Source of the DNA: Croceicoccus naphthovorans
GTDB lineage: Bacteria; Pseudomonadota; Alphaproteobacteria; Sphingomonadales; Sphingomonadaceae
DNA: 64,000 bases
Direction of reading: 5' to 3'
Assembly: GCF_001028705.1 (NCBI RefSeq)
Contig: NZ_CP011770.1
Location: forward strand, 1,553,501 to 1,617,500
Shown here: positions 1-64,000 of the stretch, piece after piece
Layout: every line of letters starts with the position of its first letter
Numbering within the stretch: position 1 is the stretch's first letter
The notes under the pieces: model-generated
What the model was told of the DNA's origin: nothing
The model's input: only the letters and a program-made list of their open reading frames with translations
The model's database searches: none
Made by a program: the position numbers and the translations under genes

Positions 1-434
1 TTACCTGCACGTCCAGCCCGTTCGGGAACAAGCTAGATCATATTCCCGATCTGGTGCACCCGCCGGTCTGGTGGGGGTGCCTTGCCTATGGATTGTTGCG
101 GGATTCGGCGGATCATGCGTTGATCGTCGGATCGGCGGTGGTGATCGTGGGAAGCTATGTTGTCGGGCGACTTGTCGAAGTCGGGTTCAAGAAAGTCTAC
201 GGCTTCAACCAGTACATGTGGCAGCCTTTCGATCAATACCTGCGGTTGATCATCGCCCGTCGGAACACGATCCTTGCGATCATGACGGTTGGTCTGATCC
301 TAGGCCAGCCGGTTGCCGGATTTGTCCTTGCCGCAGTGTGGAGCGTGCTGACCATCGGCATCCAGCCGATCCGCTTTATTCAGGCGTGGGGGATGGCGCG
401 GGGCGGGTCTGCGCCGACACCCTGGATTCAATAG
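1..434 (+). CDS. CDP-alcohol phosphatidyltransferase family protein (5' truncated by window edge)
   Basis: Only the C-terminal ~144 residues are present and the reading frame is open to the left edge. The fragment begins inside the CDP-alcohol phosphotransferase signature: the visible GNKLDHIPD matches the second half (G-x3-D-x3-D) of the family motif DG-x2-AR-x8-G-x3-D-x3-D, whose aspartates bind the metal and CDP-alcohol. Several hydrophobic segments follow. The same fragment is clearly paralogous to the complete enzyme encoded on the minus strand at 4016-5161: both have the I/LVHPP or LIHPP stretch after the motif and a later RLI-x-ARRN block. The role is inferred to be membrane transfer of a phospho-alcohol from a CDP-activated donor; substrate unknown. 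The stop lies 3 nt before the next gene, so the two are probably co-transcribed. Confidence 0.85.
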   Translation, partial: TCTSSPFGNKLDHIPDLVHPPVWWGCLAYGLLRDSADHALIVGSAVVIVGSYVVGRLVEVGFKKVYGFNQYMWQPFDQYLRLIIARRNTILAIMTVGLILGQPVAGFVLAAVWSVLTIGIQPIRFIQAWGMARGGSAPTPWIQ

Positions 435-437
435 CGG

Positions 438-1397
438 ATGCCCTGGGGTCGTTTGATAAAGCGCGAACTGGTTCCGGTTCTCGCTCTGCTTCTGCTTTGG
501 GGAACGGTCCTCATCCAGATCGGACCACGCGCCTTGGCCTTGGTTATTGCCGTGCATTTTTGCGCAAACGCAGCCCAAGGGATCAGCGCCATTGCCACCG
601 TCGGGGCGGTGCGCCGTCGCCGCGCGGCTGCGCCTGAGATATTCCGTGCGACCAGACTGCGCGCATGGATACTGGAAGGGGCCTCTCTGGTCGGCGGACT
701 TGTCGCTCTGGGCCTGATTGCCTTGCTCTATGTCTTTTTCGAAGAGCGGGAGTTGGTGCCCCTTATCGCCATGATCGCTTTGGGTTTCCCCGCGCGATAC
801 AACGGACCGCTTCGTGCGCGCGGATTCGGTTCGGCGGTTCCGCGCGTCGTGCGGTCGTGGTCCGCGGCAATCATGGTGCCGATTGTCCTGCTGATCTGGC
901 CGACGGCAGAGGCGGCGGTTCTGGCGCTCGCCGCGCGGGAGTGGGTGACGACAATCACTCTCGCGCTCTGGCGGGAGAAACCGCCAACGGAACGGCAGAT
1001 AGAGCGGACCGAGCACTATGTCCCCGCGTGGCGAGAGTTTCTGACCCTGACCGCGTCGCTTTCGATGCGGCGGTTTTTCTATCACGCCAGCCACTCGATC
1101 CTGCACTTCGTCGTCGGTCCGTTCGGAAGCGCAGTCGCACGGGCATCGCGGGGCATGGGCTATCTGCGGCGTGTCAGCGAGGTCCGGCAGATGAAGCAGG
1201 TCGTCTCACTCGCCTCTGTCGGTGGGCTGGGCGGGACCGTACTTCTGCTGTGGCTGGTGCCGGGGCCGGGTTCGCTCGCGCTCAGCAGTCTGCTGCTGCG
1301 TCTGGGTGCTTTGGCGACGAGTGCGACGATCTGGACTTATGCCTTTCCCGCCGCAGCAGCCGGCAGTGCGGGTGAGGATAGCGCAGACGACGATTGA
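438..1397 (+). CDS. polytopic membrane protein of unknown function in surface-glycolipid cluster
   Basis: A 319-residue hydrophobic protein with roughly eight predicted membrane segments (for example near residues 10-45, 78-105, 138-165 and 240-300) and basic loops. I do not recognise a catalytic motif. The length is well below that of a full Wzx flippase (about 420-500 residues), though the pattern of short loops and Arg-rich turns is compatible with a transporter-like or flippase-derived protein. The ATG is 3 nt after the stop of the CDP-alcohol phosphotransferase, implying a shared transcript, and the gene converges on a true flippase gene just downstream. A role in handling the lipid-linked product of the neighbouring transferase is inference from position only. 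Confidence 0.6.
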   Translation: MPWGRLIKRELVPVLALLLLWGTVLIQIGPRALALVIAVHFCANAAQGISAIATVGAVRRRRAAAPEIFRATRLRAWILEGASLVGGLVALGLIALLYVFFEERELVPLIAMIALGFPARYNGPLRARGFGSAVPRVVRSWSAAIMVPIVLLIWPTAEAAVLALAAREWVTTITLALWREKPPTERQIERTEHYVPAWREFLTLTASLSMRRFFYHASHSILHFVVGPFGSAVARASRGMGYLRRVSEVRQMKQVVSLASVGGLGGTVLLLWLVPGPGSLALSSLLLRLGALATSATIWTYAFPAAAAGSAGEDSADDD

Positions 1398-1402
1398 GCG
1401 CC

Positions 1403-2725
1403 TCAGGACTCCAGCCTGCGGATCGCATAGAGCGTCATGCCCCCCATCACGAGATAGCCGACCAACCCGCCGATCGCGACCGACCAGGCTGCACCGCTGC
1501 TGCCATATGTCGGGGCGAGGAGGAGCAGCATTGCCGAGGTCGCCACTACAATCGCGAAGTGCGCCCGCAGCGCCAGCCGTGCCCGATTGGTCGAATGCAG
1601 CACAGGTTCGAACGCCACGCTCGCCAGTTCAAAGCTGGCCGCGATGGTCAGCGGGACCAGTGCGACATAGGCGGCGCCAAACGATTCGCCCGCGATCAGT
1701 TCCAGCAGGAAGCGGCCTGCGACGAAGACGACGGCAACGACGAGCAACCCGCCAAGCCCCGCCAGACGCGTGGTTTGCACAACCAGCTTGCGAAAGGCCG
1801 CGATGTCCGACGCGACGCGGGCGCGGGCAATCTCGGCATAGGCGGCGCGGGTCAGCAGGGTGGAAAGCTTGGCCAATCCTTGCGCCAACTGGTGCGCAAG
1901 GCGATAGAGGCCCGCTGAACTGGTCCCGACGAAGTACCCCACCGCCAGCAGCGGCCCGTGGCGATAGAGCGCGTTGAGCGAGGCACTGGCGTACGTGACA
2001 CCGAAGAACCGCACGACGCCGGTATTTTCCTGCTTGGTCTGCCCGATGGACCGAAGGTTCTTGAATCTGATCGCCTGCGGGCAAAGCCAGCGGGCGATGA
2101 TCCAGTAGACTGCAGCCTCCAGCAGGTCGATGAGCGCCCATGCGATGAAAAACTTCACCAGGCTTGGTCCGGTCAGCCAAATGCCGACCGCTGCCGCCAG
2201 TCGGCCCAGCGGGACCAGCGCTTCGACATAAACGGCCAGGTCGAACCGGTCGAGCGCGCGGACCACGCCGGTGGGGGCCGATACCAGCGCCCAGACCGCC
2301 GCGACATTGAACCAGAAACCCATGTCGACCAGCGCCGGGTTCAGTTCCAGCATGTCGGCAAACTGGTAGAAGGCTAGATAGGCGACCAGCGTGCCGAACA
2401 GCGCACCGACAACGTCGAGCACGCCCGCCAACATCGACAACCGCCCGAACGCGTCCCAGTTTTTGGCGTGAACGTGCTCTGCCCCGTATCGCACGACGAC
2501 GCGCCACGTTTCGAACCCGCAGATCGCGATCAGCGCCTGCGAGGTGCCGAAAATCAGCGCAAAGTGGCCGAAGTCTTTCAGGCCCAGCGTACGCGTCAGA
2601 ATCGCCAGATAGACGAGCGAGCATACCGCGCCGAAACCCTTCCCGGCGATCAGCCAGGCGAGGTTCGCGACCATTCGTCCCATCAGGGATCGGTTTTGCG
2701 GAGAGGTTTCCGCGCGATTAGCCAT
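1403..2725 (-). CDS. polysaccharide/oligosaccharide flippase (Wzx/MATE-like)
   Basis: A 440-residue protein with about twelve hydrophobic segments spread along its length, typical of the MVF/Wzx superfamily of lipid-linked oligosaccharide exporters. The N-terminal block (LAWLIAGKGFGAVCSLVYLA then ILTRTLGLKDFGHFA) is the standard start of this family, in which helix 1 is followed by a conserved L-x-R-x-LG-x-x-x-FG turn. The ATG was placed in front of MANRAETS because the frame upstream contains no family-like sequence. It is divergent from the nucleotidyltransferase at 2850, with 124 nt between them for promoters. In context it would move a lipid-linked product, possibly built by the nearby CDP-alcohol enzymes, across the inner membrane. 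The substrate cannot be read from sequence. Confidence 0.8.
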   Translation of the reverse strand: MANRAETSPQNRSLMGRMVANLAWLIAGKGFGAVCSLVYLAILTRTLGLKDFGHFALIFGTSQALIAICGFETWRVVVRYGAEHVHAKNWDAFGRLSMLAGVLDVVGALFGTLVAYLAFYQFADMLELNPALVDMGFWFNVAAVWALVSAPTGVVRALDRFDLAVYVEALVPLGRLAAAVGIWLTGPSLVKFFIAWALIDLLEAAVYWIIARWLCPQAIRFKNLRSIGQTKQENTGVVRFFGVTYASASLNALYRHGPLLAVGYFVGTSSAGLYRLAHQLAQGLAKLSTLLTRAAYAEIARARVASDIAAFRKLVVQTTRLAGLGGLLVVAVVFVAGRFLLELIAGESFGAAYVALVPLTIAASFELASVAFEPVLHSTNRARLALRAHFAIVVATSAMLLLLAPTYGSSGAAWSVAIGGLVGYLVMGGMTLYAIRRLES

Positions 2726-2849
2726 ATTCGACGCCGAATGGACGACCGCCCGCCATCGCGCAAGCGTCCGTGCAAAATTGCGCACCGTGCTGTGTGCAGC
2801 CTGGCCAAGGCAATTGCGGGAAAGGTTCAAGTTGCCTAACGGATTGGCC

Positions 2850-3590
2850 ATGATCGAACATGCCATTCTGTTGAGCGCGGGGCAGGGCTCGCGCCTGCTG
2901 CCGCTGACCGCCGAGCGTCCGAAGTGCCTGATCGACTTTTCCGGAAAGTCGCTGATCGAATGGCAGATAGAGATGCTGGCCCGCGGCGGGGTGAAGCGGA
3001 TCGACGTTGTCACCGGCTTCATGACGGACATGGTCGAAGCGGCCATCGCCCGCATCGACAACCCGCGGGTGGAGGTGACCTGTCATTTCAACCCGTTCTT
3101 CAAGGTGGCAGACAACCTGGGCTCGTGCTGGATCGTGCGTGAGCAGATGATGAATGACTTCCTGATCCTGAATGGCGATACGCTGATTTCGGAAGACATC
3201 GTACGAAAGGTTCAGGAAGGCTCCGACTGGCCCATCGCGGTCACGGTCGACGTAAAGCCGTCCTACGACAGCGACGACATGAAGGTCTCGCGCGGGGAGA
3301 ACGGGCGGCTTGCCCGCATCGGCAAGACGCTGACGGCCGAAGTCAGCAATGCCGAATCGATCGGGTTCCTTGCGTTTCGAGGCGAGGGGGCGGAACTGTT
3401 CCGCAATACCGTGCGTGACACGATGCGTACGCCCGACGGTGTCAACCATTGGTACCTGAAGGTGATCGACATGATCGCCGATAGTGGCAAGGTCGGCACC
3501 AAGTCGATCGAAGGGCTGGACTGGGCCGAGGTCGACTTCCTCAACGATATCGAGATCGCGACCGAACTGACCGATCGCTGGGTCGGCTGA
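2850..3590 (+). CDS. sugar/alcohol-phosphate nucleotidyltransferase (LicC/IPCT-like)
   Basis: A 246-residue single-domain nucleotidyltransferase. The N-terminus carries the nucleotide-binding loop LSAGQGSRLLPLT followed by RPKCLIDF (the catalytic Lys of the PK motif). ILNGDTLI supplies the metal-binding Asp near residue 110, and EVDFLNDIEIA near the C-terminus supplies the second metal ligand. Family members activate phosphocholine, inositol-1-phosphate or sugar-1-phosphates with CTP or another NTP. With two CDP-alcohol phosphotransferases in the same cluster, a CTP-dependent reaction giving a CDP-alcohol donor is the most economical inference, but nucleotide and acceptor remain unproven. The start at ATG begins immediately with the typical MIEHAILLSAG; no strong ribosome site is visible. 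Confidence 0.8.
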   Translation: MIEHAILLSAGQGSRLLPLTAERPKCLIDFSGKSLIEWQIEMLARGGVKRIDVVTGFMTDMVEAAIARIDNPRVEVTCHFNPFFKVADNLGSCWIVREQMMNDFLILNGDTLISEDIVRKVQEGSDWPIAVTVDVKPSYDSDDMKVSRGENGRLARIGKTLTAEVSNAESIGFLAFRGEGAELFRNTVRDTMRTPDGVNHWYLKVIDMIADSGKVGTKSIEGLDWAEVDFLNDIEIATELTDRWVG

Positions 3591-4019
3591 TCAGGCGAGC
3601 AGCGCGGAGAGTTCTTCGCGCAGGGCCGCGATGTCGGCGTCGGTCAGCGCGATAGCTGAGCCGAGGTCCGGCACCTTCGGCCAGCCTGCATCGGTGAAGC
3701 TGTGCCCACCCCATTCGCGCGCGCCATCATAGCGCGGGATGACGTGGAAATGGACTTGGGGGTCCACCATCATCAGCATCAGGTAGTTGATCTTCGCATA
3801 ATCGACGAAGCCGCGCAGCGCGGTTTCGATCGCTTTCGTCGCTTGCTCCAGTTCCGCAAACGCCGCCGGGGGAAGGGCGGAGAAATCGGTGACTTCGGAC
3901 TTGGCCGCAAGTACGAGGCTGCCCAGAGTCGGCTGGGCCGGACGCAGCAGCACGACCCAGTGTTCGAATTCGCGGATCAGCGTAGCCGGATACCCGAATT
4001 TCTCGATAGTGGGGTTCAT
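3591..4019 (-). CDS. HIT-family hydrolase/transferase
   Basis: A 142-residue histidine-triad superfamily protein. The active-site strand reads QVHFHVIPRY, so it keeps the second (nucleophilic) and third histidines of the H-x-H-x-H triad while the first is Gln. The preceding LRPAQPTLGSLVLAAK block fits the HIT fold. Such proteins hydrolyse or transfer nucleoside monophosphates. The ATG overlaps the stop of the upstream CDP-alcohol phosphotransferase (ATGA), so the two are translationally coupled on the minus strand. A housekeeping role for nucleotide by-products of that reaction is possible but is inference. It converges with the nucleotidyltransferase at 2850, with abutting stops. Confidence 0.8.
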   Translation of the reverse strand: MNPTIEKFGYPATLIREFEHWVVLLRPAQPTLGSLVLAAKSEVTDFSALPPAAFAELEQATKAIETALRGFVDYAKINYLMLMMVDPQVHFHVIPRYDGAREWGGHSFTDAGWPKVPDLGSAIALTDADIAALREELSALLA

Positions 4020-5161
4020 GCCGCATCTCCCGAAAGCCAGCTTTTGATCGGGCCGTGTCGACGCACCGCGATCTCTGCCTGCAACAGCTGTATGCAATGG
4101 ACCACCAGCGAAATTACGGTCCACCACGCCACCGCTACGATGCCGATATCGGGGCGTCCGAACAGCGTGGCGACGAACAGGATCACCATGTTTGGATTGC
4201 GCCGCGCCGTGATCAGGCGGAACCAGCTGTCGAACCGCCGCCAGACATGGATGTGCATCATCTGATGCCGCCGCATGAACAGCCCTTCGATCATGCGCTG
4301 CACAACATAGCCGCCCTGTATCGCGATCTGGGTCAGCCAAAAGGTCGTAGGATCGAGCGCCAGTCCCCAATAGACCAGCCCTGTCGCCCAGAACCACCAC
4401 CAGAACGGCGGGTGGATCAGGTCTATGCCGTGGTCGAAGACGTTGCCCCACCAGCTGGACGTGATCGTGCAACGGGCCAGTTTCCCGTCAACGGTATCCA
4501 GCACCATGAACACCAGCCCGAATGCCATGCCCTGCCAGTAATGGCCGAAGGCGAACAGTGCGGTGGCCGCAAGGCAGAACGCCGCGCCGACTGCCGTCAC
4601 CATGTTCGGCGTGATGTTCAGCCGTGCCGCAATGCGGGTAATGACCAGCGCCCATTCGGGCCACAGGTACTTGGTCAGAACATCGGTCACGCCCTTGTAG
4701 GCGCCGAAATAGCTGGCCCGTTCGATCGGGCGGACGGTTTGCGGGTTCAGCGCAATCAGGAACGGTGTTTCCCGCTTGCGCAGTTGCTTGTTTTCTACCG
4801 TCGGCCCGTCTTCATAGCGCAGGATGGTCAGCGGCAAGGGCTCGCAATCGATGCCTTCCAGCATAGCCGTGCGGATCTTCTCCGCCTGTACGGGATCGGA
4901 AACATGCGCCAATGCGGGCACGCCGCCCAAGGTCAGCATCGTATCGGGCCGCCGACCCAATTCGCGCAGCCAGCACGGATCGTAGGCGAACGCGGCGTTG
5001 ACCAACAGCACCGGACCGTTTTCACGCGCATGCCAGTTGTCGCGCGGCAGGTCCGCCGACCGCGCAATGCGGCGCGTGCGTTCGCCCATCGAGAGTCCCC
5101 ATAGCAGCGTGGGGTTCTCTCCGACGGAAACGACCGTGGGGGCGTTATCGGACCTGATCAT
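4016..5161 (-). CDS. two-domain CDP-alcohol phosphotransferase (IPCT/DIPPS-like architecture, degenerate N-terminal domain)
   Basis: A 381-residue protein. The C-terminal half is a membrane CDP-alcohol phosphotransferase with a perfect signature: DGKLAR, eight residues, then GNVFDHGID, plus about six membrane helices. The N-terminal ~150 residues are soluble and resemble a nucleotidyltransferase whose loop is degenerate (GENPTLLWGLSMGERTRR instead of G-x-G-x-R). The linker (LRKRETP, then a K-x3-D segment and LNITPNMVT) follows the layout of bifunctional inositol-phosphate cytidylyltransferase/phosphotransferases. The ATG chosen leaves a 113-nt divergent promoter region; a TTG at 5245 in the same frame is less likely. 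Overlaps the HIT gene by ATGA. Substrate unknown. Confidence 0.78.
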   Translation of the reverse strand: MIRSDNAPTVVSVGENPTLLWGLSMGERTRRIARSADLPRDNWHARENGPVLLVNAAFAYDPCWLRELGRRPDTMLTLGGVPALAHVSDPVQAEKIRTAMLEGIDCEPLPLTILRYEDGPTVENKQLRKRETPFLIALNPQTVRPIERASYFGAYKGVTDVLTKYLWPEWALVITRIAARLNITPNMVTAVGAAFCLAATALFAFGHYWQGMAFGLVFMVLDTVDGKLARCTITSSWWGNVFDHGIDLIHPPFWWWFWATGLVYWGLALDPTTFWLTQIAIQGGYVVQRMIEGLFMRRHQMMHIHVWRRFDSWFRLITARRNPNMVILFVATLFGRPDIGIVAVAWWTVISLVVHCIQLLQAEIAVRRHGPIKSWLSGDAA

Positions 5162-5274
5162 GTTCAAGGCGCTTAGATGGGCGATTTGCGAACGGCAATG
5201 CCTGACATGCGCGTAATCCCCGTATGGGGGCGTTTGGGCGTTCAACAGGCTGGGCCATGCGGCGATGTGGAGTT

Positions 5275-6066
5275 ATGAGCGCGGAGATGAACGATATTCG
5301 ACCGGACCTGTCATTAATGACCGCCCTGATCCTTGCGGGGTCGCGACCAGAGGGAGAGCCTTTCGCGCTGGCGCAGGGCTATCGCCATAAAGCGTTGATC
5401 GAGATCGAGGGCAAACCGATGCTGTCATGGGTTTGCGAGGCCCTTCGGAACGCGGGATTCGCGCGGGTTGTCGTGACGAGCAACGTCGATGAGATTCTAA
5501 AGCTTGCCGGGCAGGCAGGTGCCGAGACCATGCCTGCGGAAAGCGGACCCAGCGCCAGCGTTGCTGCGGCATTCGAGCGATTCGGCGCGCCGATGTTGGT
5601 GACGACATCGGATCATCCGCTGTTGCGTGCCGATTGGGTGCGCGACTTCGTGGCCGATACGCCAGAGACGTGCGACCTGTCGATCCTGCTCGCCAATCGC
5701 GATACGGTTGAGGCGGCTGTGCCAGATGGCAAGCGCACCTGGATACGGATGGCCGATGGCCACTGGTCGGGGTGCAATCTGTTTCTGCTGAAAACCGCCG
5801 CCGCGCGCCGTGCGATCGACCTTTGGGGCACAGTGGAGGCGAACCGGAAGCGGCCGTTGCGGATTGCTATGCAGTTGGGGGTCGGAACCCTGCTGCGGTT
5901 CGTGCTGGGGCGGCTGACGATGCAACAGGTCGCGGGCAGGCTGGGGCTGCGCGTGGGGGTGGACGCCCGTGTGGTGGCCGCGCGCGATGGGTTGGCGGCG
6001 GTCGACGTGGACAAGGAAGCGGACCTCGTGCTGGTCCGCTCGATCATGGCGGGCCGAGGCGGTTGA
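5275..6066 (+). CDS. MobA-like NTP transferase domain protein
   Basis: A 263-residue nucleotidyltransferase of the MobA/IspD-like fold. The N-terminus has ALILAGSRPEGEP followed by HKALIEIEGKPM (the K-x-L-x-x-x-x-G-x-P-M pattern), and TTSDHPLLRADW supplies the metal-binding Asp. The C-terminal ~80 residues (LGRLTMQQVAGRLGLRVG) extend beyond the minimal domain. The ATG in front of SAEMNDI is taken; another Met lies four codons on. The stop overlaps the start of the SDR gene as TGATG, so the two are translationally coupled. A nucleotidyltransferase coupled to a short-chain reductase recalls CDP-ribitol synthesis (TarI/TarJ, Bcs1), but the particular substrate here is unknown. Confidence 0.72.
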   Translation: MSAEMNDIRPDLSLMTALILAGSRPEGEPFALAQGYRHKALIEIEGKPMLSWVCEALRNAGFARVVVTSNVDEILKLAGQAGAETMPAESGPSASVAAAFERFGAPMLVTTSDHPLLRADWVRDFVADTPETCDLSILLANRDTVEAAVPDGKRTWIRMADGHWSGCNLFLLKTAAARRAIDLWGTVEANRKRPLRIAMQLGVGTLLRFVLGRLTMQQVAGRLGLRVGVDARVVAARDGLAAVDVDKEADLVLVRSIMAGRGG

Positions 6067-6782
6067 TGCGCTGCGCCGTATTCGGATCGACTGGCGGGAT
6101 CGGGGCGGCACTGGTCGATCGTCTGCTAAGCCGGAGCGATGTGTCCCGTGTCTATTGCGTGTCGCGGAGGGGCGAGGGGTTAGCCGGTGGACGCGCGGCG
6201 CCGCTGGCGTTCGATTTACGCGACGAGGCCAGCATTGAGCGCGCTGCCTTGGAGATGGGGCAGGAAGGCGCGCTAGACCTCGTGATCGTGGCTACTGGCA
6301 TCTTGACGCGCGATCCCGGGATTGCCCCTGAAAAGACGTGGCGTGCCATCGACCCTGCCGCGATGGCCGATGTTTTTGCGTTGAACACCATCGGTCCGGC
6401 CTTGGTCGGCAAGCATGTCCTGCCGTTATTGGCTAAAGATCGGGCGGCGCGCATGGCATTCCTGTCGGCCCGCGTCGGCTCGATCGGGGATAATGGGCTG
6501 GGGGGATGGCACAGCTATCGTGCGTCGAAAGCCGCGCTCAACATGCTGGTTCGCAATTTTGCGATAGAACTTCGGCGTAGCAATCCGCGGGCGATCGTTG
6601 CCGCGCTGCATCCGGGGACGGTGGCAACCGCCCTGTCGCAGCCGTTTAGCGGGAATGTGCCCAACGAAAAGCTGTTTGATGCCGACTATGCCGCAGGCTG
6701 TCTGCTTGACGTATTGTCCGGTCTTTCACCACAGGACAGCGGCGAGTTCTTTGCTTGGGACGGTCGAACCATCGCATGGTGA
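6066..6782 (+). CDS. short-chain dehydrogenase/reductase (SDR)
   Basis: A 238-residue classical SDR. The N-terminal dinucleotide loop is GSTGGIGAAL, the structural NNAG position is NTIGPAL, and the catalytic residues are the Ser in FLSARVGS and the Tyr/Lys pair in YRASKAA. The length is normal for the family. It is coupled by TGATG to the preceding MobA-like gene and is the last gene of the left-hand cluster. The pair suggests reduction of a keto-phosphate or an alcohol linked to nucleotide activation. It would be cytosolic and NAD(P)H-dependent; the substrate cannot be inferred. It faces the rne gene tail to tail. Confidence 0.78.
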   Translation: MRCAVFGSTGGIGAALVDRLLSRSDVSRVYCVSRRGEGLAGGRAAPLAFDLRDEASIERAALEMGQEGALDLVIVATGILTRDPGIAPEKTWRAIDPAAMADVFALNTIGPALVGKHVLPLLAKDRAARMAFLSARVGSIGDNGLGGWHSYRASKAALNMLVRNFAIELRRSNPRAIVAALHPGTVATALSQPFSGNVPNEKLFDADYAAGCLLDVLSGLSPQDSGEFFAWDGRTIAW

Positions 6783-6785
6783 CCG

Positions 6786-6812
6786 CCGGCCCCGCCTTTG
6801 CGGCAGGGCCGG
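6786..6812. terminator. G/C hairpin between convergent SDR and rne genes
   Basis: Inverted repeat CCGGCCC / GGGCCGG extended by GCC/GGC across a C-A mismatch, with a short loop TTTGC. It lies in the 39-nt gap between two convergent stops, so it can serve both strands. No T-tract follows on either side, so it is either a Rho-assisted terminator or an RNA 3'-end stabiliser. Confidence 0.4.
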
Positions 6813-6821
6813 GATCGTCGA

Positions 6822-9476
6822 TCAGTTACCGAAAGTGCGCTGCCACCAGCCACGGCGGGGTTCGCCGTCCTCGCCGGTTTCACCATTGGTGTCGTTGGCG
6901 GGCGCGGGTTCGGACGCCTCCGGCGCAGCCGGTTCAGGCTCTACGGCGGGCTGCTCGGCCTTGATCTCTGCTTCGGGCGCAGGTTCTTCCACCTTTTTGC
7001 GACGCGTGCGACGCTTCTTGGGCTTCTCTTCAGCCTCTGCTTCGAAAACAGCGGCCTCGGCTTCAGGAGCCGCTTCCTCGGCTTTTTCTTCGGCATCGGG
7101 CTTGGGCTCTTCGGCCTTCTTGCGACGCGTCCGGCGCTTCTTCGGCTTTTCCTCGGCTTCCGGCTCGGCGGCAGGCACGGCCTTTGCCTCAACCTCGGCG
7201 GCAGGCTCTTCGGCCTTTGCCTCGGTTTCGCCTTCCGACGCTTCCTCGCTTAGCGGCGCGGCATCGCCATCCGTCTTGCGACGCGAACGGCGGCGGCGCT
7301 TCTTGGGCGCGGCGTCAGCCTCGGCCTCAGCGGCTGCCTCAACGATTTCGGGCTGAGCCTGATCGTCGGCCTTACCGTCCTCCGATCCTTCATCGTCCGA
7401 CCGATCGTCGCCTTCGCTGCCGTTTTCGTCATCGCGATTGCGGCCACGGTTGCGACGTCCGCCACGACGGCGACGGCGACGCTTGCGGCGGTTGCCGTCA
7501 TCGTCGCTGTTGTCGTTGCCGCGGTTTTCCTCGACTTCGTCCTCTTCGTCATCCTCGACGGGATCGTTGTCGTCTTCCTCTACCTGAATGACTTCGAATT
7601 TCGGCGCGTTACGCGGTTTTGGACCCGACGATCCGACGCGCATCTTCGCGCCTTCGTTCTCGCCCTCGGGAATGACTTCAACACTGACGCTATAGCGGTC
7701 CTCGATCTCGGCCAGATCGGCACGCTTGGCGTTGAGCAGGTAGATCGCCGCCTCGGTGCTGGCATAGAGGCTGATGACGCTGCCCTTGCCCTTGGCCGCT
7801 TCGTCCTCGATCAGGCGCAGCGCGGACAGGCCAGCGCTGGACGCCGTGCGGACAAGGCCGGTGCCATCACAGTGCGGGCATTCGCGCGTCGTCGCTTCCA
7901 GCACGCCGGTGCGCAGGCGCTGGCGGCTCATTTCCATCAGGCCAAAGCCGGAAATGCGGCCGACCTGAATGCGCGCGCGGTCGGTCTTCAGCGAATCCTT
8001 CATGCACTTCTCGACCTTACGGATCGAGGAGTTGTGCTCCATGTCGATGAAGTCGATCACGACCAGCCCAGCCATGTCGCGCAGGCGCAACTGGCGCGAA
8101 ATCTCGCGCGCGGCCTCCAGGTTGGTGGACAGCGCGGTCTGCTCGATCCCATGCTCCTTGGTGGAGCGGCCCGAGTTGATGTCGATCGACACCAGCGCCT
8201 CTGTCGGGTTGATGACGAGGTACCCGCCCGATTTCAGCTGTACGACCGGATCGTACATCGCGGTCAGCTGATCCTCTGCGCCATAGCGCTGGAACAGCGG
8301 CACCGGATCGGCATACTGCTTCACCCGCCGGGCATGGCTGGGCATCAGCAGCTTCATGAATTCCTTGGCCGAGCGGTAACCCTGCTCACCCTCGACGATC
8401 ACTTCCTCGATCTCGCGGTTATAGATGTCGCGGATCGCGCGCTTGATCAGGTCGCTGTCCGAATGGATCAGGGCCGGGGCGCTGGATTTCAGGGTGTTTT
8501 CGCGGATCTCGTCCCAAAGTCGGGCGAGGTAGTCGAAGTCGCGCTTGATCTCTGTCTTGGTGCGCGACAGGCCTGCGGTGCGCACGATGCAGCCCATCGA
8601 CTTGGGCAGCGACATTTCCGAGACGATCTGCTTCAGGCGCTTGCGGTCCGCCGCGCTGCTGATCTTGCGGCTGATCCCGCCACCGTGGCTGCTGTTCGGC
8701 ATGAGGACGCAATAGCGACCGGCCAGCGAGAGATAGGTGGTCAGAGCGGCACCCTTGTTGCCGCGCTCTTCCTTGACGACCTGCACCAGCAGGACCTGAC
8801 GACGCTGAATAACGTCTTGAATCTTGTAGCGGCGACGCAGGGCAAGGCGCTTGGCGCGCGCTTCGTCGGCGGCACGGGCGCGAGAGCCGTTGCCGCCCTG
8901 ACGGCGACCCTTGCGGCGGCGGTTGTTGCGGCGGCCCCCGTTGTTGTCGTCCGAATCGTCATCGTCGTCAGGACCGCTGACGTTGCCGTCCTCGATCGTA
9001 GAGACGTCGTCCTTCTCGGACGTGTCCATTTCCTCCAGACCGCCGTGGTCGTCATCACCATCGGCGAGTTCCTCGGCCAGCGAATCTGCGGCCTCGTGCT
9101 CGTCACCGTCGTCCAGATCGTGCTCTTCGGCTTCGATCTCGCTCTCGTCGGCGTCTTCCTCGGCGCGAAGGCGCGCTTCTTCCTCGGCATGCTCAGCCTC
9201 TTCGGCCAGCAATGCGTCCCGGTCTTCCTTGGGGATCTGGTAATAGTCGGGATGGATTTCGTTGAAGGCGAGGAAGCCGTGGCGGTTGCCGCCGAAATCC
9301 ACGAACGCCGCCTGCAACGACGGTTCGACCCGCGTTACCTTGGCGAGGTAGATGTTCCCCTTGATCTGCTTGTGTTCAGCCGACTCGAAGTCGAATTCTT
9401 CAATCCTGTTGCCCTTGAGCACCGCCACCCGGGTTTCTTCCTGGTGGCGCGCATCGATCAGCATACGCGTGGTCAT
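6822..9476 (-). CDS. rne: ribonuclease E
   Basis: An 884-residue RNase E/G endoribonuclease, the core of the RNA degradosome. The N-terminal S1 RNA-binding domain (starting GNIYLAKVTRVEPSLQAAFV) is split by an acidic/basic insertion at about residues 90-215, a feature of alphaproteobacterial enzymes. The DNase I-like catalytic part has the metal-binding aspartates in VSIDINSGRS and VVIDFIDM, and the zinc link is CPHCDGTG. The C-terminal ~260 residues are a low-complexity scaffold of Arg-rich blocks (RRRRRGGRRNRGR) and Ala/Glu/Lys repeats containing two copies of KPKKRRTRRKK, ending in GWWQRTFGN. A GGAG lies 8 nt before the ATG. The long structured leader upstream is consistent with RNase E autoregulation known in other bacteria. 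Confidence 0.96.
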   Translation of the reverse strand: MTTRMLIDARHQEETRVAVLKGNRIEEFDFESAEHKQIKGNIYLAKVTRVEPSLQAAFVDFGGNRHGFLAFNEIHPDYYQIPKEDRDALLAEEAEHAEEEARLRAEEDADESEIEAEEHDLDDGDEHEAADSLAEELADGDDDHGGLEEMDTSEKDDVSTIEDGNVSGPDDDDDSDDNNGGRRNNRRRKGRRQGGNGSRARAADEARAKRLALRRRYKIQDVIQRRQVLLVQVVKEERGNKGAALTTYLSLAGRYCVLMPNSSHGGGISRKISSAADRKRLKQIVSEMSLPKSMGCIVRTAGLSRTKTEIKRDFDYLARLWDEIRENTLKSSAPALIHSDSDLIKRAIRDIYNREIEEVIVEGEQGYRSAKEFMKLLMPSHARRVKQYADPVPLFQRYGAEDQLTAMYDPVVQLKSGGYLVINPTEALVSIDINSGRSTKEHGIEQTALSTNLEAAREISRQLRLRDMAGLVVIDFIDMEHNSSIRKVEKCMKDSLKTDRARIQVGRISGFGLMEMSRQRLRTGVLEATTRECPHCDGTGLVRTASSAGLSALRLIEDEAAKGKGSVISLYASTEAAIYLLNAKRADLAEIEDRYSVSVEVIPEGENEGAKMRVGSSGPKPRNAPKFEVIQVEEDDNDPVEDDEEDEVEENRGNDNSDDDGNRRKRRRRRRGGRRNRGRNRDDENGSEGDDRSDDEGSEDGKADDQAQPEIVEAAAEAEADAAPKKRRRRSRRKTDGDAAPLSEEASEGETEAKAEEPAAEVEAKAVPAAEPEAEEKPKKRRTRRKKAEEPKPDAEEKAEEAAPEAEAAVFEAEAEEKPKKRRTRRKKVEEPAPEAEIKAEQPAVEPEPAAPEASEPAPANDTNGETGEDGEPRRGWWQRTFGN

Positions 9477-9502
9477 CGATTAATCTCCATGCGCGCGAAA
9501 TG

Positions 9503-9533
9503 CCGGGCGGGGCGGCAAGCCGCCATGCCCGGG
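9503..9533 (-). promoter_or_regulatory. hairpin in rne 5' leader, proximal
   Basis: Inverted repeat CCGGGC-GG-GGCGGC and its complement GCCGCC-AT-GCCCGG with a two-base internal mismatch; the loop is the CAAG/CTTG tetranucleotide. It ends about 27 nt upstream of the rne start codon, close enough to affect access to the ribosome site (GGAG) and to act as an RNase E-sensing leader structure. The regulatory role is inferred by analogy with known rne autoregulation. Confidence 0.45.
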
Positions 9534-9787
9534 TCGCGCGTCTATTCATTGGATCGCGCCGGGTTTCGGGGGCACGCGGCCCGCCGTTCGGCGCGAAAGG
9601 TTCGAAAAAACCGGCAAAGGCAATGCGCCCGGCCGGAGAGAAATTGCGTGAATGGGTTCGGTCGGCCGCGAAACGACAGGACGGCATCGCGCCGCGCAGG
9701 GCCGGCCCATGGGGCAGGCGGTGCGCCGGAATCGATGCTGTTTCGACCATTGTAGTCCTTGCTTCCTTGGCCGTACGACACCCCGGC

Positions 9788-9810
9788 GGCACGAAGCATA
9801 TCTTCGTGCC
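9788..9810. promoter_or_regulatory. perfect 9-bp inverted repeat in rne/amidase intergenic region
   Basis: GGCACGAAG, five bases, CTTCGTGCC: a perfect dyad about 310 nt from the rne start and 270 nt from the amidase start. As RNA it would form a stable hairpin in the rne leader; as DNA it has the size and symmetry of an operator for a dimeric repressor. Nothing in the sequence decides between these. Confidence 0.45.
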
Positions 9811-10079
9811 CGCATGCATGGTTGCCGTTTGGCGCACCCGGTGATCTGCACATCCGGTCCGGCGGGGTTTCCTGCCCTCTTCCGAAGGCGCCGCTTCCGC
9901 CCGGCGCATCTGGTGCGGCCTGGAAAGGGCTTGAAAACCGAGCGGGCCGTTCATGCCCCGGTTGTTACCGTTGCTAGCATCGCTCTGGTAATGGAGCAAC
10001 AAAAAGCAGCGAAGACGCAACTTTGTGAGCATCAATCGCCGCGTCGGCTTGTGCCGGGCCGACTGTGGGGGATAGCTCT

Positions 10080-10979
10080 ATGTCTATGGATTACGAGGTG
10101 CAAAGCGTGGGGTGGGGCCAGAGGCTGGGACGATTTTTCCTGCCGCTCGCCGTCGCCTTGGCAGGTATCGTCGGACTGCTTTTAGGATCGGGGCTGGGTC
10201 TGGCGTTTCCGGCGGGCTATCCGGTCGTGACCAATGCCTTGCCGCCCGCAAGCGATGCGGCGCTGCCGCGCATCGTCGCATCGGATCGCACAGGCGCACA
10301 AGCCCCGCTCGTGGTGATCGATCCGGGACACGGCGGGTTTGATCCGGGGGCGAGCAGCCCGGACGGTGCCATCGAAAAAGATATCGCGCTGGCGCTTGCA
10401 CTGGCGGTGCGCGATCGGTTGATCGAACTGGGCGGCGTGCGCGTGGCCCTCACCCGCGAAGACGACCGATTTCTGCCATTGGAAGCGCGGCCCGTACTGG
10501 CCAAGGCACTGGGCGCCGATGCCTTTATCGCGATCCATGCCGATTCCGCGCCGGTGCCAGAGGCAAGCGGGGCGAATGTCTATGTCCTCTCCGCTCGCGC
10601 TTCGGACCGCGCGGCGCAGCGACTTGCGAATAGCGAGAACCGGTCGGGCGGCGGATTGCCCGATACCGGTGGGGCTGACGACATCGCGGCGATCCTGGCG
10701 GAATTGGTGCGGCGTGAGGCGAATCTCGAATCGGCACGATTGTCTCAGACTATGGCGGATGAACTGCGCGGTGCGATGCCGACACATACGCCGTTCCGCC
10801 GTTCGGCCAATTTCGCGGTCTTGCGCACGTTCGAACGGGCGGGCGTCTTGTTCGAGGCCGGGTACCTGACAAACCCCGACGACGCGGCGCGCCTGTCCGA
10901 TCCACAAGGGCGCAAGGCGATTGCCGATGCGCTGGCGTCGGCAATCGTTACCTATCTTCTGCTGCCCGCAAACGGCTGA
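10080..10979 (+). CDS. N-acetylmuramoyl-L-alanine amidase (AmiC-type, Amidase_3)
   Basis: A 299-residue periplasmic/inner-membrane-anchored amidase that cleaves the bond between MurNAc and the stem peptide during septal wall splitting. An N-terminal signal-anchor (about residues 15-45) precedes the Amidase_3 domain, which starts at VVIDPGHGG (first zinc His). The domain continues with the zinc Glu in IEKDIAL and AIHADS (second zinc His), and ends with VLFEAGYLTNP carrying the catalytic Glu. No AMIN domain is present, so it is shorter than E. coli AmiC. The ATG at 10080 is chosen because the upstream in-frame GTG lies inside the ribosome site GTGGGGGA. The PBP gene follows 68 nt downstream, suggesting a cell-wall operon. 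Confidence 0.9.
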   Translation: MSMDYEVQSVGWGQRLGRFFLPLAVALAGIVGLLLGSGLGLAFPAGYPVVTNALPPASDAALPRIVASDRTGAQAPLVVIDPGHGGFDPGASSPDGAIEKDIALALALAVRDRLIELGGVRVALTREDDRFLPLEARPVLAKALGADAFIAIHADSAPVPEASGANVYVLSARASDRAAQRLANSENRSGGGLPDTGGADDIAAILAELVRREANLESARLSQTMADELRGAMPTHTPFRRSANFAVLRTFERAGVLFEAGYLTNPDDAARLSDPQGRKAIADALASAIVTYLLLPANG

Positions 10980-11047
10980 AACGCGCGTCTGGTGGGGCGA
11001 CCTGTCCACGGTTCGACGCGAAGCCGCTTCCCTGTCCGCGATTTGCC

Positions 11048-13579
11048 ATGCTAGGGCGCTTCACGATGACCGTGGGATCGCATTTCCAGACCTATCTCGA
11101 CCGCGCCCGGGGCGATCTTGCCTTCGCGCGCGGCCACCTTGCCTCTCGCTGGCGCGAAAGCCGCGTGTTCCGCTGGCTGCTTTCGCTGTTCGCGCTGGGC
11201 GTGGCATTTATGATCGCGGCTTATTACGCGATCGGCGCGGGGCTTCCGTCGGCGGATCGCCTGCTGACCTATCAACCGCCTCTGCCGACGATGGTGCGCG
11301 GCATCGATGGCGAGATCGTGAACAGCTATGCCCGCGAACGGCGCGTGCAGCTGCGCTATGTCGATTTCCCGGTGCAGATGCAGAACGCGTTTCTCTCGGC
11401 AGAGGACAAGACGTTCTGGACACACGGTGGCGTCGACTTCGGCGGTCTGGCCGGTGCGGTGGTCGACTATGTCTCGAAGATCGGCAGCGGGCAGCGGGCC
11501 AAGGGTGGCTCTACCATCACGCAGCAGGTGGCGAAGAACATTCTTGTCGGCGACGAATATTCCATCACGCGCAAGCTGAAGGAAATGATTCTCGCCCGCC
11601 GGATCGAGGGCGTTCTGACCAAGCAGCAGATCCTCGAACTCTATCTCAACGAAATTCCGTTGGGGCGACAGAGCTTTGGCGTTCAGGCCGCAGCGCGCGC
11701 CTATTTCGACAAGGACGTGAAGGACCTTGAGCTTCACGAATCCGCGTTCCTTGCGATCCTGCCCAAGGCGCCGGAACGCTACGGACGCGCGCGGTACAAG
11801 GACTTGGCGATCGCCCGGCGCAACTACGTGCTGGACCAGATGGTCAAGAACGACTGGGCAACCCGCGAAGAGGCAGAGGCCGCGAAGGCAAAGCCGCTGG
11901 GCCTCGTCCCACGCAGGTCCGCGAACTACGATCCCGCCGGCGGCTATTTCGTAGAGGAAGTGCGTCGTCGCCTACTAGACCGGTTTGGCGAGAAGGCAGA
12001 GGATGGGCCTAATTCCGTCTATGCGGGCGGCCTGTGGGTCCGCACCTCGATGGACATGGAATTGCAGAAGGCCGCGCGCGCAGCGTTGCGGGCCGGGTTA
12101 CTGCGCTATCATTCGGGTAAGGGTTGGACCGGCCCGATCGCCAAGATCAACATGGACGAGAACTGGCAGACCCAGCTCATCGTCTCGAACCTCGCCGTCG
12201 ATTACGAGGATTGGCAGGTCGGTGTCGTTACGCAGCGTAGCGGCAACAGCGCCAAGATCGGCTTTGCCGACGGGGAAGAGCATCCGCTGTCGAACCTGCC
12301 GGACAGCCTGAAGGCGGGCGATGTCATTGTCGCCGCGCCGAAAAACAAGTCCGAATGGGTGGTCCGCACCGTGCCGCAGGTGTCGGGCGGGCTGGTCGTG
12401 GAAAATCCGCGCACCGGTCGTGTGCTAGCCATGCAGGGCGGATTCGATTCGCGGCTCGGTTCGTTTAACCGTGCGACCCAGGCCGAACGCCAGCCGGGCT
12501 CGACGATCAAGCCTTTCGTTTATGCGACCGGGCTTGATCAGGGCATGACCCCGGCGACGCTGGTGGAAGACGGGCCGTTCTGCGTTTGGCAGGGCGCTGG
12601 CTTGGGCGAGAAGTGTTTCCGCAACTTCGGCAATCAGCGCGGGGCAGGTCAGCAGACAATGCGCTGGGGCCTGGAGCAATCGCGCAACCTGATGACGATC
12701 CACATCGCCAACGATGCCGGCATGGAGAATGTGACCAACACGTTCCGCCGCGTCGGCATCGGCGACTATGACAATTACCTGTCCTTTGCGCTGGGTGCGG
12801 GCGACACGACCGTGGCCAAGATGGTGAACGCCTATTCGGCGCTGGCCAACCTTGGGCGGCAATACGATCAGTCGGTGATCGACTATGTGCAGGATCGCAA
12901 CGGAAAGGTGATCTGGCGCGCGGACAAGCGCCGCTGCAACACCTGCAGCGCGCCGCAATGGGATGGCAAGGGAATGCCGCGCCTGACCCCTGCGGGTAAG
13001 CAGGTGCTGGACGCGGGCACCGCCTATCAGGTCGTGCACATGCTGGAAGGCGTGGTGACGCGCGGTACGGCGGTCCGCTTGCGTAGCCTTGAACTGCCGA
13101 TCTTTGGCAAGACCGGTACGACCTCTGGCCCGACGAACGCATGGTTCGTGGGCGGTTCGTCCGATCTGGTCGCGGGTGTCTATATCGGGTTCGATCAGCC
13201 GCGCAACTTGGGCGGATGGGTGCAGGGCGGGAACACCGCGGGCCCGATCATCAAGCAGCTGATCGAGGAAACCAAGGCACGCTGGCCGACCACGCCTGTG
13301 CGTGCGCCCGCCGATATTCGCATGGTACGTATCGACCGACGCAGCGGCAAGCGCGTGTTCGATGGCTGGCCTAGCGACGAATGGACCCCGGCGACGATCT
13401 GGGAAGCGTTCAAGCCCGATACCGAACCGCGCCGCTCGCTGGATCGCCAGACGCTGGAGGAAAAACGCATGGCCGCCATTGCCGCGTTGCGCGCCGCTTC
13501 GGAAGAGCGTGTGACCCGTACCGAAGGGCCGCGCCGGATCGATGACACCTTCCTCGAAGATCAGGGCGGCATCTACTGA
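11048..13579 (+). CDS. mrcA: penicillin-binding protein 1A, bifunctional transglycosylase/transpeptidase
   Basis: An 843-residue class A PBP that polymerises lipid II and cross-links peptidoglycan. One N-terminal membrane segment (about residues 38-62) is followed by a GT51 domain with EDKTFWTHGGVD (catalytic Glu near 119), GGSTITQQ and the K-x2-E-x3-A-x2-E helix. An OB-like insert (about 340-440) follows. The transpeptidase domain has GSTIKPF (nucleophile Ser near 484), the SRN motif in EQSRNLM and KTGT near 686. The C-terminal ~70 residues are a charged tail. The domain order and length match the PBP1A family. An alternative Met lies six codons into the frame. Located directly after the amidase. 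Confidence 0.95.
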   Translation: MLGRFTMTVGSHFQTYLDRARGDLAFARGHLASRWRESRVFRWLLSLFALGVAFMIAAYYAIGAGLPSADRLLTYQPPLPTMVRGIDGEIVNSYARERRVQLRYVDFPVQMQNAFLSAEDKTFWTHGGVDFGGLAGAVVDYVSKIGSGQRAKGGSTITQQVAKNILVGDEYSITRKLKEMILARRIEGVLTKQQILELYLNEIPLGRQSFGVQAAARAYFDKDVKDLELHESAFLAILPKAPERYGRARYKDLAIARRNYVLDQMVKNDWATREEAEAAKAKPLGLVPRRSANYDPAGGYFVEEVRRRLLDRFGEKAEDGPNSVYAGGLWVRTSMDMELQKAARAALRAGLLRYHSGKGWTGPIAKINMDENWQTQLIVSNLAVDYEDWQVGVVTQRSGNSAKIGFADGEEHPLSNLPDSLKAGDVIVAAPKNKSEWVVRTVPQVSGGLVVENPRTGRVLAMQGGFDSRLGSFNRATQAERQPGSTIKPFVYATGLDQGMTPATLVEDGPFCVWQGAGLGEKCFRNFGNQRGAGQQTMRWGLEQSRNLMTIHIANDAGMENVTNTFRRVGIGDYDNYLSFALGAGDTTVAKMVNAYSALANLGRQYDQSVIDYVQDRNGKVIWRADKRRCNTCSAPQWDGKGMPRLTPAGKQVLDAGTAYQVVHMLEGVVTRGTAVRLRSLELPIFGKTGTTSGPTNAWFVGGSSDLVAGVYIGFDQPRNLGGWVQGGNTAGPIIKQLIEETKARWPTTPVRAPADIRMVRIDRRSGKRVFDGWPSDEWTPATIWEAFKPDTEPRRSLDRQTLEEKRMAAIAALRAASEERVTRTEGPRRIDDTFLEDQGGIY

Positions 13580-13637
13580 TCGTATCCGCTGCGGCGCACG
13601 ATGGACTTTGCCGCGCGCGCGGTCCATTGATGGCGGC

Positions 13638-14180
13638 ATGAAAAGGATCGCAATTTTCGCCGCCGCCGCACTGGCCGTGCTCGCCCTTCCCGGAACCGCC
13701 GCCGCTTCGTTGAAGAAGGGGGCGGAGGCACCGATGTTTTCGACCACTGGCGCGCTGGCCGGGAAGTCGTTTCGTTTCACGCTGTCCGATGCGCTGAGGA
13801 AGGGGCCGGTCGTGCTCTATTTCTACCCCAAGGCGTTCACGCAAGGGTGCACGCTGGAGGCGCACGCCTTTGCCGAAGCGATGGACGATTTCCGCGCGGC
13901 GGGGGCGCAGGTCGTCGGCATGTCGAACGACGACCTCGAAACGCTGAAACGCTTTTCGACCGAAGCTTGCCGCGATGAGTTTGCGGTCGCCCGCGCAGCA
14001 CCGGGCCTGATCAAGGCCTATGACGTTGCGCTAAGGCGCGATGGGGCGGACACGGGGCTGACGGATCGTACGTCCTACGTAATCGCGCAGGACGGCCGTA
14101 TCGTGATGGTGCATTCCGACATGGATTGGCGCGAACACGTTTCCCGTACTTTGGCGGCGGTTCGCGCGCTGAAGAAATAG
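13638..14180 (+). CDS. exported peroxiredoxin (BCP/PrxQ-like)
   Basis: A 180-residue thiol peroxidase with a Sec signal peptide (hydrophobic residues 4-22, likely cleavage after TAAA). The peroxidatic cysteine is Cys71 in YFYPKAFTQGCTLEA, which matches the BCP pattern P-K-x4-GCT-x-E. There is no Cys at +5 as in E. coli BCP. A second Cys at 111 lies 40 residues later, a spacing like PrxQ enzymes that resolve through a distant cysteine, so an atypical two-Cys mechanism is likely (inference). It would detoxify peroxides in the periplasm. The Met preceding KRIAIF is chosen because it starts a proper signal peptide. Confidence 0.85.
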   Translation: MKRIAIFAAAALAVLALPGTAAASLKKGAEAPMFSTTGALAGKSFRFTLSDALRKGPVVLYFYPKAFTQGCTLEAHAFAEAMDDFRAAGAQVVGMSNDDLETLKRFSTEACRDEFAVARAAPGLIKAYDVALRRDGADTGLTDRTSYVIAQDGRIVMVHSDMDWREHVSRTLAAVRALKK

Positions 14181-14288
14181 CGTTGCATCGGCAGGGACTG
14201 AAACGGCGCGCGGGATTATGCCTGTCGCGCCACTTTGCATTACGGGACCGCTGGGCTAAGCGGACCGCCGCTTTACGGAGAATTGATC

Positions 14289-15416
14289 ATGCGTGCCGAA
14301 GGGCAGGCCCATATCGACCGCATCAATGCGGCACTTGCACTTATCCGCCGGTCTCTGGACTGGGATGTCGCTTTGCGCCGTCTCGACGAGCTGAACGCGC
14401 GGGTTGAAGACCCGACCTTGTGGGACGACCCCAAAGGCGCGGAAGAAGTCATGCGCGAACGCGGCAGACTCGAATCTGCGATCGGCGCGGTGAAGACCAT
14501 CAGCGCCGAAATGAACGACGCGGTCGAGTTCATCGAGATGGGCGAGGCCGAGGGCGACGAATCGACGGTGAAAGACGGGCTCGAAAGCCTTGCGGCGCTG
14601 GCCGACCGGGCCGACGCTGATAAGATCGGCGCGCTGCTCTCGGGCGAGGCTGATAGTTCGGACACCTACCTCGAAGTTCATGCCGGCGCAGGCGGTACCG
14701 AAAGCCAGGATTGGGCCGAGATGCTGCTGCGGATGTACGCCCGCTGGGCCGAGCGGCGCGGGTACAAGGTCGAGACGGTCGAATATCAGGCGGGTGAACA
14801 GGCCGGGATCAAGAGCGCGACGCTGCTGATCAAGGGCCTCAACGCCTATGGCTATGCCAAGACCGAGAGCGGCGTGCACCGTCTTGTCCGCATCAGCCCC
14901 TATGACAGCAGCGCGCGGCGGCACACCTCGTTCAGCTCGTGCTGGGTCTATCCGGTGATCGATGACGATATCGAGATCGAGATCAATCCGGCCGACCTTA
15001 AGATCGACACCTATCGCGCATCGGGCGCGGGCGGTCAGCACGTCAACACGACCGACTCCGCCGTTCGCATCACCCACCAGCCGACGGGTATCGTGGTGGC
15101 CAGCCAGAACGACCGTTCGCAGCACAAGAACCGCGCGACCGCGATGAACATGCTGAAAGCGCGTCTTTATGAAAAAGAGCTGGCCGAACGTGAGGCGGTT
15201 ACCGCTGGCGAATACGCCGCGAAGACCGAGATCGGGTGGGGGCACCAGATCCGATCATACGTTCTGCAACCGTATCAGCAGGTGAAGGACCTGCGCACCG
15301 GACACGTTTCGACCAACCCGACCGAAGTGTTGGATGGCGGGCTGGATCCGTTCATTTCCGCCGCATTGGCGCAGCGGGTGACGGGTGAGAGTGTCGAGGT
15401 GGAGGACGTCGATTGA
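14289..15416 (+). CDS. prfB: peptide chain release factor 2
   Basis: A 375-residue class I release factor that recognises UAA/UGA and triggers peptide release. The GGQ loop is AGGQHVNTTDSAVRITH (the Gln acts in the peptidyl-transferase centre), and the codon-recognition loop reads ISPYDSSARRHTSF, where E. coli RF2 has SPF. The reading frame is continuous: there is no internal UGA or slippery Shine-Dalgarno as in the programmed +1 frameshift of many prfB genes. A GGAG lies 8 nt before the ATG. The last codons overlap the next gene's TTG start. Confidence 0.96.
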   Translation: MRAEGQAHIDRINAALALIRRSLDWDVALRRLDELNARVEDPTLWDDPKGAEEVMRERGRLESAIGAVKTISAEMNDAVEFIEMGEAEGDESTVKDGLESLAALADRADADKIGALLSGEADSSDTYLEVHAGAGGTESQDWAEMLLRMYARWAERRGYKVETVEYQAGEQAGIKSATLLIKGLNAYGYAKTESGVHRLVRISPYDSSARRHTSFSSCWVYPVIDDDIEIEINPADLKIDTYRASGAGGQHVNTTDSAVRITHQPTGIVVASQNDRSQHKNRATAMNMLKARLYEKELAEREAVTAGEYAAKTEIGWGHQIRSYVLQPYQQVKDLRTGHVSTNPTEVLDGGLDPFISAALAQRVTGESVEVEDVD

Positions 15417-16216
15417 CGCCTTTTCGCGCCCTTGCGGCATCCTGTTCGCTGGCGTTGATCGCGGCCGGTCTGTCCGGCTGCGACATCAACCAGGCTAGCG
15501 ACGGACGCCCCGCAAGTGCGCGCGAATTCCCGAAGGCCGACCGCCCGGTCTCTGAAACGACAAGCAACCAGTTCTCGACCGAACGCGCGCGCGACGACCG
15601 GAACGAAGCGACGACGGTCATGAACCTGGCGAGCATTGAAAAGGGCATGACCGTGGCCGACATCGGCGCGGGTGAGGGGTACTACACCACCCGCCTTGCC
15701 GAACGGGTTGGCGCTAAGGGCCGGGTGCTGGCGCAGGATATCGATCAGGAGGCACTGGACCGGCTAGCCCTGAGGGTGCAGCGCGAACGGCTCGACAACG
15801 TATCGATCAAGCGCGGCGAGGTTGACGACCCGATGTTGCCGCCCGACAGTTTCGACCGGGTGTTCCTGATCCATATGTACCATGAGGTGGAGGAGCCCTA
15901 CGCGTTCCTCTGGCGGCTCTACCCCGCGTTAAAGCAGGACGGGCAGGTCATAGTGGTGGATTCGGACCGCCCGACGGGAGAGCATGGGACTCCGCCGTCG
16001 TTGTTGTTCTGCGAATTCGAATCGGTCGGGTTCAAACTGGCGGCCTTTATTCGCCGCCCGGAATTGCCGGGCTATTACGCCCGTTTCGAACCGGACGGGG
16101 CCCGCCCCGATCCGATGGATATAGAGCCCTGCGTGCAGGATGTTGCACTGGGGCATGATGCGAAAGAGCCGGAAGAGGAACGCCTCGCCCCGGTCGAAAA
16201 GGAAGCAAAAGCATGA
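15413..16216 (+). CDS. SAM-dependent methyltransferase with lipoprotein signal peptide
   Basis: A 267-residue class I methyltransferase. It begins at TTG, whose last two bases belong to the prfB stop (TTGA), with GGAGG about 10 nt upstream. The first 23 residues form a lipoprotein signal ending in LSGC, so Cys23 would be lipidated. The catalytic domain has SAM-binding motif I VADIGAGEGYYTTRLAERVG and acidic motif II LAQDIDQEALDRL. The family (UbiE-like fold) normally works with SAM in the cytosol, so an exported methyltransferase is odd; the target is unknown. Similar secreted methyltransferase-fold proteins occur in proteobacteria without assigned function. Its stop overlaps the next ATG. 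Confidence 0.8.
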   Translation: MTPFRALAASCSLALIAAGLSGCDINQASDGRPASAREFPKADRPVSETTSNQFSTERARDDRNEATTVMNLASIEKGMTVADIGAGEGYYTTRLAERVGAKGRVLAQDIDQEALDRLALRVQRERLDNVSIKRGEVDDPMLPPDSFDRVFLIHMYHEVEEPYAFLWRLYPALKQDGQVIVVDSDRPTGEHGTPPSLLFCEFESVGFKLAAFIRRPELPGYYARFEPDGARPDPMDIEPCVQDVALGHDAKEPEEERLAPVEKEAKA

Positions 16217-17619
16217 CGTTCAAGGGGCTGCAGCCTATCGTTTATGGCGGCCGCGAAGTCTGGCCGCTGATCGAAGGCGGTAAGGGCGTTTCGGCGACGA
16301 ACCACATGAGTTCGGGCGCATGGGCCGCGGCGGGCGGCATCGGCACGGTTAGCGCGGTGAACGCCGACAGTTATGACGCCGAGGGCAAGATCGTACCGCA
16401 GGTCTATGAGCAGATGACCCGCCGCGAACGCCACGAACAGCTGATCAAGTATGGCATCGAAGGCGGTGTCGAACAGGTGAAGCGTGCCTACGAGATGTCG
16501 AACGGCAAGGGCGCGATCAACATCAACGTCCTTTGGGAAATGGGCGGCGCGCAGGAAATTCTGGAAAATATCCTGGAGCGCACGCCGGGCATGATCACCG
16601 GCGTCACCTGCGGCGCGGGCATGCCGTACAAGCTGGCCGAAATCGCGCAGCGCCACAATGTGAATTACCTGCCGATCATTTCTTCGGCCCGGGCATTCCG
16701 CGCGCTGTGGAAGCGTTCGTACTCCAAGGTGCCCGAACTGATGGCGGCGGTGGTCTATGAAGACCCGTGGCTGGCCGGTGGGCACAACGGTCTGTCCAAC
16801 GCCGAAGACCCGCGCCAGCCGCAGGACCCGTATCCTCGCGTCGCCGAACTGCGCGCCACGATGCGCAAGGAAGGCGTTTCGGAAGACACAGCCATTGTCA
16901 TGGCGGGCGGCGTCTGGTTCCTGCGCGAGTGGGAAAACTGGATCGACAACCCAGAGATCGGCAAGATCGCGTTCCAGTTCGGCACGCGTCCGTTGCTGAC
17001 GCAGGAAAGCCCGATCCCGCAAGGGTGGAAGGACATGCTGCGCACGCTGGAGCCTGGCGATGTGCTGCTCCACAAGTTCTCGCCGACCGGGTTCTACTCT
17101 TCGGCGGTCCGCAATCCGTTCCTGCGCAGCCTTGAGGGCCGGTCGGAGCGTCAGATTCCGTATTCGCGCGTCGAAGCAGGCGATCACACCGTGCAGCTTG
17201 ACGTCGGGGTGAAGGGCAAGAACTTCTGGGTCACGCCGCATGACCGCGATCGCGCGCGGGGCTGGGCCGCCGATGGGCACGACAGTGCGCTTAAAACGCC
17301 GGATGACACCGTGATCTTCGTCGGCGCGGCAGAGCGTGAGATGATCCGCAAGGACCAGGCCGATTGCATGGGCTGCCTTTCGCACTGCGGGTTCTCTTCG
17401 TGGAAGGACCATGGCGATTACACCACAGGCCGCCTTGCCGATCCGCGCAGCTTCTGCATCCAGAAAACCCTGCAGGACATTGCGCATGGCGGTGAGACGG
17501 ACGAGAACCTCGCCTTTGCGGGCCACGCGGCGTATCGTTTCAAGCAGGACCCGTTTTATTCCAACGGCTATACGCCGACGGTGAAGGAACTGGTCGACCG
17601 TATCCTGACGGGGGATTGA
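16213..17619 (+). CDS. nitronate monooxygenase-like flavoprotein (NAD(P)H-dependent flavin oxidoreductase family)
   Basis: A 468-residue TIM-barrel flavoprotein of the 2-nitropropane dioxygenase/nitronate monooxygenase family. Family-like features include TGVTCGAGMPYKLAEIA, LPIISSARAFRAL and the phosphate-binding stretch AIVMAGGVW with FQFGTRPLL. It is longer than typical members (about 320-380 residues), because a C-terminal extension carries a Cys cluster: CMGCLSHC plus a fourth Cys in SFCIQK about 40 residues further on. This could bind zinc or an iron-sulfur cluster (inference). ATGA overlap with the methyltransferase gene and an AAGGAAG site support the start. The physiological substrate is unknown. 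Confidence 0.8.
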   Translation: MTFKGLQPIVYGGREVWPLIEGGKGVSATNHMSSGAWAAAGGIGTVSAVNADSYDAEGKIVPQVYEQMTRRERHEQLIKYGIEGGVEQVKRAYEMSNGKGAININVLWEMGGAQEILENILERTPGMITGVTCGAGMPYKLAEIAQRHNVNYLPIISSARAFRALWKRSYSKVPELMAAVVYEDPWLAGGHNGLSNAEDPRQPQDPYPRVAELRATMRKEGVSEDTAIVMAGGVWFLREWENWIDNPEIGKIAFQFGTRPLLTQESPIPQGWKDMLRTLEPGDVLLHKFSPTGFYSSAVRNPFLRSLEGRSERQIPYSRVEAGDHTVQLDVGVKGKNFWVTPHDRDRARGWAADGHDSALKTPDDTVIFVGAAEREMIRKDQADCMGCLSHCGFSSWKDHGDYTTGRLADPRSFCIQKTLQDIAHGGETDENLAFAGHAAYRFKQDPFYSNGYTPTVKELVDRILTGD

Positions 17620-17640
17620 TGTGCGAAGGGTTGGGGCGGT

Positions 17641-18672
17641 TCAGGCCCAGCCCTCCAGCACCTGATCCAGCGGGCGGTGGCCGTCGGCCCAGACGCGGAT
17701 GTTGGCAATCACCCGCTCACCCGAAGCTGCGCGGCCTTCCTCGGTCGCGCTGCCTAGGTGGGGCTGGGTGATGACATAGGGGTGATCGACAAGCCGCCGG
17801 TCGACCTCTGGCTCGTTCGGAAAGACATCCAGACCCGCGCCCCACAGGCGGCCCGTTTCCAGCGCCTCGATCATCGCTTCGTAGTCGATCAGCTCGCCAC
17901 GCGCGGTGTTCACGATCACGCCGCTGGGCTTCATCAAGCCGATGGCGCGGGCGTCGAGCAGGTTGTGCGTCGCTGCCGTAGCCGGACAGTGGAGGCTGAC
18001 GATGTCGGCGGTCTCCAGCAACTGGTCCAGCGTCGGCACATAGTCCGCACCCAACATCCGTTCGACCGCTTCGGGCAGGCGATGGCGGTTGTGATAGCTG
18101 ACGTTCAGGCCAAAGGCGCGGGCGCGGTGGGCGACGGCCTGACCGATGCGGCCCATGCCGATAATGCCAAGCTTCTTGTCCGCCAGTTTGCGCCCCAGCA
18201 TGGTGGAGGGCGCCCAACCAGACCACTCGCCGCGCCGGATGATCCGCGTCCCTTCGCGCATCCGCCGCATCACGCCGATAATCAGCGCCAGCGTCATGTC
18301 GGCGGTATCTTCTGTGAAAACGCCAGGGGTGTTCGTAACCATGATGCCTTTGGCGCGCGCGGCCTTCAGGTCGATATGATCGGTGCCCGCGCCGAAATTG
18401 GCGATCAGTTTTAGCGAAGGTCCGGCCTGTGCGATCAGATCGCCGTCGATATGATCGGTCACGGTCGGCACCAGCACATCGACCGATCCGACCAGCGCCA
18501 GCATTTCATCACGCGTCAGCGGGCGATCTTCGCGGTTGAGAGTCACATCGAACAGCTCTTCCATCCGCCGTTCCACCGATGGCAGCAGGTGTCGGGTAAC
18601 GCCGACACGGGCGCGCCCCTCTATGCGGCGGTTTTCGGAAGAGGACGGCATGGCATCGGCGCGGTTCGACAT
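17641..18672 (-). CDS. D-2-hydroxyacid dehydrogenase (glyoxylate/hydroxypyruvate reductase-like)
   Basis: A 343-residue NAD(P)-dependent D-isomer-specific 2-hydroxyacid dehydrogenase. The nucleotide fold is marked by LGIIGMGRIGQAVAHRARAF. The catalytic triad is visible as Arg in NTARGELID, Glu in FPNEPEVD and His in TQPHLGSA. The N-terminal ~30 residues before VGVTRHLLP are variable, and a second Met seven codons in is an alternative start. It probably interconverts glyoxylate/glycolate or a related 2-keto acid; the exact substrate cannot be assigned. Convergent with the nitronate monooxygenase-like gene (21-nt gap) and divergent from the SH3 protein gene. Confidence 0.88.
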   Translation of the reverse strand: MSNRADAMPSSSENRRIEGRARVGVTRHLLPSVERRMEELFDVTLNREDRPLTRDEMLALVGSVDVLVPTVTDHIDGDLIAQAGPSLKLIANFGAGTDHIDLKAARAKGIMVTNTPGVFTEDTADMTLALIIGVMRRMREGTRIIRRGEWSGWAPSTMLGRKLADKKLGIIGMGRIGQAVAHRARAFGLNVSYHNRHRLPEAVERMLGADYVPTLDQLLETADIVSLHCPATAATHNLLDARAIGLMKPSGVIVNTARGELIDYEAMIEALETGRLWGAGLDVFPNEPEVDRRLVDHPYVITQPHLGSATEEGRAASGERVIANIRVWADGHRPLDQVLEGWA

Positions 18673-18756
18673 TCTTTAGCCGCTACGTCCACAGCCGGGG
18701 GCAGGTCAAGCCGGACGCTTGCCGATGACCCTGTCGGAGCAGTATGCGCAAAGGCG

Positions 18757-19224
18757 ATGAAACACCTGATCCGTCTTGCCGCGCTGGTCGCGCTTGCCAC
18801 CGTTCCGCTGACCGCTCATGCGGAGGAAGACGTGCCCTACTGGGTATCGCTGCGCGCGGATGAAGCGAACATGCGCGTCGGGCCGAGCGAGGTCTATCCG
18901 ATCGAGTGGGTATATCAGCGCAAGGGTCTGCCGCTGAAAGTCGTGCGCAAATTGAGCGGGTGGCGACTCGTCGAGGACCCGGACGGTGCGCGGGGATGGA
19001 TCGTTTCGCGCTTCCTCACCCTTGAACGCAGCGCCATCGTGATCGGGGACGAGCCCGTCGCGATCCGCGCCGAACCCTCGCGCAAGGGCAAGCTGTTGTG
19101 GCGTGCCGAACCCGGCGTGACCGGATCGCTGGGCGATTGCGCCGATGGGTGGTGCCGCTTTGCGGTGGGCGAAAAATCGGGCTGGATGGCGGCGCACCTG
19201 CTTTGGGGCACGGGCGAGCCATGA
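18757..19224 (+). CDS. secreted bacterial SH3-domain protein
   Basis: A 155-residue protein with a Sec signal peptide (residues 1-22, cleavage after AHA). Two SH3_3/SH3_4-like modules follow: the first has RADEANMRVGPSEVYPIEWVY and GWRLVEDPDGARGWI, the second GDEPVAIRAEP and KSGWMAAHLLWG. Such modules usually bind peptidoglycan or act in the periplasm. AAAGG lies 4-5 nt before the ATG. The prepilin peptidase gene starts 10 nt downstream, so the two are probably on one transcript. No enzymatic motif is seen. Confidence 0.82.
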   Translation: MKHLIRLAALVALATVPLTAHAEEDVPYWVSLRADEANMRVGPSEVYPIEWVYQRKGLPLKVVRKLSGWRLVEDPDGARGWIVSRFLTLERSAIVIGDEPVAIRAEPSRKGKLLWRAEPGVTGSLGDCADGWCRFAVGEKSGWMAAHLLWGTGEP

Positions 19225-19234
19225 GCAGCTGAAC

Positions 19235-19987
19235 ATGGACGGGTCGCTGGTTCTGGCCGGGGCAGGGCTGGGCCTGCTGATCGGTAGCTTCATCGGTGCG
19301 GCGGCCACGCGCCTGCCGCGAGGCGAGAATGTTGTGACGGGGCGGTCGCATTGCGATGCCTGCGGGCGGACACTGGCCATCCGCGATCTGGTTCCGGTAG
19401 CCTCCTACCTCATGAACCGTGGCCAGTGCCGGAGTTGTGGGGGCGCGATCGATCCGGCTCATCTGCTGGCGGAACTGGGCGGTGCGGCGATTGGCGGCTT
19501 GGCGACCGTTTCAGGCGGTACGATTTCAGAGATCGCGATCGCGGCATTGTTCGGTTGGCAATTATTGTTGCTGGCCCTGATCGACCTGCGCCACTATTGG
19601 CTGCCGCCGAAATTGATCGCCTTGCTGGCGGTAACGTCGCCATTGCTGCTCCTGCTCACCCCGCCATCCGGCCCCTATCTTCTGGAACGCCTCGCGGGCG
19701 GTGCGCTCAGCTTCGCCATGCTGGCGGCACCGGCGCTGGCATACCGGGCGATTCGCAAGCGAGAGGGGATGGGCGCGGCCGATCCATGGTTGCTTGGCGC
19801 GATCGGCCTGTGGATCGGTCCGATGGGCGTGGTATCGACCGTAGTGATCGCAGCCGGGTCCGGACTGGCCGCTGCCGTCGTGCTGAAACTAGCGGGCCGC
19901 GATGTCGGCGGGGGCAGCGCGTTGCCGCTGGGGTCGCTGATGGCGGCTTCGGCCTTTGCGGTTTCGTGCGTAACGGCGTTCGCATAG
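19235..19987 (+). CDS. prepilin peptidase (A24, PilD-like)
   Basis: A 250-residue membrane aspartic peptidase that trims and, in PilD, methylates type IV pilin/pseudopilin precursors. The N-terminal cytosolic module keeps both CxxC pairs (CDACG, CRSCG). The two catalytic aspartates are predicted in ALIDLRHYWLPP and in GMGAADPWLL, where the usual G-x-G-D is G-A-A-D. About seven membrane segments follow. The start is the Met before DGSLVLAGAG, which begins the first membrane helix. No pilin or secretion gene is present in the window, so its substrate lies elsewhere. The nuo operon starts 117 nt downstream. Confidence 0.85.
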   Translation: MDGSLVLAGAGLGLLIGSFIGAAATRLPRGENVVTGRSHCDACGRTLAIRDLVPVASYLMNRGQCRSCGGAIDPAHLLAELGGAAIGGLATVSGGTISEIAIAALFGWQLLLLALIDLRHYWLPPKLIALLAVTSPLLLLLTPPSGPYLLERLAGGALSFAMLAAPALAYRAIRKREGMGAADPWLLGAIGLWIGPMGVVSTVVIAAGSGLAAAVVLKLAGRDVGGGSALPLGSLMAASAFAVSCVTAFA

Positions 19988-20104
19988 GGACGGGGTGGAG
20001 GGCCAATGCGTAGGGATAGAGGCGAAAGCCCCCCTTGCGCCACGCGCGCCATATGCCTAGGGCGCTTTTCGCAACCGCAACGCGACTAGCAAAGCGAGTC
20101 TGAC

Positions 20105-20479
20105 TTGGTCGATCTTTCGCAATATCTGCCGATCCTGATTTTCCTCGGGGTCGCGGTGGGGCTCTCCGCCCTGTTCGTCTTTCTGCCCATGGGCGTCGCG
20201 CGCCTGACAGGCACGCACAATCCCGATGCGGAAAAGAACTCGGAGTACGAGTGCGGGTTCCCCGCGTTCGAGGATCCGCGCAGCCAGTTCGACGTGCGCT
20301 TCTACCTTGTCGCCATCCTGTTCATTATCTTCGATCTTGAAGCGGCGTTCCTGTTTCCCTGGGCCGTCAGCCTCGATCTTACCGGATGGCCGGGCTGGAT
20401 CACGATGATGGTGTTCCTTGGCGAACTGGTCATCGGCTTTGTCTATGCATGGAAGATGGGAGCGCTGGAATGGGAGTGA
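20105..20479 (+). CDS. nuoA: NADH-quinone oxidoreductase subunit A
   Basis: A 124-residue membrane subunit of complex I with three helices. It has the conserved [31 protein letters not shown] block whose Cys lies in the loop near the quinone site (only the first 10 residues quoted are diagnostic). The start is TTG (VDLSQYLP follows), with a weak AGCGAG upstream; no in-frame ATG precedes a membrane helix. First gene of the nuo operon; 117 nt of non-coding DNA before it must hold the promoter, though no clear -35/-10 pair is visible. Overlaps nuoB by 10 nt. Confidence 0.94.
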
Positions 20480-21033
20480 GTGAAAACCTGCCTACGGCCC
20501 AGATGCCTACTGCCAAGCCGGGCGAGGTCCGCCAGCCGGACCAGGACTATTTCCACGCGCTGCAGACCGAGGTGAACGACAAGGGCTTCCTCGTCACCAG
20601 CACCGAGGAGCTTTTCCAGTGGGCCCGCACCGGGTCGCTGTGGTGGATGACGTTCGGCCTCGCTTGCTGCGCGGTGGAGATGATCCACGTGAACATGCCG
20701 CGGTACGACATGGAGCGTTTCGGCGCCGCCCCGCGCGCGTCGCCACGTCAGTCGGACGTGATGATCGTTGCCGGTACGCTGTGCAACAAGATGGCCCCGG
20801 CGTTGCGCAAAGTTTACGACCAGATGTCGGACCCGAAATACGTGATCAGCATGGGTTCGTGCGCGAACGGCGGTGGCTATTACCACTATAGCTACAGCGT
20901 CGTGCGCGGCTGCGATCGAATCGTGCCGGTCGATATCTATGTGCCCGGCTGCCCGCCGACTGCAGAGGCGTTGCTTTACGGCGTGATGCAGTTGCAGCGG
21001 AAGATCCGCCGCGTCGGCACGGTTTCGCGGTAA
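20470..21033 (+). CDS. nuoB: NADH-quinone oxidoreductase subunit B
   Basis: A 187-residue peripheral subunit carrying the terminal [4Fe-4S] cluster N2 that hands electrons to quinone. The cluster ligands are visible as the tandem Cys pair in GLACCAVEM, the Cys in [10 protein letters not shown] and that in [11 protein letters not shown]. The first ~30 residues are a variable extension. The ATG lies inside the last codons of nuoA, a translational coupling typical of this operon. Confidence 0.97.
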
Positions 21034-21044
21034 GGGGAAGGACG

Positions 21045-21908
21045 ATGGCTGTCCTGCATTCCGCTCCGAAATACGCCTCGAACGAGGGCGTTGGCGATGC
21101 GTTGAAGGCGGCGCTGGGCGACAAGGTCGTCGGCGTGCATGAAGAGCATGGCGAACTGATCTTGACGGTCGCGCGCGCTGCTCTGGCCGATGTGATGCGC
21201 ACGCTGCGCGACGATCACGAATACCAGCAGATGATGGAGATCGCGGGCGTCGATTACCCCAGCCGTGCGGAGCGGTTCGAGGTCAACTACTGCCTGCTTT
21301 CGGTCACCAAGAACCACCGCGTGATCATCAAGATTTCGACCGACGAGGCGACGCCGGTTCCCTCTATCACGTCGATCTGGCCCAACGCGGGCTGGCTGGA
21401 GCGTGAGGTTTTCGACCTTTACGGCGTGCTGTTCGCCGGGAACGAAGACTTGCGCCGGATCCTGACCGACTATGGCTTCGAAGGGCATCCTTTCCGCAAG
21501 GACTTCCCGCTGACCGGCCATGTCGAATTGCGCTATTCGGAAGAAGACAAGCGCGTCGTCTATCAGCCGGTCACGCTGCCGCAGGATTTCCGCAGCTTCG
21601 ATTTCATGAGCCCGTGGGAAGGCGCGGACTACGTGCTTCCGGGTGACGAGAAGGCGGCCGAAACGCCCGCACCGCCGCCGGTCGACAAGCCGCAGACCAC
21701 CGACAAGCCGTCCGACACCGGGGCCGGGGCCAAGACTGACGCGAAGGCGTCGGACAAGGTCAGCGCCGGTGCGCCCGCAGAGGAAACGGGCGGCAAGGAC
21801 GCCGATGCGCCCAAGCCGACCGAAGATCGCCCTGCCAAGGAAGAGCGCAAGGGCAAGACAAAGGATACGCCCGAGGCGACCGAGGTGAAGAAGGAGGACG
21901 GCGAATGA
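21045..21908 (+). CDS. nuoC: NADH-quinone oxidoreductase subunit C with long low-complexity tail
   Basis: A 287-residue protein. Residues 1 to about 200 are the 30-kDa complex I subunit, with [17 protein letters not shown], the [15 protein letters not shown] loop and the C-terminal [12 protein letters not shown]. The last ~85 residues are a Lys/Glu/Asp/Ala/Pro/Thr-rich tail not found in the standard ~200-residue family and likely disordered. NuoC is separate from NuoD here, not fused as in E. coli. Its stop overlaps the ATG of the lipoprotein gene. Confidence 0.95.
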
Positions 21909-22447
21909 AGACCCGTATCGCACTTCTTGGATTGCTGGCGCTGGCCGCCTGCGACCAGCCTGCCGAGGAACCTATCGTCGTCGGCGAAACCCCTGCGGCT
22001 GAGGAAATCAGCTTTGCGCCCGATCAGGTGAAGGTCGATGCGGAGCAGCCCAATGCCGATATCGAATATTCGTACATCGACCTTCTGACGCTGGAACCAG
22101 ACGATGGCGTCGTGATCGCCGATAGCACGAAGGGCGCGGGCTTCTGCACCTTCACCGTCGAGGATGGCGGGGTCGTGCTCTCGGTCGGTGCGCCGACCGA
22201 CGAGGAAAAGGCCGGTGCCGCTGTGGTCCGTCCGAACGGAAAGGCCGCGATGGCGCTCTATGCCCAGAACGACGGCAGCGAATATCTCGTCAACGGTCCG
22301 ATCCTGGAGCGGACGGGTGAAGACGACGGTTTCCCGTACAAGGTGACGATCGTGAAGTCCGACGAAAACGGCGCGGCAACCCTGACGGTCTCTGTGCCCG
22401 AGGGTGAGCGCGATCCCTACAACGGTGTGTGGGCCTGTACGGCATGA
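21905..22447 (+). CDS. putative lipoprotein encoded between nuoC and nuoD
   Basis: A 180-residue protein with a lipoprotein signal ([16 protein letters not shown]; lipidation at Cys16) and an acidic mature part with two further cysteines (GAGFCTF and VWACTA) that could form a disulfide in the periplasm. I recognise no family. It overlaps nuoC and nuoD by ATGA at both ends, so it is tightly translated with complex I subunits. A role in complex I assembly or membrane tethering is possible, but it could also be an unrelated passenger. Confidence 0.75.
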
Positions 22448-23655
22448 GTATGCAGCTGGAACAGTCGCCGACCACCGGCGACGAGGTCATTACCAACTAT
22501 ACGATCAACTTCGGGCCTCAGCACCCCGCGGCGCATGGCGTGCTGCGCATGGTGATGGAGCTTGATGGTGAGATCATCGAACGCGTCGATCCGCACGTCG
22601 GCCTGCTGCATCGCGGGACCGAGAAGCTGATCGAGTACAAGACCTATCTCCAGGCGCTACCGTACTTCGACCGGCTCGATTACTGTTCGCCGCTGGCGCA
22701 GGAATACAGCTACGTTCTGGCCATTGAAAAGATGCTGAACGTAGAGGTGCCGCTGCGCGCCCAGTACCTGCGCGTGCTCTTTGCCGAGCTGACCCGCATC
22801 TGCAATCACATGCTGAACATGGGGTCGCACGTGATGGACGTTGGCGCGATGACGCCGAACCTGTGGATGTTTGAAATCCGCGAGGATTGCCTCAACTTCT
22901 TCGAACGCGCGTCCGGCGCCCGTATGCACAGCGCGTGGTTCCGCCCCGGCGGCGTGCATCAGGATGTGCCGCTGAAGCTGTTGACCGATATCGCCGACTG
23001 GCTCGACAATCGTCTGCCCGGCTTGTTCGAGGATGCGATCAGCCTTGTTGCCGACAACCGCATCTTCAAGCAGCGAAACGTCGACATCGCGGTGGTTTCC
23101 AAGGCCGACGCGCTGGCATGGGGCTTTTCCGGCCCGATGATCCGCGCCGCCGGCATCCCGTGGGACTTGCGCAAGAGTCAGCCCTACGACGTGTACGACC
23201 GGATCGATTTCGAAGTTCCGGTGGGCACCAACTCCGACTGCTACGACCGGTTCATGGTCCGTGTCGAAGAGGTTCGCCAGTCGGCCAAGATCATGAAGCA
23301 GTGCCTGCGCGAGATGCCCGAAGGGCCGATTGCCAGCCTCGACCGCAAGGTTTCGCCGCCCAAGCGTGCCGAGATGAAAAGCTCGATGGAAGCGCTGATC
23401 CATCACTTCAAGCTCTATACAGAGGGCTTTCACGTCCCCGCGGGCGAGGTTTATGTCGCCACCGAAAGCCCCAAGGGCGAGTTCGGTGTCTACCTTGTGT
23501 CCGATGGATCGAACAAACCCTATCGCTGCAAGATCCGGCCGACTGCGTTCAGCCACCTTCAGGCGATGGACATGATGTGCAAAGGCCACATGCTGCCCGA
23601 CGCGACCGCCATTCTGGGCGCGATCGACGTCGTTTTCGGGGAGTGCGACCGGTGA
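22444..23655 (+). CDS. nuoD: NADH-quinone oxidoreductase subunit D
   Basis: A 403-residue 49-kDa-type complex I subunit that forms the quinone-binding cavity with NuoB. Diagnostic sequence includes [14 protein letters not shown] near the N-terminus (the His region of the quinone site), [16 protein letters not shown] and [11 protein letters not shown], and the C-terminal [13 protein letters not shown]. Length is normal. The ATG lies four bases before the end of the lipoprotein gene, and the stop overlaps the GTG of the next small gene. Confidence 0.97.
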
Positions 23656-23876
23656 GGCTGAATTCTACCGAGCAAGTGAGCGTTCTGGCCGCGACCACGG
23701 GCCTTATCCTGATCGCCTTCTATTTCCTCGCCCTGTACCTCGGCGCGGATACCGCCGACTGGTTGCCCGACGTTATCGCCTGCATCGCGGGGTTTGAACT
23801 CTACATGTTCGGCCAGGCACACTGGGAAGCGTTCAAGCGCAAGCGGGCCAGAAACGGGGGCGATCCGCGTGGCTGA
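23652..23876 (+). CDS. small membrane protein inside nuo operon
   Basis: A 74-residue protein starting at GTG, whose last two bases open the nuoD stop (GTGA). It has two hydrophobic helices (about residues 8-30 and 36-52) and ends in a basic tail (KRKRARNGG). No family recognised. It also overlaps the next gene's GTG by 8 nt. The chain of overlaps argues that it is translated. Function unknown; the location suggests an accessory role to complex I. Confidence 0.68.
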
Positions 23877-24252
23877 AGTTCTTGAAACCGAAACCGCCGC
23901 GCGCAGTCTGACCGACATCGCGCGCGCCATGATCGATGCCTACAACGCGCAGGACGCCGATGCCTATGTCGCGTTCATGACCGAGGACGCGTGCGAGGCG
24001 AACTATCGCGGCGATGTCGTGCGCAAGGGACGCGAAGGCACGAGCACGGGTCTGGCCGCCGCATTCGCGCGCTGGCCGCAGAACCGGGCCGAAATCGTCT
24101 CGGCGCAGGAAGTCGGCAACTACGTCCTCTTCCGCGAACACGTGACGCGCGGCCCCGCGACCGACGGGTCCGACCTTGTCGAACCGTTCGAGGTGGTCGC
24201 GATCTATTCTTTCGAGGGCGACAAGTGCGCCCGCGTGGAGTTCGTCCGCTAA
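23869..24252 (+). CDS. NTF2-like/SnoaL-fold protein inside nuo operon
   Basis: A 127-residue soluble protein with the pattern of the NTF2-like superfamily: an N-terminal helix AMIDAYNAQDADAYVAFM followed by strand-rich sequence ending FEVVAIYSFEGDKCARVEFVR. In this superfamily the cavity may bind a small ligand or have isomerase/hydrolase activity; no catalytic residue can be assigned. GTG start overlapping the preceding small gene; the stop overlaps nuoE by one base (TAATG). Its presence in a nuo operon is unusual compared with the textbook gene order. Confidence 0.75.
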   Translation: MAEVLETETAARSLTDIARAMIDAYNAQDADAYVAFMTEDACEANYRGDVVRKGREGTSTGLAAAFARWPQNRAEIVSAQEVGNYVLFREHVTRGPATDGSDLVEPFEVVAIYSFEGDKCARVEFVR

Positions 24253-24920
24253 TGGCCGACCGTTACATCTATCCCGACAGCCCCGAACTGCGCGAGCGTT
24301 GGGGCAAGTTCGCCTTTACCACCGCGTGGGAAGACAAGGCGAAGGCCGCGATCGCGCGCTATCCCGAAGGGCGGCAGAAGTCGGCCGTCATGGCGCTGCT
24401 CGATTTCGCGCAGCGGCAGGTGGGCGAAGAGACCGAGACGCAGGGCTGGCTGCCGATTCCGGTGATGGAATATGTCGCCGCCTATCTTGGCATGCCGATC
24501 ATCCGCGTGGTCGAGGTTGCGACGTTCTACACGATGTACAACCTTGTTCCCGTGGGCAAATTCCACGTGCAGGTCTGCGGCACGACCCCGTGCTGGCTGC
24601 GCGGTTCGGATGCGGTCATGGAGTCCTGCAAGAAGCGCGGGATGAAGAAGGGCCATACGACCGAGGACGGTCTGTGGACGCTGACCGAGGTGGAGTGCAT
24701 GGGCAATTGCGCCAGCGCCCCGATGGTGCAGATAAACGATGACAACTACGAAGACCTGACCGGCGAACGCATGGACGCTGTGCTGGATGCGCTGGCCGCT
24801 GGCGAAACGCCCAAGGCCGGAACGCAGGAGCCGGGTCGTCACACCGTCGAGCCCGTCGGCGGGCCGACCACGCTGACCAAGATGGTCGATGCCAACCACG
24901 ATTACCGGAGCGACTGGTAA
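24252..24920 (+). CDS. nuoE: NADH-quinone oxidoreductase subunit E
   Basis: A 222-residue 24-kDa subunit carrying the off-path [2Fe-2S] cluster N1a. Ligands are the Cys pair in CGTTPC (about residues 109-114) and the pair in CMGNC (about 149-153). E. coli NuoE is 166 residues; this one has ~45 extra C-terminal residues (GTQEPGRHTVEPVGGP), a polar extension common in alphaproteobacteria. TAATG overlap with the preceding gene; another TAATG couples it to the next small gene. Confidence 0.96.
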   Translation: MADRYIYPDSPELRERWGKFAFTTAWEDKAKAAIARYPEGRQKSAVMALLDFAQRQVGEETETQGWLPIPVMEYVAAYLGMPIIRVVEVATFYTMYNLVPVGKFHVQVCGTTPCWLRGSDAVMESCKKRGMKKGHTTEDGLWTLTEVECMGNCASAPMVQINDDNYEDLTGERMDAVLDALAAGETPKAGTQEPGRHTVEPVGGPTTLTKMVDANHDYRSDW

Positions 24921-25084
24921 TGAACGTGACCGGCCAGAACTTCGTTCTTGCGGGCACGCTGTTCGTGGTGGCGGCGCTTGCCGTCTACTTCGTCGGCCCG
25001 GGCGGGGTGATGGGCGCGATGCTGCTCGCCGTAGGGATCGCCTTTCTGGCGTTCGGCCTGGTAAAGCGCAAGGATGCCGAGTGA
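24920..25084 (+). CDS. 54-residue two-helix membrane protein (nuoE-nuoF interval, first)
   Basis: Starts at an ATG sharing one base with the nuoE stop and ends TGATG into the next small gene. The sequence begins MNVTGQNFVLAGTLF and has two helices (residues 8-26, 30-48) followed by a KRKDAE tail. No known family. The one-base overlaps on both sides are the main evidence that it is real. Confidence 0.66.
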   Translation: MNVTGQNFVLAGTLFVVAALAVYFVGPGGVMGAMLLAVGIAFLAFGLVKRKDAE

Positions 25085-25224
25085 TGGACTCGCTTGTCGT
25101 AATCATCGTCGCGCTCTTGGCGATCTTCGTCGCCTGGAAAGTGCTGAAGGGCATCGTCAAGACGGTCGCGCTCGTCGTGATCCTCGTCGCGGCGGCGATC
25201 TTCGTGTTCGGGGGGATGGCATGA
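25084..25224 (+). CDS. 46-residue membrane protein (nuoE-nuoF interval, second)
   Basis: Begins MDSLVVIIVALLAIF and is almost entirely hydrophobic, with two helices separated by a short KVLKGIVK basic turn. Starts in TGATG with the preceding gene and ends ATGA in the next. Too short for any profile; unknown function. Confidence 0.62.
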   Translation: MDSLVVIIVALLAIFVAWKVLKGIVKTVALVVILVAAAIFVFGGMA

Positions 25225-25418
25225 ACCTGATTGCCCTTCGCAAAGCCTCGCGCCTGTCACTCGCGGTGGGTAGCGTCGCGATCATTGCGGGCGCGCTCAT
25301 GATGTATTTCGATTGGGTCGATCTTGGCGACGGGGTGATGATCACCGGGCTCGCCATGCTGATTATCGGCGCACTCGCCCTGTCAAAGACTCCTACAGGA
25401 GACAAGGATGCTGGCTGA
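25221..25418 (+). CDS. 65-residue membrane protein (nuoE-nuoF interval, third)
   Basis: Begins [18 protein letters not shown] and has two helices (about residues 12-30 and 38-55) and a polar tail TPTGDKDAG. It overlaps the preceding gene by ATGA and overlaps the start of nuoF by 11 nt; the tail codons include an AGGAGACAAGG stretch that is the nuoF ribosome site. Unknown function. Confidence 0.66.
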
Positions 25419-26697
25419 TAAGGACCGCATCTTCACCAACGTTTACGGGTATCAATCGTGGCGGTTAGACGCCGCGCGGGCCCGTGGCGATTGGGACAAT
25501 ACGAAGGACATTCTGGCCAAGGGTCAGGATGCGATTATTGACGAGATCAAGGCGTCGGGCTTGCGCGGTCGTGGCGGTGCGGGCTTCCCCACCGGCATGA
25601 AGTGGTCGTTCATGCCCAAGGAATCGAAAGACGGTCGTCCCAGCTTCCTCGTCATCAACGCCGATGAATCCGAACCGGGCTCGTGCAAGGATCGTGAGAT
25701 TATCCGGCACGATCCGCACAAGCTGATCGAGGGTGCGCTGGTCGCGGGCTTCGCGATGCGGGCGCGGGCGGCCTATATCTACATTCGTGGCGAGTATATC
25801 CGCGAGGCGGAGACGATGTTCGCTGCCGTGCAGGAGGCGTACGACGCCGGCCTGATCGGCAAGAACGCCTGCGGTTCGGGCTATGACTTCGACGTTTTCG
25901 TCCATCGCGGTGCGGGCGCCTATATCTGCGGCGAGGAAACCGCGATGATCGAGAGCCTTGAGGGCAAGAAGGGCCAGCCGCGCCTCAAGCCCCCCTTCCC
26001 GGCGGGCGCGGGCCTCTATGGCTGCCCCACCACGGTCAACAACGTCGAATCGATCGCGGTTGCGCCGACGATCATGCGGCGCGGGTCGACGTGGTTCTCC
26101 AGTTTTGGGCGAGAGAACAACAAGGGCACCAAGCTTTTCCAGATCAGCGGTCACGTCGAAAAGCCCTGCGTAGTCGAGGAAGCGATGAGCATTCCGTTCA
26201 GCGAGCTGATCGAAAAGCACTGCGGCGGCATTCGTGGCGGCAAGGACAACCTGCTGGCGGTGATCCCCGGCGGTTCTTCGGTTCCGCTGGTTCCGGCAGC
26301 CGAAATCTGGGACGCGCCGATGGACTTCGACGGTCTGAAGGCGGTTGGCTCGGGTCTTGGCACCGCGGCGGTCATCGTCATGGACAAGTCGACCGACATC
26401 GTGAAGGCGATCAGCCGGATCAGCTATTTCTACAAGCACGAAAGTTGCGGCCAGTGCACGCCATGCCGCGAAGGCACAGGGTGGATGTGGCGCATGATGG
26501 AACGCCTGCGCGTCGGCGACGCCAGCGTGGACGAGATCGACATGCTGCAGCAGGTGACCAAGCAGGTGGAAGGCCACACGATCTGCGCGTTGGGCGACGC
26601 CGCCGCGTGGCCGATCCAGGGCCTGATCAAGCACTTCCGCCCCGAACTGGAACGCCGCATTCAAGAGGCCGGTAACATGGCGGAGGCCGCCGAATAA
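25408..26697 (+). CDS. nuoF: NADH-quinone oxidoreductase subunit F
   Basis: A 429-residue 51-kDa subunit that binds NADH and FMN and carries [4Fe-4S] cluster N3. The flavin/NADH loops are [15 protein letters not shown] and the AYIYIRGEY region; the cluster ligands are [14 protein letters not shown] with a fourth Cys in [10 protein letters not shown]. Length is normal. A strong AGGAG lies upstream, inside the preceding small gene. Its stop overlaps nuoG by one base (TAATG). Confidence 0.98.
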
Positions 26698-28718
26698 TGC
26701 CGACAGTCAAGGTAGACGGACAGGACATCGAAGTCCCCGCAGGCGCAACCGTGCTGCAGGCTTGTGAGCTTGCCGGCAAGGAAATCCCGCGCTTCTGCTA
26801 TCATGAGCGGCTGTCAATCGCCGGCAACTGCCGCATGTGCCTTGTCGAGGTGAAGCCGGGACCGCCCAAGCCGCAGGCGTCGTGCGCATTGCCGGCCACC
26901 GAGGGGCAGGAAATTCGCACCGACAGCGAGATGGTAAAGAAGGCGCGCGAAGGGGTGATGGAGTTCCTGCTCATCAACCACCCGCTCGATTGCCCGATCT
27001 GCGATCAGGGCGGCGAATGCGACCTTCAGGACCAGTCGATGGCCTATGGCCGCGGCGCGACGCGCTATGACGAGAACAAGCGCGCGGTCACCGAAAAGAA
27101 CATGGGCCCGCTCATCAAGACGACGATGACGCGCTGCATCCACTGCACCCGCTGCGTCCGTTTCTCGGAAGAGATCGCGGGCGTGGATGAGATCGGCGCG
27201 CTTTATCGCGGCGAAAACATGCAGATCACGACCTACCTCGAACACGCGGCCAAGCATGAGCTTTCGGCCAACGTGATCGACCTGTGCCCGGTGGGTGCGC
27301 TGACCAGTCGTCCCTATGCGTTCGAAGCGCGTCCGTGGGAACTGAAGAAGACGCTCGGCATCGACGTGATGGACGCGATGGGCGCGAACATCCGGATCGA
27401 CAGCCGTGGCCGCGAAGTGCTGCGCGCGCTTCCGCGCGTGAACGATGACGTCAACGAGGAATGGCTGAGCGACAAGAGCCGCTATGCGGTCGATGGACTG
27501 ACGCGTCGCCGTCTCGACAAGGTTTTCGTGCGCAAGGCTGGCAAGCTGCAACCCGCGACTTGGGACGACGCGTTCAAGAAGATCAAGGCCGCCAAGCCGG
27601 GCAAGGATATTGCCGCGGTATACGGCGACCTGCTTGATTGCGAGACGATGTTCGCGGCCAAGGCGCTGCTCGGCGCGATGGGGTCGACCCTGATCGAAGG
27701 GCGCCAGACCGGGCTGACTTACGCGACGGACAGCCTTGCAGCGGTCAATTTCAACACCACGCTGGCGGGGATCGAGAATGCCGACGCGATCCTGATCGTC
27801 GGCAGCCAGATCCGGCACGAGGCACCGCTGCTCAACGTGCGGCTGCGCAAGGCGGTCAAGCGCGGGGCGAAGGTGTTTATCGTCGGGCCGGAGTGGGAAA
27901 CGACCTATCCGGCGACATTCCTCGGCAACGACCTCGCTGTGTTGAATAGCTTGTCTCCCGACGTCACCGACGCGATGACCAATGCCGAACGTCCGGCGAT
28001 CATCCTTGGCGGTGCGGCGTTAGGCCGTGGCGCGCTGGGGAAGGCGTTGGCGCTGGCCAAGGAATGGAACGTCGTTCGCGCCCTTGAGGATGGGACGGCC
28101 TGGAACGGGTTCAACTCGCTCCACTTCTCGGCCTCGCGCATGGGCGGGTTGATGCTCGGCCTCGCACAAAAGAATGGCATGGCCGACATCGTTGCCGCCA
28201 ATCCGAAGCTTCTGCTGGCGCTGGGGGCGGACGAGGTGGACTTCACCAAGTTCCCCGATGCGCTGAAGGTCTTTATTGGCCACCATGGCGACAAGGGCGC
28301 ACATGCGGCGGATATTATTCTGCCCGCCGCAGCCTATACCGAAAAGGCTGGCACCTACGTCAATGTCGAAGGCCGCGTGCAGCGGTCCGAGAAGGCGGTG
28401 TTCGCCCCGGGCGACGCGCGTGAGGATTGGACTATCCTGCGTGCGCTGGCCGATGCGCTGGGCGTTTCGGTCGGATTCGACAGCTTCGATCAGCTTCGCG
28501 CCGCCATGTTTGCCGATACGCCTGCACTCGCGACCGAAGGGCTGGCCGATTTCGGCACCGCGCTTCCGGCCGGTGGTGGCGAGGCTTCGGGCGTGATTAC
28601 TGGCTATCCGGTGGCCGACTTCTACCTGACCAACGCGATCTGCCGGGCCAGCCCGACGATGCAGCGCTGCTCGGCTGAACTGCTCCACGGCGAGACACTC
28701 GCGGAGGCTGCGGAATGA
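26697..28718 (+). CDS. nuoG: NADH-quinone oxidoreductase subunit G
   Basis: A 673-residue 75-kDa subunit. The N-terminus is a [2Fe-2S] ferredoxin domain (ligands in [15 protein letters not shown]). Next comes the His-Cys motif region ([18 protein letters not shown]) and a [4Fe-4S] motif [11 protein letters not shown] molybdopterin-oxidoreductase-like domain follows that has lost metal-cofactor function, as in the family. Length matches alphaproteobacterial NuoG rather than the longer E. coli form. Overlaps nuoH by ATGA. Confidence 0.97.
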
Positions 28719-29782
28719 CTGCTTTCTTCCAATCGCTCGGCATGACTTACGAGTGGGCGTGGTTCATTGCCACGATCTGCGGGATCCTGCTGATCGCGCT
28801 ACCGCTCATGCTGTCGGTCGCGATGATCATCTATGTCGACCGCAAGGTCTGGGCTGCGATCAATCTGCGGCGCGGTCCCAACGTGGTCGGCCCGTTCGGC
28901 CTGCTGCAAAGCTTTGCCGACGGGCTGAAGGTCTTCCTGCAGGAAACCATCATCCCGTCCGCCGCGAACAAGGGCATCTTCATCCTTGCCCCGATCGTGA
29001 CCTTCACCGTGGCACTGGGCGCATGGGCGGTGATCCCGTTCGATGCGGGCGTGGTGCTGGCGGACATCAACGTCGGGCTGCTCTACATTCTCGCGATCAG
29101 TTCGCTGTCCGTTTACGGCGTGGTGATGGCGGGTTGGGCTTCGAACTCAAAGTACCCGTTCTTCTCAGCGATGCGTGCGTCGGCACAGATGATCAGCTAT
29201 GAAGTCTCCATCGGCTTTATCCTGATCTGCGTCGTGCTGTGGGCGGGCACGTTCAACCTGACGGAGATCGTGAACGCTCAGCGCGGGCATGGGTTCGGGC
29301 TGATCAACGGTTACTTCTTCAATCTTCTGCTGTTCCCCATGTGGGTGATGTTCTTCATCTCTTCTCTGGCGGAAACGCAGCGCGTGCCGTTCGACCTGAC
29401 CGAGGCGGAATCGGAACTCGTCGCCGGTTACCAGACAGAATATTCGTCGATGAGCTTCGCGCTGTTCTGGCTGGGTGAATACGCCAACATCCTGCTGATG
29501 TGCTCGCTCAACACGATCCTGTTCTTCGGTGGCTGGTTGCCGCCGATCGACTGGGCGCCGCTGTACTATGTGCCGGGAATCATCTGGTTCCTGCTCAAGA
29601 CGTTCTTCTTCTTCTTCATGTTCAGCTGGGTCATGGCGACGGTGCCGCGTTACCGTTACGACCAGCTGATGCGGCTTGGCTGGAAGGTCTTCCTGCCGAT
29701 CTCGCTGTTCTTCGTGTTCCTGATTTCGGGGTATCTCATGGCCACCGGTCACTTTACCGGCCCGGTTGGAGGTGCGGCATGA
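28715..29782 (+). CDS. nuoH: NADH-quinone oxidoreductase subunit H
   Basis: A 355-residue membrane subunit (eight helices) joining the membrane arm to the quinone site. Family blocks include ERK-like [35 protein letters not shown] and the acidic loop [20 protein letters not shown]. Length is somewhat above the E. coli protein (325), due to termini. Overlaps nuoG and nuoI by four bases each. Confidence 0.97.
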
Positions 29783-30264
29783 CCGCCCTGCAACTCATCA
29801 AGTCGTACACCCTGTGGGAATTCGTGAAGGCCCACTGGCTGACGCTGAAGTACTTCTTCAAGCCCAAGGCGACGATCAACTACCCCTTCGAAAAGAACCC
29901 GCTGTCGCCACGTTTCCGTGGCGAACACGCGCTGCGTCGTTATCCCAACGGGGAAGAACGCTGCATCGCGTGCAAGCTGTGCGAGGCGGTGTGCCCGGCG
30001 CAGGCGATCACGATCGAGGCCGAACCGCGCGAAGACGGCAGCCGCCGCACCACACGCTACGACATTGACATGACGAAGTGCATCTACTGCGGTTTCTGTC
30101 AGGAAGCATGCCCGGTCGATGCCGTGGTCGAGGGGCCGAACTTCGAATACGCGACCGAAACGCGTGAGGAATTGCTCTACGACAAGGCGAAACTGCTGGC
30201 CAACGGGGACAAGTGGGAGCGTGCGATCGCCGCGAACCTTGAAGCCGATGCGCCCTATCGCTAG
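29779..30264 (+). CDS. nuoI: NADH-quinone oxidoreductase subunit I
   Basis: A 161-residue ferredoxin-like subunit carrying [4Fe-4S] clusters N6a and N6b. Two full motifs are visible: [12 protein letters not shown] and [15 protein letters not shown]. The N-terminal amphipathic helices ([17 protein letters not shown]) dock it on the membrane arm. ATGA overlap with nuoH; 24 nt to nuoJ. Confidence 0.98.
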
Positions 30265-30288
30265 GGGCCGCGCGCAGGGACATTATTC

Positions 30289-30906
30289 ATGATCCACGTT
30301 TTAGCCTTTTACCTCTTCGCGGCCATCCTGATCGCTAGCGCCGTGCTGGTGATCATGAGCCGTAATCCCGTGCACTCCGTGCTGTGGCTGATCCTTGCGT
30401 TTTTCAACGCGGCGGGGCTCATGGTGCTCGTCGGTGCGGAATTCATCGCGATGCTTTTGGTCATCGTCTACGTCGGGGCGGTCGCCGTGCTGTTCCTGTT
30501 CGTGGTCATGATGCTCGACATCGACTTTGCCGAACTGCGCGCCGGGTTCATGAAGAACTTTCCGCTGGGTATGCTGCTGGCCGTCGTGTTGCTGGCGGAA
30601 CTGGTGCTGGGACTTGGTGCCTATCGCAGCGGCACGCTGGAACTGGGCGTGGCCGACGGTACGGCCGCGACGATCGCGGGCCGCTCCAATATCGAGAGTA
30701 TCGGTGGGCTGCTCTACGGCGAATATCTGTTCCTGTTCGAGGCGGCGGGCCTGATCCTGCTGGTCGCAATGGTCGGCGCCATCGTGCTGACCCATCGCGA
30801 ACGCGCGGGAACGCGTGGGCAGAACGTGCGGCGGCAGGTCTATCGCCGTCCTGAGGATGCGACGGTCAATGTCCGTCCCGAAGTCGGAAAGGGCGTATCG
30901 CTGTGA
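30289..30906 (+). CDS. nuoJ: NADH-quinone oxidoreductase subunit J
   Basis: A 205-residue membrane subunit with five helices. The conserved third-helix region [20 protein letters not shown] (the part that contains the pi-bulge in solved complex I structures) is clear. A polar C-terminal tail ([10 protein letters not shown]) follows the last helix. Four-base overlap with nuoK (GTGA). Confidence 0.96.
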
Positions 30907-31208
30907 TCGGTGTCGAACATTATATCGTCGTCAGCTCGATGCTTTTCGTGCTGGGCGTGCTGGGCATCTTCCTCAACCGCAAGAACGTCATCGTGATCCT
31001 GATGGCGATCGAGCTGATCCTGCTGGCGGTGAACATAAACCTCGTCGCGTTCAGCGCCTTTCTGGGCGACTTGACCGGGCAGATTTTCGCGATGTTCGTC
31101 CTGACCGTCGCGGCGGGCGAGGCGGCCATCGGGCTTGCCATTCTCGTCATCTACTTCCGCGGCCGCGGTACGATCGCGGTCGACGACATCCACCGGATGC
31201 GGGGATAA
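30903..31208 (+). CDS. nuoK: NADH-quinone oxidoreductase subunit K
   Basis: A 101-residue three-helix antiporter-like subunit starting at GTG ([15 protein letters not shown]). The buried glutamates of the proton path are in [17 protein letters not shown] and [13 protein letters not shown]. Length is normal (E. coli 100). Confidence 0.97.
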
Positions 31209-31211
31209 CGC

Positions 31212-33212
31212 GTGATCCAGATCATCGTCTTCGGGCCGCTGCTGGCGGCAATCCTCGCAGGGTTTGCGAACAAGAGCTTCGGCACCGTCTTTCCAAAGGC
31301 GATAACGACCGGCGCGCTGTTCCTGTCGTGCGCGCTGTCCTGGCCGATCTTCCTCGGCTTTATGACAGGTTCGGCAGAGCCGGGCGTGACCAACGTGCTG
31401 ATGTGGGTGCAATCGGGCGCAATGACGTTCGACTGGTCGCTGCGCGTGGACACGCTGACAGCGGTGATGCTGGTGGTGATCACCAGCGTCTCGGCGCTCG
31501 TCCACCTTTATTCGTGGGGATACATGGACGAGGATCCGGATCAGCCGCGTTTCTTCGCCTATCTGTCGCTGTTCACCTTCGCGATGCTGATGCTGGTCAC
31601 GGCGGACAACCTCGTCCAGATGTTCTTCGGTTGGGAAGGGGTGGGCCTTGCGTCGTACCTGCTGATCGGGTTCTGGTTTAAGAAGCCCAGCGCCAATGCC
31701 GCCGCGATCAAGGCCTTCGTGGTCAACCGCGTCGGAGACCTTGGCTTCATGCTGGGCATCTTCGGCGTGTTTCTGGTGTTCCAGACGACGTCGATCCCCG
31801 AAATCCTCGACCGCGCGCCCGAAATGGCGGGCTCGAGCATTGGCTTCCTCGGCATGCGTCTCGATACGATGACGGTGCTCTGCATCCTGCTGTTCATCGG
31901 CGCGATGGGTAAGTCCGCCCAGCTTGGTCTGCACACGTGGCTGCCCGATGCGATGGAAGGCCCGACCCCGGTTTCCGCGCTGATCCACGCGGCGACGATG
32001 GTTACCGCGGGTGTGTTCATGGTCTGCCGCCTCTCGCCGCTCTTCGAGACGAGCGCGGCGGCCCTGACGTTCGTGACGTTCATCGGCGCGGCGACCTGTT
32101 TCTTCGCAGCGACCGTTGGCACTACGCAGACCGACATCAAGCGCGTGATCGCCTATTCGACCTGTTCGCAGCTGGGCTACATGTTCTTTGCTGCGGGTGT
32201 CGGCGCCTATGGCGCGGCGATGTTCCACTTGTTCACGCACGCGTTCTTCAAGGCGCTACTGTTCCTTGGCGCGGGCTCGGTCATTCACTCGATGCACCAC
32301 GAACAGGACATGCGCTATTACGGGGGCTTGCGTAAGCATATCCCGATCACCTTCTGGGCGATGATGGCGGGCACACTGGCGATTACCGGTGTCGGGATCT
32401 GGTTCCTGCATATCGGCTTTGCGGGCTTCTACTCGAAGGACGCCATCCTTGAGAGCGCATTCGCCAGCGGGACCGAGATGGGGCAGTTCGCTTTCGTCAT
32501 GGGTATCGTCGCGGCGCTGCTGACCAGCTTCTATTCGTGGCGCCTGATGTTCCTGACGTTCTGGGGCAAGCCGCGCTGGATCGAGAGCGAGCATATCCAG
32601 CATACCGTCCACAAAACCCCGGAAGAGGCGGGCGCGGACACCACCGGCGGTTATCATCCGCACGAAAGCCCGTGGGTCATGCTGATTCCGCTCGTCGTGC
32701 TTTCGCTCGGCGCCGTTTTCGCCGGTGCAGTCTGGAGCCACTCCTTCCTCGACAGTGCGGAATTCTGGAGCGGTTCGATCTTCTATAACGAGCACCTGAT
32801 CCACGCGATGCATAACGTACCCACATGGGTGAAAATTGCGCCGGGTGCGGTGATGTTGGTCGGCCTTGTCATCGCATGGAACAACTACATCCGCGATCCT
32901 GCCGCTGCGGGCCGGTTCGTGGGGATGTTCGGGGGCGTCTACACGTTCCTCAAAAACAAGTGGTATTTCGACGAGCTCTACAACGCGATCTTTGTGAAGC
33001 CGGCCTTCTGGTTAGGTCGCAAGTTCTGGAAGTGGGGCGATGTCGGCACGATCGACCGGTTCGGGCCGGACGGTGCCGCATGGGTCGTCGCGCAGGGGTC
33101 TCGCTATGCGCAGAAGGTGCAGACCGGTTATCTCTACAGTTACGCGCTGGTCATGCTGCTCGGGCTTGTCGCCGCGATCAGCTGGGTCTTGGCCCACGGA
33201 CTCGGACATTAA
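31212..33212 (+). CDS. nuoL: NADH-quinone oxidoreductase subunit L
   Basis: A 666-residue antiporter-like subunit at the distal end of the membrane arm, with about 16 helices. Diagnostic blocks are FFGWEGVGLASYLLIGFW (the Glu of TM5), KSAQLGLHTWLPDAMEGPTP (the Lys of TM7) and the HAFFKALLFLGAGSVIH helix (Lys of TM8). The long lateral helix and final helix are present. GTG start three bases after nuoK. Confidence 0.97.
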   Translation: MIQIIVFGPLLAAILAGFANKSFGTVFPKAITTGALFLSCALSWPIFLGFMTGSAEPGVTNVLMWVQSGAMTFDWSLRVDTLTAVMLVVITSVSALVHLYSWGYMDEDPDQPRFFAYLSLFTFAMLMLVTADNLVQMFFGWEGVGLASYLLIGFWFKKPSANAAAIKAFVVNRVGDLGFMLGIFGVFLVFQTTSIPEILDRAPEMAGSSIGFLGMRLDTMTVLCILLFIGAMGKSAQLGLHTWLPDAMEGPTPVSALIHAATMVTAGVFMVCRLSPLFETSAAALTFVTFIGAATCFFAATVGTTQTDIKRVIAYSTCSQLGYMFFAAGVGAYGAAMFHLFTHAFFKALLFLGAGSVIHSMHHEQDMRYYGGLRKHIPITFWAMMAGTLAITGVGIWFLHIGFAGFYSKDAILESAFASGTEMGQFAFVMGIVAALLTSFYSWRLMFLTFWGKPRWIESEHIQHTVHKTPEEAGADTTGGYHPHESPWVMLIPLVVLSLGAVFAGAVWSHSFLDSAEFWSGSIFYNEHLIHAMHNVPTWVKIAPGAVMLVGLVIAWNNYIRDPAAAGRFVGMFGGVYTFLKNKWYFDELYNAIFVKPAFWLGRKFWKWGDVGTIDRFGPDGAAWVVAQGSRYAQKVQTGYLYSYALVMLLGLVAAISWVLAHGLGH

Positions 33213-33230
33213 GGGACGGGCAACTACACA

Positions 33231-34775
33231 ATGGACTTCCCCATCCTTTCGCTGATGCTGCTGGTACCGCTGGTCGGTGCCGCCATCTGTTTCTTCGTCC
33301 CCGCACAGACTGCGCGGATGGTCGCGCTGGTCGCGACCCTGATCGATCTGGCGCTTGGCGTTGTGCTCTGGGCCAATTTCGACATCGGCGGCGCGCAGTG
33401 GCAGTTTGTCGAGCGGGCACCGGTCTTCGCGGGCTTCTCTTACGCGCTGGGCATCGACGGTATCGCGCTGATGCTGATCATGTTGTCGGTTTTCCTGATG
33501 CCGATCTGCATAGGCGCCAGTTGGCTCTCTGTCACAAAGCGCGTGGGCGAGTACATGGCCGCGTTCCTGCTGATGGAAACGCTGATGATTGGCGTTTTCG
33601 CTGCGCAGGATCTGTTCCTGTTCTACATCTTCTTCGAAGCTGGCCTCATCCCGATGTACCTGATCATCGGCATCTGGGGCGGCGACAACCGCATCTACGC
33701 CTCATACAAGTTCTTCCTCTACACCCTGATCGGCTCGGTCCTGATGCTGATCGCGATGTTCTGGATGGTGCGCGAGGCGGGAACGACCGACATCCCGACG
33801 CTGATGGCGACCGACTTCCCGGCGGGGGCGCAGAACTGGTTGTGGCTGGCGTTCTTTGCGAGTTTCGCGGTGAAGATGCCGATGTGGCCCGTCCACACGT
33901 GGCTTCCTGACGCGCACGTTCAGGCGCCTACTGCTGGTTCGGTCATCCTGGCGGGCGTGTTGCTGAAGATGGGCGGATATGGCTTCATCCGTTTCAGCCT
34001 GCCGATGTTTCCAGATGCTTCGGCGCATTTTGCATGGCTGGTGTTCGGCCTTTCGATGGTGGCGGTGGTCTACACCTCGCTCGTCGCGCTGGTTCAGCAC
34101 GATATGAAGAAGCTGATCGCCTATTCCTCGGTCGCGCACATGGCGATCGTCTGCATGGCGCTGTTCAGCTTCAACGTGCAGGGCCTCGAAGGCTCGATGA
34201 TCGTGATGCTCAGCCACGGGCTTGTTTCGGGTGCGCTGTTCCTTGCCGTTGGCGTGATCTACGACCGGCTGCACACGCGTGAGATCAGCCGTTATGGCGG
34301 GTTGTCGATCAACATGCCGCGCTATGCGCTGTTCTTCCTGCTGTTCACGATGGCCTCGATCGGCCTGCCGGGGACGAGCGGCTTCGTTGGCGAATTCCTG
34401 TCGCTGGCGGGTATCTACCAGATTTCCAGCTGGGTCGCGTTCATCGGCACGACCGGCATTATCCTTGGCGCTGCCTACATGCTTTATCTTTACCGCCGCG
34501 TGGCGTTTGGCGAACAGGTGAACGCCGATGCCGCTGCCATGCCCGACCTCGACAAGCGCGAATGGGCGATGATGCTGCCGCTGGCCGCCGCCGTGCTGTG
34601 GATGGGCGTTTACCCGGAAAGCTTCCTTGCGCCGATGCGCTCAGATATCGAGTGGCTTGACCAGAGGTTGGAAGCCGCTGCACCCGCTGGCGATGCGCAC
34701 TTGAGCGAGCCTAAGCCGGAGGCCGGAGCTGTGGAGCATGGCGAAGCCCACGCCGCAGAGGGGGAGGCACACTGA
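33231..34775 (+). CDS. nuoM: NADH-quinone oxidoreductase subunit M
   Basis: A 514-residue antiporter-like subunit with 14 helices. FFEAGLIPMYLIIGIWGG carries the TM5 Glu, FAVKMPMWPVHTWLPDAHV the TM7 Lys, and VQHDMKKLIAYSSVAHM the central region. A ~35-residue C-terminal tail rich in Glu, Ala and His (HLSEPKPEAGAVEHGEAHA) extends past the last helix. A GGGACGGG site precedes the ATG. Overlaps nuoN by one base (TGATG). Confidence 0.97.
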   Translation: MDFPILSLMLLVPLVGAAICFFVPAQTARMVALVATLIDLALGVVLWANFDIGGAQWQFVERAPVFAGFSYALGIDGIALMLIMLSVFLMPICIGASWLSVTKRVGEYMAAFLLMETLMIGVFAAQDLFLFYIFFEAGLIPMYLIIGIWGGDNRIYASYKFFLYTLIGSVLMLIAMFWMVREAGTTDIPTLMATDFPAGAQNWLWLAFFASFAVKMPMWPVHTWLPDAHVQAPTAGSVILAGVLLKMGGYGFIRFSLPMFPDASAHFAWLVFGLSMVAVVYTSLVALVQHDMKKLIAYSSVAHMAIVCMALFSFNVQGLEGSMIVMLSHGLVSGALFLAVGVIYDRLHTREISRYGGLSINMPRYALFFLLFTMASIGLPGTSGFVGEFLSLAGIYQISSWVAFIGTTGIILGAAYMLYLYRRVAFGEQVNADAAAMPDLDKREWAMMLPLAAAVLWMGVYPESFLAPMRSDIEWLDQRLEAAAPAGDAHLSEPKPEAGAVEHGEAHAAEGEAH

Positions 34776-36271
34776 TGACCGACTTCTCGCAATCGCTGCA
34801 GCTGATCGTAGCCGAAGAAGTGCTGTCGGTGACGGGCCTTGTCCTGCTCCTTGCCGCGGCATGGATGGGTGAGAAGGGTTCGCGCGCCATCTCGATCATT
34901 GCGGTGGCCGCCCTGGCCGCCTGTGCCTTCATCGCTGCGCCCACGCTGTGCGGCGGGCTGATGGGGCCGGATCGCGTGGCGTTCATGGGCCAGTACTCCG
35001 CCGATGCGTTCTCTGCTTTTGCCAAGTTGCTGATATATGCGGCCGGTGGCGCCGCGCTGATCGTTGCGCCGTCGTTCTTCGCGCGCGCCGGTGTCGGCGG
35101 CACAAGTGCGATGCGGGCGGAATATCCGGTGCTTGTCCTGTTCGCCGTGCTCGGCATGAACATGATGGTCTCGGCGACCGATTTCCTCACGCTTTACATC
35201 GGGTTGGAACTTAACAGCCTTGCCGCCTACGTATTGGCCGCGTTCCTGCGGACCGATGAGCGTTCGGCAGAAGCGGGCCTCAAGTACTTCGTGCTGGGCG
35301 CGCTGGCCTCGGGCATCATCCTGTTCGGCATGAGCCTCACTTACGGTTTCTCGGGCTCGACGAACTTTACCGCCGTTGCCTTGGCGCTGGACGGTCCGAT
35401 GTCGACAGGGGCGCTGTTCGGCCTGATCTTCGTGCTGGCGGGTCTGGCCTTCAAGATCAGCGCAGTGCCGTTCCACATGTGGACGCCCGACGTGTACGAA
35501 GGCGCGCCGACGCCGGTTACGATGTTCTTCGCCACCGCGCCCAAGGTTGCCGCTCTGGCCCTGACGATGCGCGTCGCTCTCGATGCTTTCGGCAATCAGG
35601 TTGGCGCCTGGCAGCAGATCGTGATCTTTGTTTCGCTCGCCTCCATCGTGGTCGGCGCGCTGGGCGCAATCGGGCAGGCGAATATCAAGCGCCTGCTGGC
35701 CTATTCGTCGATCAACAACATCGGTTTTCTGCTGATCGGCCTTGCCGCCGCAACTCAGGAAGGTGCGGCGGCTATGCTCGTCTATCTCGCGATCTATGTC
35801 GCGATGAGCGTGGCTGGCTTCGTCGTGGTGCTGATGCTGCGCGATGCGGATGGCAACCCGGTTGAGGCGATTTCCGACATGGCGGGCCTGTCGCGCACGC
35901 GTCCGGCCTTGGCCTGGGCCTTGGCGGCTGTCATGTTCAGTCTTGCGGGCATTCCACCACTGTTCGGGTTCTGGGGCAAGTTCGTCGTATTTCAGGCAGC
36001 GGTGAATGCCGACCTGATCGCGCTTGCCGCTCTTGGCATCGCGGCCAGCGTAATCGGTGCGTTCTATTACCTGAAGGTCGTCAAGATCGCGTTCTTCGAC
36101 GAACCGGCGAATGTCGTCGCGGCTGAAGGCGAAGGCGGAGTTGATGGTCTGGCGCACAAGATCCTGTTGCTCGTCTCCTGCCTCGTGATCTCGCCGCTCG
36201 GCTATCTGGCAACGCCGTGGCTGGGCGATCTGGCGGACAAGGCAGCCGCTGCGCTGTTCTTCGTAGGTTAG
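34775..36271 (+). CDS. nuoN: NADH-quinone oxidoreductase subunit N
   Basis: A 498-residue third antiporter-like subunit, next to NuoK/NuoA in the complex. The TM5 Glu lies in TLYIGLELNSLAAYVLAAF, TM7 Lys in FKISAVPFHMWTPDVYEGAP, and GQANIKRLLAYSSINNIGF is a family hallmark. Last structural gene of the complex I set; birA follows 13 nt later, so the transcript probably continues. Confidence 0.97.
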   Translation: MTDFSQSLQLIVAEEVLSVTGLVLLLAAAWMGEKGSRAISIIAVAALAACAFIAAPTLCGGLMGPDRVAFMGQYSADAFSAFAKLLIYAAGGAALIVAPSFFARAGVGGTSAMRAEYPVLVLFAVLGMNMMVSATDFLTLYIGLELNSLAAYVLAAFLRTDERSAEAGLKYFVLGALASGIILFGMSLTYGFSGSTNFTAVALALDGPMSTGALFGLIFVLAGLAFKISAVPFHMWTPDVYEGAPTPVTMFFATAPKVAALALTMRVALDAFGNQVGAWQQIVIFVSLASIVVGALGAIGQANIKRLLAYSSINNIGFLLIGLAAATQEGAAAMLVYLAIYVAMSVAGFVVVLMLRDADGNPVEAISDMAGLSRTRPALAWALAAVMFSLAGIPPLFGFWGKFVVFQAAVNADLIALAALGIAASVIGAFYYLKVVKIAFFDEPANVVAAEGEGGVDGLAHKILLLVSCLVISPLGYLATPWLGDLADKAAAALFFVG

Positions 36272-36284
36272 GGCGGGGCGCCGC

Positions 36285-37025
36285 ATGATCGGCGGCCATC
36301 GCATCGAACGGGTCGAAGAGATCGGCTCGACCAGCGGCGAGCTCCTCGCGCGGCTTGGCAAGGGCGAAAACCTAGCCGAAGGCGCGTGGCTGATCGCCGA
36401 TCGCCAGAGCGCGGGACGTGGGCGGCTCGGTCGGACGTGGTTCGACGGGGCCGGGAACTTCATGGGCTCCACCGCAGTCCAGCTTCGCAGTGACGATCCA
36501 CCGGCGCAGACGATTGCGCTGGTCGCGGGTGTCGCTTTGTTCGACACGATCGCGAAATTCCTCGGCAATGCACAGGGCTTGCTGCTCAAATGGCCGAACG
36601 ATGTCCTGCTCGACGGTGCAAAGTTGGCGGGGATCTTGCTGGAGCGTTCGAAAGAAACGGTTGTCGTCGGGATCGGCGTCAATCTTGCTGCGGCGCCAGA
36701 CCTGCCGGACAAGGCAACGACCGCCGTGGCCACGCATGGGTTGCGCATCGACCGTGACGACTTTGCCGACCGACTCGCGGAACGGATGAGCATCGAACTG
36801 CGCACCTGGCGCAAGGACGGTCTCGCTCACACTATCGACCGCTGGGGCATCCGAGGGCCGCACATCGGTGCAGCCGTGCGTGTGGCCGGGGTCACGGGTA
36901 ATGACGCATCGGGCGGGTTTGCCGGGCTCGCCCATGATGGGGCGTTGCAGTTGCGCCTTGCCAACGGCACGATCCGCACTGTTCACGCTGGCGAGGTGAC
37001 CTTGCCGGAAACCGAGGGAGACTGA
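36285..37025 (+). CDS. birA: biotin--[acetyl-CoA-carboxylase] ligase
   Basis: A 246-residue biotin protein ligase that adenylates biotin and attaches it to the carboxyl carrier protein. ATP/biotin loop DRQSAGRGRLGRTW and the catalytic KWPNDVLLDGAKLAGILLE are intact. It lacks the N-terminal helix-turn-helix of E. coli BirA, so it is a group I ligase without repressor function. Located between nuoN and coaX on the same strand, an arrangement conserved in alphaproteobacteria. Confidence 0.95.
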   Translation: MIGGHRIERVEEIGSTSGELLARLGKGENLAEGAWLIADRQSAGRGRLGRTWFDGAGNFMGSTAVQLRSDDPPAQTIALVAGVALFDTIAKFLGNAQGLLLKWPNDVLLDGAKLAGILLERSKETVVVGIGVNLAAAPDLPDKATTAVATHGLRIDRDDFADRLAERMSIELRTWRKDGLAHTIDRWGIRGPHIGAAVRVAGVTGNDASGGFAGLAHDGALQLRLANGTIRTVHAGEVTLPETEGD

Positions 37026-37031
37026 GCCACC

Positions 37032-37820
37032 ATGCTGCTCGCCTGTGACGTTGGAAACACCAACATCGTCTTCGCGCTGATGGATGGGCGGGAAGTCCGC
37101 ACCCGCTGGCGCATCGCCACCGACGCGCGCCGCACGGCGGACGAATATGCGGTCTGGCTGATGCAGTTGTTCGCCTTGGAGGGCCTGTCCTTCGATGCGG
37201 TCGACATGGTCATCGTCTCGACCGTCGTGCCGCGCGCACGGCACAACCTTGCCGTGCTGGGCGAGAAGTATTTCGGGAAAGCCCCGGTTTTCGCAGGCGA
37301 GGGGCCGGAAGGCTGGGGGATCGGCATCGATGTCGAGGAACCCAAATCGCTCGGCGCGGACCGTGCGGTCAACGCCATCGCCGCGCATCAGGATCACCCG
37401 GAAGACCTGATCGTCATCGATTTCGGCACCGCGACCACGCTCGACGTCGTCGACTTCAACGGTGCGTACAAGGGCGGGATCATCGCGCCGGGCATCAATC
37501 TATCGCTCGACGCGCTGGTCAATGCGGCGGCGAAACTGCCGCGCATCGCCATCGAAGCGCCCACCGAAACGACCTCTCTGATCGGGCGGAATACAGAGGC
37601 GCAGATGCATATCGGCGTGTTCTGGGGCTATATCGCGTTGATCGAAGGGCTCGTCGCGCGGTTGCAGGCCGAAATCGGTCGCCCGGCGAAAGTGATCGCT
37701 ACGGGCGGTCTGGCGCTGTTGTTCGACAAGCACACCGACATTTTCGACGCGGTCGATGTCGATCTTACGCTTAAGGGGCTGGCCATCCTGGCCGAAAGGG
37801 CGTCTAAGCCCTCGCGATGA
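37032..37820 (+). CDS. coaX: type III pantothenate kinase
   Basis: A 262-residue ASKHA-fold kinase for the first step of coenzyme A synthesis. The phosphate loop [15 protein letters not shown], the pantothenate-site [11 protein letters not shown] and the second phosphate motif [11 protein letters not shown] are all present. GGGAG lies about 9 nt before the ATG. Its stop overlaps the RNase J gene start (ATGA). Confidence 0.95.
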
Positions 37821-39472
37821 CTCCTCAAAAAGAACTGCTTTTCCTCGCGCTCGGCGGGTCGGGCGAGATTGGCATGAACGTCAATCTCTATGGTGCCGAC
37901 GGCAAATGGCTGATGGTCGACCTTGGCATGAGCTTTGCCGATCCGGGTTATCCGGGCGTCGATCTGGTCTTCGCCGACCTCGAATTTATCGAGGAACGGG
38001 CCGAGGATCTTGTCGGCATCGTCCTGACCCACGCGCATGAAGATCATATCGGTGCGGTGCCGTATTTCGCCGCCGATCTTGGCGTGCCGCTTTATGCAAC
38101 GCCGTTCACCGCAGACCTCGTTCGCCGCAAGCTGGAAGAGGCCGATCTTGTCGGTGAGGTCGAGTTGAACATTATCGATCACCTCGATGCGTTCACGCCG
38201 GGCGGCACAGGGCCGTTTTCGGTCCGTTACCTGCCGCTGGCGCACTCGATTGCAGAGGGCAACGCGGTTCTGGTCGAAACGCCCTATGGCCGGGTGTTCC
38301 ATACCGGCGACTGGAAGCTGGACGACGACCCGCAGATCGGCGAGCCATCGACCCCGGAAGAACTGACCGAGATCGGCGATGAGGGCGTGCTGGCGCTGGT
38401 CTGCGATTCGACCAACGTGTTCAATCCGCAGCCGTCGGGATCTGAAGGCGCCGTGCGTAAGGCGCTCGATGCCGAGATCGCGAAGCATGAAGGCAAGCGC
38501 GTTGTCGTCACGACCTTTGCGTCGAATGTCGCGCGGCTTCAGACATTGGGACAGGCGGCGAAGGACACCGGACGGCAGCTTTGCGTTGCCGGGCGTTCGC
38601 TGGACCGGATCATCGATGCGGCGCAGGCGAACGGGTATCTCGCCGATTTCCCCGACACTGTCGATTTCGATACCGCGATGCGCCTGCCGCGCGGCGAAGT
38701 CCTGATCATTGCGACGGGTGGGCAGGGCGAGCCGCGCGCGGCACTGGCCCGCATCGCTTCGGAGAGTCATCCGATCGAGTTGCAGAAGGGCGACGTCGTT
38801 CTGTTTTCCAGCCGTCAGATTCCGGGGAACGAGCTTCAGATCGGGCGGATCATGAACCAGTTGGCCCAGCGCCAAATCACCGTGGTGACGGACCGGCACG
38901 AGTTGATTCACGTATCGGGCCATCCGGGACGCCCCGAACTTGAAGAATTGTACGGTTGGCTGCGCCCCCAAATCCTTGTCCCCGTGCACGGTGAGGCGCG
39001 GCATATGCGAGAGCAGGCGCGCGTCGGCAAGGCGGCGGGCATTCCGGCACAGGTCTTCCAGATGAACGGCGACATCGTGCGCCTCGCCCCCGGCAAGCCG
39101 GGCAAGATCGGCGAGACGCGCACGGGAAGGCTCGTGCTGGACGGGGACATCATCGTTCCCGCTGATGGCGAGACGATTGTCGAGCGACGCAGACTGGCGG
39201 CCAATGGCCACGTGACCGTCATCCTGCCGCCCAAGGGGTCGAAGGCCGCGCCCTTGCTGCAACCCATCGGGCTGCCGCTGGACGAGGACGAGGCGGACTT
39301 TCTGGCCGAGGCGCAGGACGATATCCGGTCTGCCGTTGCCAAGCTGAAAGGCGGCAAGACGAAAGACCGTGCTGCCGTGCAGGAAGCGGCGCGGCTTGCG
39401 GCCCGTCGGGCAGCGCGACGCTGGTCGGGCAAGAACCCGCAAGTTACCGTGATCGACTACTACGACGCCTGA
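37817..39472 (+). CDS. rnj: ribonuclease J
   Basis: A 551-residue metallo-beta-lactamase/beta-CASP ribonuclease with 5'-exo and endonuclease activity. The zinc-binding motif is [14 protein letters not shown], followed by HTGDWKLD, the beta-CASP region [14 protein letters not shown] and the C-terminal [14 protein letters not shown]. In alphaproteobacteria it works alongside RNase E, which is also encoded in this window. ATGA overlap with coaX. Confidence 0.95.
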
Positions 39473-39486
39473 AGGAGCGCGCGACC

Positions 39487-39801
39487 ATGCAGTGGACTTC
39501 CGTCCTTGCGATCTACCTGTTGTTCTGGGTCATGTCGGCATTTCTGGTGATGCCCTTCGGCATCCGAACGCACCGGGAAACCGGCGAGGAATTGATCGCC
39601 GGACAGGCAGACAGCGCGCCTGCGAATTTTCGTCCCGGTCGCGTCGCCGTTCGCGCTTCGATCCTTGCGGCCATTCTCTGCGCTGCGTTCTATTTCAATT
39701 ATGAGCAGGGCTGGATCACGGCGAGTGACATCAACTTCATCTCGCCGCCCGCAGACATCGTGAAAGAACAGGAACTACTCCGCGCAGCAAGCAACCGCTG
39801 A
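39487..39801 (+). CDS. DUF1467 family membrane protein
   Basis: A 104-residue protein with two membrane helices (about residues 4-24 and 55-75). The pattern MPFGIRTHRETGEELIAGQA after the first helix is characteristic of the DUF1467 family, which in alphaproteobacteria often follows coaX and the RNase J gene. Function unknown. GAAGGAG precedes the ATG. Last gene of the long plus-strand run that starts at nuoA. Confidence 0.85.
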   Translation: MQWTSVLAIYLLFWVMSAFLVMPFGIRTHRETGEELIAGQADSAPANFRPGRVAVRASILAAILCAAFYFNYEQGWITASDINFISPPADIVKEQELLRAASNR

Positions 39802-39831
39802 CCGATCGGCGGCAAAGGCCGCACGATCGGT
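39801..39831. terminator. 13-bp hairpin between convergent genes
   Basis: ACCGATCG-GCGGC pairs with GCCGC-A-CGATCGGT across an AAAG loop (one bulged A). It begins at the last base of the DUF1467 stop and lies in a 43-nt gap between convergent genes, so it can end both transcripts. No U-tract on either side. Confidence 0.5.
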
Positions 39832-39844
39832 CCTGCGTTGGCAA

Positions 39845-42800
39845 TCAGCGCCGCAGACGCTCGATCGCCTGGGCCAGCGCGACGTAGAGTTTGCCCATGT
39901 CCGACGACAGCATCGTCACCGCCAGCGAATTCCCGTCGCGTGTGGCAAGGAGGTTGCGCAGCATAGCCTCGAAGTCGTGGATGTAGCGGTTCACATGCTC
40001 ACGGAATTCGTCCTCGGCCTCGTAATGATCGACAATCCGGCGCGCTTCGCCTGAATCGATCAGCCGCACGGCGCGGCGGGTAAAGATACCCCTTTCGCCC
40101 TTCAGATAGGCCTGCCACGACGCTTCGCTGACTTCCGCCGACAGCACCTTGTCGATGTCGATGGCGGTCGAGTTCAGCGATTCGGTGATCTGGGAAACCC
40201 GCTTGGCGAAGTGTTCGTCGATGTCTTCTTCGGCGCGCTGGCGGGCGGCGTTGATGCGCGCCTCCAGATGGCCGGTGATCTCGTCGACGCGGCCCAGTTG
40301 GTCGCGCAGTTCGGTCGCGGCTTCGCGGGCTGCGACGGTCGCGCGGCTGACGGCCTTGTCCAGTCCTTCCAAGGCATCGCTCGTGCTCTCGCGCAGGGCC
40401 TGCGTAACGACGATGCCGCTCTCGGTCGCCAACTTTTCGGCGATGGAGCGAACTGCGTCGGACGATGTGCCCTCGATGTTCGCAACCGCCTCTCGGCTTG
40501 CTTCGGCAAGGCGTGCGATGGCACCGTTCAGCGTGGCTTCCGCCGCGCTGGCCATCGCCTCGCTGTCGCTGCGTGCCTGCGAAAGCGTGGCACGCAGTTC
40601 GCCCAGTTGATCGGCATGCTCCGACCCGCGCTCGCGCAGCGTGTCGTGCAGCTTCTCGATCTCGCCCAGTGCGGCCCCGGTGCTTTCGCGTGCAGCGTCC
40701 AGCGCTTGCGTAAGCGCCGTGCCGCGCTCGCCCGCGTCGCCCAAAGCGCCTTGCAGCGCCTCAATCCGGCTGCCGACGTTTTCAAGGCGTTCTTCAGCCT
40801 CACCGACCGCACCCGGCAAAGCCTCGCGCGCGTGGCGGGAACTGGCCTCGATCAGTTCGAGCAGGCGGACCGAGCTGTCGGTCAGTTGCATGACCGCGCT
40901 ATCGGTGCCCGACAAGGCCTCCCTGCTTGCTTCCAGCTTGGCCGAGAGGTTGCCAAGGCCCGCAACGATTGCGGCTTCAGCATCGCGGCCATGGCCTGCG
41001 ACGGTTTCCATCTTGGCGCCATATTCGCCAAGCTGCGCGGAAATCTGCTCGGCATGACGCGATAGCGCGGCCATCGCGTTGTCGTGCCGCTGGCGACGTT
41101 CGACAAAGCCGCGGTCGAACTCGATCAACAGGCCCTGCAGACTCTCGGTCAATTCGCGACCGGCTGCCTCGTGACGGTTGCGACGATCTTCCAGCTGCCG
41201 ATCCAGTGCGGCCAGTTCGTCGGCGTAACCCTCGGCCAACTCGCGCGCGGCGTTGCGGCTGTAATTGCGGCGACGTTCGATCTCGCTGTCCAGCGCATCG
41301 AGCGCTGTGCGCAGGCTCTCGGACATCAGCGAAGCTGATTCGCGGCCCTTTTCGGCGCGTGCCTCGATGTCGGTGTCGAGGTTCTCGAGCGCCTGACCAA
41401 TCGCGCGTGTCAGCATCTGGCCGGTCGCTTCGCCCTTCTGCGCACGCTCTTCAATCTGCGTGTCGAGCGAGGCAATGGCCGAGGCGATGCGTGCCGCGAC
41501 CGCCTGACTGCGCTGTTCCCCGCGCGTGGCGCGTTGGTCGATCTCAGCATCGAGACGGGTAAGCGCGGCGGCGATCTTGTCGGCGTAGACTTGCCCGATC
41601 TCTTCACCGCGCAGGGTGCGTGCCTCGAGTTCGGAATCCATTTTGGCGAAAGTGTCGGCCAGATCCTCGACCAAAGCGCGGCTTGCCTGTGCGCCGCGCA
41701 CGCGCCGCGCCTCGATCTCGCTGTCCAGCCCGGCGACTAGGGCGGTCAGGCGTTCAGTCAAGCCGCGGCCCACGTCCTCGCTCTTGGCGTAGCGTTCCTC
41801 GATCTCGGCATCGAGCGTTTCGCCCTGGCGGCGCAGGTCGCCATGCAGTCGGCTGATCTCTGCCGAAAGCGCCGCGATCCGCGCCCCGGCGGCATCCAAA
41901 GCTTCGGTCGAATTGGCATCCACTTGGCTGAAGAGCGCACGGGCATCGGCCTCGATCCCTGCGATACGGTTGCGCCAACCGGCAAGGGCAGCACCCTCGT
42001 CCTCGCGCATTTTGCCGGTAAGGTCGGTCGCGGCGGTTTCGACCGTGCGCAGACGTTCGCGCAGGGCGTTCAGCGCATAGCCCTCGGTCTCGGACAGCTT
42101 GGCACGTGTGGTTTCAAGCAGACCTTCAAGCTCGTCGGCGCGCGACCTTACGGCGGACAATGCGGCGATTTCCTGCTGTTCCATGCGCTCGCGCAAGGCT
42201 GCGCTTTCGGTATCAAGCGCCGCAAAGCGGTCCGTGGCAATTTGGCCCAGCTGGTCGGCGCAGCGATTGAAGTCGCCCAGCACCTCGTTCACGCGCTCGC
42301 GCATTACGTCGACTTTGAAGGTGCTCTCCTCGCTGGCCGAACCGATTTCGCGGAACCCTTCGGACAGACGGTCGAACTGCTCGCTCGCGCCTTGGCCAGC
42401 CTGACCGATGGTATTGGTCAGGTCGCGGGTTGCATTCGTAACGACGGGAAGCTGTCCGCGCAGCTTCTCCATGTTCTCCAACGCGGCGGTGCTCACGGTC
42501 TCTAGCCGGTCGACGCGTTCGGAATTGTCGCCGATCAGGCGCTCGAGCTTGCCCGCACTCTCGCTCAACCGCTCGCTGGCGATGCGACCCAGCGCTTCGA
42601 GATCGCGGCCCTGCGCGATAATGAATTCGCGCGCGATCGACAGTTCAGAGTTCACATGCGTCAGCCGATCCTCCAGCGCGCGCGATTCGGCGCGCAAGTT
42701 GGCGGCGGCATCGGCGAATCGCGTCGCCTCCACCCGGCTATTGCGCATGGCCAGCAGCCACAGTGCGATGACGAAAGCGGCAGGCATTGACCATTGCGCA

Positions 42801-43057
42801 AGCAGAACGGTCCATTCCGCAGGCGTGGGGCGTGCGATGATCGCCGACTGGTTGGCCCATCCGAAGAATGCCGTCCACGCCAGCAAGGCAACAACGCCGA
42901 CCGCAGGTGCGATCCAGCCAAGGTTGCGACGGACGGGAACGTCAGGTTCGTACCATTCCGTGGCCTCTTCACTTGCGTAGGTTTCAGTTGCCGGTTCGCC
43001 TTCAGCGACCTGTTCTTCCTGTTCCCCGAAGGGCACGATGTTCCGCCGTCTTGTCAT
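39845..43057 (-). CDS. large membrane-anchored coiled-coil protein with 29-residue repeats (possible TipN-like polarity scaffold)
   Basis: A 1070-residue protein. After an acidic N-terminal segment (about residues 1-44) come two membrane helices (about 46-68 and 83-104), and then nearly 950 residues of Ala/Glu/Arg/Leu-rich predicted coiled coil. Residues about 415-675 consist of nine tandem 29-residue repeats without a single length change. The last ~100 residues look globular (EFREHVNRYIHDFEAMLRN). Two helices near the N-terminus followed by a huge cytosolic coiled coil is the layout of the Caulobacter polarity factor TipN (888 residues); this is an analogy, not a demonstrated homology. The start is the ATG before TRRRNIVPF; an upstream TTG in frame lacks support. 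No enzymatic motif. Confidence 0.8.
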   Translation of the reverse strand: MTRRRNIVPFGEQEEQVAEGEPATETYASEEATEWYEPDVPVRRNLGWIAPAVGVVALLAWTAFFGWANQSAIIARPTPAEWTVLLAQWSMPAAFVIALWLLAMRNSRVEATRFADAAANLRAESRALEDRLTHVNSELSIAREFIIAQGRDLEALGRIASERLSESAGKLERLIGDNSERVDRLETVSTAALENMEKLRGQLPVVTNATRDLTNTIGQAGQGASEQFDRLSEGFREIGSASEESTFKVDVMRERVNEVLGDFNRCADQLGQIATDRFAALDTESAALRERMEQQEIAALSAVRSRADELEGLLETTRAKLSETEGYALNALRERLRTVETAATDLTGKMREDEGAALAGWRNRIAGIEADARALFSQVDANSTEALDAAGARIAALSAEISRLHGDLRRQGETLDAEIEERYAKSEDVGRGLTERLTALVAGLDSEIEARRVRGAQASRALVEDLADTFAKMDSELEARTLRGEEIGQVYADKIAAALTRLDAEIDQRATRGEQRSQAVAARIASAIASLDTQIEERAQKGEATGQMLTRAIGQALENLDTDIEARAEKGRESASLMSESLRTALDALDSEIERRRNYSRNAARELAEGYADELAALDRQLEDRRNRHEAAGRELTESLQGLLIEFDRGFVERRQRHDNAMAALSRHAEQISAQLGEYGAKMETVAGHGRDAEAAIVAGLGNLSAKLEASREALSGTDSAVMQLTDSSVRLLELIEASSRHAREALPGAVGEAEERLENVGSRIEALQGALGDAGERGTALTQALDAARESTGAALGEIEKLHDTLRERGSEHADQLGELRATLSQARSDSEAMASAAEATLNGAIARLAEASREAVANIEGTSSDAVRSIAEKLATESGIVVTQALRESTSDALEGLDKAVSRATVAAREAATELRDQLGRVDEITGHLEARINAARQRAEEDIDEHFAKRVSQITESLNSTAIDIDKVLSAEVSEASWQAYLKGERGIFTRRAVRLIDSGEARRIVDHYEAEDEFREHVNRYIHDFEAMLRNLLATRDGNSLAVTMLSSDMGKLYVALAQAIERLRR
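41033..41815 (-). repeat. nine tandem 29-codon repeats in the coiled-coil gene
   Basis: Each unit starts with L/M-D-x-E-I/L-E-x-R, has R/K-G or a similar basic pair at positions 11-12 and ends with a hydrophobic x-L-x-x-A-L-x-x pattern. Unit starts read LDAEIEERYA, LDSEIEARRV, MDSELEARTL, LDAEIDQRAT, LDTQIEERAQ, LDTDIEARAE, LDSEIERRRN, LDRQLEDRRN and FDRGFVERRQ. Spacing is exactly 29 residues (87 bp) throughout. The DNA is diverged, so the constraint is on the protein. Confidence 0.85.
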
Positions 43058-43191
43058 GGTATTGACGACTATCACCGTTTGCCCCCGCGCGCACGAAACA
43101 ATTAACCGGTTTTCCCCCAAGCCGACCTTAGTTTCGTGTCGTTTTCGGGCGATCGATTCCTGCCATCTTGCGCAGCGGCGCGGCGGGCCCC

Positions 43192-44481
43192 ATGAACCGG
43201 GTTTCGGACACGAGATTTCGCGCCGGCCATCGAGTTCGGGCGCGTGGGGCGATAAACGGTTTGCGCATTGCCGTACTTTCCATGCTGGAGCCTCTGGCTG
43301 TCGACGGGTTGTTGACCCGTGCCGGCGTGCGCGTGGGCGGCGAATCGGTGATCGAGCAGCAGCTGGAACTGGTGGTCGCGGCGGGTGCCAAGCGGCTGCT
43401 TTTGCTGGCGGATCGCCGCGCGGTAGGGCTTGACGACGCGGTGGCGCTGGCCAGCGAAGCGGGGATGGAGGTGCGGATCATCGCCGATGCTCCGGCCTTG
43501 TGTTCTGAGGTTACTGCCGCCGACGAGCTGATGGTGCTGGGCGATGCGCTGATCGCCGATCCGGTGCTGTTGCTGCCGCTGTTGCAGACGAGCGGTGTGG
43601 CGGTTTTGCCAATCGAGGCGGGTCTTGCCGCCGGGTTTGAGCGAATCGACGCCGAGAACGCGTGGGCAGGGGTGCTGGTCATCCCCGGCGCTCTGGCCGA
43701 GCGTTTGCGCCAGTTGCCGCGCGATTGCGACGTCGCTTCGTCCCTGCTGCGCATTGCCTTGATGGCGGGCGTGACGGTGCGGCAGGTGCCGGGTGAGGCT
43801 CTGACTGAGAAGCGCTGGGCAGTCGTGAAAAGCGAGGCCGACGGACTGGCGATAGAGGCACACCGGTTGCGTCACAGTCTGGAGGCGGCGCGGGGGCGAA
43901 CCTTGGGCTCGCGGCTTGCGGGATTGCTGGTAGGGCGGTTCGGCAATCGCCTGTTCGAGGCGGACCGGTCGCCGGTGCTCGTTTGGTGGTTTGCCCTTGT
44001 GCCGGTTGCCGCTGCCGTCGCCTTGGCCGCGTTCGGCATGTTTGCGAGCGCGCTGATCGCTTTGGGGCTGGCGTGGCTGACCGTGCGGGGCGCGATCATT
44101 CTTCAGGATGCGGAGCGGCAGGGGCGCTTGGCGTCAGCCTTGCCCGATCACAAGCCGTTGGTTGCGCATATCGCGCTCGATCTCCTGCTTCTGCTATTGC
44201 TCGCCTTGGCGCTGAGTGGGTGGGATTGGGGCCAGAGCCTCGATGTTCTGGGACCGTGGTTTGTCGCTACGGTGTGGATCGCGGTGACACGGATCGCGGC
44301 AGAGGGATTTCCATTCGCCATGGCGCGCCCTTGGTTTGAGGATCGCTTCAGTCAATGCCTTGTCTTTGCCATCGCGATTGCGGGCGGCGTTCTGGGGCCG
44401 GTCGCGATGCTGGGCGGGATGGCGATCCTGCTCGCTTGGGCGGGGCTGACCGTGGTCCGCGCCGATGGCGTCGAAAACTAA
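43192..44481 (+). CDS. degenerate nucleotidyltransferase domain fused to a membrane domain
   Basis: A 429-residue protein. The N-terminal ~190 residues follow the order of strands of a sugar/alcohol-phosphate nucleotidyltransferase (GGESVIEQQLELVVAAGAKR, then LMVLGDALIADPVLL), but the G-x-G-x-R loop and the PK motif are missing, so catalysis is doubtful. A WAVVKSEADGLAIEAHRLR linker leads to a C-terminal domain with five to six membrane helices that lacks the CDP-alcohol signature DG-x2-AR. The layout echoes the two-domain enzyme at 4016-5161. The ATG before NRVSDTRF is tentative; a TTG at 43261 in front of RIAVLSM would give a start closer to the domain. Divergent from the coiled-coil gene. 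Confidence 0.65.
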   Translation: MNRVSDTRFRAGHRVRARGAINGLRIAVLSMLEPLAVDGLLTRAGVRVGGESVIEQQLELVVAAGAKRLLLLADRRAVGLDDAVALASEAGMEVRIIADAPALCSEVTAADELMVLGDALIADPVLLLPLLQTSGVAVLPIEAGLAAGFERIDAENAWAGVLVIPGALAERLRQLPRDCDVASSLLRIALMAGVTVRQVPGEALTEKRWAVVKSEADGLAIEAHRLRHSLEAARGRTLGSRLAGLLVGRFGNRLFEADRSPVLVWWFALVPVAAAVALAAFGMFASALIALGLAWLTVRGAIILQDAERQGRLASALPDHKPLVAHIALDLLLLLLLALALSGWDWGQSLDVLGPWFVATVWIAVTRIAAEGFPFAMARPWFEDRFSQCLVFAIAIAGGVLGPVAMLGGMAILLAWAGLTVVRADGVEN

Positions 44482-44515
44482 CGCGACTTTAACCATGGGG
44501 TGATAGGTCGGTTAC

Positions 44516-45478
44516 ATGGGTGAACTCGAAAAGGCCACGGGCCTACAGTCTGTAATGCGCGTAGAGCTGAAGCGCGGCGACCGTGTGCTGAGCGCACGGG
44601 GCGTCGTTTTGCGCCAGCTGATCGCCACCGAAGACCGCTCGATGTTCTCTGATGCCATCGTCGCCCGCGTGCGCGCCATGGCAGAGGATCTGGCCCGCCA
44701 GGTCGGGTTCAAGCTGGCGCAGGCGGCGGGCGAGAAAGACCCGCGAGCATGGGCCGATTCGATTATCGAGCCGCTGGCCGGTGCTCTGATCGACGATCCG
44801 GCAATCGTCGATCATCTCCACTCGGTCGCGCTGGAATGGCAGCTGACCGAATCGATGCAGCGGCGAGCCGGGGTCGATCCGGCGCTGTCGCCTTTGCTTC
44901 AGGCGCTGATCGGTGCGGACGATCCGACAAGTTCGGCGCTGGCTATGGACCTGCTGACTTCGCAAGCCGCGTTTGCGCGCCACCAGCAGCGGATGAGCCT
45001 GCCTGTTACCGAACTGCCGGCCGAAGTGCTCTACGCCTTGCTTGAAACCCTGCGCCACGCAGTTGCCGGCGATCTCGCTTTCGAGGCGCATGCCCGTAAC
45101 ACCGAACACGCCATCCGCGAGGAATACGACGAATCGCAGTGCCGCATCGCGCTGGCCAATCGGCTTGTCGCGGCGCTGGGGGCAGGGGCCTTTGCCGCGC
45201 TGTCGATCACGCATGCTGGCGTGGCCGTGTTCTTGTCCGCGCTGGCTTCCGCCACCGGGGATTCGCGCGATACCGTCGCCGTCGCCACCAGCGAGAGCCA
45301 GCTCGCGCGCCTTGCGCTGTCTTTACGCGCCGCCGGGCTGGGAGACCGAGAAATCGAGCGCGAGTTTTATTCCATCCACCCCGACATTACACTTCCCGAG
45401 GGCTTTGGGCGCCTGCAGGGCGGCGATGCGCGCGCGCTGCTGACCGGGCAGGGAGTTTCGGACGATGGCCGGGGCTGA
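44516..45478 (+). CDS. conserved alpha-helical protein coupled to a kinase-like gene (weak DUF2336 resemblance)
   Basis: A 320-residue, mostly helical, soluble protein with no signal peptide. I do not recognise it firmly. The C-terminal third (VFLSALASATGDSRDTVAVA, then LARLALSLRAAGLG) weakly resembles the DUF2336 proteins of alphaproteobacteria. It overlaps the next gene, a histidine kinase-like protein, by 14 nt, which suggests a functional pair, for example a partner or sensor domain. Start ATG with a GGGTG-like site upstream. Confidence 0.65.
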   Translation: MGELEKATGLQSVMRVELKRGDRVLSARGVVLRQLIATEDRSMFSDAIVARVRAMAEDLARQVGFKLAQAAGEKDPRAWADSIIEPLAGALIDDPAIVDHLHSVALEWQLTESMQRRAGVDPALSPLLQALIGADDPTSSALAMDLLTSQAAFARHQQRMSLPVTELPAEVLYALLETLRHAVAGDLAFEAHARNTEHAIREEYDESQCRIALANRLVAALGAGAFAALSITHAGVAVFLSALASATGDSRDTVAVATSESQLARLALSLRAAGLGDREIEREFYSIHPDITLPEGFGRLQGGDARALLTGQGVSDDGRG

Positions 45479-46808
45479 AACCGCCATCGAAGAGGCGGCC
45501 GTGGAGCCGATCGTCGCGCGCAGCGACGTGGCCGACCGTCTGGTTTCGGCCGACAAGCCGCTGGCCGCGATGCAGGTGGCCTGTGGCGGCGACATTCCCG
45601 GGTTGATCGCCGCGCCAGACCTGCTGGAACTGGTGCGCAAGGCGCGGTCTTTCGAAATGCGGCTCGGTCGTCCGCTGGCGATGCGCCATTCGGGGGGCAG
45701 GCTTGAGGGTTGGGCCGATGTCGTGCCCGATGCCGAGGGGTGCACGATCCGACTGTCCGACTGGCAGGAAACGCTTACCGAGGCGGAGCAGGCCGACGGT
45801 GTTGAAACGCGGCTCGCAATCGAAAACCTGCTGGCGGAAGGCGTGGTCTGGCTCGATTCGGGCCAGCGCGTCGTGGCGATGGAGAGCCAGACCGCCGATC
45901 TTGAAACGATGCTGGGGCGGGCGCGGAGCGAGCGGGGTCAGCACTGGACCCGCCTGTTCGATTTTGCAGGCGGAGAGACGGATACGCCGCCGGTGTGGCA
46001 GGCGCGCGGCGGCATGACGGTGCGCGTGGCCGGATCGGAGCGGGACTGGCATCTTCTGCTGACCCCGGCGCAGTCGGGCTTTCAACTGCTGTTACGTCCA
46101 CTGGGCGAGATCGAGGCGGCGAACCGCCGCGACGATCTGTTGCCGCAGAACCTGCTTAGCGAGATGCTTGGGCCAGCGCTGGTCGATCCGGTTTCACGCA
46201 TCGTGCAGCAGGGAGAGGCGATCCGCGACCGTCTGGCGGGGCCGCTGCCCGACGAGTATCGCGAATATGCAAGCGATATCGTCAGCGCAGGAACGCATTT
46301 ACGCGAACTGGCCGAAGAACTTGGCGATGCGGAGGCGATAGAGCTCGGCACGCTGGAGATCCAGGCCGAGCCGGTGTCGTTGCGCGATACGGCAGAAGCC
46401 GCCTGGCGGTTGTTGCAACGTAGAGCCGAGGCAAGGGGCGTGGCGATCACGCTGGCCGGTGACGAGGTCACGGCGCGGGCGGATCGGCGGCGCTTGCTCC
46501 AGATTTTCCTGAACATCGTTGGCAACGCCATCGATTACGGGCCCGCGCAGGGGCAAGTGGAAATCCACGTTGCGCGCGATGGCGGGCGCACGATCACCAC
46601 GATTTCCGATGAAGGCGAGCCGCTGTCGTCCGAAGAGCGTATTCGCATGTTCGAACAGTTCGAACGGCTTGGCCGCAGCGGCGATACCGGATCGGGCCTT
46701 GGCCTCTACATCTCGTTGATGACGGCCCGCGCGATGGGCGGCGATATAGAGGCAACGGTCGCTGGCGAACGCGGCAACCGCTTTGTGATCACGCTCCCTG
46801 GCGCCTGA
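45465..46808 (+). CDS. histidine kinase-like ATPase lacking the phosphoacceptor histidine
   Basis: A 447-residue protein without membrane helices. Residues 310-447 form a HATPase domain: N box LQIFLNIVGNAIDYG (Asn350, Asn354), G1 region SDEGEP (usual D-x-G-x-G, second Gly lost), F box MFEQFERLG and G2 box GSGLGLYIS. Where the H-box (HELRTPL) should lie, about residues 233-250, the sequence reads LGPALVDPVSRIVQQG with no His, so autophosphorylation in the usual way is unlikely. The N-terminal ~220 residues are of unknown fold, possibly a degenerate PAS-like sensor. Overlaps the preceding gene by 14 nt. No response regulator is adjacent. Confidence 0.75.
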   Translation: MAGAETAIEEAAVEPIVARSDVADRLVSADKPLAAMQVACGGDIPGLIAAPDLLELVRKARSFEMRLGRPLAMRHSGGRLEGWADVVPDAEGCTIRLSDWQETLTEAEQADGVETRLAIENLLAEGVVWLDSGQRVVAMESQTADLETMLGRARSERGQHWTRLFDFAGGETDTPPVWQARGGMTVRVAGSERDWHLLLTPAQSGFQLLLRPLGEIEAANRRDDLLPQNLLSEMLGPALVDPVSRIVQQGEAIRDRLAGPLPDEYREYASDIVSAGTHLRELAEELGDAEAIELGTLEIQAEPVSLRDTAEAAWRLLQRRAEARGVAITLAGDEVTARADRRRLLQIFLNIVGNAIDYGPAQGQVEIHVARDGGRTITTISDEGEPLSSEERIRMFEQFERLGRSGDTGSGLGLYISLMTARAMGGDIEATVAGERGNRFVITLPGA

Positions 46809-47012
46809 TCAGGGGCGGTCGTTCCGCCTGCGAGTGACCCAGACCATCAGCACGCCTGCCGCCGCGGCGATAACGCCATAGGCGGCCCATTCCTTTTCGC
46901 CCAGCATAAAGCTGTTCGCGGGCCACATCACGAGGCCCAGGCCCTGCAGCGTCCAGAGCAGGCCTGAAAGGAAAAGGGCGACGCCGAAGACCCTGATAAG
47001 AACTCTCGGCAT
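46809..47012 (-). CDS. small membrane protein downstream of gltA
   Basis: A 67-residue protein with two helices (about residues 5-30 and 44-60) and a basic tail (RRRNDRP). A clear AAGGAG lies 8 nt before the ATG, and the gene follows the gltA stop by 28 nt, so it is likely translated from the gltX-gltA transcript. It abuts the stop of the kinase-like gene on the other strand. No family recognised. Confidence 0.65.
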   Translation of the reverse strand: MPRVLIRVFGVALFLSGLLWTLQGLGLVMWPANSFMLGEKEWAAYGVIAAAAGVLMVWVTRRRNDRP

Positions 47013-47040
47013 CGCCCTAACTCCTTTTATCTATGCCCGA

Positions 47041-48327
<1,287 letters not shown>

Positions 48328-48342
48328 GTGGGTTCCCTCCAT

Positions 48343-49842
48343 TCATGAATCCGCAGATGCGCCATCCGCCGGGACGTCGACGGCCTGCGCGGCGATGCGC
48401 GCCAGACTCTCTTCGCGTCCAAGCAGAACCAGCACGTCGAATATCCCAGGCGACGTTGCCTGGCCGGTGAGTGCCGCACGCAGCGGCTGTGCCAGCTTGC
48501 CAAGACCGAGATCTTTACGCTCTGCCATGTCCTTGAGGCTGGCTTCGAGCTGCTCGCTAGTCCAATCCGAACAGACTTTCAACTCGGCAAGAATGTCATG
48601 CAATAAGGATCGGGCATCGCTTGTCAGCAGGCCCTGCGCCTTTTCGTCCATGGGCAGCGGGCGTTCGCGGAACAGGAACAAGGCGCCAGCGGCCAGTTCG
48701 TCCAGATTCTTGGCCCGCGCCTTAAGCGACGGCATCGCCTCGATCAGCAGGTCGCGATGCTTGTCGGCGACAAACCCCGTCTCCAGCGCCGCGATGCGCG
48801 GTGCGGCCAGATCGGCAAGGCGCGCATCGTCGGCATCGCGCATGTAAAGGCCGTTCATGTTCGCCAGCTTCTTGAAATCGAAGCGCGACGCGCTCTTGCC
48901 CACGGCAGGCAGGTCGAAGGCGGCGATCGCCTCTTCGCGCGTGAAAAGTTCCTGATCGCCGTGGCCCCAGCCAAGACGAAGCAGGTAGTTGAACACCGCT
49001 TCGGGCAGCAGGCCCAGTTCGTCGCGATAGGCGTCGACGCCCATCGCACCGTGGCGCTTGGACAGCTTTGCCCCGTCCGCCCCGTGGATCAGGGGGATGT
49101 GAGCATAGACCGGTTCGTCCCAACCGCCCTCGATGGCCTGCATCGCGCGATAGATCGGCAATTGGCGGAAAGCGTTGTTCAGGTGGTCGTCACCGCGGAT
49201 GACGTGAGTGACACCCATGTCATGGTCGTCGACCACGACCGCCAGCATATAGGTCGGCGTGCCATCCGACCGCAGAAGGATGTAATCGTCGATCTCGGCA
49301 TTCTTGACGCGAACCTTGCCCTGAACCGCGTCTTCGATGACGGTCTCGCCATCGGTCGGCGTTTTCAGGCGCACGACGTAAGGTGCACCCTCCGGTGCCT
49401 CGGAAGGATCGCGGTCGCGCCAGCGCCCGTCATAGCGCATGGGCAGCTTCTTCTCGCGCTGCTCGGCGCGCATCGCTTCAAGCTCTTCGGCAGTGGCGAA
49501 ACACTTGTAGGCGTGGCCCGCATCAAGCAACGCATGTGCGACCGCAGCATGACGCCCAGCCCGCTGGGACTGGAACACCGGTGTCTCGTCATAGTCGAAG
49601 CCCAGCCAGTCCAGCCCGTCGAGGATGGCGTCGATGGCTGCCTCGGTCGAACGCGCGCGGTCGGTATCCTCGATCCGCAGCAGCGCCTTGCCGCCGTGAT
49701 GGCGTGCATAGAGCCAATTGAACAGCGCCGTGCGAGCGCCGCCGATATGCAGGAAGCCCGTGGGCGAGGGGGCGAAACGCGTGACGACAGGTTTCGCGAC
49801 GCCGTTTGCGTCGGTGACTGTCGCTGCCGTGCCGCTTGCCAT
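48343..49842 (-). CDS. gltX: glutamate--tRNA ligase
   Basis: A 499-residue class I aminoacyl-tRNA synthetase charging tRNA-Glu. The HIGH signature is [13 protein letters not shown] and the KMSKS equivalent is [10 protein letters not shown]. Length is in the usual range. An AAGGAAG lies 10-12 nt before the ATG. The 20 residues before [11 protein letters not shown] are a variable extension. Forms an operon with gltA and is divergent from comEC, with 61 nt between the starts. Confidence 0.96.
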
Positions 49843-49903
49843 CTGGGTACGCTTCCTTTCAATGCGTCTATCGGGTGGGCCGCAGACGGAAAGGCAGATT
49901 CAG

Positions 49904-52084
49904 ATGGCTGATAATGCCGCCGTTCCAGTCTCGGGCGGAGGGTCGGGCAATTTGCCAGCGCCTTCGCGGTTGCGGCAATGGGGAAGCTTTCGCAATTTGT
50001 CCAGCCCGGACCTTTGGCTGGACCGGGCGGAAATTGCGCTGGCGGACCGCCCTTTCGAAAGGATGCCGTGGATCGCGGTGGCAATGCTGGCGGGCATCGG
50101 CGCTTGGTTTGCTTTACCATCGTCATCAGAATGGTTTATTATCATAGGTTTGTTTGGATTTCTTCCGGGCAGTTCTCAACTTGTGCTGCGCCGTGGAGAT
50201 TATCCTTTCTTGCGCAATGCGGTTGCCGCCCTTGCCATCGCGTTCATTGCCGGGATGTGCATAATCTGGGCGCGATCGGAATTGGTCGGCACGCCTGCGC
50301 TGGGCCGGCCCTTGGTGAAGCAGGCCGCTTTTCGCATTCTGGAACGAGAGGATGATCCGGCAAGAAACCGCGTCCGTCTGGTCGTTTTGGCGCAAATGTC
50401 CAGCGATGCTCCGGTGCGGGCGCGTATTTCGGTGCCGGATCGGTTCGACGCGTCGCAACTGGTCGAAGGGGCTACGGCAGAGGCGCGGCTGCGCCTCGTT
50501 CCGCCAAGTCGAGCCTTGGTTCCCGGCGCTTACGACTATGCCCGCCGTGCGTGGTTCGACGGGATTGCGGCGACGGGATCGGTACTGAGTCAACCTGAAG
50601 TTCTGATCACGGGCCGTGACAAGGCCCCCCGTTCCGTGCGGGACCGCCTGTCGGGCCGGGTTCGGGAGAGGATGGCGGAGGCGGGAGCGGCCCCCTCTGC
50701 GGCGGCTATTGCGGCGACATTGCTGGCCGGAGATCGCACAGGAATGACCAGTGCCGATGCGCAGGCGATGCGCGATGCCGGGCTGTCCCACCTCTTGTCG
50801 ATCAGCGGGCTGCATGTCGGTGCGGTGATCGCCATCGTCTGGTTTTGTGCGATGCGTACACTGGCGCTCTGGCCGTGGCTGGCGCTGCGCGTGCCGCTGC
50901 CGCTTGTCGCGTCCGCCGTTGGGGCCTTGGCCGGGGTTGGCTATACGATCCTGACAGGCGCGGCATTGCCGACCGTTCGCGCCTGCCTGGCTGCGCTTTT
51001 GATACTGGTGGCGCTGTCTTTAGGACGGCAGGCGCTCTCGCTTCGCATAATCGCGCTTGGCGCGATTGCGATCATGTCGTTCTGGCCCGAAGCGGCGATC
51101 GGCCCCAGCTTCCAGATGAGCTTTGCCGCCGTAGTCGCGATCGTCGCATTGCATACCGCGAAGCCCGTCGCCGCCTATCGCGAGGGCGCACAGCGGCGGT
51201 CTTGGTTAAGTCGAACTGCGCGGGGCTTTGTCCTGCTGTTCCTGACCGGATTGGTGATCGAGATTGCGTTGACGCCGCTCGTCCTGTTCCATTTCCACCG
51301 GGCCGGGCTTTACGGCGCGGTCGCCAATCTTGTCGCCATTCCGTTGACCACCCTTGCCATTATGCCGCTGCTCGGCGTGGCGATGCTGGCAGAGGCGGTT
51401 GGGTTGGCCGCGCCGTTCTGGTGGCTCGCGGCGCAGGCAATCGGGGTGCTGTTGAGCTTGGCGCGAGAGGTATCTGCCGCGCCCGGTTCGGTCGGACTGG
51501 CCCCGTTGATCCCTGCATGGATCGTGGTGATGATTGCGGCGGGTGGCTTCTGGATGGCGATCTGGAGCGGGCGGCTTCGGCTTTGGGGCCTTGCGCCCGT
51601 GGCGGTTGGGCTGATTGCCCTGCTCACGTTCCGTCCGCCTGATTTGCTGGTTTCAGAAGACGGCCGTCATGTCGCGCTGGCCGGAAATGATGGCCTGTAC
51701 CTGCTTCGCCCAGACGGAACCTTTGCGCGCGATGCCCTTGCCGAAGTGTCGGGGCACGATCCGGAAGAGCTTGCCGCCGTATCGCATCCGCTGTCGGATT
51801 GGCCCGACGCGCGATGCGACGAGAATTTCTGTGGATTGGCAGCCCAAGACGGCACCACGATCCTGATTGCCAAGGGCTTTGTACGACCTGAGGCAAAGAG
51901 CCTTGCCGCCGCCTGCGCGCAAAGCGACATTGTGATTGCCGAGAATGCATGGCCGGACATCTGCCGCCCGCGTTGGCTGAAACTGGATGGTCGGGAATTG
52001 TCGCGTCGCGGTGGTGCGGCTCTCGATTTCAAAAGCCGCACCGTCCGATATGTCCGTCCGGTCGGCGACCGGCACGGTTGGTGA
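49904..52084 (+). CDS. comEC: ComEC/Rec2-type DNA uptake channel protein without metallo-beta-lactamase active site
   Basis: A 726-residue polytopic membrane protein. An N-terminal DUF4131-like region (about residues 40-200) is followed by the Competence domain, with the hallmark HLLSISGLHVGAVIA and later GAALPTVRACLAALL. The C-terminal ~150 residues occupy the place of the metallo-beta-lactamase nuclease domain but contain no H-x-H-x-D-H motif. If it works in transformation it may act only as the channel. ATG before ADNAAVPVS chosen over an upstream ATG because the earlier frame is antisense to gltX. Convergent with lexA. Confidence 0.85.
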   Translation: MADNAAVPVSGGGSGNLPAPSRLRQWGSFRNLSSPDLWLDRAEIALADRPFERMPWIAVAMLAGIGAWFALPSSSEWFIIIGLFGFLPGSSQLVLRRGDYPFLRNAVAALAIAFIAGMCIIWARSELVGTPALGRPLVKQAAFRILEREDDPARNRVRLVVLAQMSSDAPVRARISVPDRFDASQLVEGATAEARLRLVPPSRALVPGAYDYARRAWFDGIAATGSVLSQPEVLITGRDKAPRSVRDRLSGRVRERMAEAGAAPSAAAIAATLLAGDRTGMTSADAQAMRDAGLSHLLSISGLHVGAVIAIVWFCAMRTLALWPWLALRVPLPLVASAVGALAGVGYTILTGAALPTVRACLAALLILVALSLGRQALSLRIIALGAIAIMSFWPEAAIGPSFQMSFAAVVAIVALHTAKPVAAYREGAQRRSWLSRTARGFVLLFLTGLVIEIALTPLVLFHFHRAGLYGAVANLVAIPLTTLAIMPLLGVAMLAEAVGLAAPFWWLAAQAIGVLLSLAREVSAAPGSVGLAPLIPAWIVVMIAAGGFWMAIWSGRLRLWGLAPVAVGLIALLTFRPPDLLVSEDGRHVALAGNDGLYLLRPDGTFARDALAEVSGHDPEELAAVSHPLSDWPDARCDENFCGLAAQDGTTILIAKGFVRPEAKSLAAACAQSDIVIAENAWPDICRPRWLKLDGRELSRRGGAALDFKSRTVRYVRPVGDRHGW

Positions 52085-52092
52085 AGCGGTGC

Positions 52093-52776
52093 TTAGTGGT
52101 AGCGCCGCAGCAGTCCGGCCAGGCGACCCTGCACCTGAACCTCACTCGGCGCATAGATCTGCGCTTCGTACGATGCATTGGCAGGATCGAGGCGTACCAT
52201 GCCGTTTTCGCGACGCAAGTACTTCAACGTCGCCTCTTCGCCGCGCACCAGCGCCACAATGATCTCGCCATCGCGGGCAACATCGGTCTTGCGGACCAGC
52301 GCGAAATCACCGTCGAAAATCCCGGCTTCGATCATCGAATCGCCCGAAACTTCCAGCGCATAATGCTCGCCAGCACCCAAAAGGGCCGCAGGCACGGGAA
52401 GGGTCTGCGAATCTTCCATCGCCTCGATCGGAACGCCCGCGGCGATCCGGCCATGCAGCGGGATCTCGATAACATCGTTGGCGGGCGAGGGCGCAGGAGC
52501 CTTGGCCTTCGGCATCTCCACCACATTCGACGGCGTCTTTTGCCGTGCGGTCCCGGTCACATCGTCAGGCTGCCGCAAGATCTCCAGCGCACGGGCGCGG
52601 TTCGGCAGGCGACGGATGAACCCACGTTCTTCGAGGGCAGAGATCAACCGGTGCACACCCGACTTCGATTTCAGGTCGAGCGCTTCCTTCATCTCCTCGA
52701 AAGAAGGCGAAATCCCGGTCTCTTCCAGCTTGTGCTGGATAAAATTGAGCAGTTCATGCTGTTTACGGGTCAGCAT
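52093..52776 (-). CDS. lexA: LexA repressor
   Basis: A 227-residue SOS repressor/autopeptidase. The N-terminal winged helix ([17 protein letters not shown] through [14 protein letters not shown]) binds DNA. The cleavage site Ala113-Gly114 lies in [12 protein letters not shown], and the catalytic Ser147 (SGDSM) and Lys185 (ATLKYL) are present. The ATG before LTRKQ is preferred over one two codons upstream because AGGGGA is then 6 nt away and the protein begins as in other LexA proteins. A GTTC-N7-GTTC box 30-44 nt upstream shows autoregulation. Follows moeA on the minus strand. Confidence 0.96.
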
Positions 52777-52805
52777 CGTCATTCCCCTATCCGTCGTTCA
52801 AATGC

Positions 52806-52820
52806 GAACGAATAAGGAAC
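52806..52820 (-). promoter_or_regulatory. SOS (LexA) box upstream of lexA
   Basis: On the minus strand the site reads GTTC, seven bases, GTTC (GAAC-N7-GAAC on the plus strand), exactly the direct-repeat LexA operator known for alphaproteobacteria. It lies in the 83-nt gap between moeA and lexA, so lexA has its own SOS-controlled promoter. A partial GTTC at 52796 lies just downstream. Confidence 0.85.
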
Positions 52821-52859
52821 AATTAAGAAACAAAATCGGTATCGTCAAGCGGTCAGCGC

Positions 52860-54044
52860 CTATATGCGGATAACCGAGACCGGTTCCCCTGAGGCAACCG
52901 GTGCAGACGCTGCCGGTCGCACGATCAGGCAATCGGCATTCGCCAATGGAACGAGGGCCCCGCTGTCCTGTACCGAGACTGGCGCAACGCCATCGGGTCC
53001 GAACCGGCCGCGCAGAAATTCGGCGCGCTTGCCCGTGGCGGGTAGGGCGGAGCTGCTTGGCCAACTCTCCCCTACCGGCAAGGCGTTGCCTGCACCCTGC
53101 ATGGCGCGAAGCAAAGGCAGGGCGAACAGATGAGCGGTTACGAATGCGGAAACGGGATTGCCGGGCAGGCCCAGCACGACTTGGGGCCCGCGCGTCGCCA
53201 CCATGATCGGTTTGCCGGGCTTGATCGCGACGCGCCAGAAGTCGACGTCCGCGCCGATGGTCTTGAGCGCGGGCGCAAGCAGATCGTGATCGCCGACCGA
53301 CGCGCCGCCGCTGGTGATCAGGATATCGGCATCGCGTGCCTGTTCCATCGCCTCGGACAGCGCCTCGATCCGGTCCGGCACGGGGCCGATGCGCCGGATG
53401 TTGCCAGTCAGCTGGGCGCAGAGTGCGGCCAGCATCGGACCGTTGCTGGCGGGGATCGCGCCGGGCGCGAGTGCTGTGCCGGGCAGAGCCAGTTCGTCGC
53501 CGCTGTCGATCACCGCCACTTGTGGCTGCCGATGCACGCTGACGGTGGCGTGCCCTCCGCTGATTGCCAAGGCCATGCGGGCGGGTGACATGCGCGATCC
53601 GCTGCCAAGCAGTTGCTCCGCTTTCGAAAAATCGAGACCCGCCTTCCGCACATGACGGTCGAGCGGCTCCGGCGGCTCACCTGCGAAACGCAAGGTATCG
53701 CCGTCCGCCGTGCAATCCTCTTGCACCAGAACGGCATCCGCGTCGTCGGGCAAAAGGGCGCCGGTTGAAATGCGGACTGTTTGGGTCGGTGCGACCGTGC
53801 CCTTGTATGGATGCCCAGCGGCGCTTTCGCCGACGATCCGCCATGGCCCCGGCATGTCGTGGGCTCTTATCGCCCAGCCGTCCATCGCCGATAGCGGCGA
53901 GGCGGGTTGAGTCCGTAGGGCCTTCACTGGTGCCGCAAGGTATCGACCAAGCGTCGCTTCCACCGGAAGCTGTTCGCTAGGTGTTAGCTTGGCGAGGTCC
54001 AGCAGACGCCGCTGTGCTTCCTCAAGGCTGAGCAGGGCTTTCAA
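52860..54044 (-). CDS. moeA: molybdopterin molybdenumtransferase
   Basis: A 394-residue MoeA that inserts molybdate into adenylated molybdopterin. It has the family blocks [40 protein letters not shown] (the MoCF-biosynthesis loop) and [12 protein letters not shown]. Start TTG ([13 protein letters not shown] follows), sharing two bases with the moaC stop and preceded by GGAG. The frame upstream is antisense-like and not used. Follows moaC in the trp/moa operon. Confidence 0.93.
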
Positions 54045-54532
54045 AGCTCCAGGTCCTGATGACCCTCCGCGCGCCAGCGGCCGGATTTGCCGCCATCTTT
54101 TGCGATCAGGCGGACCTCTTCCAGGACCATGCCTTTGTCCAAGGCCTTGGCCATGTCGTAGATTGTAAGGAGTGCGACACAAGTGGCTGTCATCGCTTCC
54201 ATTTCCACACCAGTCCTGGCGGAAATCGCGGCCATTGCAGTCACCCGAAGCGCATCATCCTCGAACGCAAAATCGACCGTCACCGAATCCAGCCCGATCG
54301 GATGGCACAGCGGGATCAATTCGCCCGTCCGCTTCGCCGCCATGATCCCGGCGATCCGCGCCGTGGCCAGCACATCGCCCTTCTTTACCGCACCGTCGCG
54401 GATCGCGGCGAGCGCTTCTGTCGACATGCGAATCCGTCCGCTGGCAACGGCTACACGGCGCGTTTCGGCCTTGCCGCCCACGTCGACCATGCGGGCGTTG
54501 CCCTGATCGTCGAGGTGGGTAAGCCCGCTCAC
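54041..54532 (-). CDS. moaC: cyclic pyranopterin monophosphate synthase
   Basis: A 163-residue MoaC that closes the pyranopterin ring in molybdenum cofactor synthesis. The catalytic region [18 protein letters not shown] is intact, and the N-terminus [20 protein letters not shown] matches the family. GTG start overlapping the trpC stop (GTGA). Part of a run of four-base overlaps from trpE to moeA. Confidence 0.95.
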
Positions 54533-55323
54533 GCCGCGCCTGTCATCAAGGTGCGGGTCGCCGTTTCGACATCGGCTTGCCGCATCAGGCTCTCGCCCAC
54601 GAGGAACGTGCGCACGCCGGAATGCGACAGCCGCAGGCAATCGGTCTGGCTGCTAATTCCACTTTCACCGACCAATAGCGATCCTTCGGGGGCTAGCGGG
54701 GCGAGTCGCTCGGTGTTCGCCAGATCGGTGACGAAGGTGCGCAGGTCGCGGTTGTTGATGCCGATCAGACGAGATTTGAGCTGAGCCGCGCGTTCCATCT
54801 CCGCCTCGTCATGGACTTCGACCAGAACGTCCATTTCGCGTTCCATCGCGGCCATCTCGATTTCCCCCATCTGCGCATCGGACAGCGCGGCAACGATGAT
54901 CAGGATTGCGTCGGCCCCGATCGAGCGGGCCTCGGCCACTTGCCACGGATCGACCATGAAATCCTTGCGCAGCACCGGCAGGGTGCAGGCCTTGCGCGCA
55001 GCGATCAGGTAATCCTCATGCCCCTGAAAAAAGGGCGCGTCAGTCAGAACCGAGAGGCAGGTTGCGCCACCGGCGGCATAATCGCGCGCATGATCTTCGG
55101 GGCTGAAATCTTTCCTTATGAGGCCTTTGGACGGAGAAGCTTTCTTCACTTCTGCGATCAGGGCGAACCCGTCGGCGGCAGCCTCGCGCAGGCGCGCCTC
55201 GAACCCGCGGACCGGTTCGCGGGTCAGCGCCTCTGCATCGAGGTCGGCCAGCGTAAGCGAGGCCTTTCGCTCTTTGACCTCTGCGCGTTTGGTGTCGCAG
55301 ATTTCGATCAGTTTGTTCGTCAT
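54529..55323 (-). CDS. trpC: indole-3-glycerol phosphate synthase
   Basis: A 264-residue TIM-barrel enzyme converting CdRP to indole-3-glycerol phosphate. Catalytic blocks: [38 protein letters not shown] and [11 protein letters not shown] overlaps the trpD stop (ATGA). Monofunctional, not fused to TrpF as in E. coli. Confidence 0.96.
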
Positions 55324-56285
55324 GCCTTTACCGTATCGATCCAGCAATTGAGCAGCGCGTTGGCCAGCCCCTTGTCGATGGCTTCGGCTGCTTCCTCCGC
55401 CCCGGCGGGTAAGTTGTCCGCTTCCCCCGCAACCCAAAGCGCGGCGGCGGCATTCAGCACGACCGCATCGCGATAGGCACCGGATTCGCCTTGTAACAGA
55501 CGGCGCAGTGCCAATGCGTTATAATCGGGATCGCCACCCTTGATCGTGTCGAGTGGATGACGGGCAAGTCCTGCATCCTCTGGCACCAATTCGGCGGGCG
55601 CATCGAATCCGACGCCTTCGACCCGACTCGGCCCGGCGATCGAGAGTTCGTCCAGACCTTCCATTCCCGAAACCACCAGTGCGCGGTCTGTGCCCAGCAA
55701 ACGCATCGCTTCGGCATAAAGCGGTACGATATCGGGGTGCGCAACGCCGACCAGCTGGTGGCGGACGCTTGCCGGATTAGCCAGAGGACCAGTCAGGTTG
55801 AAGATCGTGCGCCGGCCCAAGGCCTTGCGGATCGGTGCGATGCGGGCCAGCGCCGGATGGTGCGCCTGTGCGAACAGGAAGGCGATGCCCAGATCGGGCA
55901 AGGTTGCCTCAGCCTGATGTCCTGCGCGGGCAAGGTCCAGACCCAGCGTTTCCAGCGTATCCGCACCGCCAGCCTTGCTCGAGGCCGCGCGGTTGCCGTG
56001 TTTCGCCACGGGCACGCCGCAAGCGGCGACCACAAGGGCGACGGCGGTCGAAACGTTCAGCGAGTGCTGCCCATCGCCGCCTGTGCCGCAGACGTCGATG
56101 GCGTTGTCGGGTGCGGCAACGGTAAGCATCCGCGCACGCATCGCGCGAACTGCGCCGGCGACTTCCTCTGCAGTCTCGCCGCGATCAGCCATCTCAACCA
56201 ACAGGTCGGCAATCGCATCGTCGACCATCTGCCCATCGAGCATCTGGCCGAACAGCGCCTCTGTCTCCGCCATCGAATAACTCAT
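55320..56285 (-). CDS. trpD: anthranilate phosphoribosyltransferase
   Basis: A 321-residue transferase joining anthranilate and [20 protein letters not shown] carries the PRPP loop, and [19 protein letters not shown] follows the conserved HGNR-x2-SS block. Slightly shorter than the usual 330-345. Separate from TrpG. Four-base overlaps with trpG and trpC. Confidence 0.96.
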
Positions 56286-56902
56286 GCAAGGGCCGCCTTG
56301 TCGGGGGCCTTAGCCTCGATCCCGCAGATCGTCAGGAAGTTAGCCAGCAGCGCATGACCGTGTTCGGTGGCGATGCTCTCGGGATGAAACTGCACGCCGT
56401 GGATCGGCAGTTCGGCATGGCGAAAGCCCATCGCATGGGTGCCGTCCTCGCCCGGGCGCGGCGTGGTGGCGTTTACAACGAGGCTTTCGGGAATGTCCTC
56501 CACCACCAGCGAGTGATAGCGCGTCGCGATGAAGGGCGAGGGCAGCCCCGCGAAGACACCGCTCCCGTCATGATCGACCGGGCTGGTCTTGCCATGCATC
56601 AACCCGCCCCGCACGACCCGCCCGCCGAAATGCTGTCCGATGGACTGGTGGCCAAGGCATACGCCCAACAATGGCTTGCCCGCGTCGGCGCACGCGGCGA
56701 CGAGGTCGAGGCTGATGCCTGCCTCAGTCGGGGTACAAGGGCCGGGCGAGATCAGGAAGCCGCTCGCATCGCTGCGGATCGCCTCTGCCGCCGACATCGC
56801 GTCGTTGCGCACGACATCGACGGTTGCCCCCATTTCCATCAGGTAATGGACAAGGTTCCAGGTGAAGCTGTCGTAGTTGTCGATGACGAGAATGCGGCTC
56901 AT
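56282..56902 (-). CDS. trpG: anthranilate synthase component II (glutamine amidotransferase)
   Basis: A 206-residue class I amidotransferase supplying ammonia to TrpE. The oxyanion/nucleophile motif is [13 protein letters not shown] (catalytic Cys), and His/Glu follow in [15 protein letters not shown]-terminus [15 protein letters not shown] is typical. In many bacteria this subunit also serves p-aminobenzoate synthesis. Overlaps the preceding lipoprotein gene by ATGA. Confidence 0.96.
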
Positions 56903-57660
56903 GCGCCTGCCTTTGGCGATTTATGCACGACGATCAAGGGGCCAAGCGGCGGTGCCCCGTCCTTTCGCGCTTCTTCAGGATACCACAAGGCGGAAACCGC
57001 GCCATCCAGATAAAGCGCGTTCGGCGTTTTGGCTTCATCCCGAAAGAACCGTGCGAAGCGTCCGAAACTGACGAGATCGTCGCTGATGACGAAGTGGACG
57101 TGACCTTGATCGTCCACGCCGGCGCCGTTGCGGAAATGCTTTGATGCGCCGTTCCCGGCGAAGTCGGGATGCAGTTCGCCGTCGATTACCAGCATAGGGC
57201 CGGACTGCGTGGCATAGGGCGGGGGCGCAGCCATCTCCAGCGATGCAAAATGATCGCTGGTGTCGACATGCCAGGTTTGGTCGCCACCCCAGAATACGCC
57301 GTTCGGCAGCATATGGAAATTGCCGGGGCCATCGTTGCCGTTCAGGGCGTGAACTTCCTTGCCATCGATTGCGAGCAGACCGATGGGCTGGCCGTCATCG
57401 TCGAACATCCCGGCGTTCATCGCGAGGTGGACGGTATCCACTGGGGCTTCGGCCTCCAGCTTCGCGAAACTGCGCAGCGGTTTGCGGTCCGCACCGTTCA
57501 GTACCAGCTCGATCCGCGCTTTCGCCGGATCTACGGTGCAGTGCGTGAAGCGGCTTCCCTCGAAGACCTCCGCCTTGCAGATCGGATCGCCCTTTGCCTG
57601 TTTGCCGGAATCGTCCGAACACGCGGCAAGCAGCAATACCGCCGCCGCAAACAGCCTCAC
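56899..57660 (-). CDS. phosphodiester glycosidase-family (NAGPA/DUF2233) lipoprotein inside trp operon
   Basis: A 253-residue protein. The N-terminus is a lipoprotein signal ending LLLAAC (Cys14 lipidated). The mature part follows the NAGPA-type fold: [45 protein letters not shown] and [11 protein letters not shown]. Family members remove exposed GlcNAc phosphodiesters or act on cell-envelope polymers. Start GTG overlaps the trpE stop (GTGA), and its stop overlaps trpG, so it is embedded in the tryptophan operon. Its link to tryptophan synthesis is not obvious. Confidence 0.85.
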
Positions 57661-59183
57661 TGCCCGTAACCGCCTTCGCGCGCGACGCGCAGGGCTTCCT
57701 TTGCAGCGGCGACCAAAGCGCGGGACTTCGCCTCGCACTCGCGCTGCTCATAGTCGGGATCGCTGTCGGCGACGATGCCCGCACCCGCCTGCATGTGCAT
57801 CGTGCCGTCCTTCACCAACGCGGTGCGCAGGACGATGCAACTGTCCACCGATCCGTCTGGCGAAAAATAGCCGACACCGCCCGCATAGGCCCCGCGCGTT
57901 TCGCTCTCCAGCTCGGCGATGACCTGACACGCGCGAACCTTCGGCGCGCCGCTGACGGTGCCCGCCGGGAAACCCGCGAAGAGGGCGTCGACCGCGTCGT
58001 GCGACGGGTCCAACTGGCCCACTACGTTCGAGACGATGTGCATCACGTGGCTGTAGTTTTCGACCATGTAGCTGTCGGTCACGCGAACGCTGCCCTTGCT
58101 GGCCACCCGGCCGACGTCGTTGCGGCCCAGATCGAGCAGCATCAGGTGCTCGGCCCGTTCCTTCGGATCAGCCAGCAGGCTGTCGCGATTTGCGCGATCT
58201 TCTACCGCATCTTTGCCGCGCGGGCGCGTTCCGGCGATGGGCCGGATCGTGACCTCGCCATCGCGCACGCGTACCAGAATCTCCGGGCTCGACCCGATCA
58301 GGGCAAAGCCCGGCAGGTCGAGGAAGTAGAGGAACGGTGAAGGATTGATCCGCCGCAATGCGCGATAGAGCGAGAGCGGCGGCAGCGGGAAGGGCGTGGT
58401 GAACCGCTGGGCCAGCACGACCTGAAATATATCGCCCGCCGTGATGTAGTCCTTGGCGGCCAGCACCATCTCGCGATAACGGCCCGCAGGCAAGATTGGG
58501 TTGAGCGTGGGTTCGGGTACATCGTCGGGGCAGGGCTGTGCCGGAACGCGGGCGGCGGCCAGTTTTGCCAGGCACTCGTCTATCCGATCGCGGGCATGAT
58601 CCACTTCGGCATAGGGCTCGCGCTCGCTTGGCCAGATCGGCGCGATGCAGAACAGCGCGTCCTGCAACCGGTCGAACACCAGCACCAGCGTCGGGCGCGC
58701 GAACAGCATATCGGGAACGTCGAGATCGCTCTCCGCCGGGCGGGTGATCGTCGGCTCGACAAGTGCAATCGTCTCGTACCCGAAATAGCCGACCAGACAG
58801 GCCAGCGCCCCCGGCAGCGGGTCTGGCACGTCGAATCGGCATTCCTCGGCCAGTGCACGCAGCGCGGTCAGCGGATCGGCATCGAGCGGTGCAAAGGCCT
58901 CGCGATCATGCCGCCATTCCCGATTGACCTCGGCCTTGTCGACGCGGGCGCGGAAAACGAGATCGGGGTCGAGGCCCAACAGGCTGTAGCGACCGCGAAC
59001 CTCGCCGCCTTCCACCGATTCCAATAGAAAATCACCGCGGCCTGGCTCAATCAGTTTGACCGCCGCCGCAACCGGCGTGTCGCAATCGGCCACAACCTTC
59101 CGCCAGACGACGCCCGGCCGCCCCGCCACCAGTTCGGCGAGCGCATGTTGGTCCCAATCGCGGTCGGTCATCGGGCCTGCCAT
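57657..59183 (-). CDS. trpE: anthranilate synthase component I
   Basis: A 508-residue chorismate-using enzyme. Active-site blocks: LMLLDLGRNDVGRVASKGSV, FPAGTVSGAPKVRACQVI and GGVGYFSPDGSVDSCIVLRT; the early LLES motif in DFLLESVEGGEVRGRYS is the tryptophan feedback site, so feedback inhibition is expected. The ATG lies 9 nt after the ppiD stop; a second Met four codons in is possible. No leader peptide or attenuator is visible between ppiD and trpE. Confidence 0.95.
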   Translation of the reverse strand: MAGPMTDRDWDQHALAELVAGRPGVVWRKVVADCDTPVAAAVKLIEPGRGDFLLESVEGGEVRGRYSLLGLDPDLVFRARVDKAEVNREWRHDREAFAPLDADPLTALRALAEECRFDVPDPLPGALACLVGYFGYETIALVEPTITRPAESDLDVPDMLFARPTLVLVFDRLQDALFCIAPIWPSEREPYAEVDHARDRIDECLAKLAAARVPAQPCPDDVPEPTLNPILPAGRYREMVLAAKDYITAGDIFQVVLAQRFTTPFPLPPLSLYRALRRINPSPFLYFLDLPGFALIGSSPEILVRVRDGEVTIRPIAGTRPRGKDAVEDRANRDSLLADPKERAEHLMLLDLGRNDVGRVASKGSVRVTDSYMVENYSHVMHIVSNVVGQLDPSHDAVDALFAGFPAGTVSGAPKVRACQVIAELESETRGAYAGGVGYFSPDGSVDSCIVLRTALVKDGTMHMQAGAGIVADSDPDYEQRECEAKSRALVAAAKEALRVAREGGYGQ

Positions 59184-59192
59184 TACCTTGGA

Positions 59193-61121
59193 TCAGCGGT
59201 TGCCGGTCAACTGGTCGGTCACGGCTTTGATCGCCGTTTCGTTGCGCGTCACGCCCATGTCGTCGCGGATCGCGCGGGTCAGCTGCTCACCCAGCTCGCC
59301 ACCGGTGACGGGGCCTAGCTGACGACGCGTGGCGAGCACCAGCGGATCGTCGGCCTTGATATCCGGCGTTTCGATTTCATCCAGGTCGATGATGAACCAG
59401 CCCATATTGCGCGGCGCTTCCAGTTTCTTGGTCGAACCCTTGGCCATCGTGAACATCAGGGCGAGGGCCGGGGGTACCTGCTGGCCGCTGCTCATCAGTT
59501 GCTGGCGCGATAGCGAAATCGGGTCGAGTGGCGGCGTGGGCTTGCCGACATCGGCCAGCGCTTTGGCCGGGGCCGTACCTTTCTTCACGGCGGCGAGCAT
59601 TTTGTTCGCGGCGGCCTCTGCCTGCTTGGACCCTTGCTCAAGCCGATAGACACGCTCCAGCGTGGGCTTCAGCTCTGCAAAAGGCGGCGGGGCGCTGGGC
59701 GTGATCTTGCCAGGGGCGAAGACGATGTAAGACTGGCCGTCGGCGGCAACCGCGATCTGCGGATCGCTGCCTTCCGACATTGCGTAAACTGCCGGGACGA
59801 CGCGCTGAACAGTGGCATCGGGGGCCGTGCCGTTGCCGAATGGCTGCCCATCGGCCAGCAGCGGATCGGTCGTGCGGACTTCGCCACCGAACGACTTCGC
59901 CACTTCGCTAATATTCGCGCCACCGTTCAGCTGCGATTCGATGTCCGAAGCGCGCTCTGCCAGTGCGGCCCGGCGTTTTTCCTCGGTCACTTTTGTGGCG
60001 ATCTCTCCGCGCACCTGATCCAGCGAGCGGTCGCCGCTGACGTTCACCGCGTCGACGCGCATCAGGTACCAACCAAGCGGACCGCGTACCGGACCGGCAA
60101 TGGCGCCGTTCGCGGCATCGTAGGTGGCCTGCGTCACGGCGGCAGAGGTCTTGGAGGCTAGATCGGCGCGATCTTCCGCCTCTACGATCGCCGTCGAAAG
60201 CCCCTTGGCCTGCGCCACCGCCCCCAGCTGCGAGGGATTGGAGACTTCGGCCAGAACCGCGTTCGCCGCGGCCTCGGTCGGCAGGACCAGCTGTGTCAGC
60301 GTGCGCCCTTCCTTGCCGCGATACTGGTCGCGATCCTGCTCATAACGCGCGGCGATCTCCGCATCGGTCGCCGCCATATCGCCCAGCACCGCATCGTCCA
60401 GCACGGCATAGCGCACCGTCCGCCGTTCGGGCAGCGAGAATCGCGCACGATTGGCCGAAAGATAGGACTGCAATTTCGCGTCCGTCACCTGAACATCTGC
60501 GGCATAGGCAGCCGAAGGGATAAAGGCGACCGACCCCTTGCGCGTTTCGTTCAACAGCCGTGCATATTGCATCGCCAGCTTTTCGGGCATCCGCGAACCG
60601 ATCTGCGCGGGCAAAAGCATCATGCGGGCGGACAGGCCCTGCTCCAGATCTTCGCGCAGCAGCTTTTCGCTGATTCCCCGCTGTTGCAGGGCGGCGATGT
60701 AGGCCTCTTGGCTGAACTTGCCGTCCGGGCCCTGGAATGCGGGGATGTCCTTGATCTCGCTACCCACCAGCGAATCGCCTATGCGGACGCCGTTATCCAG
60801 CGCAAAGGCATATATCGCGAGCCGTTCCTCCATCTGGTCCAGCACGCCTTCGGCCGCGCCGCCGTCCAGAAATTCAGCCATCGTGAGCGTGGGATTTTCC
60901 TGCCGCGCCCGTTCGAACGCGCCATTCAGCGTTTCGCGATAGGTACTTGTGGAAATACGCTGATCGCCGACCGTGGAAACCTTCTCGCCACCCGCGATGC
61001 CGCCAAAGCTCGAGCCGGTGATATCGGCACTGGCAAAGGCCAGCGCGATCAGGCCCACGAAGCCAAGGGTCAGCACCAATCCCAGAGGTGATTGGAAAAT
61101 CTTGCGAAATGTCTGGATCAT
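59193..61121 (-). CDS. ppiD: periplasmic peptidyl-prolyl isomerase (PpiD/SurA-N type)
   Basis: A 642-residue inner-membrane-anchored chaperone. One N-terminal helix (LGLVLTLGFVGLIALAFA) is followed by a SurA-N-like chaperone region with LNGAFERARQENP, and a parvulin domain around residues 250-370 (ATYDAANGAIAGPVRGPLGWYLMRVDAV). A long C-terminal part has a second degenerate PPIase-like segment. Consistent with PpiD, which assists outer-membrane protein folding at the Sec exit. An AGGA precedes the ATG. First gene of the minus-strand operon leading into trpE. Confidence 0.85.
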   Translation of the reverse strand: MIQTFRKIFQSPLGLVLTLGFVGLIALAFASADITGSSFGGIAGGEKVSTVGDQRISTSTYRETLNGAFERARQENPTLTMAEFLDGGAAEGVLDQMEERLAIYAFALDNGVRIGDSLVGSEIKDIPAFQGPDGKFSQEAYIAALQQRGISEKLLREDLEQGLSARMMLLPAQIGSRMPEKLAMQYARLLNETRKGSVAFIPSAAYAADVQVTDAKLQSYLSANRARFSLPERRTVRYAVLDDAVLGDMAATDAEIAARYEQDRDQYRGKEGRTLTQLVLPTEAAANAVLAEVSNPSQLGAVAQAKGLSTAIVEAEDRADLASKTSAAVTQATYDAANGAIAGPVRGPLGWYLMRVDAVNVSGDRSLDQVRGEIATKVTEEKRRAALAERASDIESQLNGGANISEVAKSFGGEVRTTDPLLADGQPFGNGTAPDATVQRVVPAVYAMSEGSDPQIAVAADGQSYIVFAPGKITPSAPPPFAELKPTLERVYRLEQGSKQAEAAANKMLAAVKKGTAPAKALADVGKPTPPLDPISLSRQQLMSSGQQVPPALALMFTMAKGSTKKLEAPRNMGWFIIDLDEIETPDIKADDPLVLATRRQLGPVTGGELGEQLTRAIRDDMGVTRNETAIKAVTDQLTGNR

Positions 61122-61328
61122 GCGTCCTGAATCCGTCGAACCGAGTAAGGCGCGGCATTGCTGCCGCCGTTGTTGCGCGCCGCTCTAGACCGCTGGTCGC
61201 GGCGCTGCAACCGATCGCGCGATGGTGCTTTGACAGAGCGACCTGCTTGGGCTAGCCGCCACCCCCGCCCTCGATGTTCGGGGGCAGGGGGCTTAACAGG
61301 TTTCAGGCAGGTTTCACGGAAGGGGCAC
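61122..61328. promoter_or_regulatory. divergent ppiD/tpiA intergenic region with tpiA promoter candidate
   Basis: A perfect TTGACA at 61230-61235 is followed after 17 nt by TAGCCG, a weak -10. Transcription from there would begin close to 61265, at the hairpin described separately, and run to the tpiA ATG at 61329. No clear promoter is seen for ppiD on the other strand. Confidence 0.35.
61262..61291 (+). promoter_or_regulatory. GC-rich hairpin in tpiA leader
   Basis: CCCCC-G-CCC-TCG pairs with CGG-GGG-C-(A)-GGGGG over an ATGTT loop, with one bulged A and one G-T wobble. It lies 37 nt before the tpiA start. If transcription begins near 61265 it would be at the 5' end of the mRNA, where such stems protect against RNA decay. 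Confidence 0.45.
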
Positions 61329-62075
61329 ATGAGCCAGCGCTACTACATCGTAGGCAATTGGAAGATGAACGGGATGCGGGCCGCCTTGTCAGAGGCGCGC
61401 GCGATCGACCGGGCTGCCCAGCGCCTGCCAAAGGTGGAGGTTGCCCTTGCCCCGCCGGTCACCCTTATCGCCGCCATGCGGGAAAGCCTGAACGGTATCG
61501 GCGTCGGCGCGCAGAACTGCCACCACGCCGAAAAGGGCGCACATACCGGCGATCTGGCCGCGTCCATGCTGCGTGAGGGCGGGGCCGATTTCGTGATCGT
61601 CGGTCACTCCGAACGGCGGGCCGACCACAACGAGACCAACGAGATGGTCAAGGCCAAGGCCGAAGCGGCGCAGGGTGTCGACATGGGCGTGATTCTCTGC
61701 GTCGGCGAATCCGAAGCCGAACGTGATTCGGGCGAGGCCGAGGAAATCGTCGCGCGCCAGCTGGCCGCATCATTGCCCGATAACGCACAGCGTCTGTCGG
61801 TCGCCTATGAACCGATCTGGGCCATCGGCACCGGCCGCGTGCCGCAGACTGGCGATGTCGCCAAGATGCACAGGCGCCTGCGCGAAGTGCTGGTCGAAAA
61901 GTATGGCGACGAGGAAGGGGCCGAGGTTCGCATCCTCTATGGCGGTTCGGTAAAGGGCGAGAATGCTGCCGAATTGCTGGCCGTGCCCGAAGTCGGCGGT
62001 GCGCTTGTCGGCGGGGCCAGCCTGACGGCGGACGGTTTCGTCCCGATCGTCGTCGCCGCGTCCGAACAGGACTGA
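61329..62075 (+). CDS. tpiA: triosephosphate isomerase
   Basis: A 248-residue TIM barrel interconverting DHAP and G3P in glycolysis. Catalytic Lys in GNWKMNG, His in VGHSERR, and Glu in YEPIWAIGTG; phosphate loop LYGGSVK. GGAAGGGG precedes the ATG. Followed by secG and pyrG on the same strand, a common order in alphaproteobacteria. Confidence 0.97.
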   Translation: MSQRYYIVGNWKMNGMRAALSEARAIDRAAQRLPKVEVALAPPVTLIAAMRESLNGIGVGAQNCHHAEKGAHTGDLAASMLREGGADFVIVGHSERRADHNETNEMVKAKAEAAQGVDMGVILCVGESEAERDSGEAEEIVARQLAASLPDNAQRLSVAYEPIWAIGTGRVPQTGDVAKMHRRLREVLVEKYGDEEGAEVRILYGGSVKGENAAELLAVPEVGGALVGGASLTADGFVPIVVAASEQD

Positions 62076-62169
62076 GGCACAAAGCTGACGCCCGCACGGC
62101 TTGCACCGCCTGATCGCAGGGGGTAAGGGCGGCGGCAATACATCCGATTTTCTGTCAGGTTTATCCGTA

Positions 62170-62550
62170 ATGTCGCTTTTCCTGTTTCTCACCGTGGTCC
62201 AGGCGCTGGTTGGCGCGGGACTGGTCGGCGTCGTTCTTGCGCAGCGTTCGGAGGGTGGCGGCCTAGGCGTCGGCGGCAGCCCGTCGGGCCTGATGAGCGC
62301 GCGCGGCGCGGCGGACTTCATGACCCGCGCGACGACGATACTGGCGACGATTTTCGTGATCCTGTCGATCGCATTGGCCGCAGTCTCGGTGGAAACGACT
62401 TCGGGTGGCGACGTCGACACCTCGCTCGATCGTAGCTTGCCGATCAATGATCCGCTGGCTCCGGCGGCGGGCGACTCCGTCGCTCCGGCTCCGGTTGAGA
62501 GCGCGGCACCGGCTTCCGACGATCCGCTTGCGGGTGCTGCCAGCGAATAA
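62170..62550 (+). CDS. secG: preprotein translocase subunit SecG
   Basis: A 126-residue SecYEG component. Two membrane helices (about residues 3-22 and 53-72) flank the conserved loop VLAQRSEGGGLGVGG. The C-terminal ~50 residues are an Ala/Pro/Asp/Ser-rich tail beyond the core family length (about 75-110). ATG taken before SLFLFLTVVQALVG; a weak AGG upstream. Confidence 0.93.
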   Translation: MSLFLFLTVVQALVGAGLVGVVLAQRSEGGGLGVGGSPSGLMSARGAADFMTRATTILATIFVILSIALAAVSVETTSGGDVDTSLDRSLPINDPLAPAAGDSVAPAPVESAAPASDDPLAGAASE

Positions 62551-62643
62551 TTCCGGCGCGAAGGCCCCTGCTAACGCGTTTTTCCGATTTTTTGTGCAAA
62601 CCGGCGTCCGCATCGCTTGCGGCGAGGCGCGCCTATTGATTAA

Positions 62644-64000
<1,357 letters not shown>

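Follow-up and report, generated by a model that had tools for sequence, protein, structure and literature searches.

Described CPG/CPG2 systems

The ceramide (di)phosphoglycerate (CPG/CPG2) pathway has been described in Caulobacter crescentus (cpgA-cpgD, CC_1153 and CC_1158; region CC_1168-CC_1152), where formation of CDP-glycerate by CpgD has been shown in vitro, CpgB acts as a ceramide kinase, CPG requires CC_1161 and CC_1160, and CPG2 requires CC_1159, CC_1153 and CC_1152 (PMC11324152, PMC12275187, PMC13228409). The pathway, whose products are anionic sphingolipids, aids Caulobacter survival without LPS (PMC12275187). The CC_1158 phosphoesterase contributes in Caulobacter and is dispensable there; since it is also missing from Sphingomonas wittichii and H. 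neptunium (PMC11324152), it cannot be regarded as a required feature. The CPG2 pathway has already been predicted for S. wittichii, in the paper that is also the source of the idea that CpgC resembles a CDP-DAG synthase (PMC11324152).

Gene content of the Croceicoccus locus

The window analysed here is a stretch of 64,000 nucleotides of the Croceicoccus naphthovorans genome. At its left edge lies a block of genes that a preliminary description had read as a candidate undescribed pathway for a phosphodiester lipid or polymer. Checks of open reading frames and of Pfam and NCBIfam domains confirmed every gene named there, with its coordinates and domains:

1..434, plus strand: 3′ end of PT1, CDP-alcohol phosphotransferase (PF01066, 44 bits; motif intact; tree support 100/99)
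438..1397, plus strand: orphan putative membrane protein (six hydrophobic stretches; no Pfam or NCBIfam family)
1403..2725, minus strand: Wzx-type flippase, putative CC_1166 counterpart (Polysacc_synt PF01943; 27%, E 3e-36 to the Caulobacter locus protein)
2850..3590, plus strand: NTP1, predicted CpgD-type CTP:phosphoglycerate cytidylyltransferase (NTP_transferase; 50% to CpgD, E 7.5e-69)
3591..4019, minus strand: HIT protein, CC_1157 counterpart (PF01230; 62%, E 1e-48)
4016..5161, minus strand: PT2, CpgA-type CDP-alcohol phosphotransferase (CDP-OH_P_transf PF01066; 43%, E 2e-83)
5275..6066, plus strand: NTP2, MobA/CofC-like nucleotidyltransferase, CC_1153 counterpart (NTP_transf_3 PF12804; 47%, E 3.5e-64)
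6066..6782, plus strand: SDR oxidoreductase overlapping NTP2 (adh_short PF00106)
L005:~17509-18165, left of the window: HAD phosphatase, ahead of PT1 (added here to the genes named earlier)

The stop codon of PT2 and the start codon of HIT overlap in ATGA (4016-4019), which couples the two genes, and the coupling of the SDR gene noted previously is borne out by the TGATG shared by the NTP2 stop and the SDR start (6064-6068). The frame at 438-1397 has a weakly positive coding score, the five other frames being negative; its product matched no Pfam or NCBIfam model, and a search of 7993 scored candidates retrieved only the protein itself. Neither this protein nor the SDR had a counterpart in 40 stretches from 34 other genomes, and for this reason both were dropped as conserved parts of the pathway.

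Comparison with the Caulobacter locus

Five genes of the window match a single Caulobacter vibrioides locus: NTP1 pairs with CpgD, PT2 with CpgA (45%, E 3e-89 in a second comparison), NTP2 with CC_1153, HIT with CC_1157 and Wzx with CC_1166. The locus was anchored by an exact match of the published cpgD primer EK1708, and its genes were assigned CC numbers (CC_1153, CC_1157 and others) from their order, from similarity and from the primer match rather than from locus tags. EK1708 is the only one of four cpgD primers with an exact match in the locus, so either the sequence of the strain used, DSM 9893, departs from that of NA1000 in this region or the other three primers fall outside the locus; a search of the 17 f37 genomes with EK1708 gave no match.

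Other components lie elsewhere in the C. naphthovorans genome. Homologues of CpgB (39%, E 3.5e-55) and CpgC (50%, E 1e-71) are adjacent at C1:583784-585755 (stretch L072), and an spt-like gene (57%) is located at C1:742750. The profile of CpgC matched no solved structure and no Pfam family up to E 10. For aasR, the stretches examined yielded a single match, weak (23%) and to an AMP-binding ligase. In contrast to Caulobacter, the genes are spread over at least three loci, and PT1, HAD, SDR and the orphan membrane protein are extra. No match to the CC_1158 metallophosphoesterase was found in the window, in L072 or in the 40 stretches compared. By description, S. wittichii is similar, being a sphingomonad with a predicted, scattered CPG2 set that likewise lacks CC_1158; it differs in that its HIT gene was labelled "probably unrelated" (PMC11324152).

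The Wzx protein passed the PF01943 cut-off (35.5 versus 28.2 bits) and failed that of flippase subfamily NF041503 (27.6 bits versus a curated 300). It may be the counterpart of the potential flippase CC_1166, at a low similarity of 27%. A Wzx-type protein would also suit the export of a teichoic-acid-like glycerol- or ribitol-phosphate polymer, and the F30 gene of some relatives, which has no Pfam match, reads like a CDP-glycerol transferase. However, none of the eight scanned ORFs encodes a polymerase, and in Caulobacter the Wzx- and F30-type genes stand in the sphingolipid locus immediately before aasR, which makes a polymer of this kind scarcely credible.

NTP1 and the CpgD pocket

Of 11 CpgD residues examined for their part in catalysis or substrate binding, with roles as given in PMC13228409, nine are identical in NTP1, and the glycerate-contact residues are preserved. 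The two differences are conservative in effect: T88 makes a backbone contact, and T93S retains the hydroxyl. NTP1 is therefore, on its pocket and overall similarity, predicted to be a CpgD-type CTP:phosphoglycerate cytidylyltransferase.

The best match of NTP1 among solved structures is a CTP:phosphocholine cytidylyltransferase (1jyk, E 3e-12), as would suit phosphocholine or another LicC-type decoration of a surface glycan. This match is limited to residues 4-118 of NTP1, and its rank says little because CpgD is not among the listed PDB matches. With gene order, pocket residues and co-occurrence all tracking CpgD, and no LicD-type transferase in the block by Pfam and NCBIfam, we give such decoration hardly any credence.

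An inositol-phosphate route, in which an IPCT-type cytidylyltransferase acts with DIPPS or phosphatidylinositol-phosphate synthase to yield a phosphoinositol lipid or di-inositol phosphate, is very improbable. NTP1, PT1 and PT2 do weakly match NCBIfam models of the IPCT/DIPPS/PIP-synthase kind, and searches with the PT profiles hit structures of PIP synthase and of AF IPCT-DIPPS. The matches fall far below the equivalog cut-offs, at 49 versus 580 bits for NTP1, 49 versus 170 (PIPSynth) for PT2, and 54 versus 180, 47 versus 170 and 45 versus 580 for PT1, while CpgD, with 50% identity and its glycerate contacts kept, is the better match for NTP1; no inositol-phosphate synthase is apparent in the block. 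The locus resembles IPCT/DIPPS (NF041135, PDB 4mnd) in pairing a cytidylyltransferase with a CDP-alcohol transferase and differs from it in that the two are separate genes with scores far under the family cut-off. On the sub-cut-off scores, the CpgD-like pocket and the lack of LicD and polymerase genes in the block, the inositol, choline and polymer routes were rejected.

PT1 and the phosphotransferase family

The fragment at the left edge becomes a full CDP-alcohol phosphotransferase once the window is extended leftward (stretch L005). The PT1 gene (L005:18334-19434) has a TTG start ca. 666 bp left of the window and ends at window position 434; its open frame encodes 399 amino acids. PT1 and PT2 are indeed paralogues, with 29% identity over the whole alignment and 34% over PT1 residues 119-379. 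Their alignment contains a complete D-x2-D-G-x2-A-R-x8-G-x3-D-x3-D motif, which we take to be the CDP-alcohol phosphotransferase signature, in both proteins. The motif is shared with AF2299 (PDB 4o6m), the PT match to which spans profile positions 16-245, including most of the N-terminal part, but is distant (46 bits).

In the first phosphotransferase tree, PT1 and the L048 protein were joined as long branches, and the tree was therefore rebuilt with 18 among the 120 PT1 homologues listed. In the rebuilt tree, a branch supported at 100/99 sets PT1, L048 and the 18 homologues apart from the other proteins, and PT2 falls in the CpgA group. On this tree, PT1 belongs to a subfamily apart from CpgA, which is a new point. 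A PT1-type protein occurs in one of 20 PT neighbourhoods (G072), as the sole full-length PT there; G029 has two PT genes, both of the CpgA (PT2) type by the tree. In three of the 20 (L040, L043 and L047), the PT adjoins what may be the genes of an Mla lipid transporter.

PT1, with the HAD phosphatase next to it, is a further and divergent member of the superfamily to which PT2 belongs, and it may act at a step of the pathway. One could also imagine a CPG-type pathway whose terminal head group is altered by PT1, HAD and SDR: the PT1 subfamily is separate and stands beside a phosphatase, and SDR overlaps NTP2. Given that SDR is unmatched in the other stretches, that HAD occurs without PT1 in the stretches of six of the 34 other genomes, and that NTP1 has a CpgD-like pocket, we consider a different head group quite improbable.

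Distribution in relatives

Full-length PT and NTP1 are confined to the same 36 of 119 family genomes, 34 of which contain a CpgC-like gene. HIT is present in 32 of the 36 and in none of the remaining 83, and is likely a pathway member, which is new relative to the published view. The four HIT-less genomes carry a form of NTP1 with two changed pocket residues (N90S/W201F), and this link of HIT absence with a variant NTP1 is also a new point.

Wzx, NTP1, HIT, PT, a kinase, CpgC and NTP2 are clustered together in eight relatives among the 40 stretches from 34 other genomes; seven of these clusters follow the gene order of the window, with kinase-CpgC inserted between PT and NTP2. In G291, PT, HIT, kinase, CpgC, NTP2 and Wzx share one stretch with an spt-like gene. 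The grouping of the block is beyond chance because PT, HIT, NTP1 and NTP2 are found together again in relatives.

Two genomes do not fit well. G056, which has PT, NTP1 and HIT, gave no CpgC match, and its spt-type match is weak (38%, E 6.5e-48); G017 gave no CpgC match, and its spt-like gene shares a stretch with PT. These gaps, the absence of CC_1158 from the stretches examined, the weakness of the aasR match and the 27% similarity of Wzx count against the CPG2 reading.

Proposed pathway

We consider it highly likely that the core genes (NTP1, PT2, HIT, NTP2 and Wzx) encode the head-group half of the CPG/CPG2 pathway. This assignment is based on homology, on the residues of motif and pocket, and on the order and co-occurrence of the genes, from which we infer the lipid product. 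Ceramide from Spt and its partners would be phosphorylated by the CpgB-type kinase and converted to CPG with the CpgC-type protein. NTP1 would form CDP-glycerate from CTP and 2-phosphoglycerate, and PT2 would join phosphoglycerate to CPG with displacement of CMP, yielding an anionic sphingolipid with tandem phosphoglycerates that is probably flipped by the Wzx protein. NTP2 and HIT would also act in the pathway.

The block is thus not "undescribed", because its core genes match the described Caulobacter pathway, of which they appear to be the sphingomonad version; the neighbourhood comparison places them in a known pathway and at the same time reveals strong co-occurrence. The chemistry proposed earlier holds in kind: an alcohol phosphate would be activated with CDP and transferred at the membrane, and a phosphodiester lipid exported. 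It probably fails for the alcohol, most likely (phospho)glycerate rather than inositol, ribitol, glycerol, choline or a sugar alcohol, and for the acceptor, where a ceramide lipid is most likely and not a polymer.

A more elaborate scheme, which we regard as unlikely, would link the extra genes. PT1 would condense CDP-ceramide made by CpgC with phosphoglycerate, and HAD would remove the terminal phosphate, as in phosphatidylglycerol synthesis, supplying the step still missing in print, with PT2 adding a second phosphoglycerate from CDP-glycerate; or PT1 would extend the head past two units. In this scheme, HIT would be a true enzyme of the pathway with a nucleotide-activated intermediate as its substrate, and another head group would be produced in the four HIT-less genomes with their N90S/W201F form of NTP1.

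Under the CPG/CPG2 reading, a previously unexplained gene block finds its place in an anionic sphingolipid pathway. The head-group trait is patchy in the family: CpgA and CpgD types occur in 36 of the 119 genomes, whereas 117 have a strong spt-type gene (E 1e-96 or better). The locus also offers two testable additions to the published scheme, namely HIT as a likely member and a second transferase subfamily.

Gene content of the block

The genes of the preliminary description were all found where it had placed them, with the domains it had assigned, and extension to the left completed the edge fragment, which is the 3′ part of a full-length CDP-alcohol phosphotransferase gene (PT1) preceded by a HAD-family phosphatase gene.

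Genes of the block (window, G000:C1:1553501-1617500; L005, adjoining stretch to its left)
L005:~17509-18165, HAD-family phosphatase (PF12710; HAD-IB models)
L005:18334-19434, PT1, complete CDP-alcohol phosphotransferase
438-1397, membrane-like ORF
1403-2725 (-), Wzx-type flippase
2850-3590 (+), NTP1, CpgD-type nucleotidyltransferase
3591-4019 (-), HIT protein, CC_1157 counterpart
4016-5161 (-), PT2, CpgA-type phosphotransferase
5275-6066 (+), NTP2, CC_1153 counterpart
6066-6782 (+), SDR

The CDP-alcohol motif is present in PT1 and PT2, and few-base overlaps link PT2 with HIT and NTP2 with the SDR. Genes upstream of the phosphatase are read as putative sdhB and ZapE. Also upstream, L005:10308-13447 carries an ACP-like gene, an AMP-binding ligase and a PLP decarboxylase, a set that resembles an exosortase-associated one.

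Neither the 438-1397 protein nor the SDR had a match in any other stretch (40 stretches, 34 other genomes). Among 7993 candidates scored, the former matched only itself, and its coding score was weak but positive (0.05 bits per codon; SDR, 0.08; conserved genes of the cluster, 0.18-0.56). We read this ORF as either an orphan or the remnant of a decayed gene.

Match to the Caulobacter CPG2 locus

CPG2 is a Caulobacter ceramide carrying two phosphoglycerates, according to PMC12275187, PMC13228409 and PMC11324152. The reference locus (L116, L117) was anchored by the published primer EK1708 (cpgD start), located in Caulobacter vibrioides DSM 9893, and its gene order is the published one, CC_1167 to CC_1152. 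The window genes match one single block of this locus: NTP1 matches the EK1708-bearing ORF (50%, E 7.5e-69), PT2 and PT1 match the same phosphotransferase (43%, E 2e-83 and 36%, E 1.7e-62, respectively), and matches were also obtained for NTP2 (47%, E 3.5e-64), HIT (62%, E 1e-48) and Wzx (27%, E 3e-36).

Elsewhere in the genome, homologues of the ceramide kinase CpgB and of CpgC are adjacent (C1:583784-585755; 39% identical to Caulobacter CpgB and 50% to CpgC), and the Caulobacter query for the ceramide backbone gene spt retrieved a similar gene at C1:742750 (57%). Kinase and CpgC genes are clustered with those of Wzx, NTP1, HIT, NTP2 and a homologue of PT1 and PT2 (hereafter PT) in eight relatives; seven (G066, G093, G088, G060, G013, G070 and G061) have the window's order with the kinase-CpgC pair inserted between PT and NTP2, and in G099 the order is unlike the window's. 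A stretch of G291, of the same class, holds PT, HIT, kinase, CpgC, NTP2 and Wzx together with genes read as putative spt, aasR, cerR, cerS and LptF/LptG.

The block had been proposed to encode an undescribed CDP-alcohol-based phosphodiester lipid or polymer pathway. That novelty does not hold, the window genes matching one Caulobacter block; our verdict, from sequence comparison, is that the block is most likely a sphingomonad locus of the known CPG2 type with an extra transferase subfamily.

In the open-licence literature (supplements aside), only PMC11324152 mentions both phosphosphingolipids and Sphingomonadales. For ceramide phosphoglycerate with Sphingomonas, the accessible open-licence texts comprised this paper and a Sphingobacterium one; the three open-licence works found on ceramide diphosphoglycerate name no sphingomonad in their titles or abstract openings, and the available portion of a Novosphingobium lipid paper (PMC13318209) does not mention phosphosphingolipids.

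Co-occurrence in the family

With PT1 as query (cut-off E 1e-5), 45 of 119 family genomes were matched, 36 of them at 1e-44 or better and nine by weak matches alone (7e-18 or worse). NTP1 was found at E 1e-20 or better in exactly the same 36, a strong co-occurrence. The genomes are non-independent samples, but four genera each include a species that has both PT and NTP1 and another that has neither (G000/G036, G099/G005, G114/G031 and G035/G118). Gene neighbourhoods were compared in 40 stretches, 20 taken around PT and 20 around NTP1, which cover all the other 35 genomes except G117, and in the stretch of our own genome. PT and NTP1 proved to be no more than ~3 kb apart in 26 of the 36, counting our own; by match coordinates, eight of the remaining ten have them on separate contigs and two (G052, G027) far apart on one contig. 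In L040, L043 and L047, PT adjoins genes whose products read like a Mla-type lipid transporter.

A CpgC-like gene occurs in 90 of the 119 genomes, including 34 of the 36, and was not found in G017 and G056. With a 286-residue part of Caulobacter spt as query, 118 of the 119 had a match at E 1e-20; since spt relatives also match at this limit, E 1e-96 was applied, which 117 passed. The exceptions are G082 (no match; genome 66% complete) and G056 (6.5e-48). The latter has PT, NTP1 and HIT and lacks a strong spt match and a CpgC match, which counts against the CPG2 reading unless genes are missing from its assembly (completeness 96%, ~200 contigs).

HIT as a probable partner

HIT matches (weakest, 1.6e-42) were found in 32 of 119 genomes, all among the 36, and the gene lies within ~2.5 kb of PT or NTP1 in 31 of them (~11 kb in G057). 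Of the histidine triad, nine proteins compared all have the second and third histidines; at the first position six have His, the window's protein has Gln and two have Asp. PMC11324152 deems CC_1157 probably unrelated and reports that its mutant lacks high cofitness, which stands against membership in the pathway. The same paper reports Z. mobilis to lack both CC_1159 and CC_1157. No histidine triad protein linked with ceramide in Caulobacter was found in the open-licence literature. The comparative evidence for a partner is nevertheless strong: since HIT is confined to PT/NTP1 genomes and usually lies close to either gene, we infer that it probably functions in the CpgD-type pathway.

NTP1 pocket residues

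CpgD residues for catalysis or for holding CTP or glycerate are named in PMC12275187 and PMC13228409. The window NTP1 is identical at 9 of 11 checked positions; it differs by T88A (T88 being a backbone contact in CpgD) and T93S, which retains the hydroxyl. Among 34 of the 36 family proteins (excluded were that of G117 and that of G052, where the match to the gene is split in two), N90 is present in 30, with W201 in 29 of these (Tyr in G072). The NTP1 of G028, G043, G067 and G112 (L124, L125, L126, L127; 34-37% identical to CpgD) carry N90S and W201F and retain N110, M147, K161 and S170. These four are the HIT-less PT genomes, and their products possibly bear another head group. In another family, f37, 13 of 15 loci are the same as the window NTP1 at checked positions (L111 was dropped as too short); the sole negative control, L112 (distant, 24%), is unlike CpgD at 7 of 11.

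PT1 and other transferases

With PT1 as query, 1052 proteins passed E 0.001; the best 120 of these, PT1 itself aside, are 40-58% identical, and several are named Sphingomonas. In a tree, PT1, 18 of these homologues and L048 of G072 split from 16 CpgA-type proteins (support 100/99). In G072 the PT1-type protein adjoins HIT and NTP1 and may replace CpgA, since it is the only full-length PT found there. The f37 sphingolipid locus has a further CDP-alcohol phosphotransferase on its own branch (L073:16370-17278, L075:16226-17287, L074:3014-3778, L088:16352-17266).

According to PMC11324152, no enzyme is known to join glycerate to activated ceramide. PT1 with the phosphatase would fit this role; a single PT of this kind was found in Caulobacter, so PT1 cannot be the joining enzyme in general. 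The HAD gene is in stretches of 6 of 34 other genomes, each time without a PT1-type gene.

In 7 of the 35 genomes examined, a CC_1167-type gene (F30; L042:8285-9424, L044:10916-12064; Caulobacter counterpart L116:12689-13816, before the flippase) stands beside PT or NTP1. It had no match in a Pfam scan and reads like a putative CDP-glycerol transferase. PMC11324152 deems CC_1167 probably unrelated, yet gives a mutant cofitness with spt of 0.57.

History of the cluster

In 11 of 35 genomes compared, sdhB lies within ~1.6 kb of the cluster (L039, L041, L042, L049, L057, L058, L126, L139, L141, L142 and our own L005), and this adjacency suggests an old position of the cluster and its repeated loss rather than recent gain.
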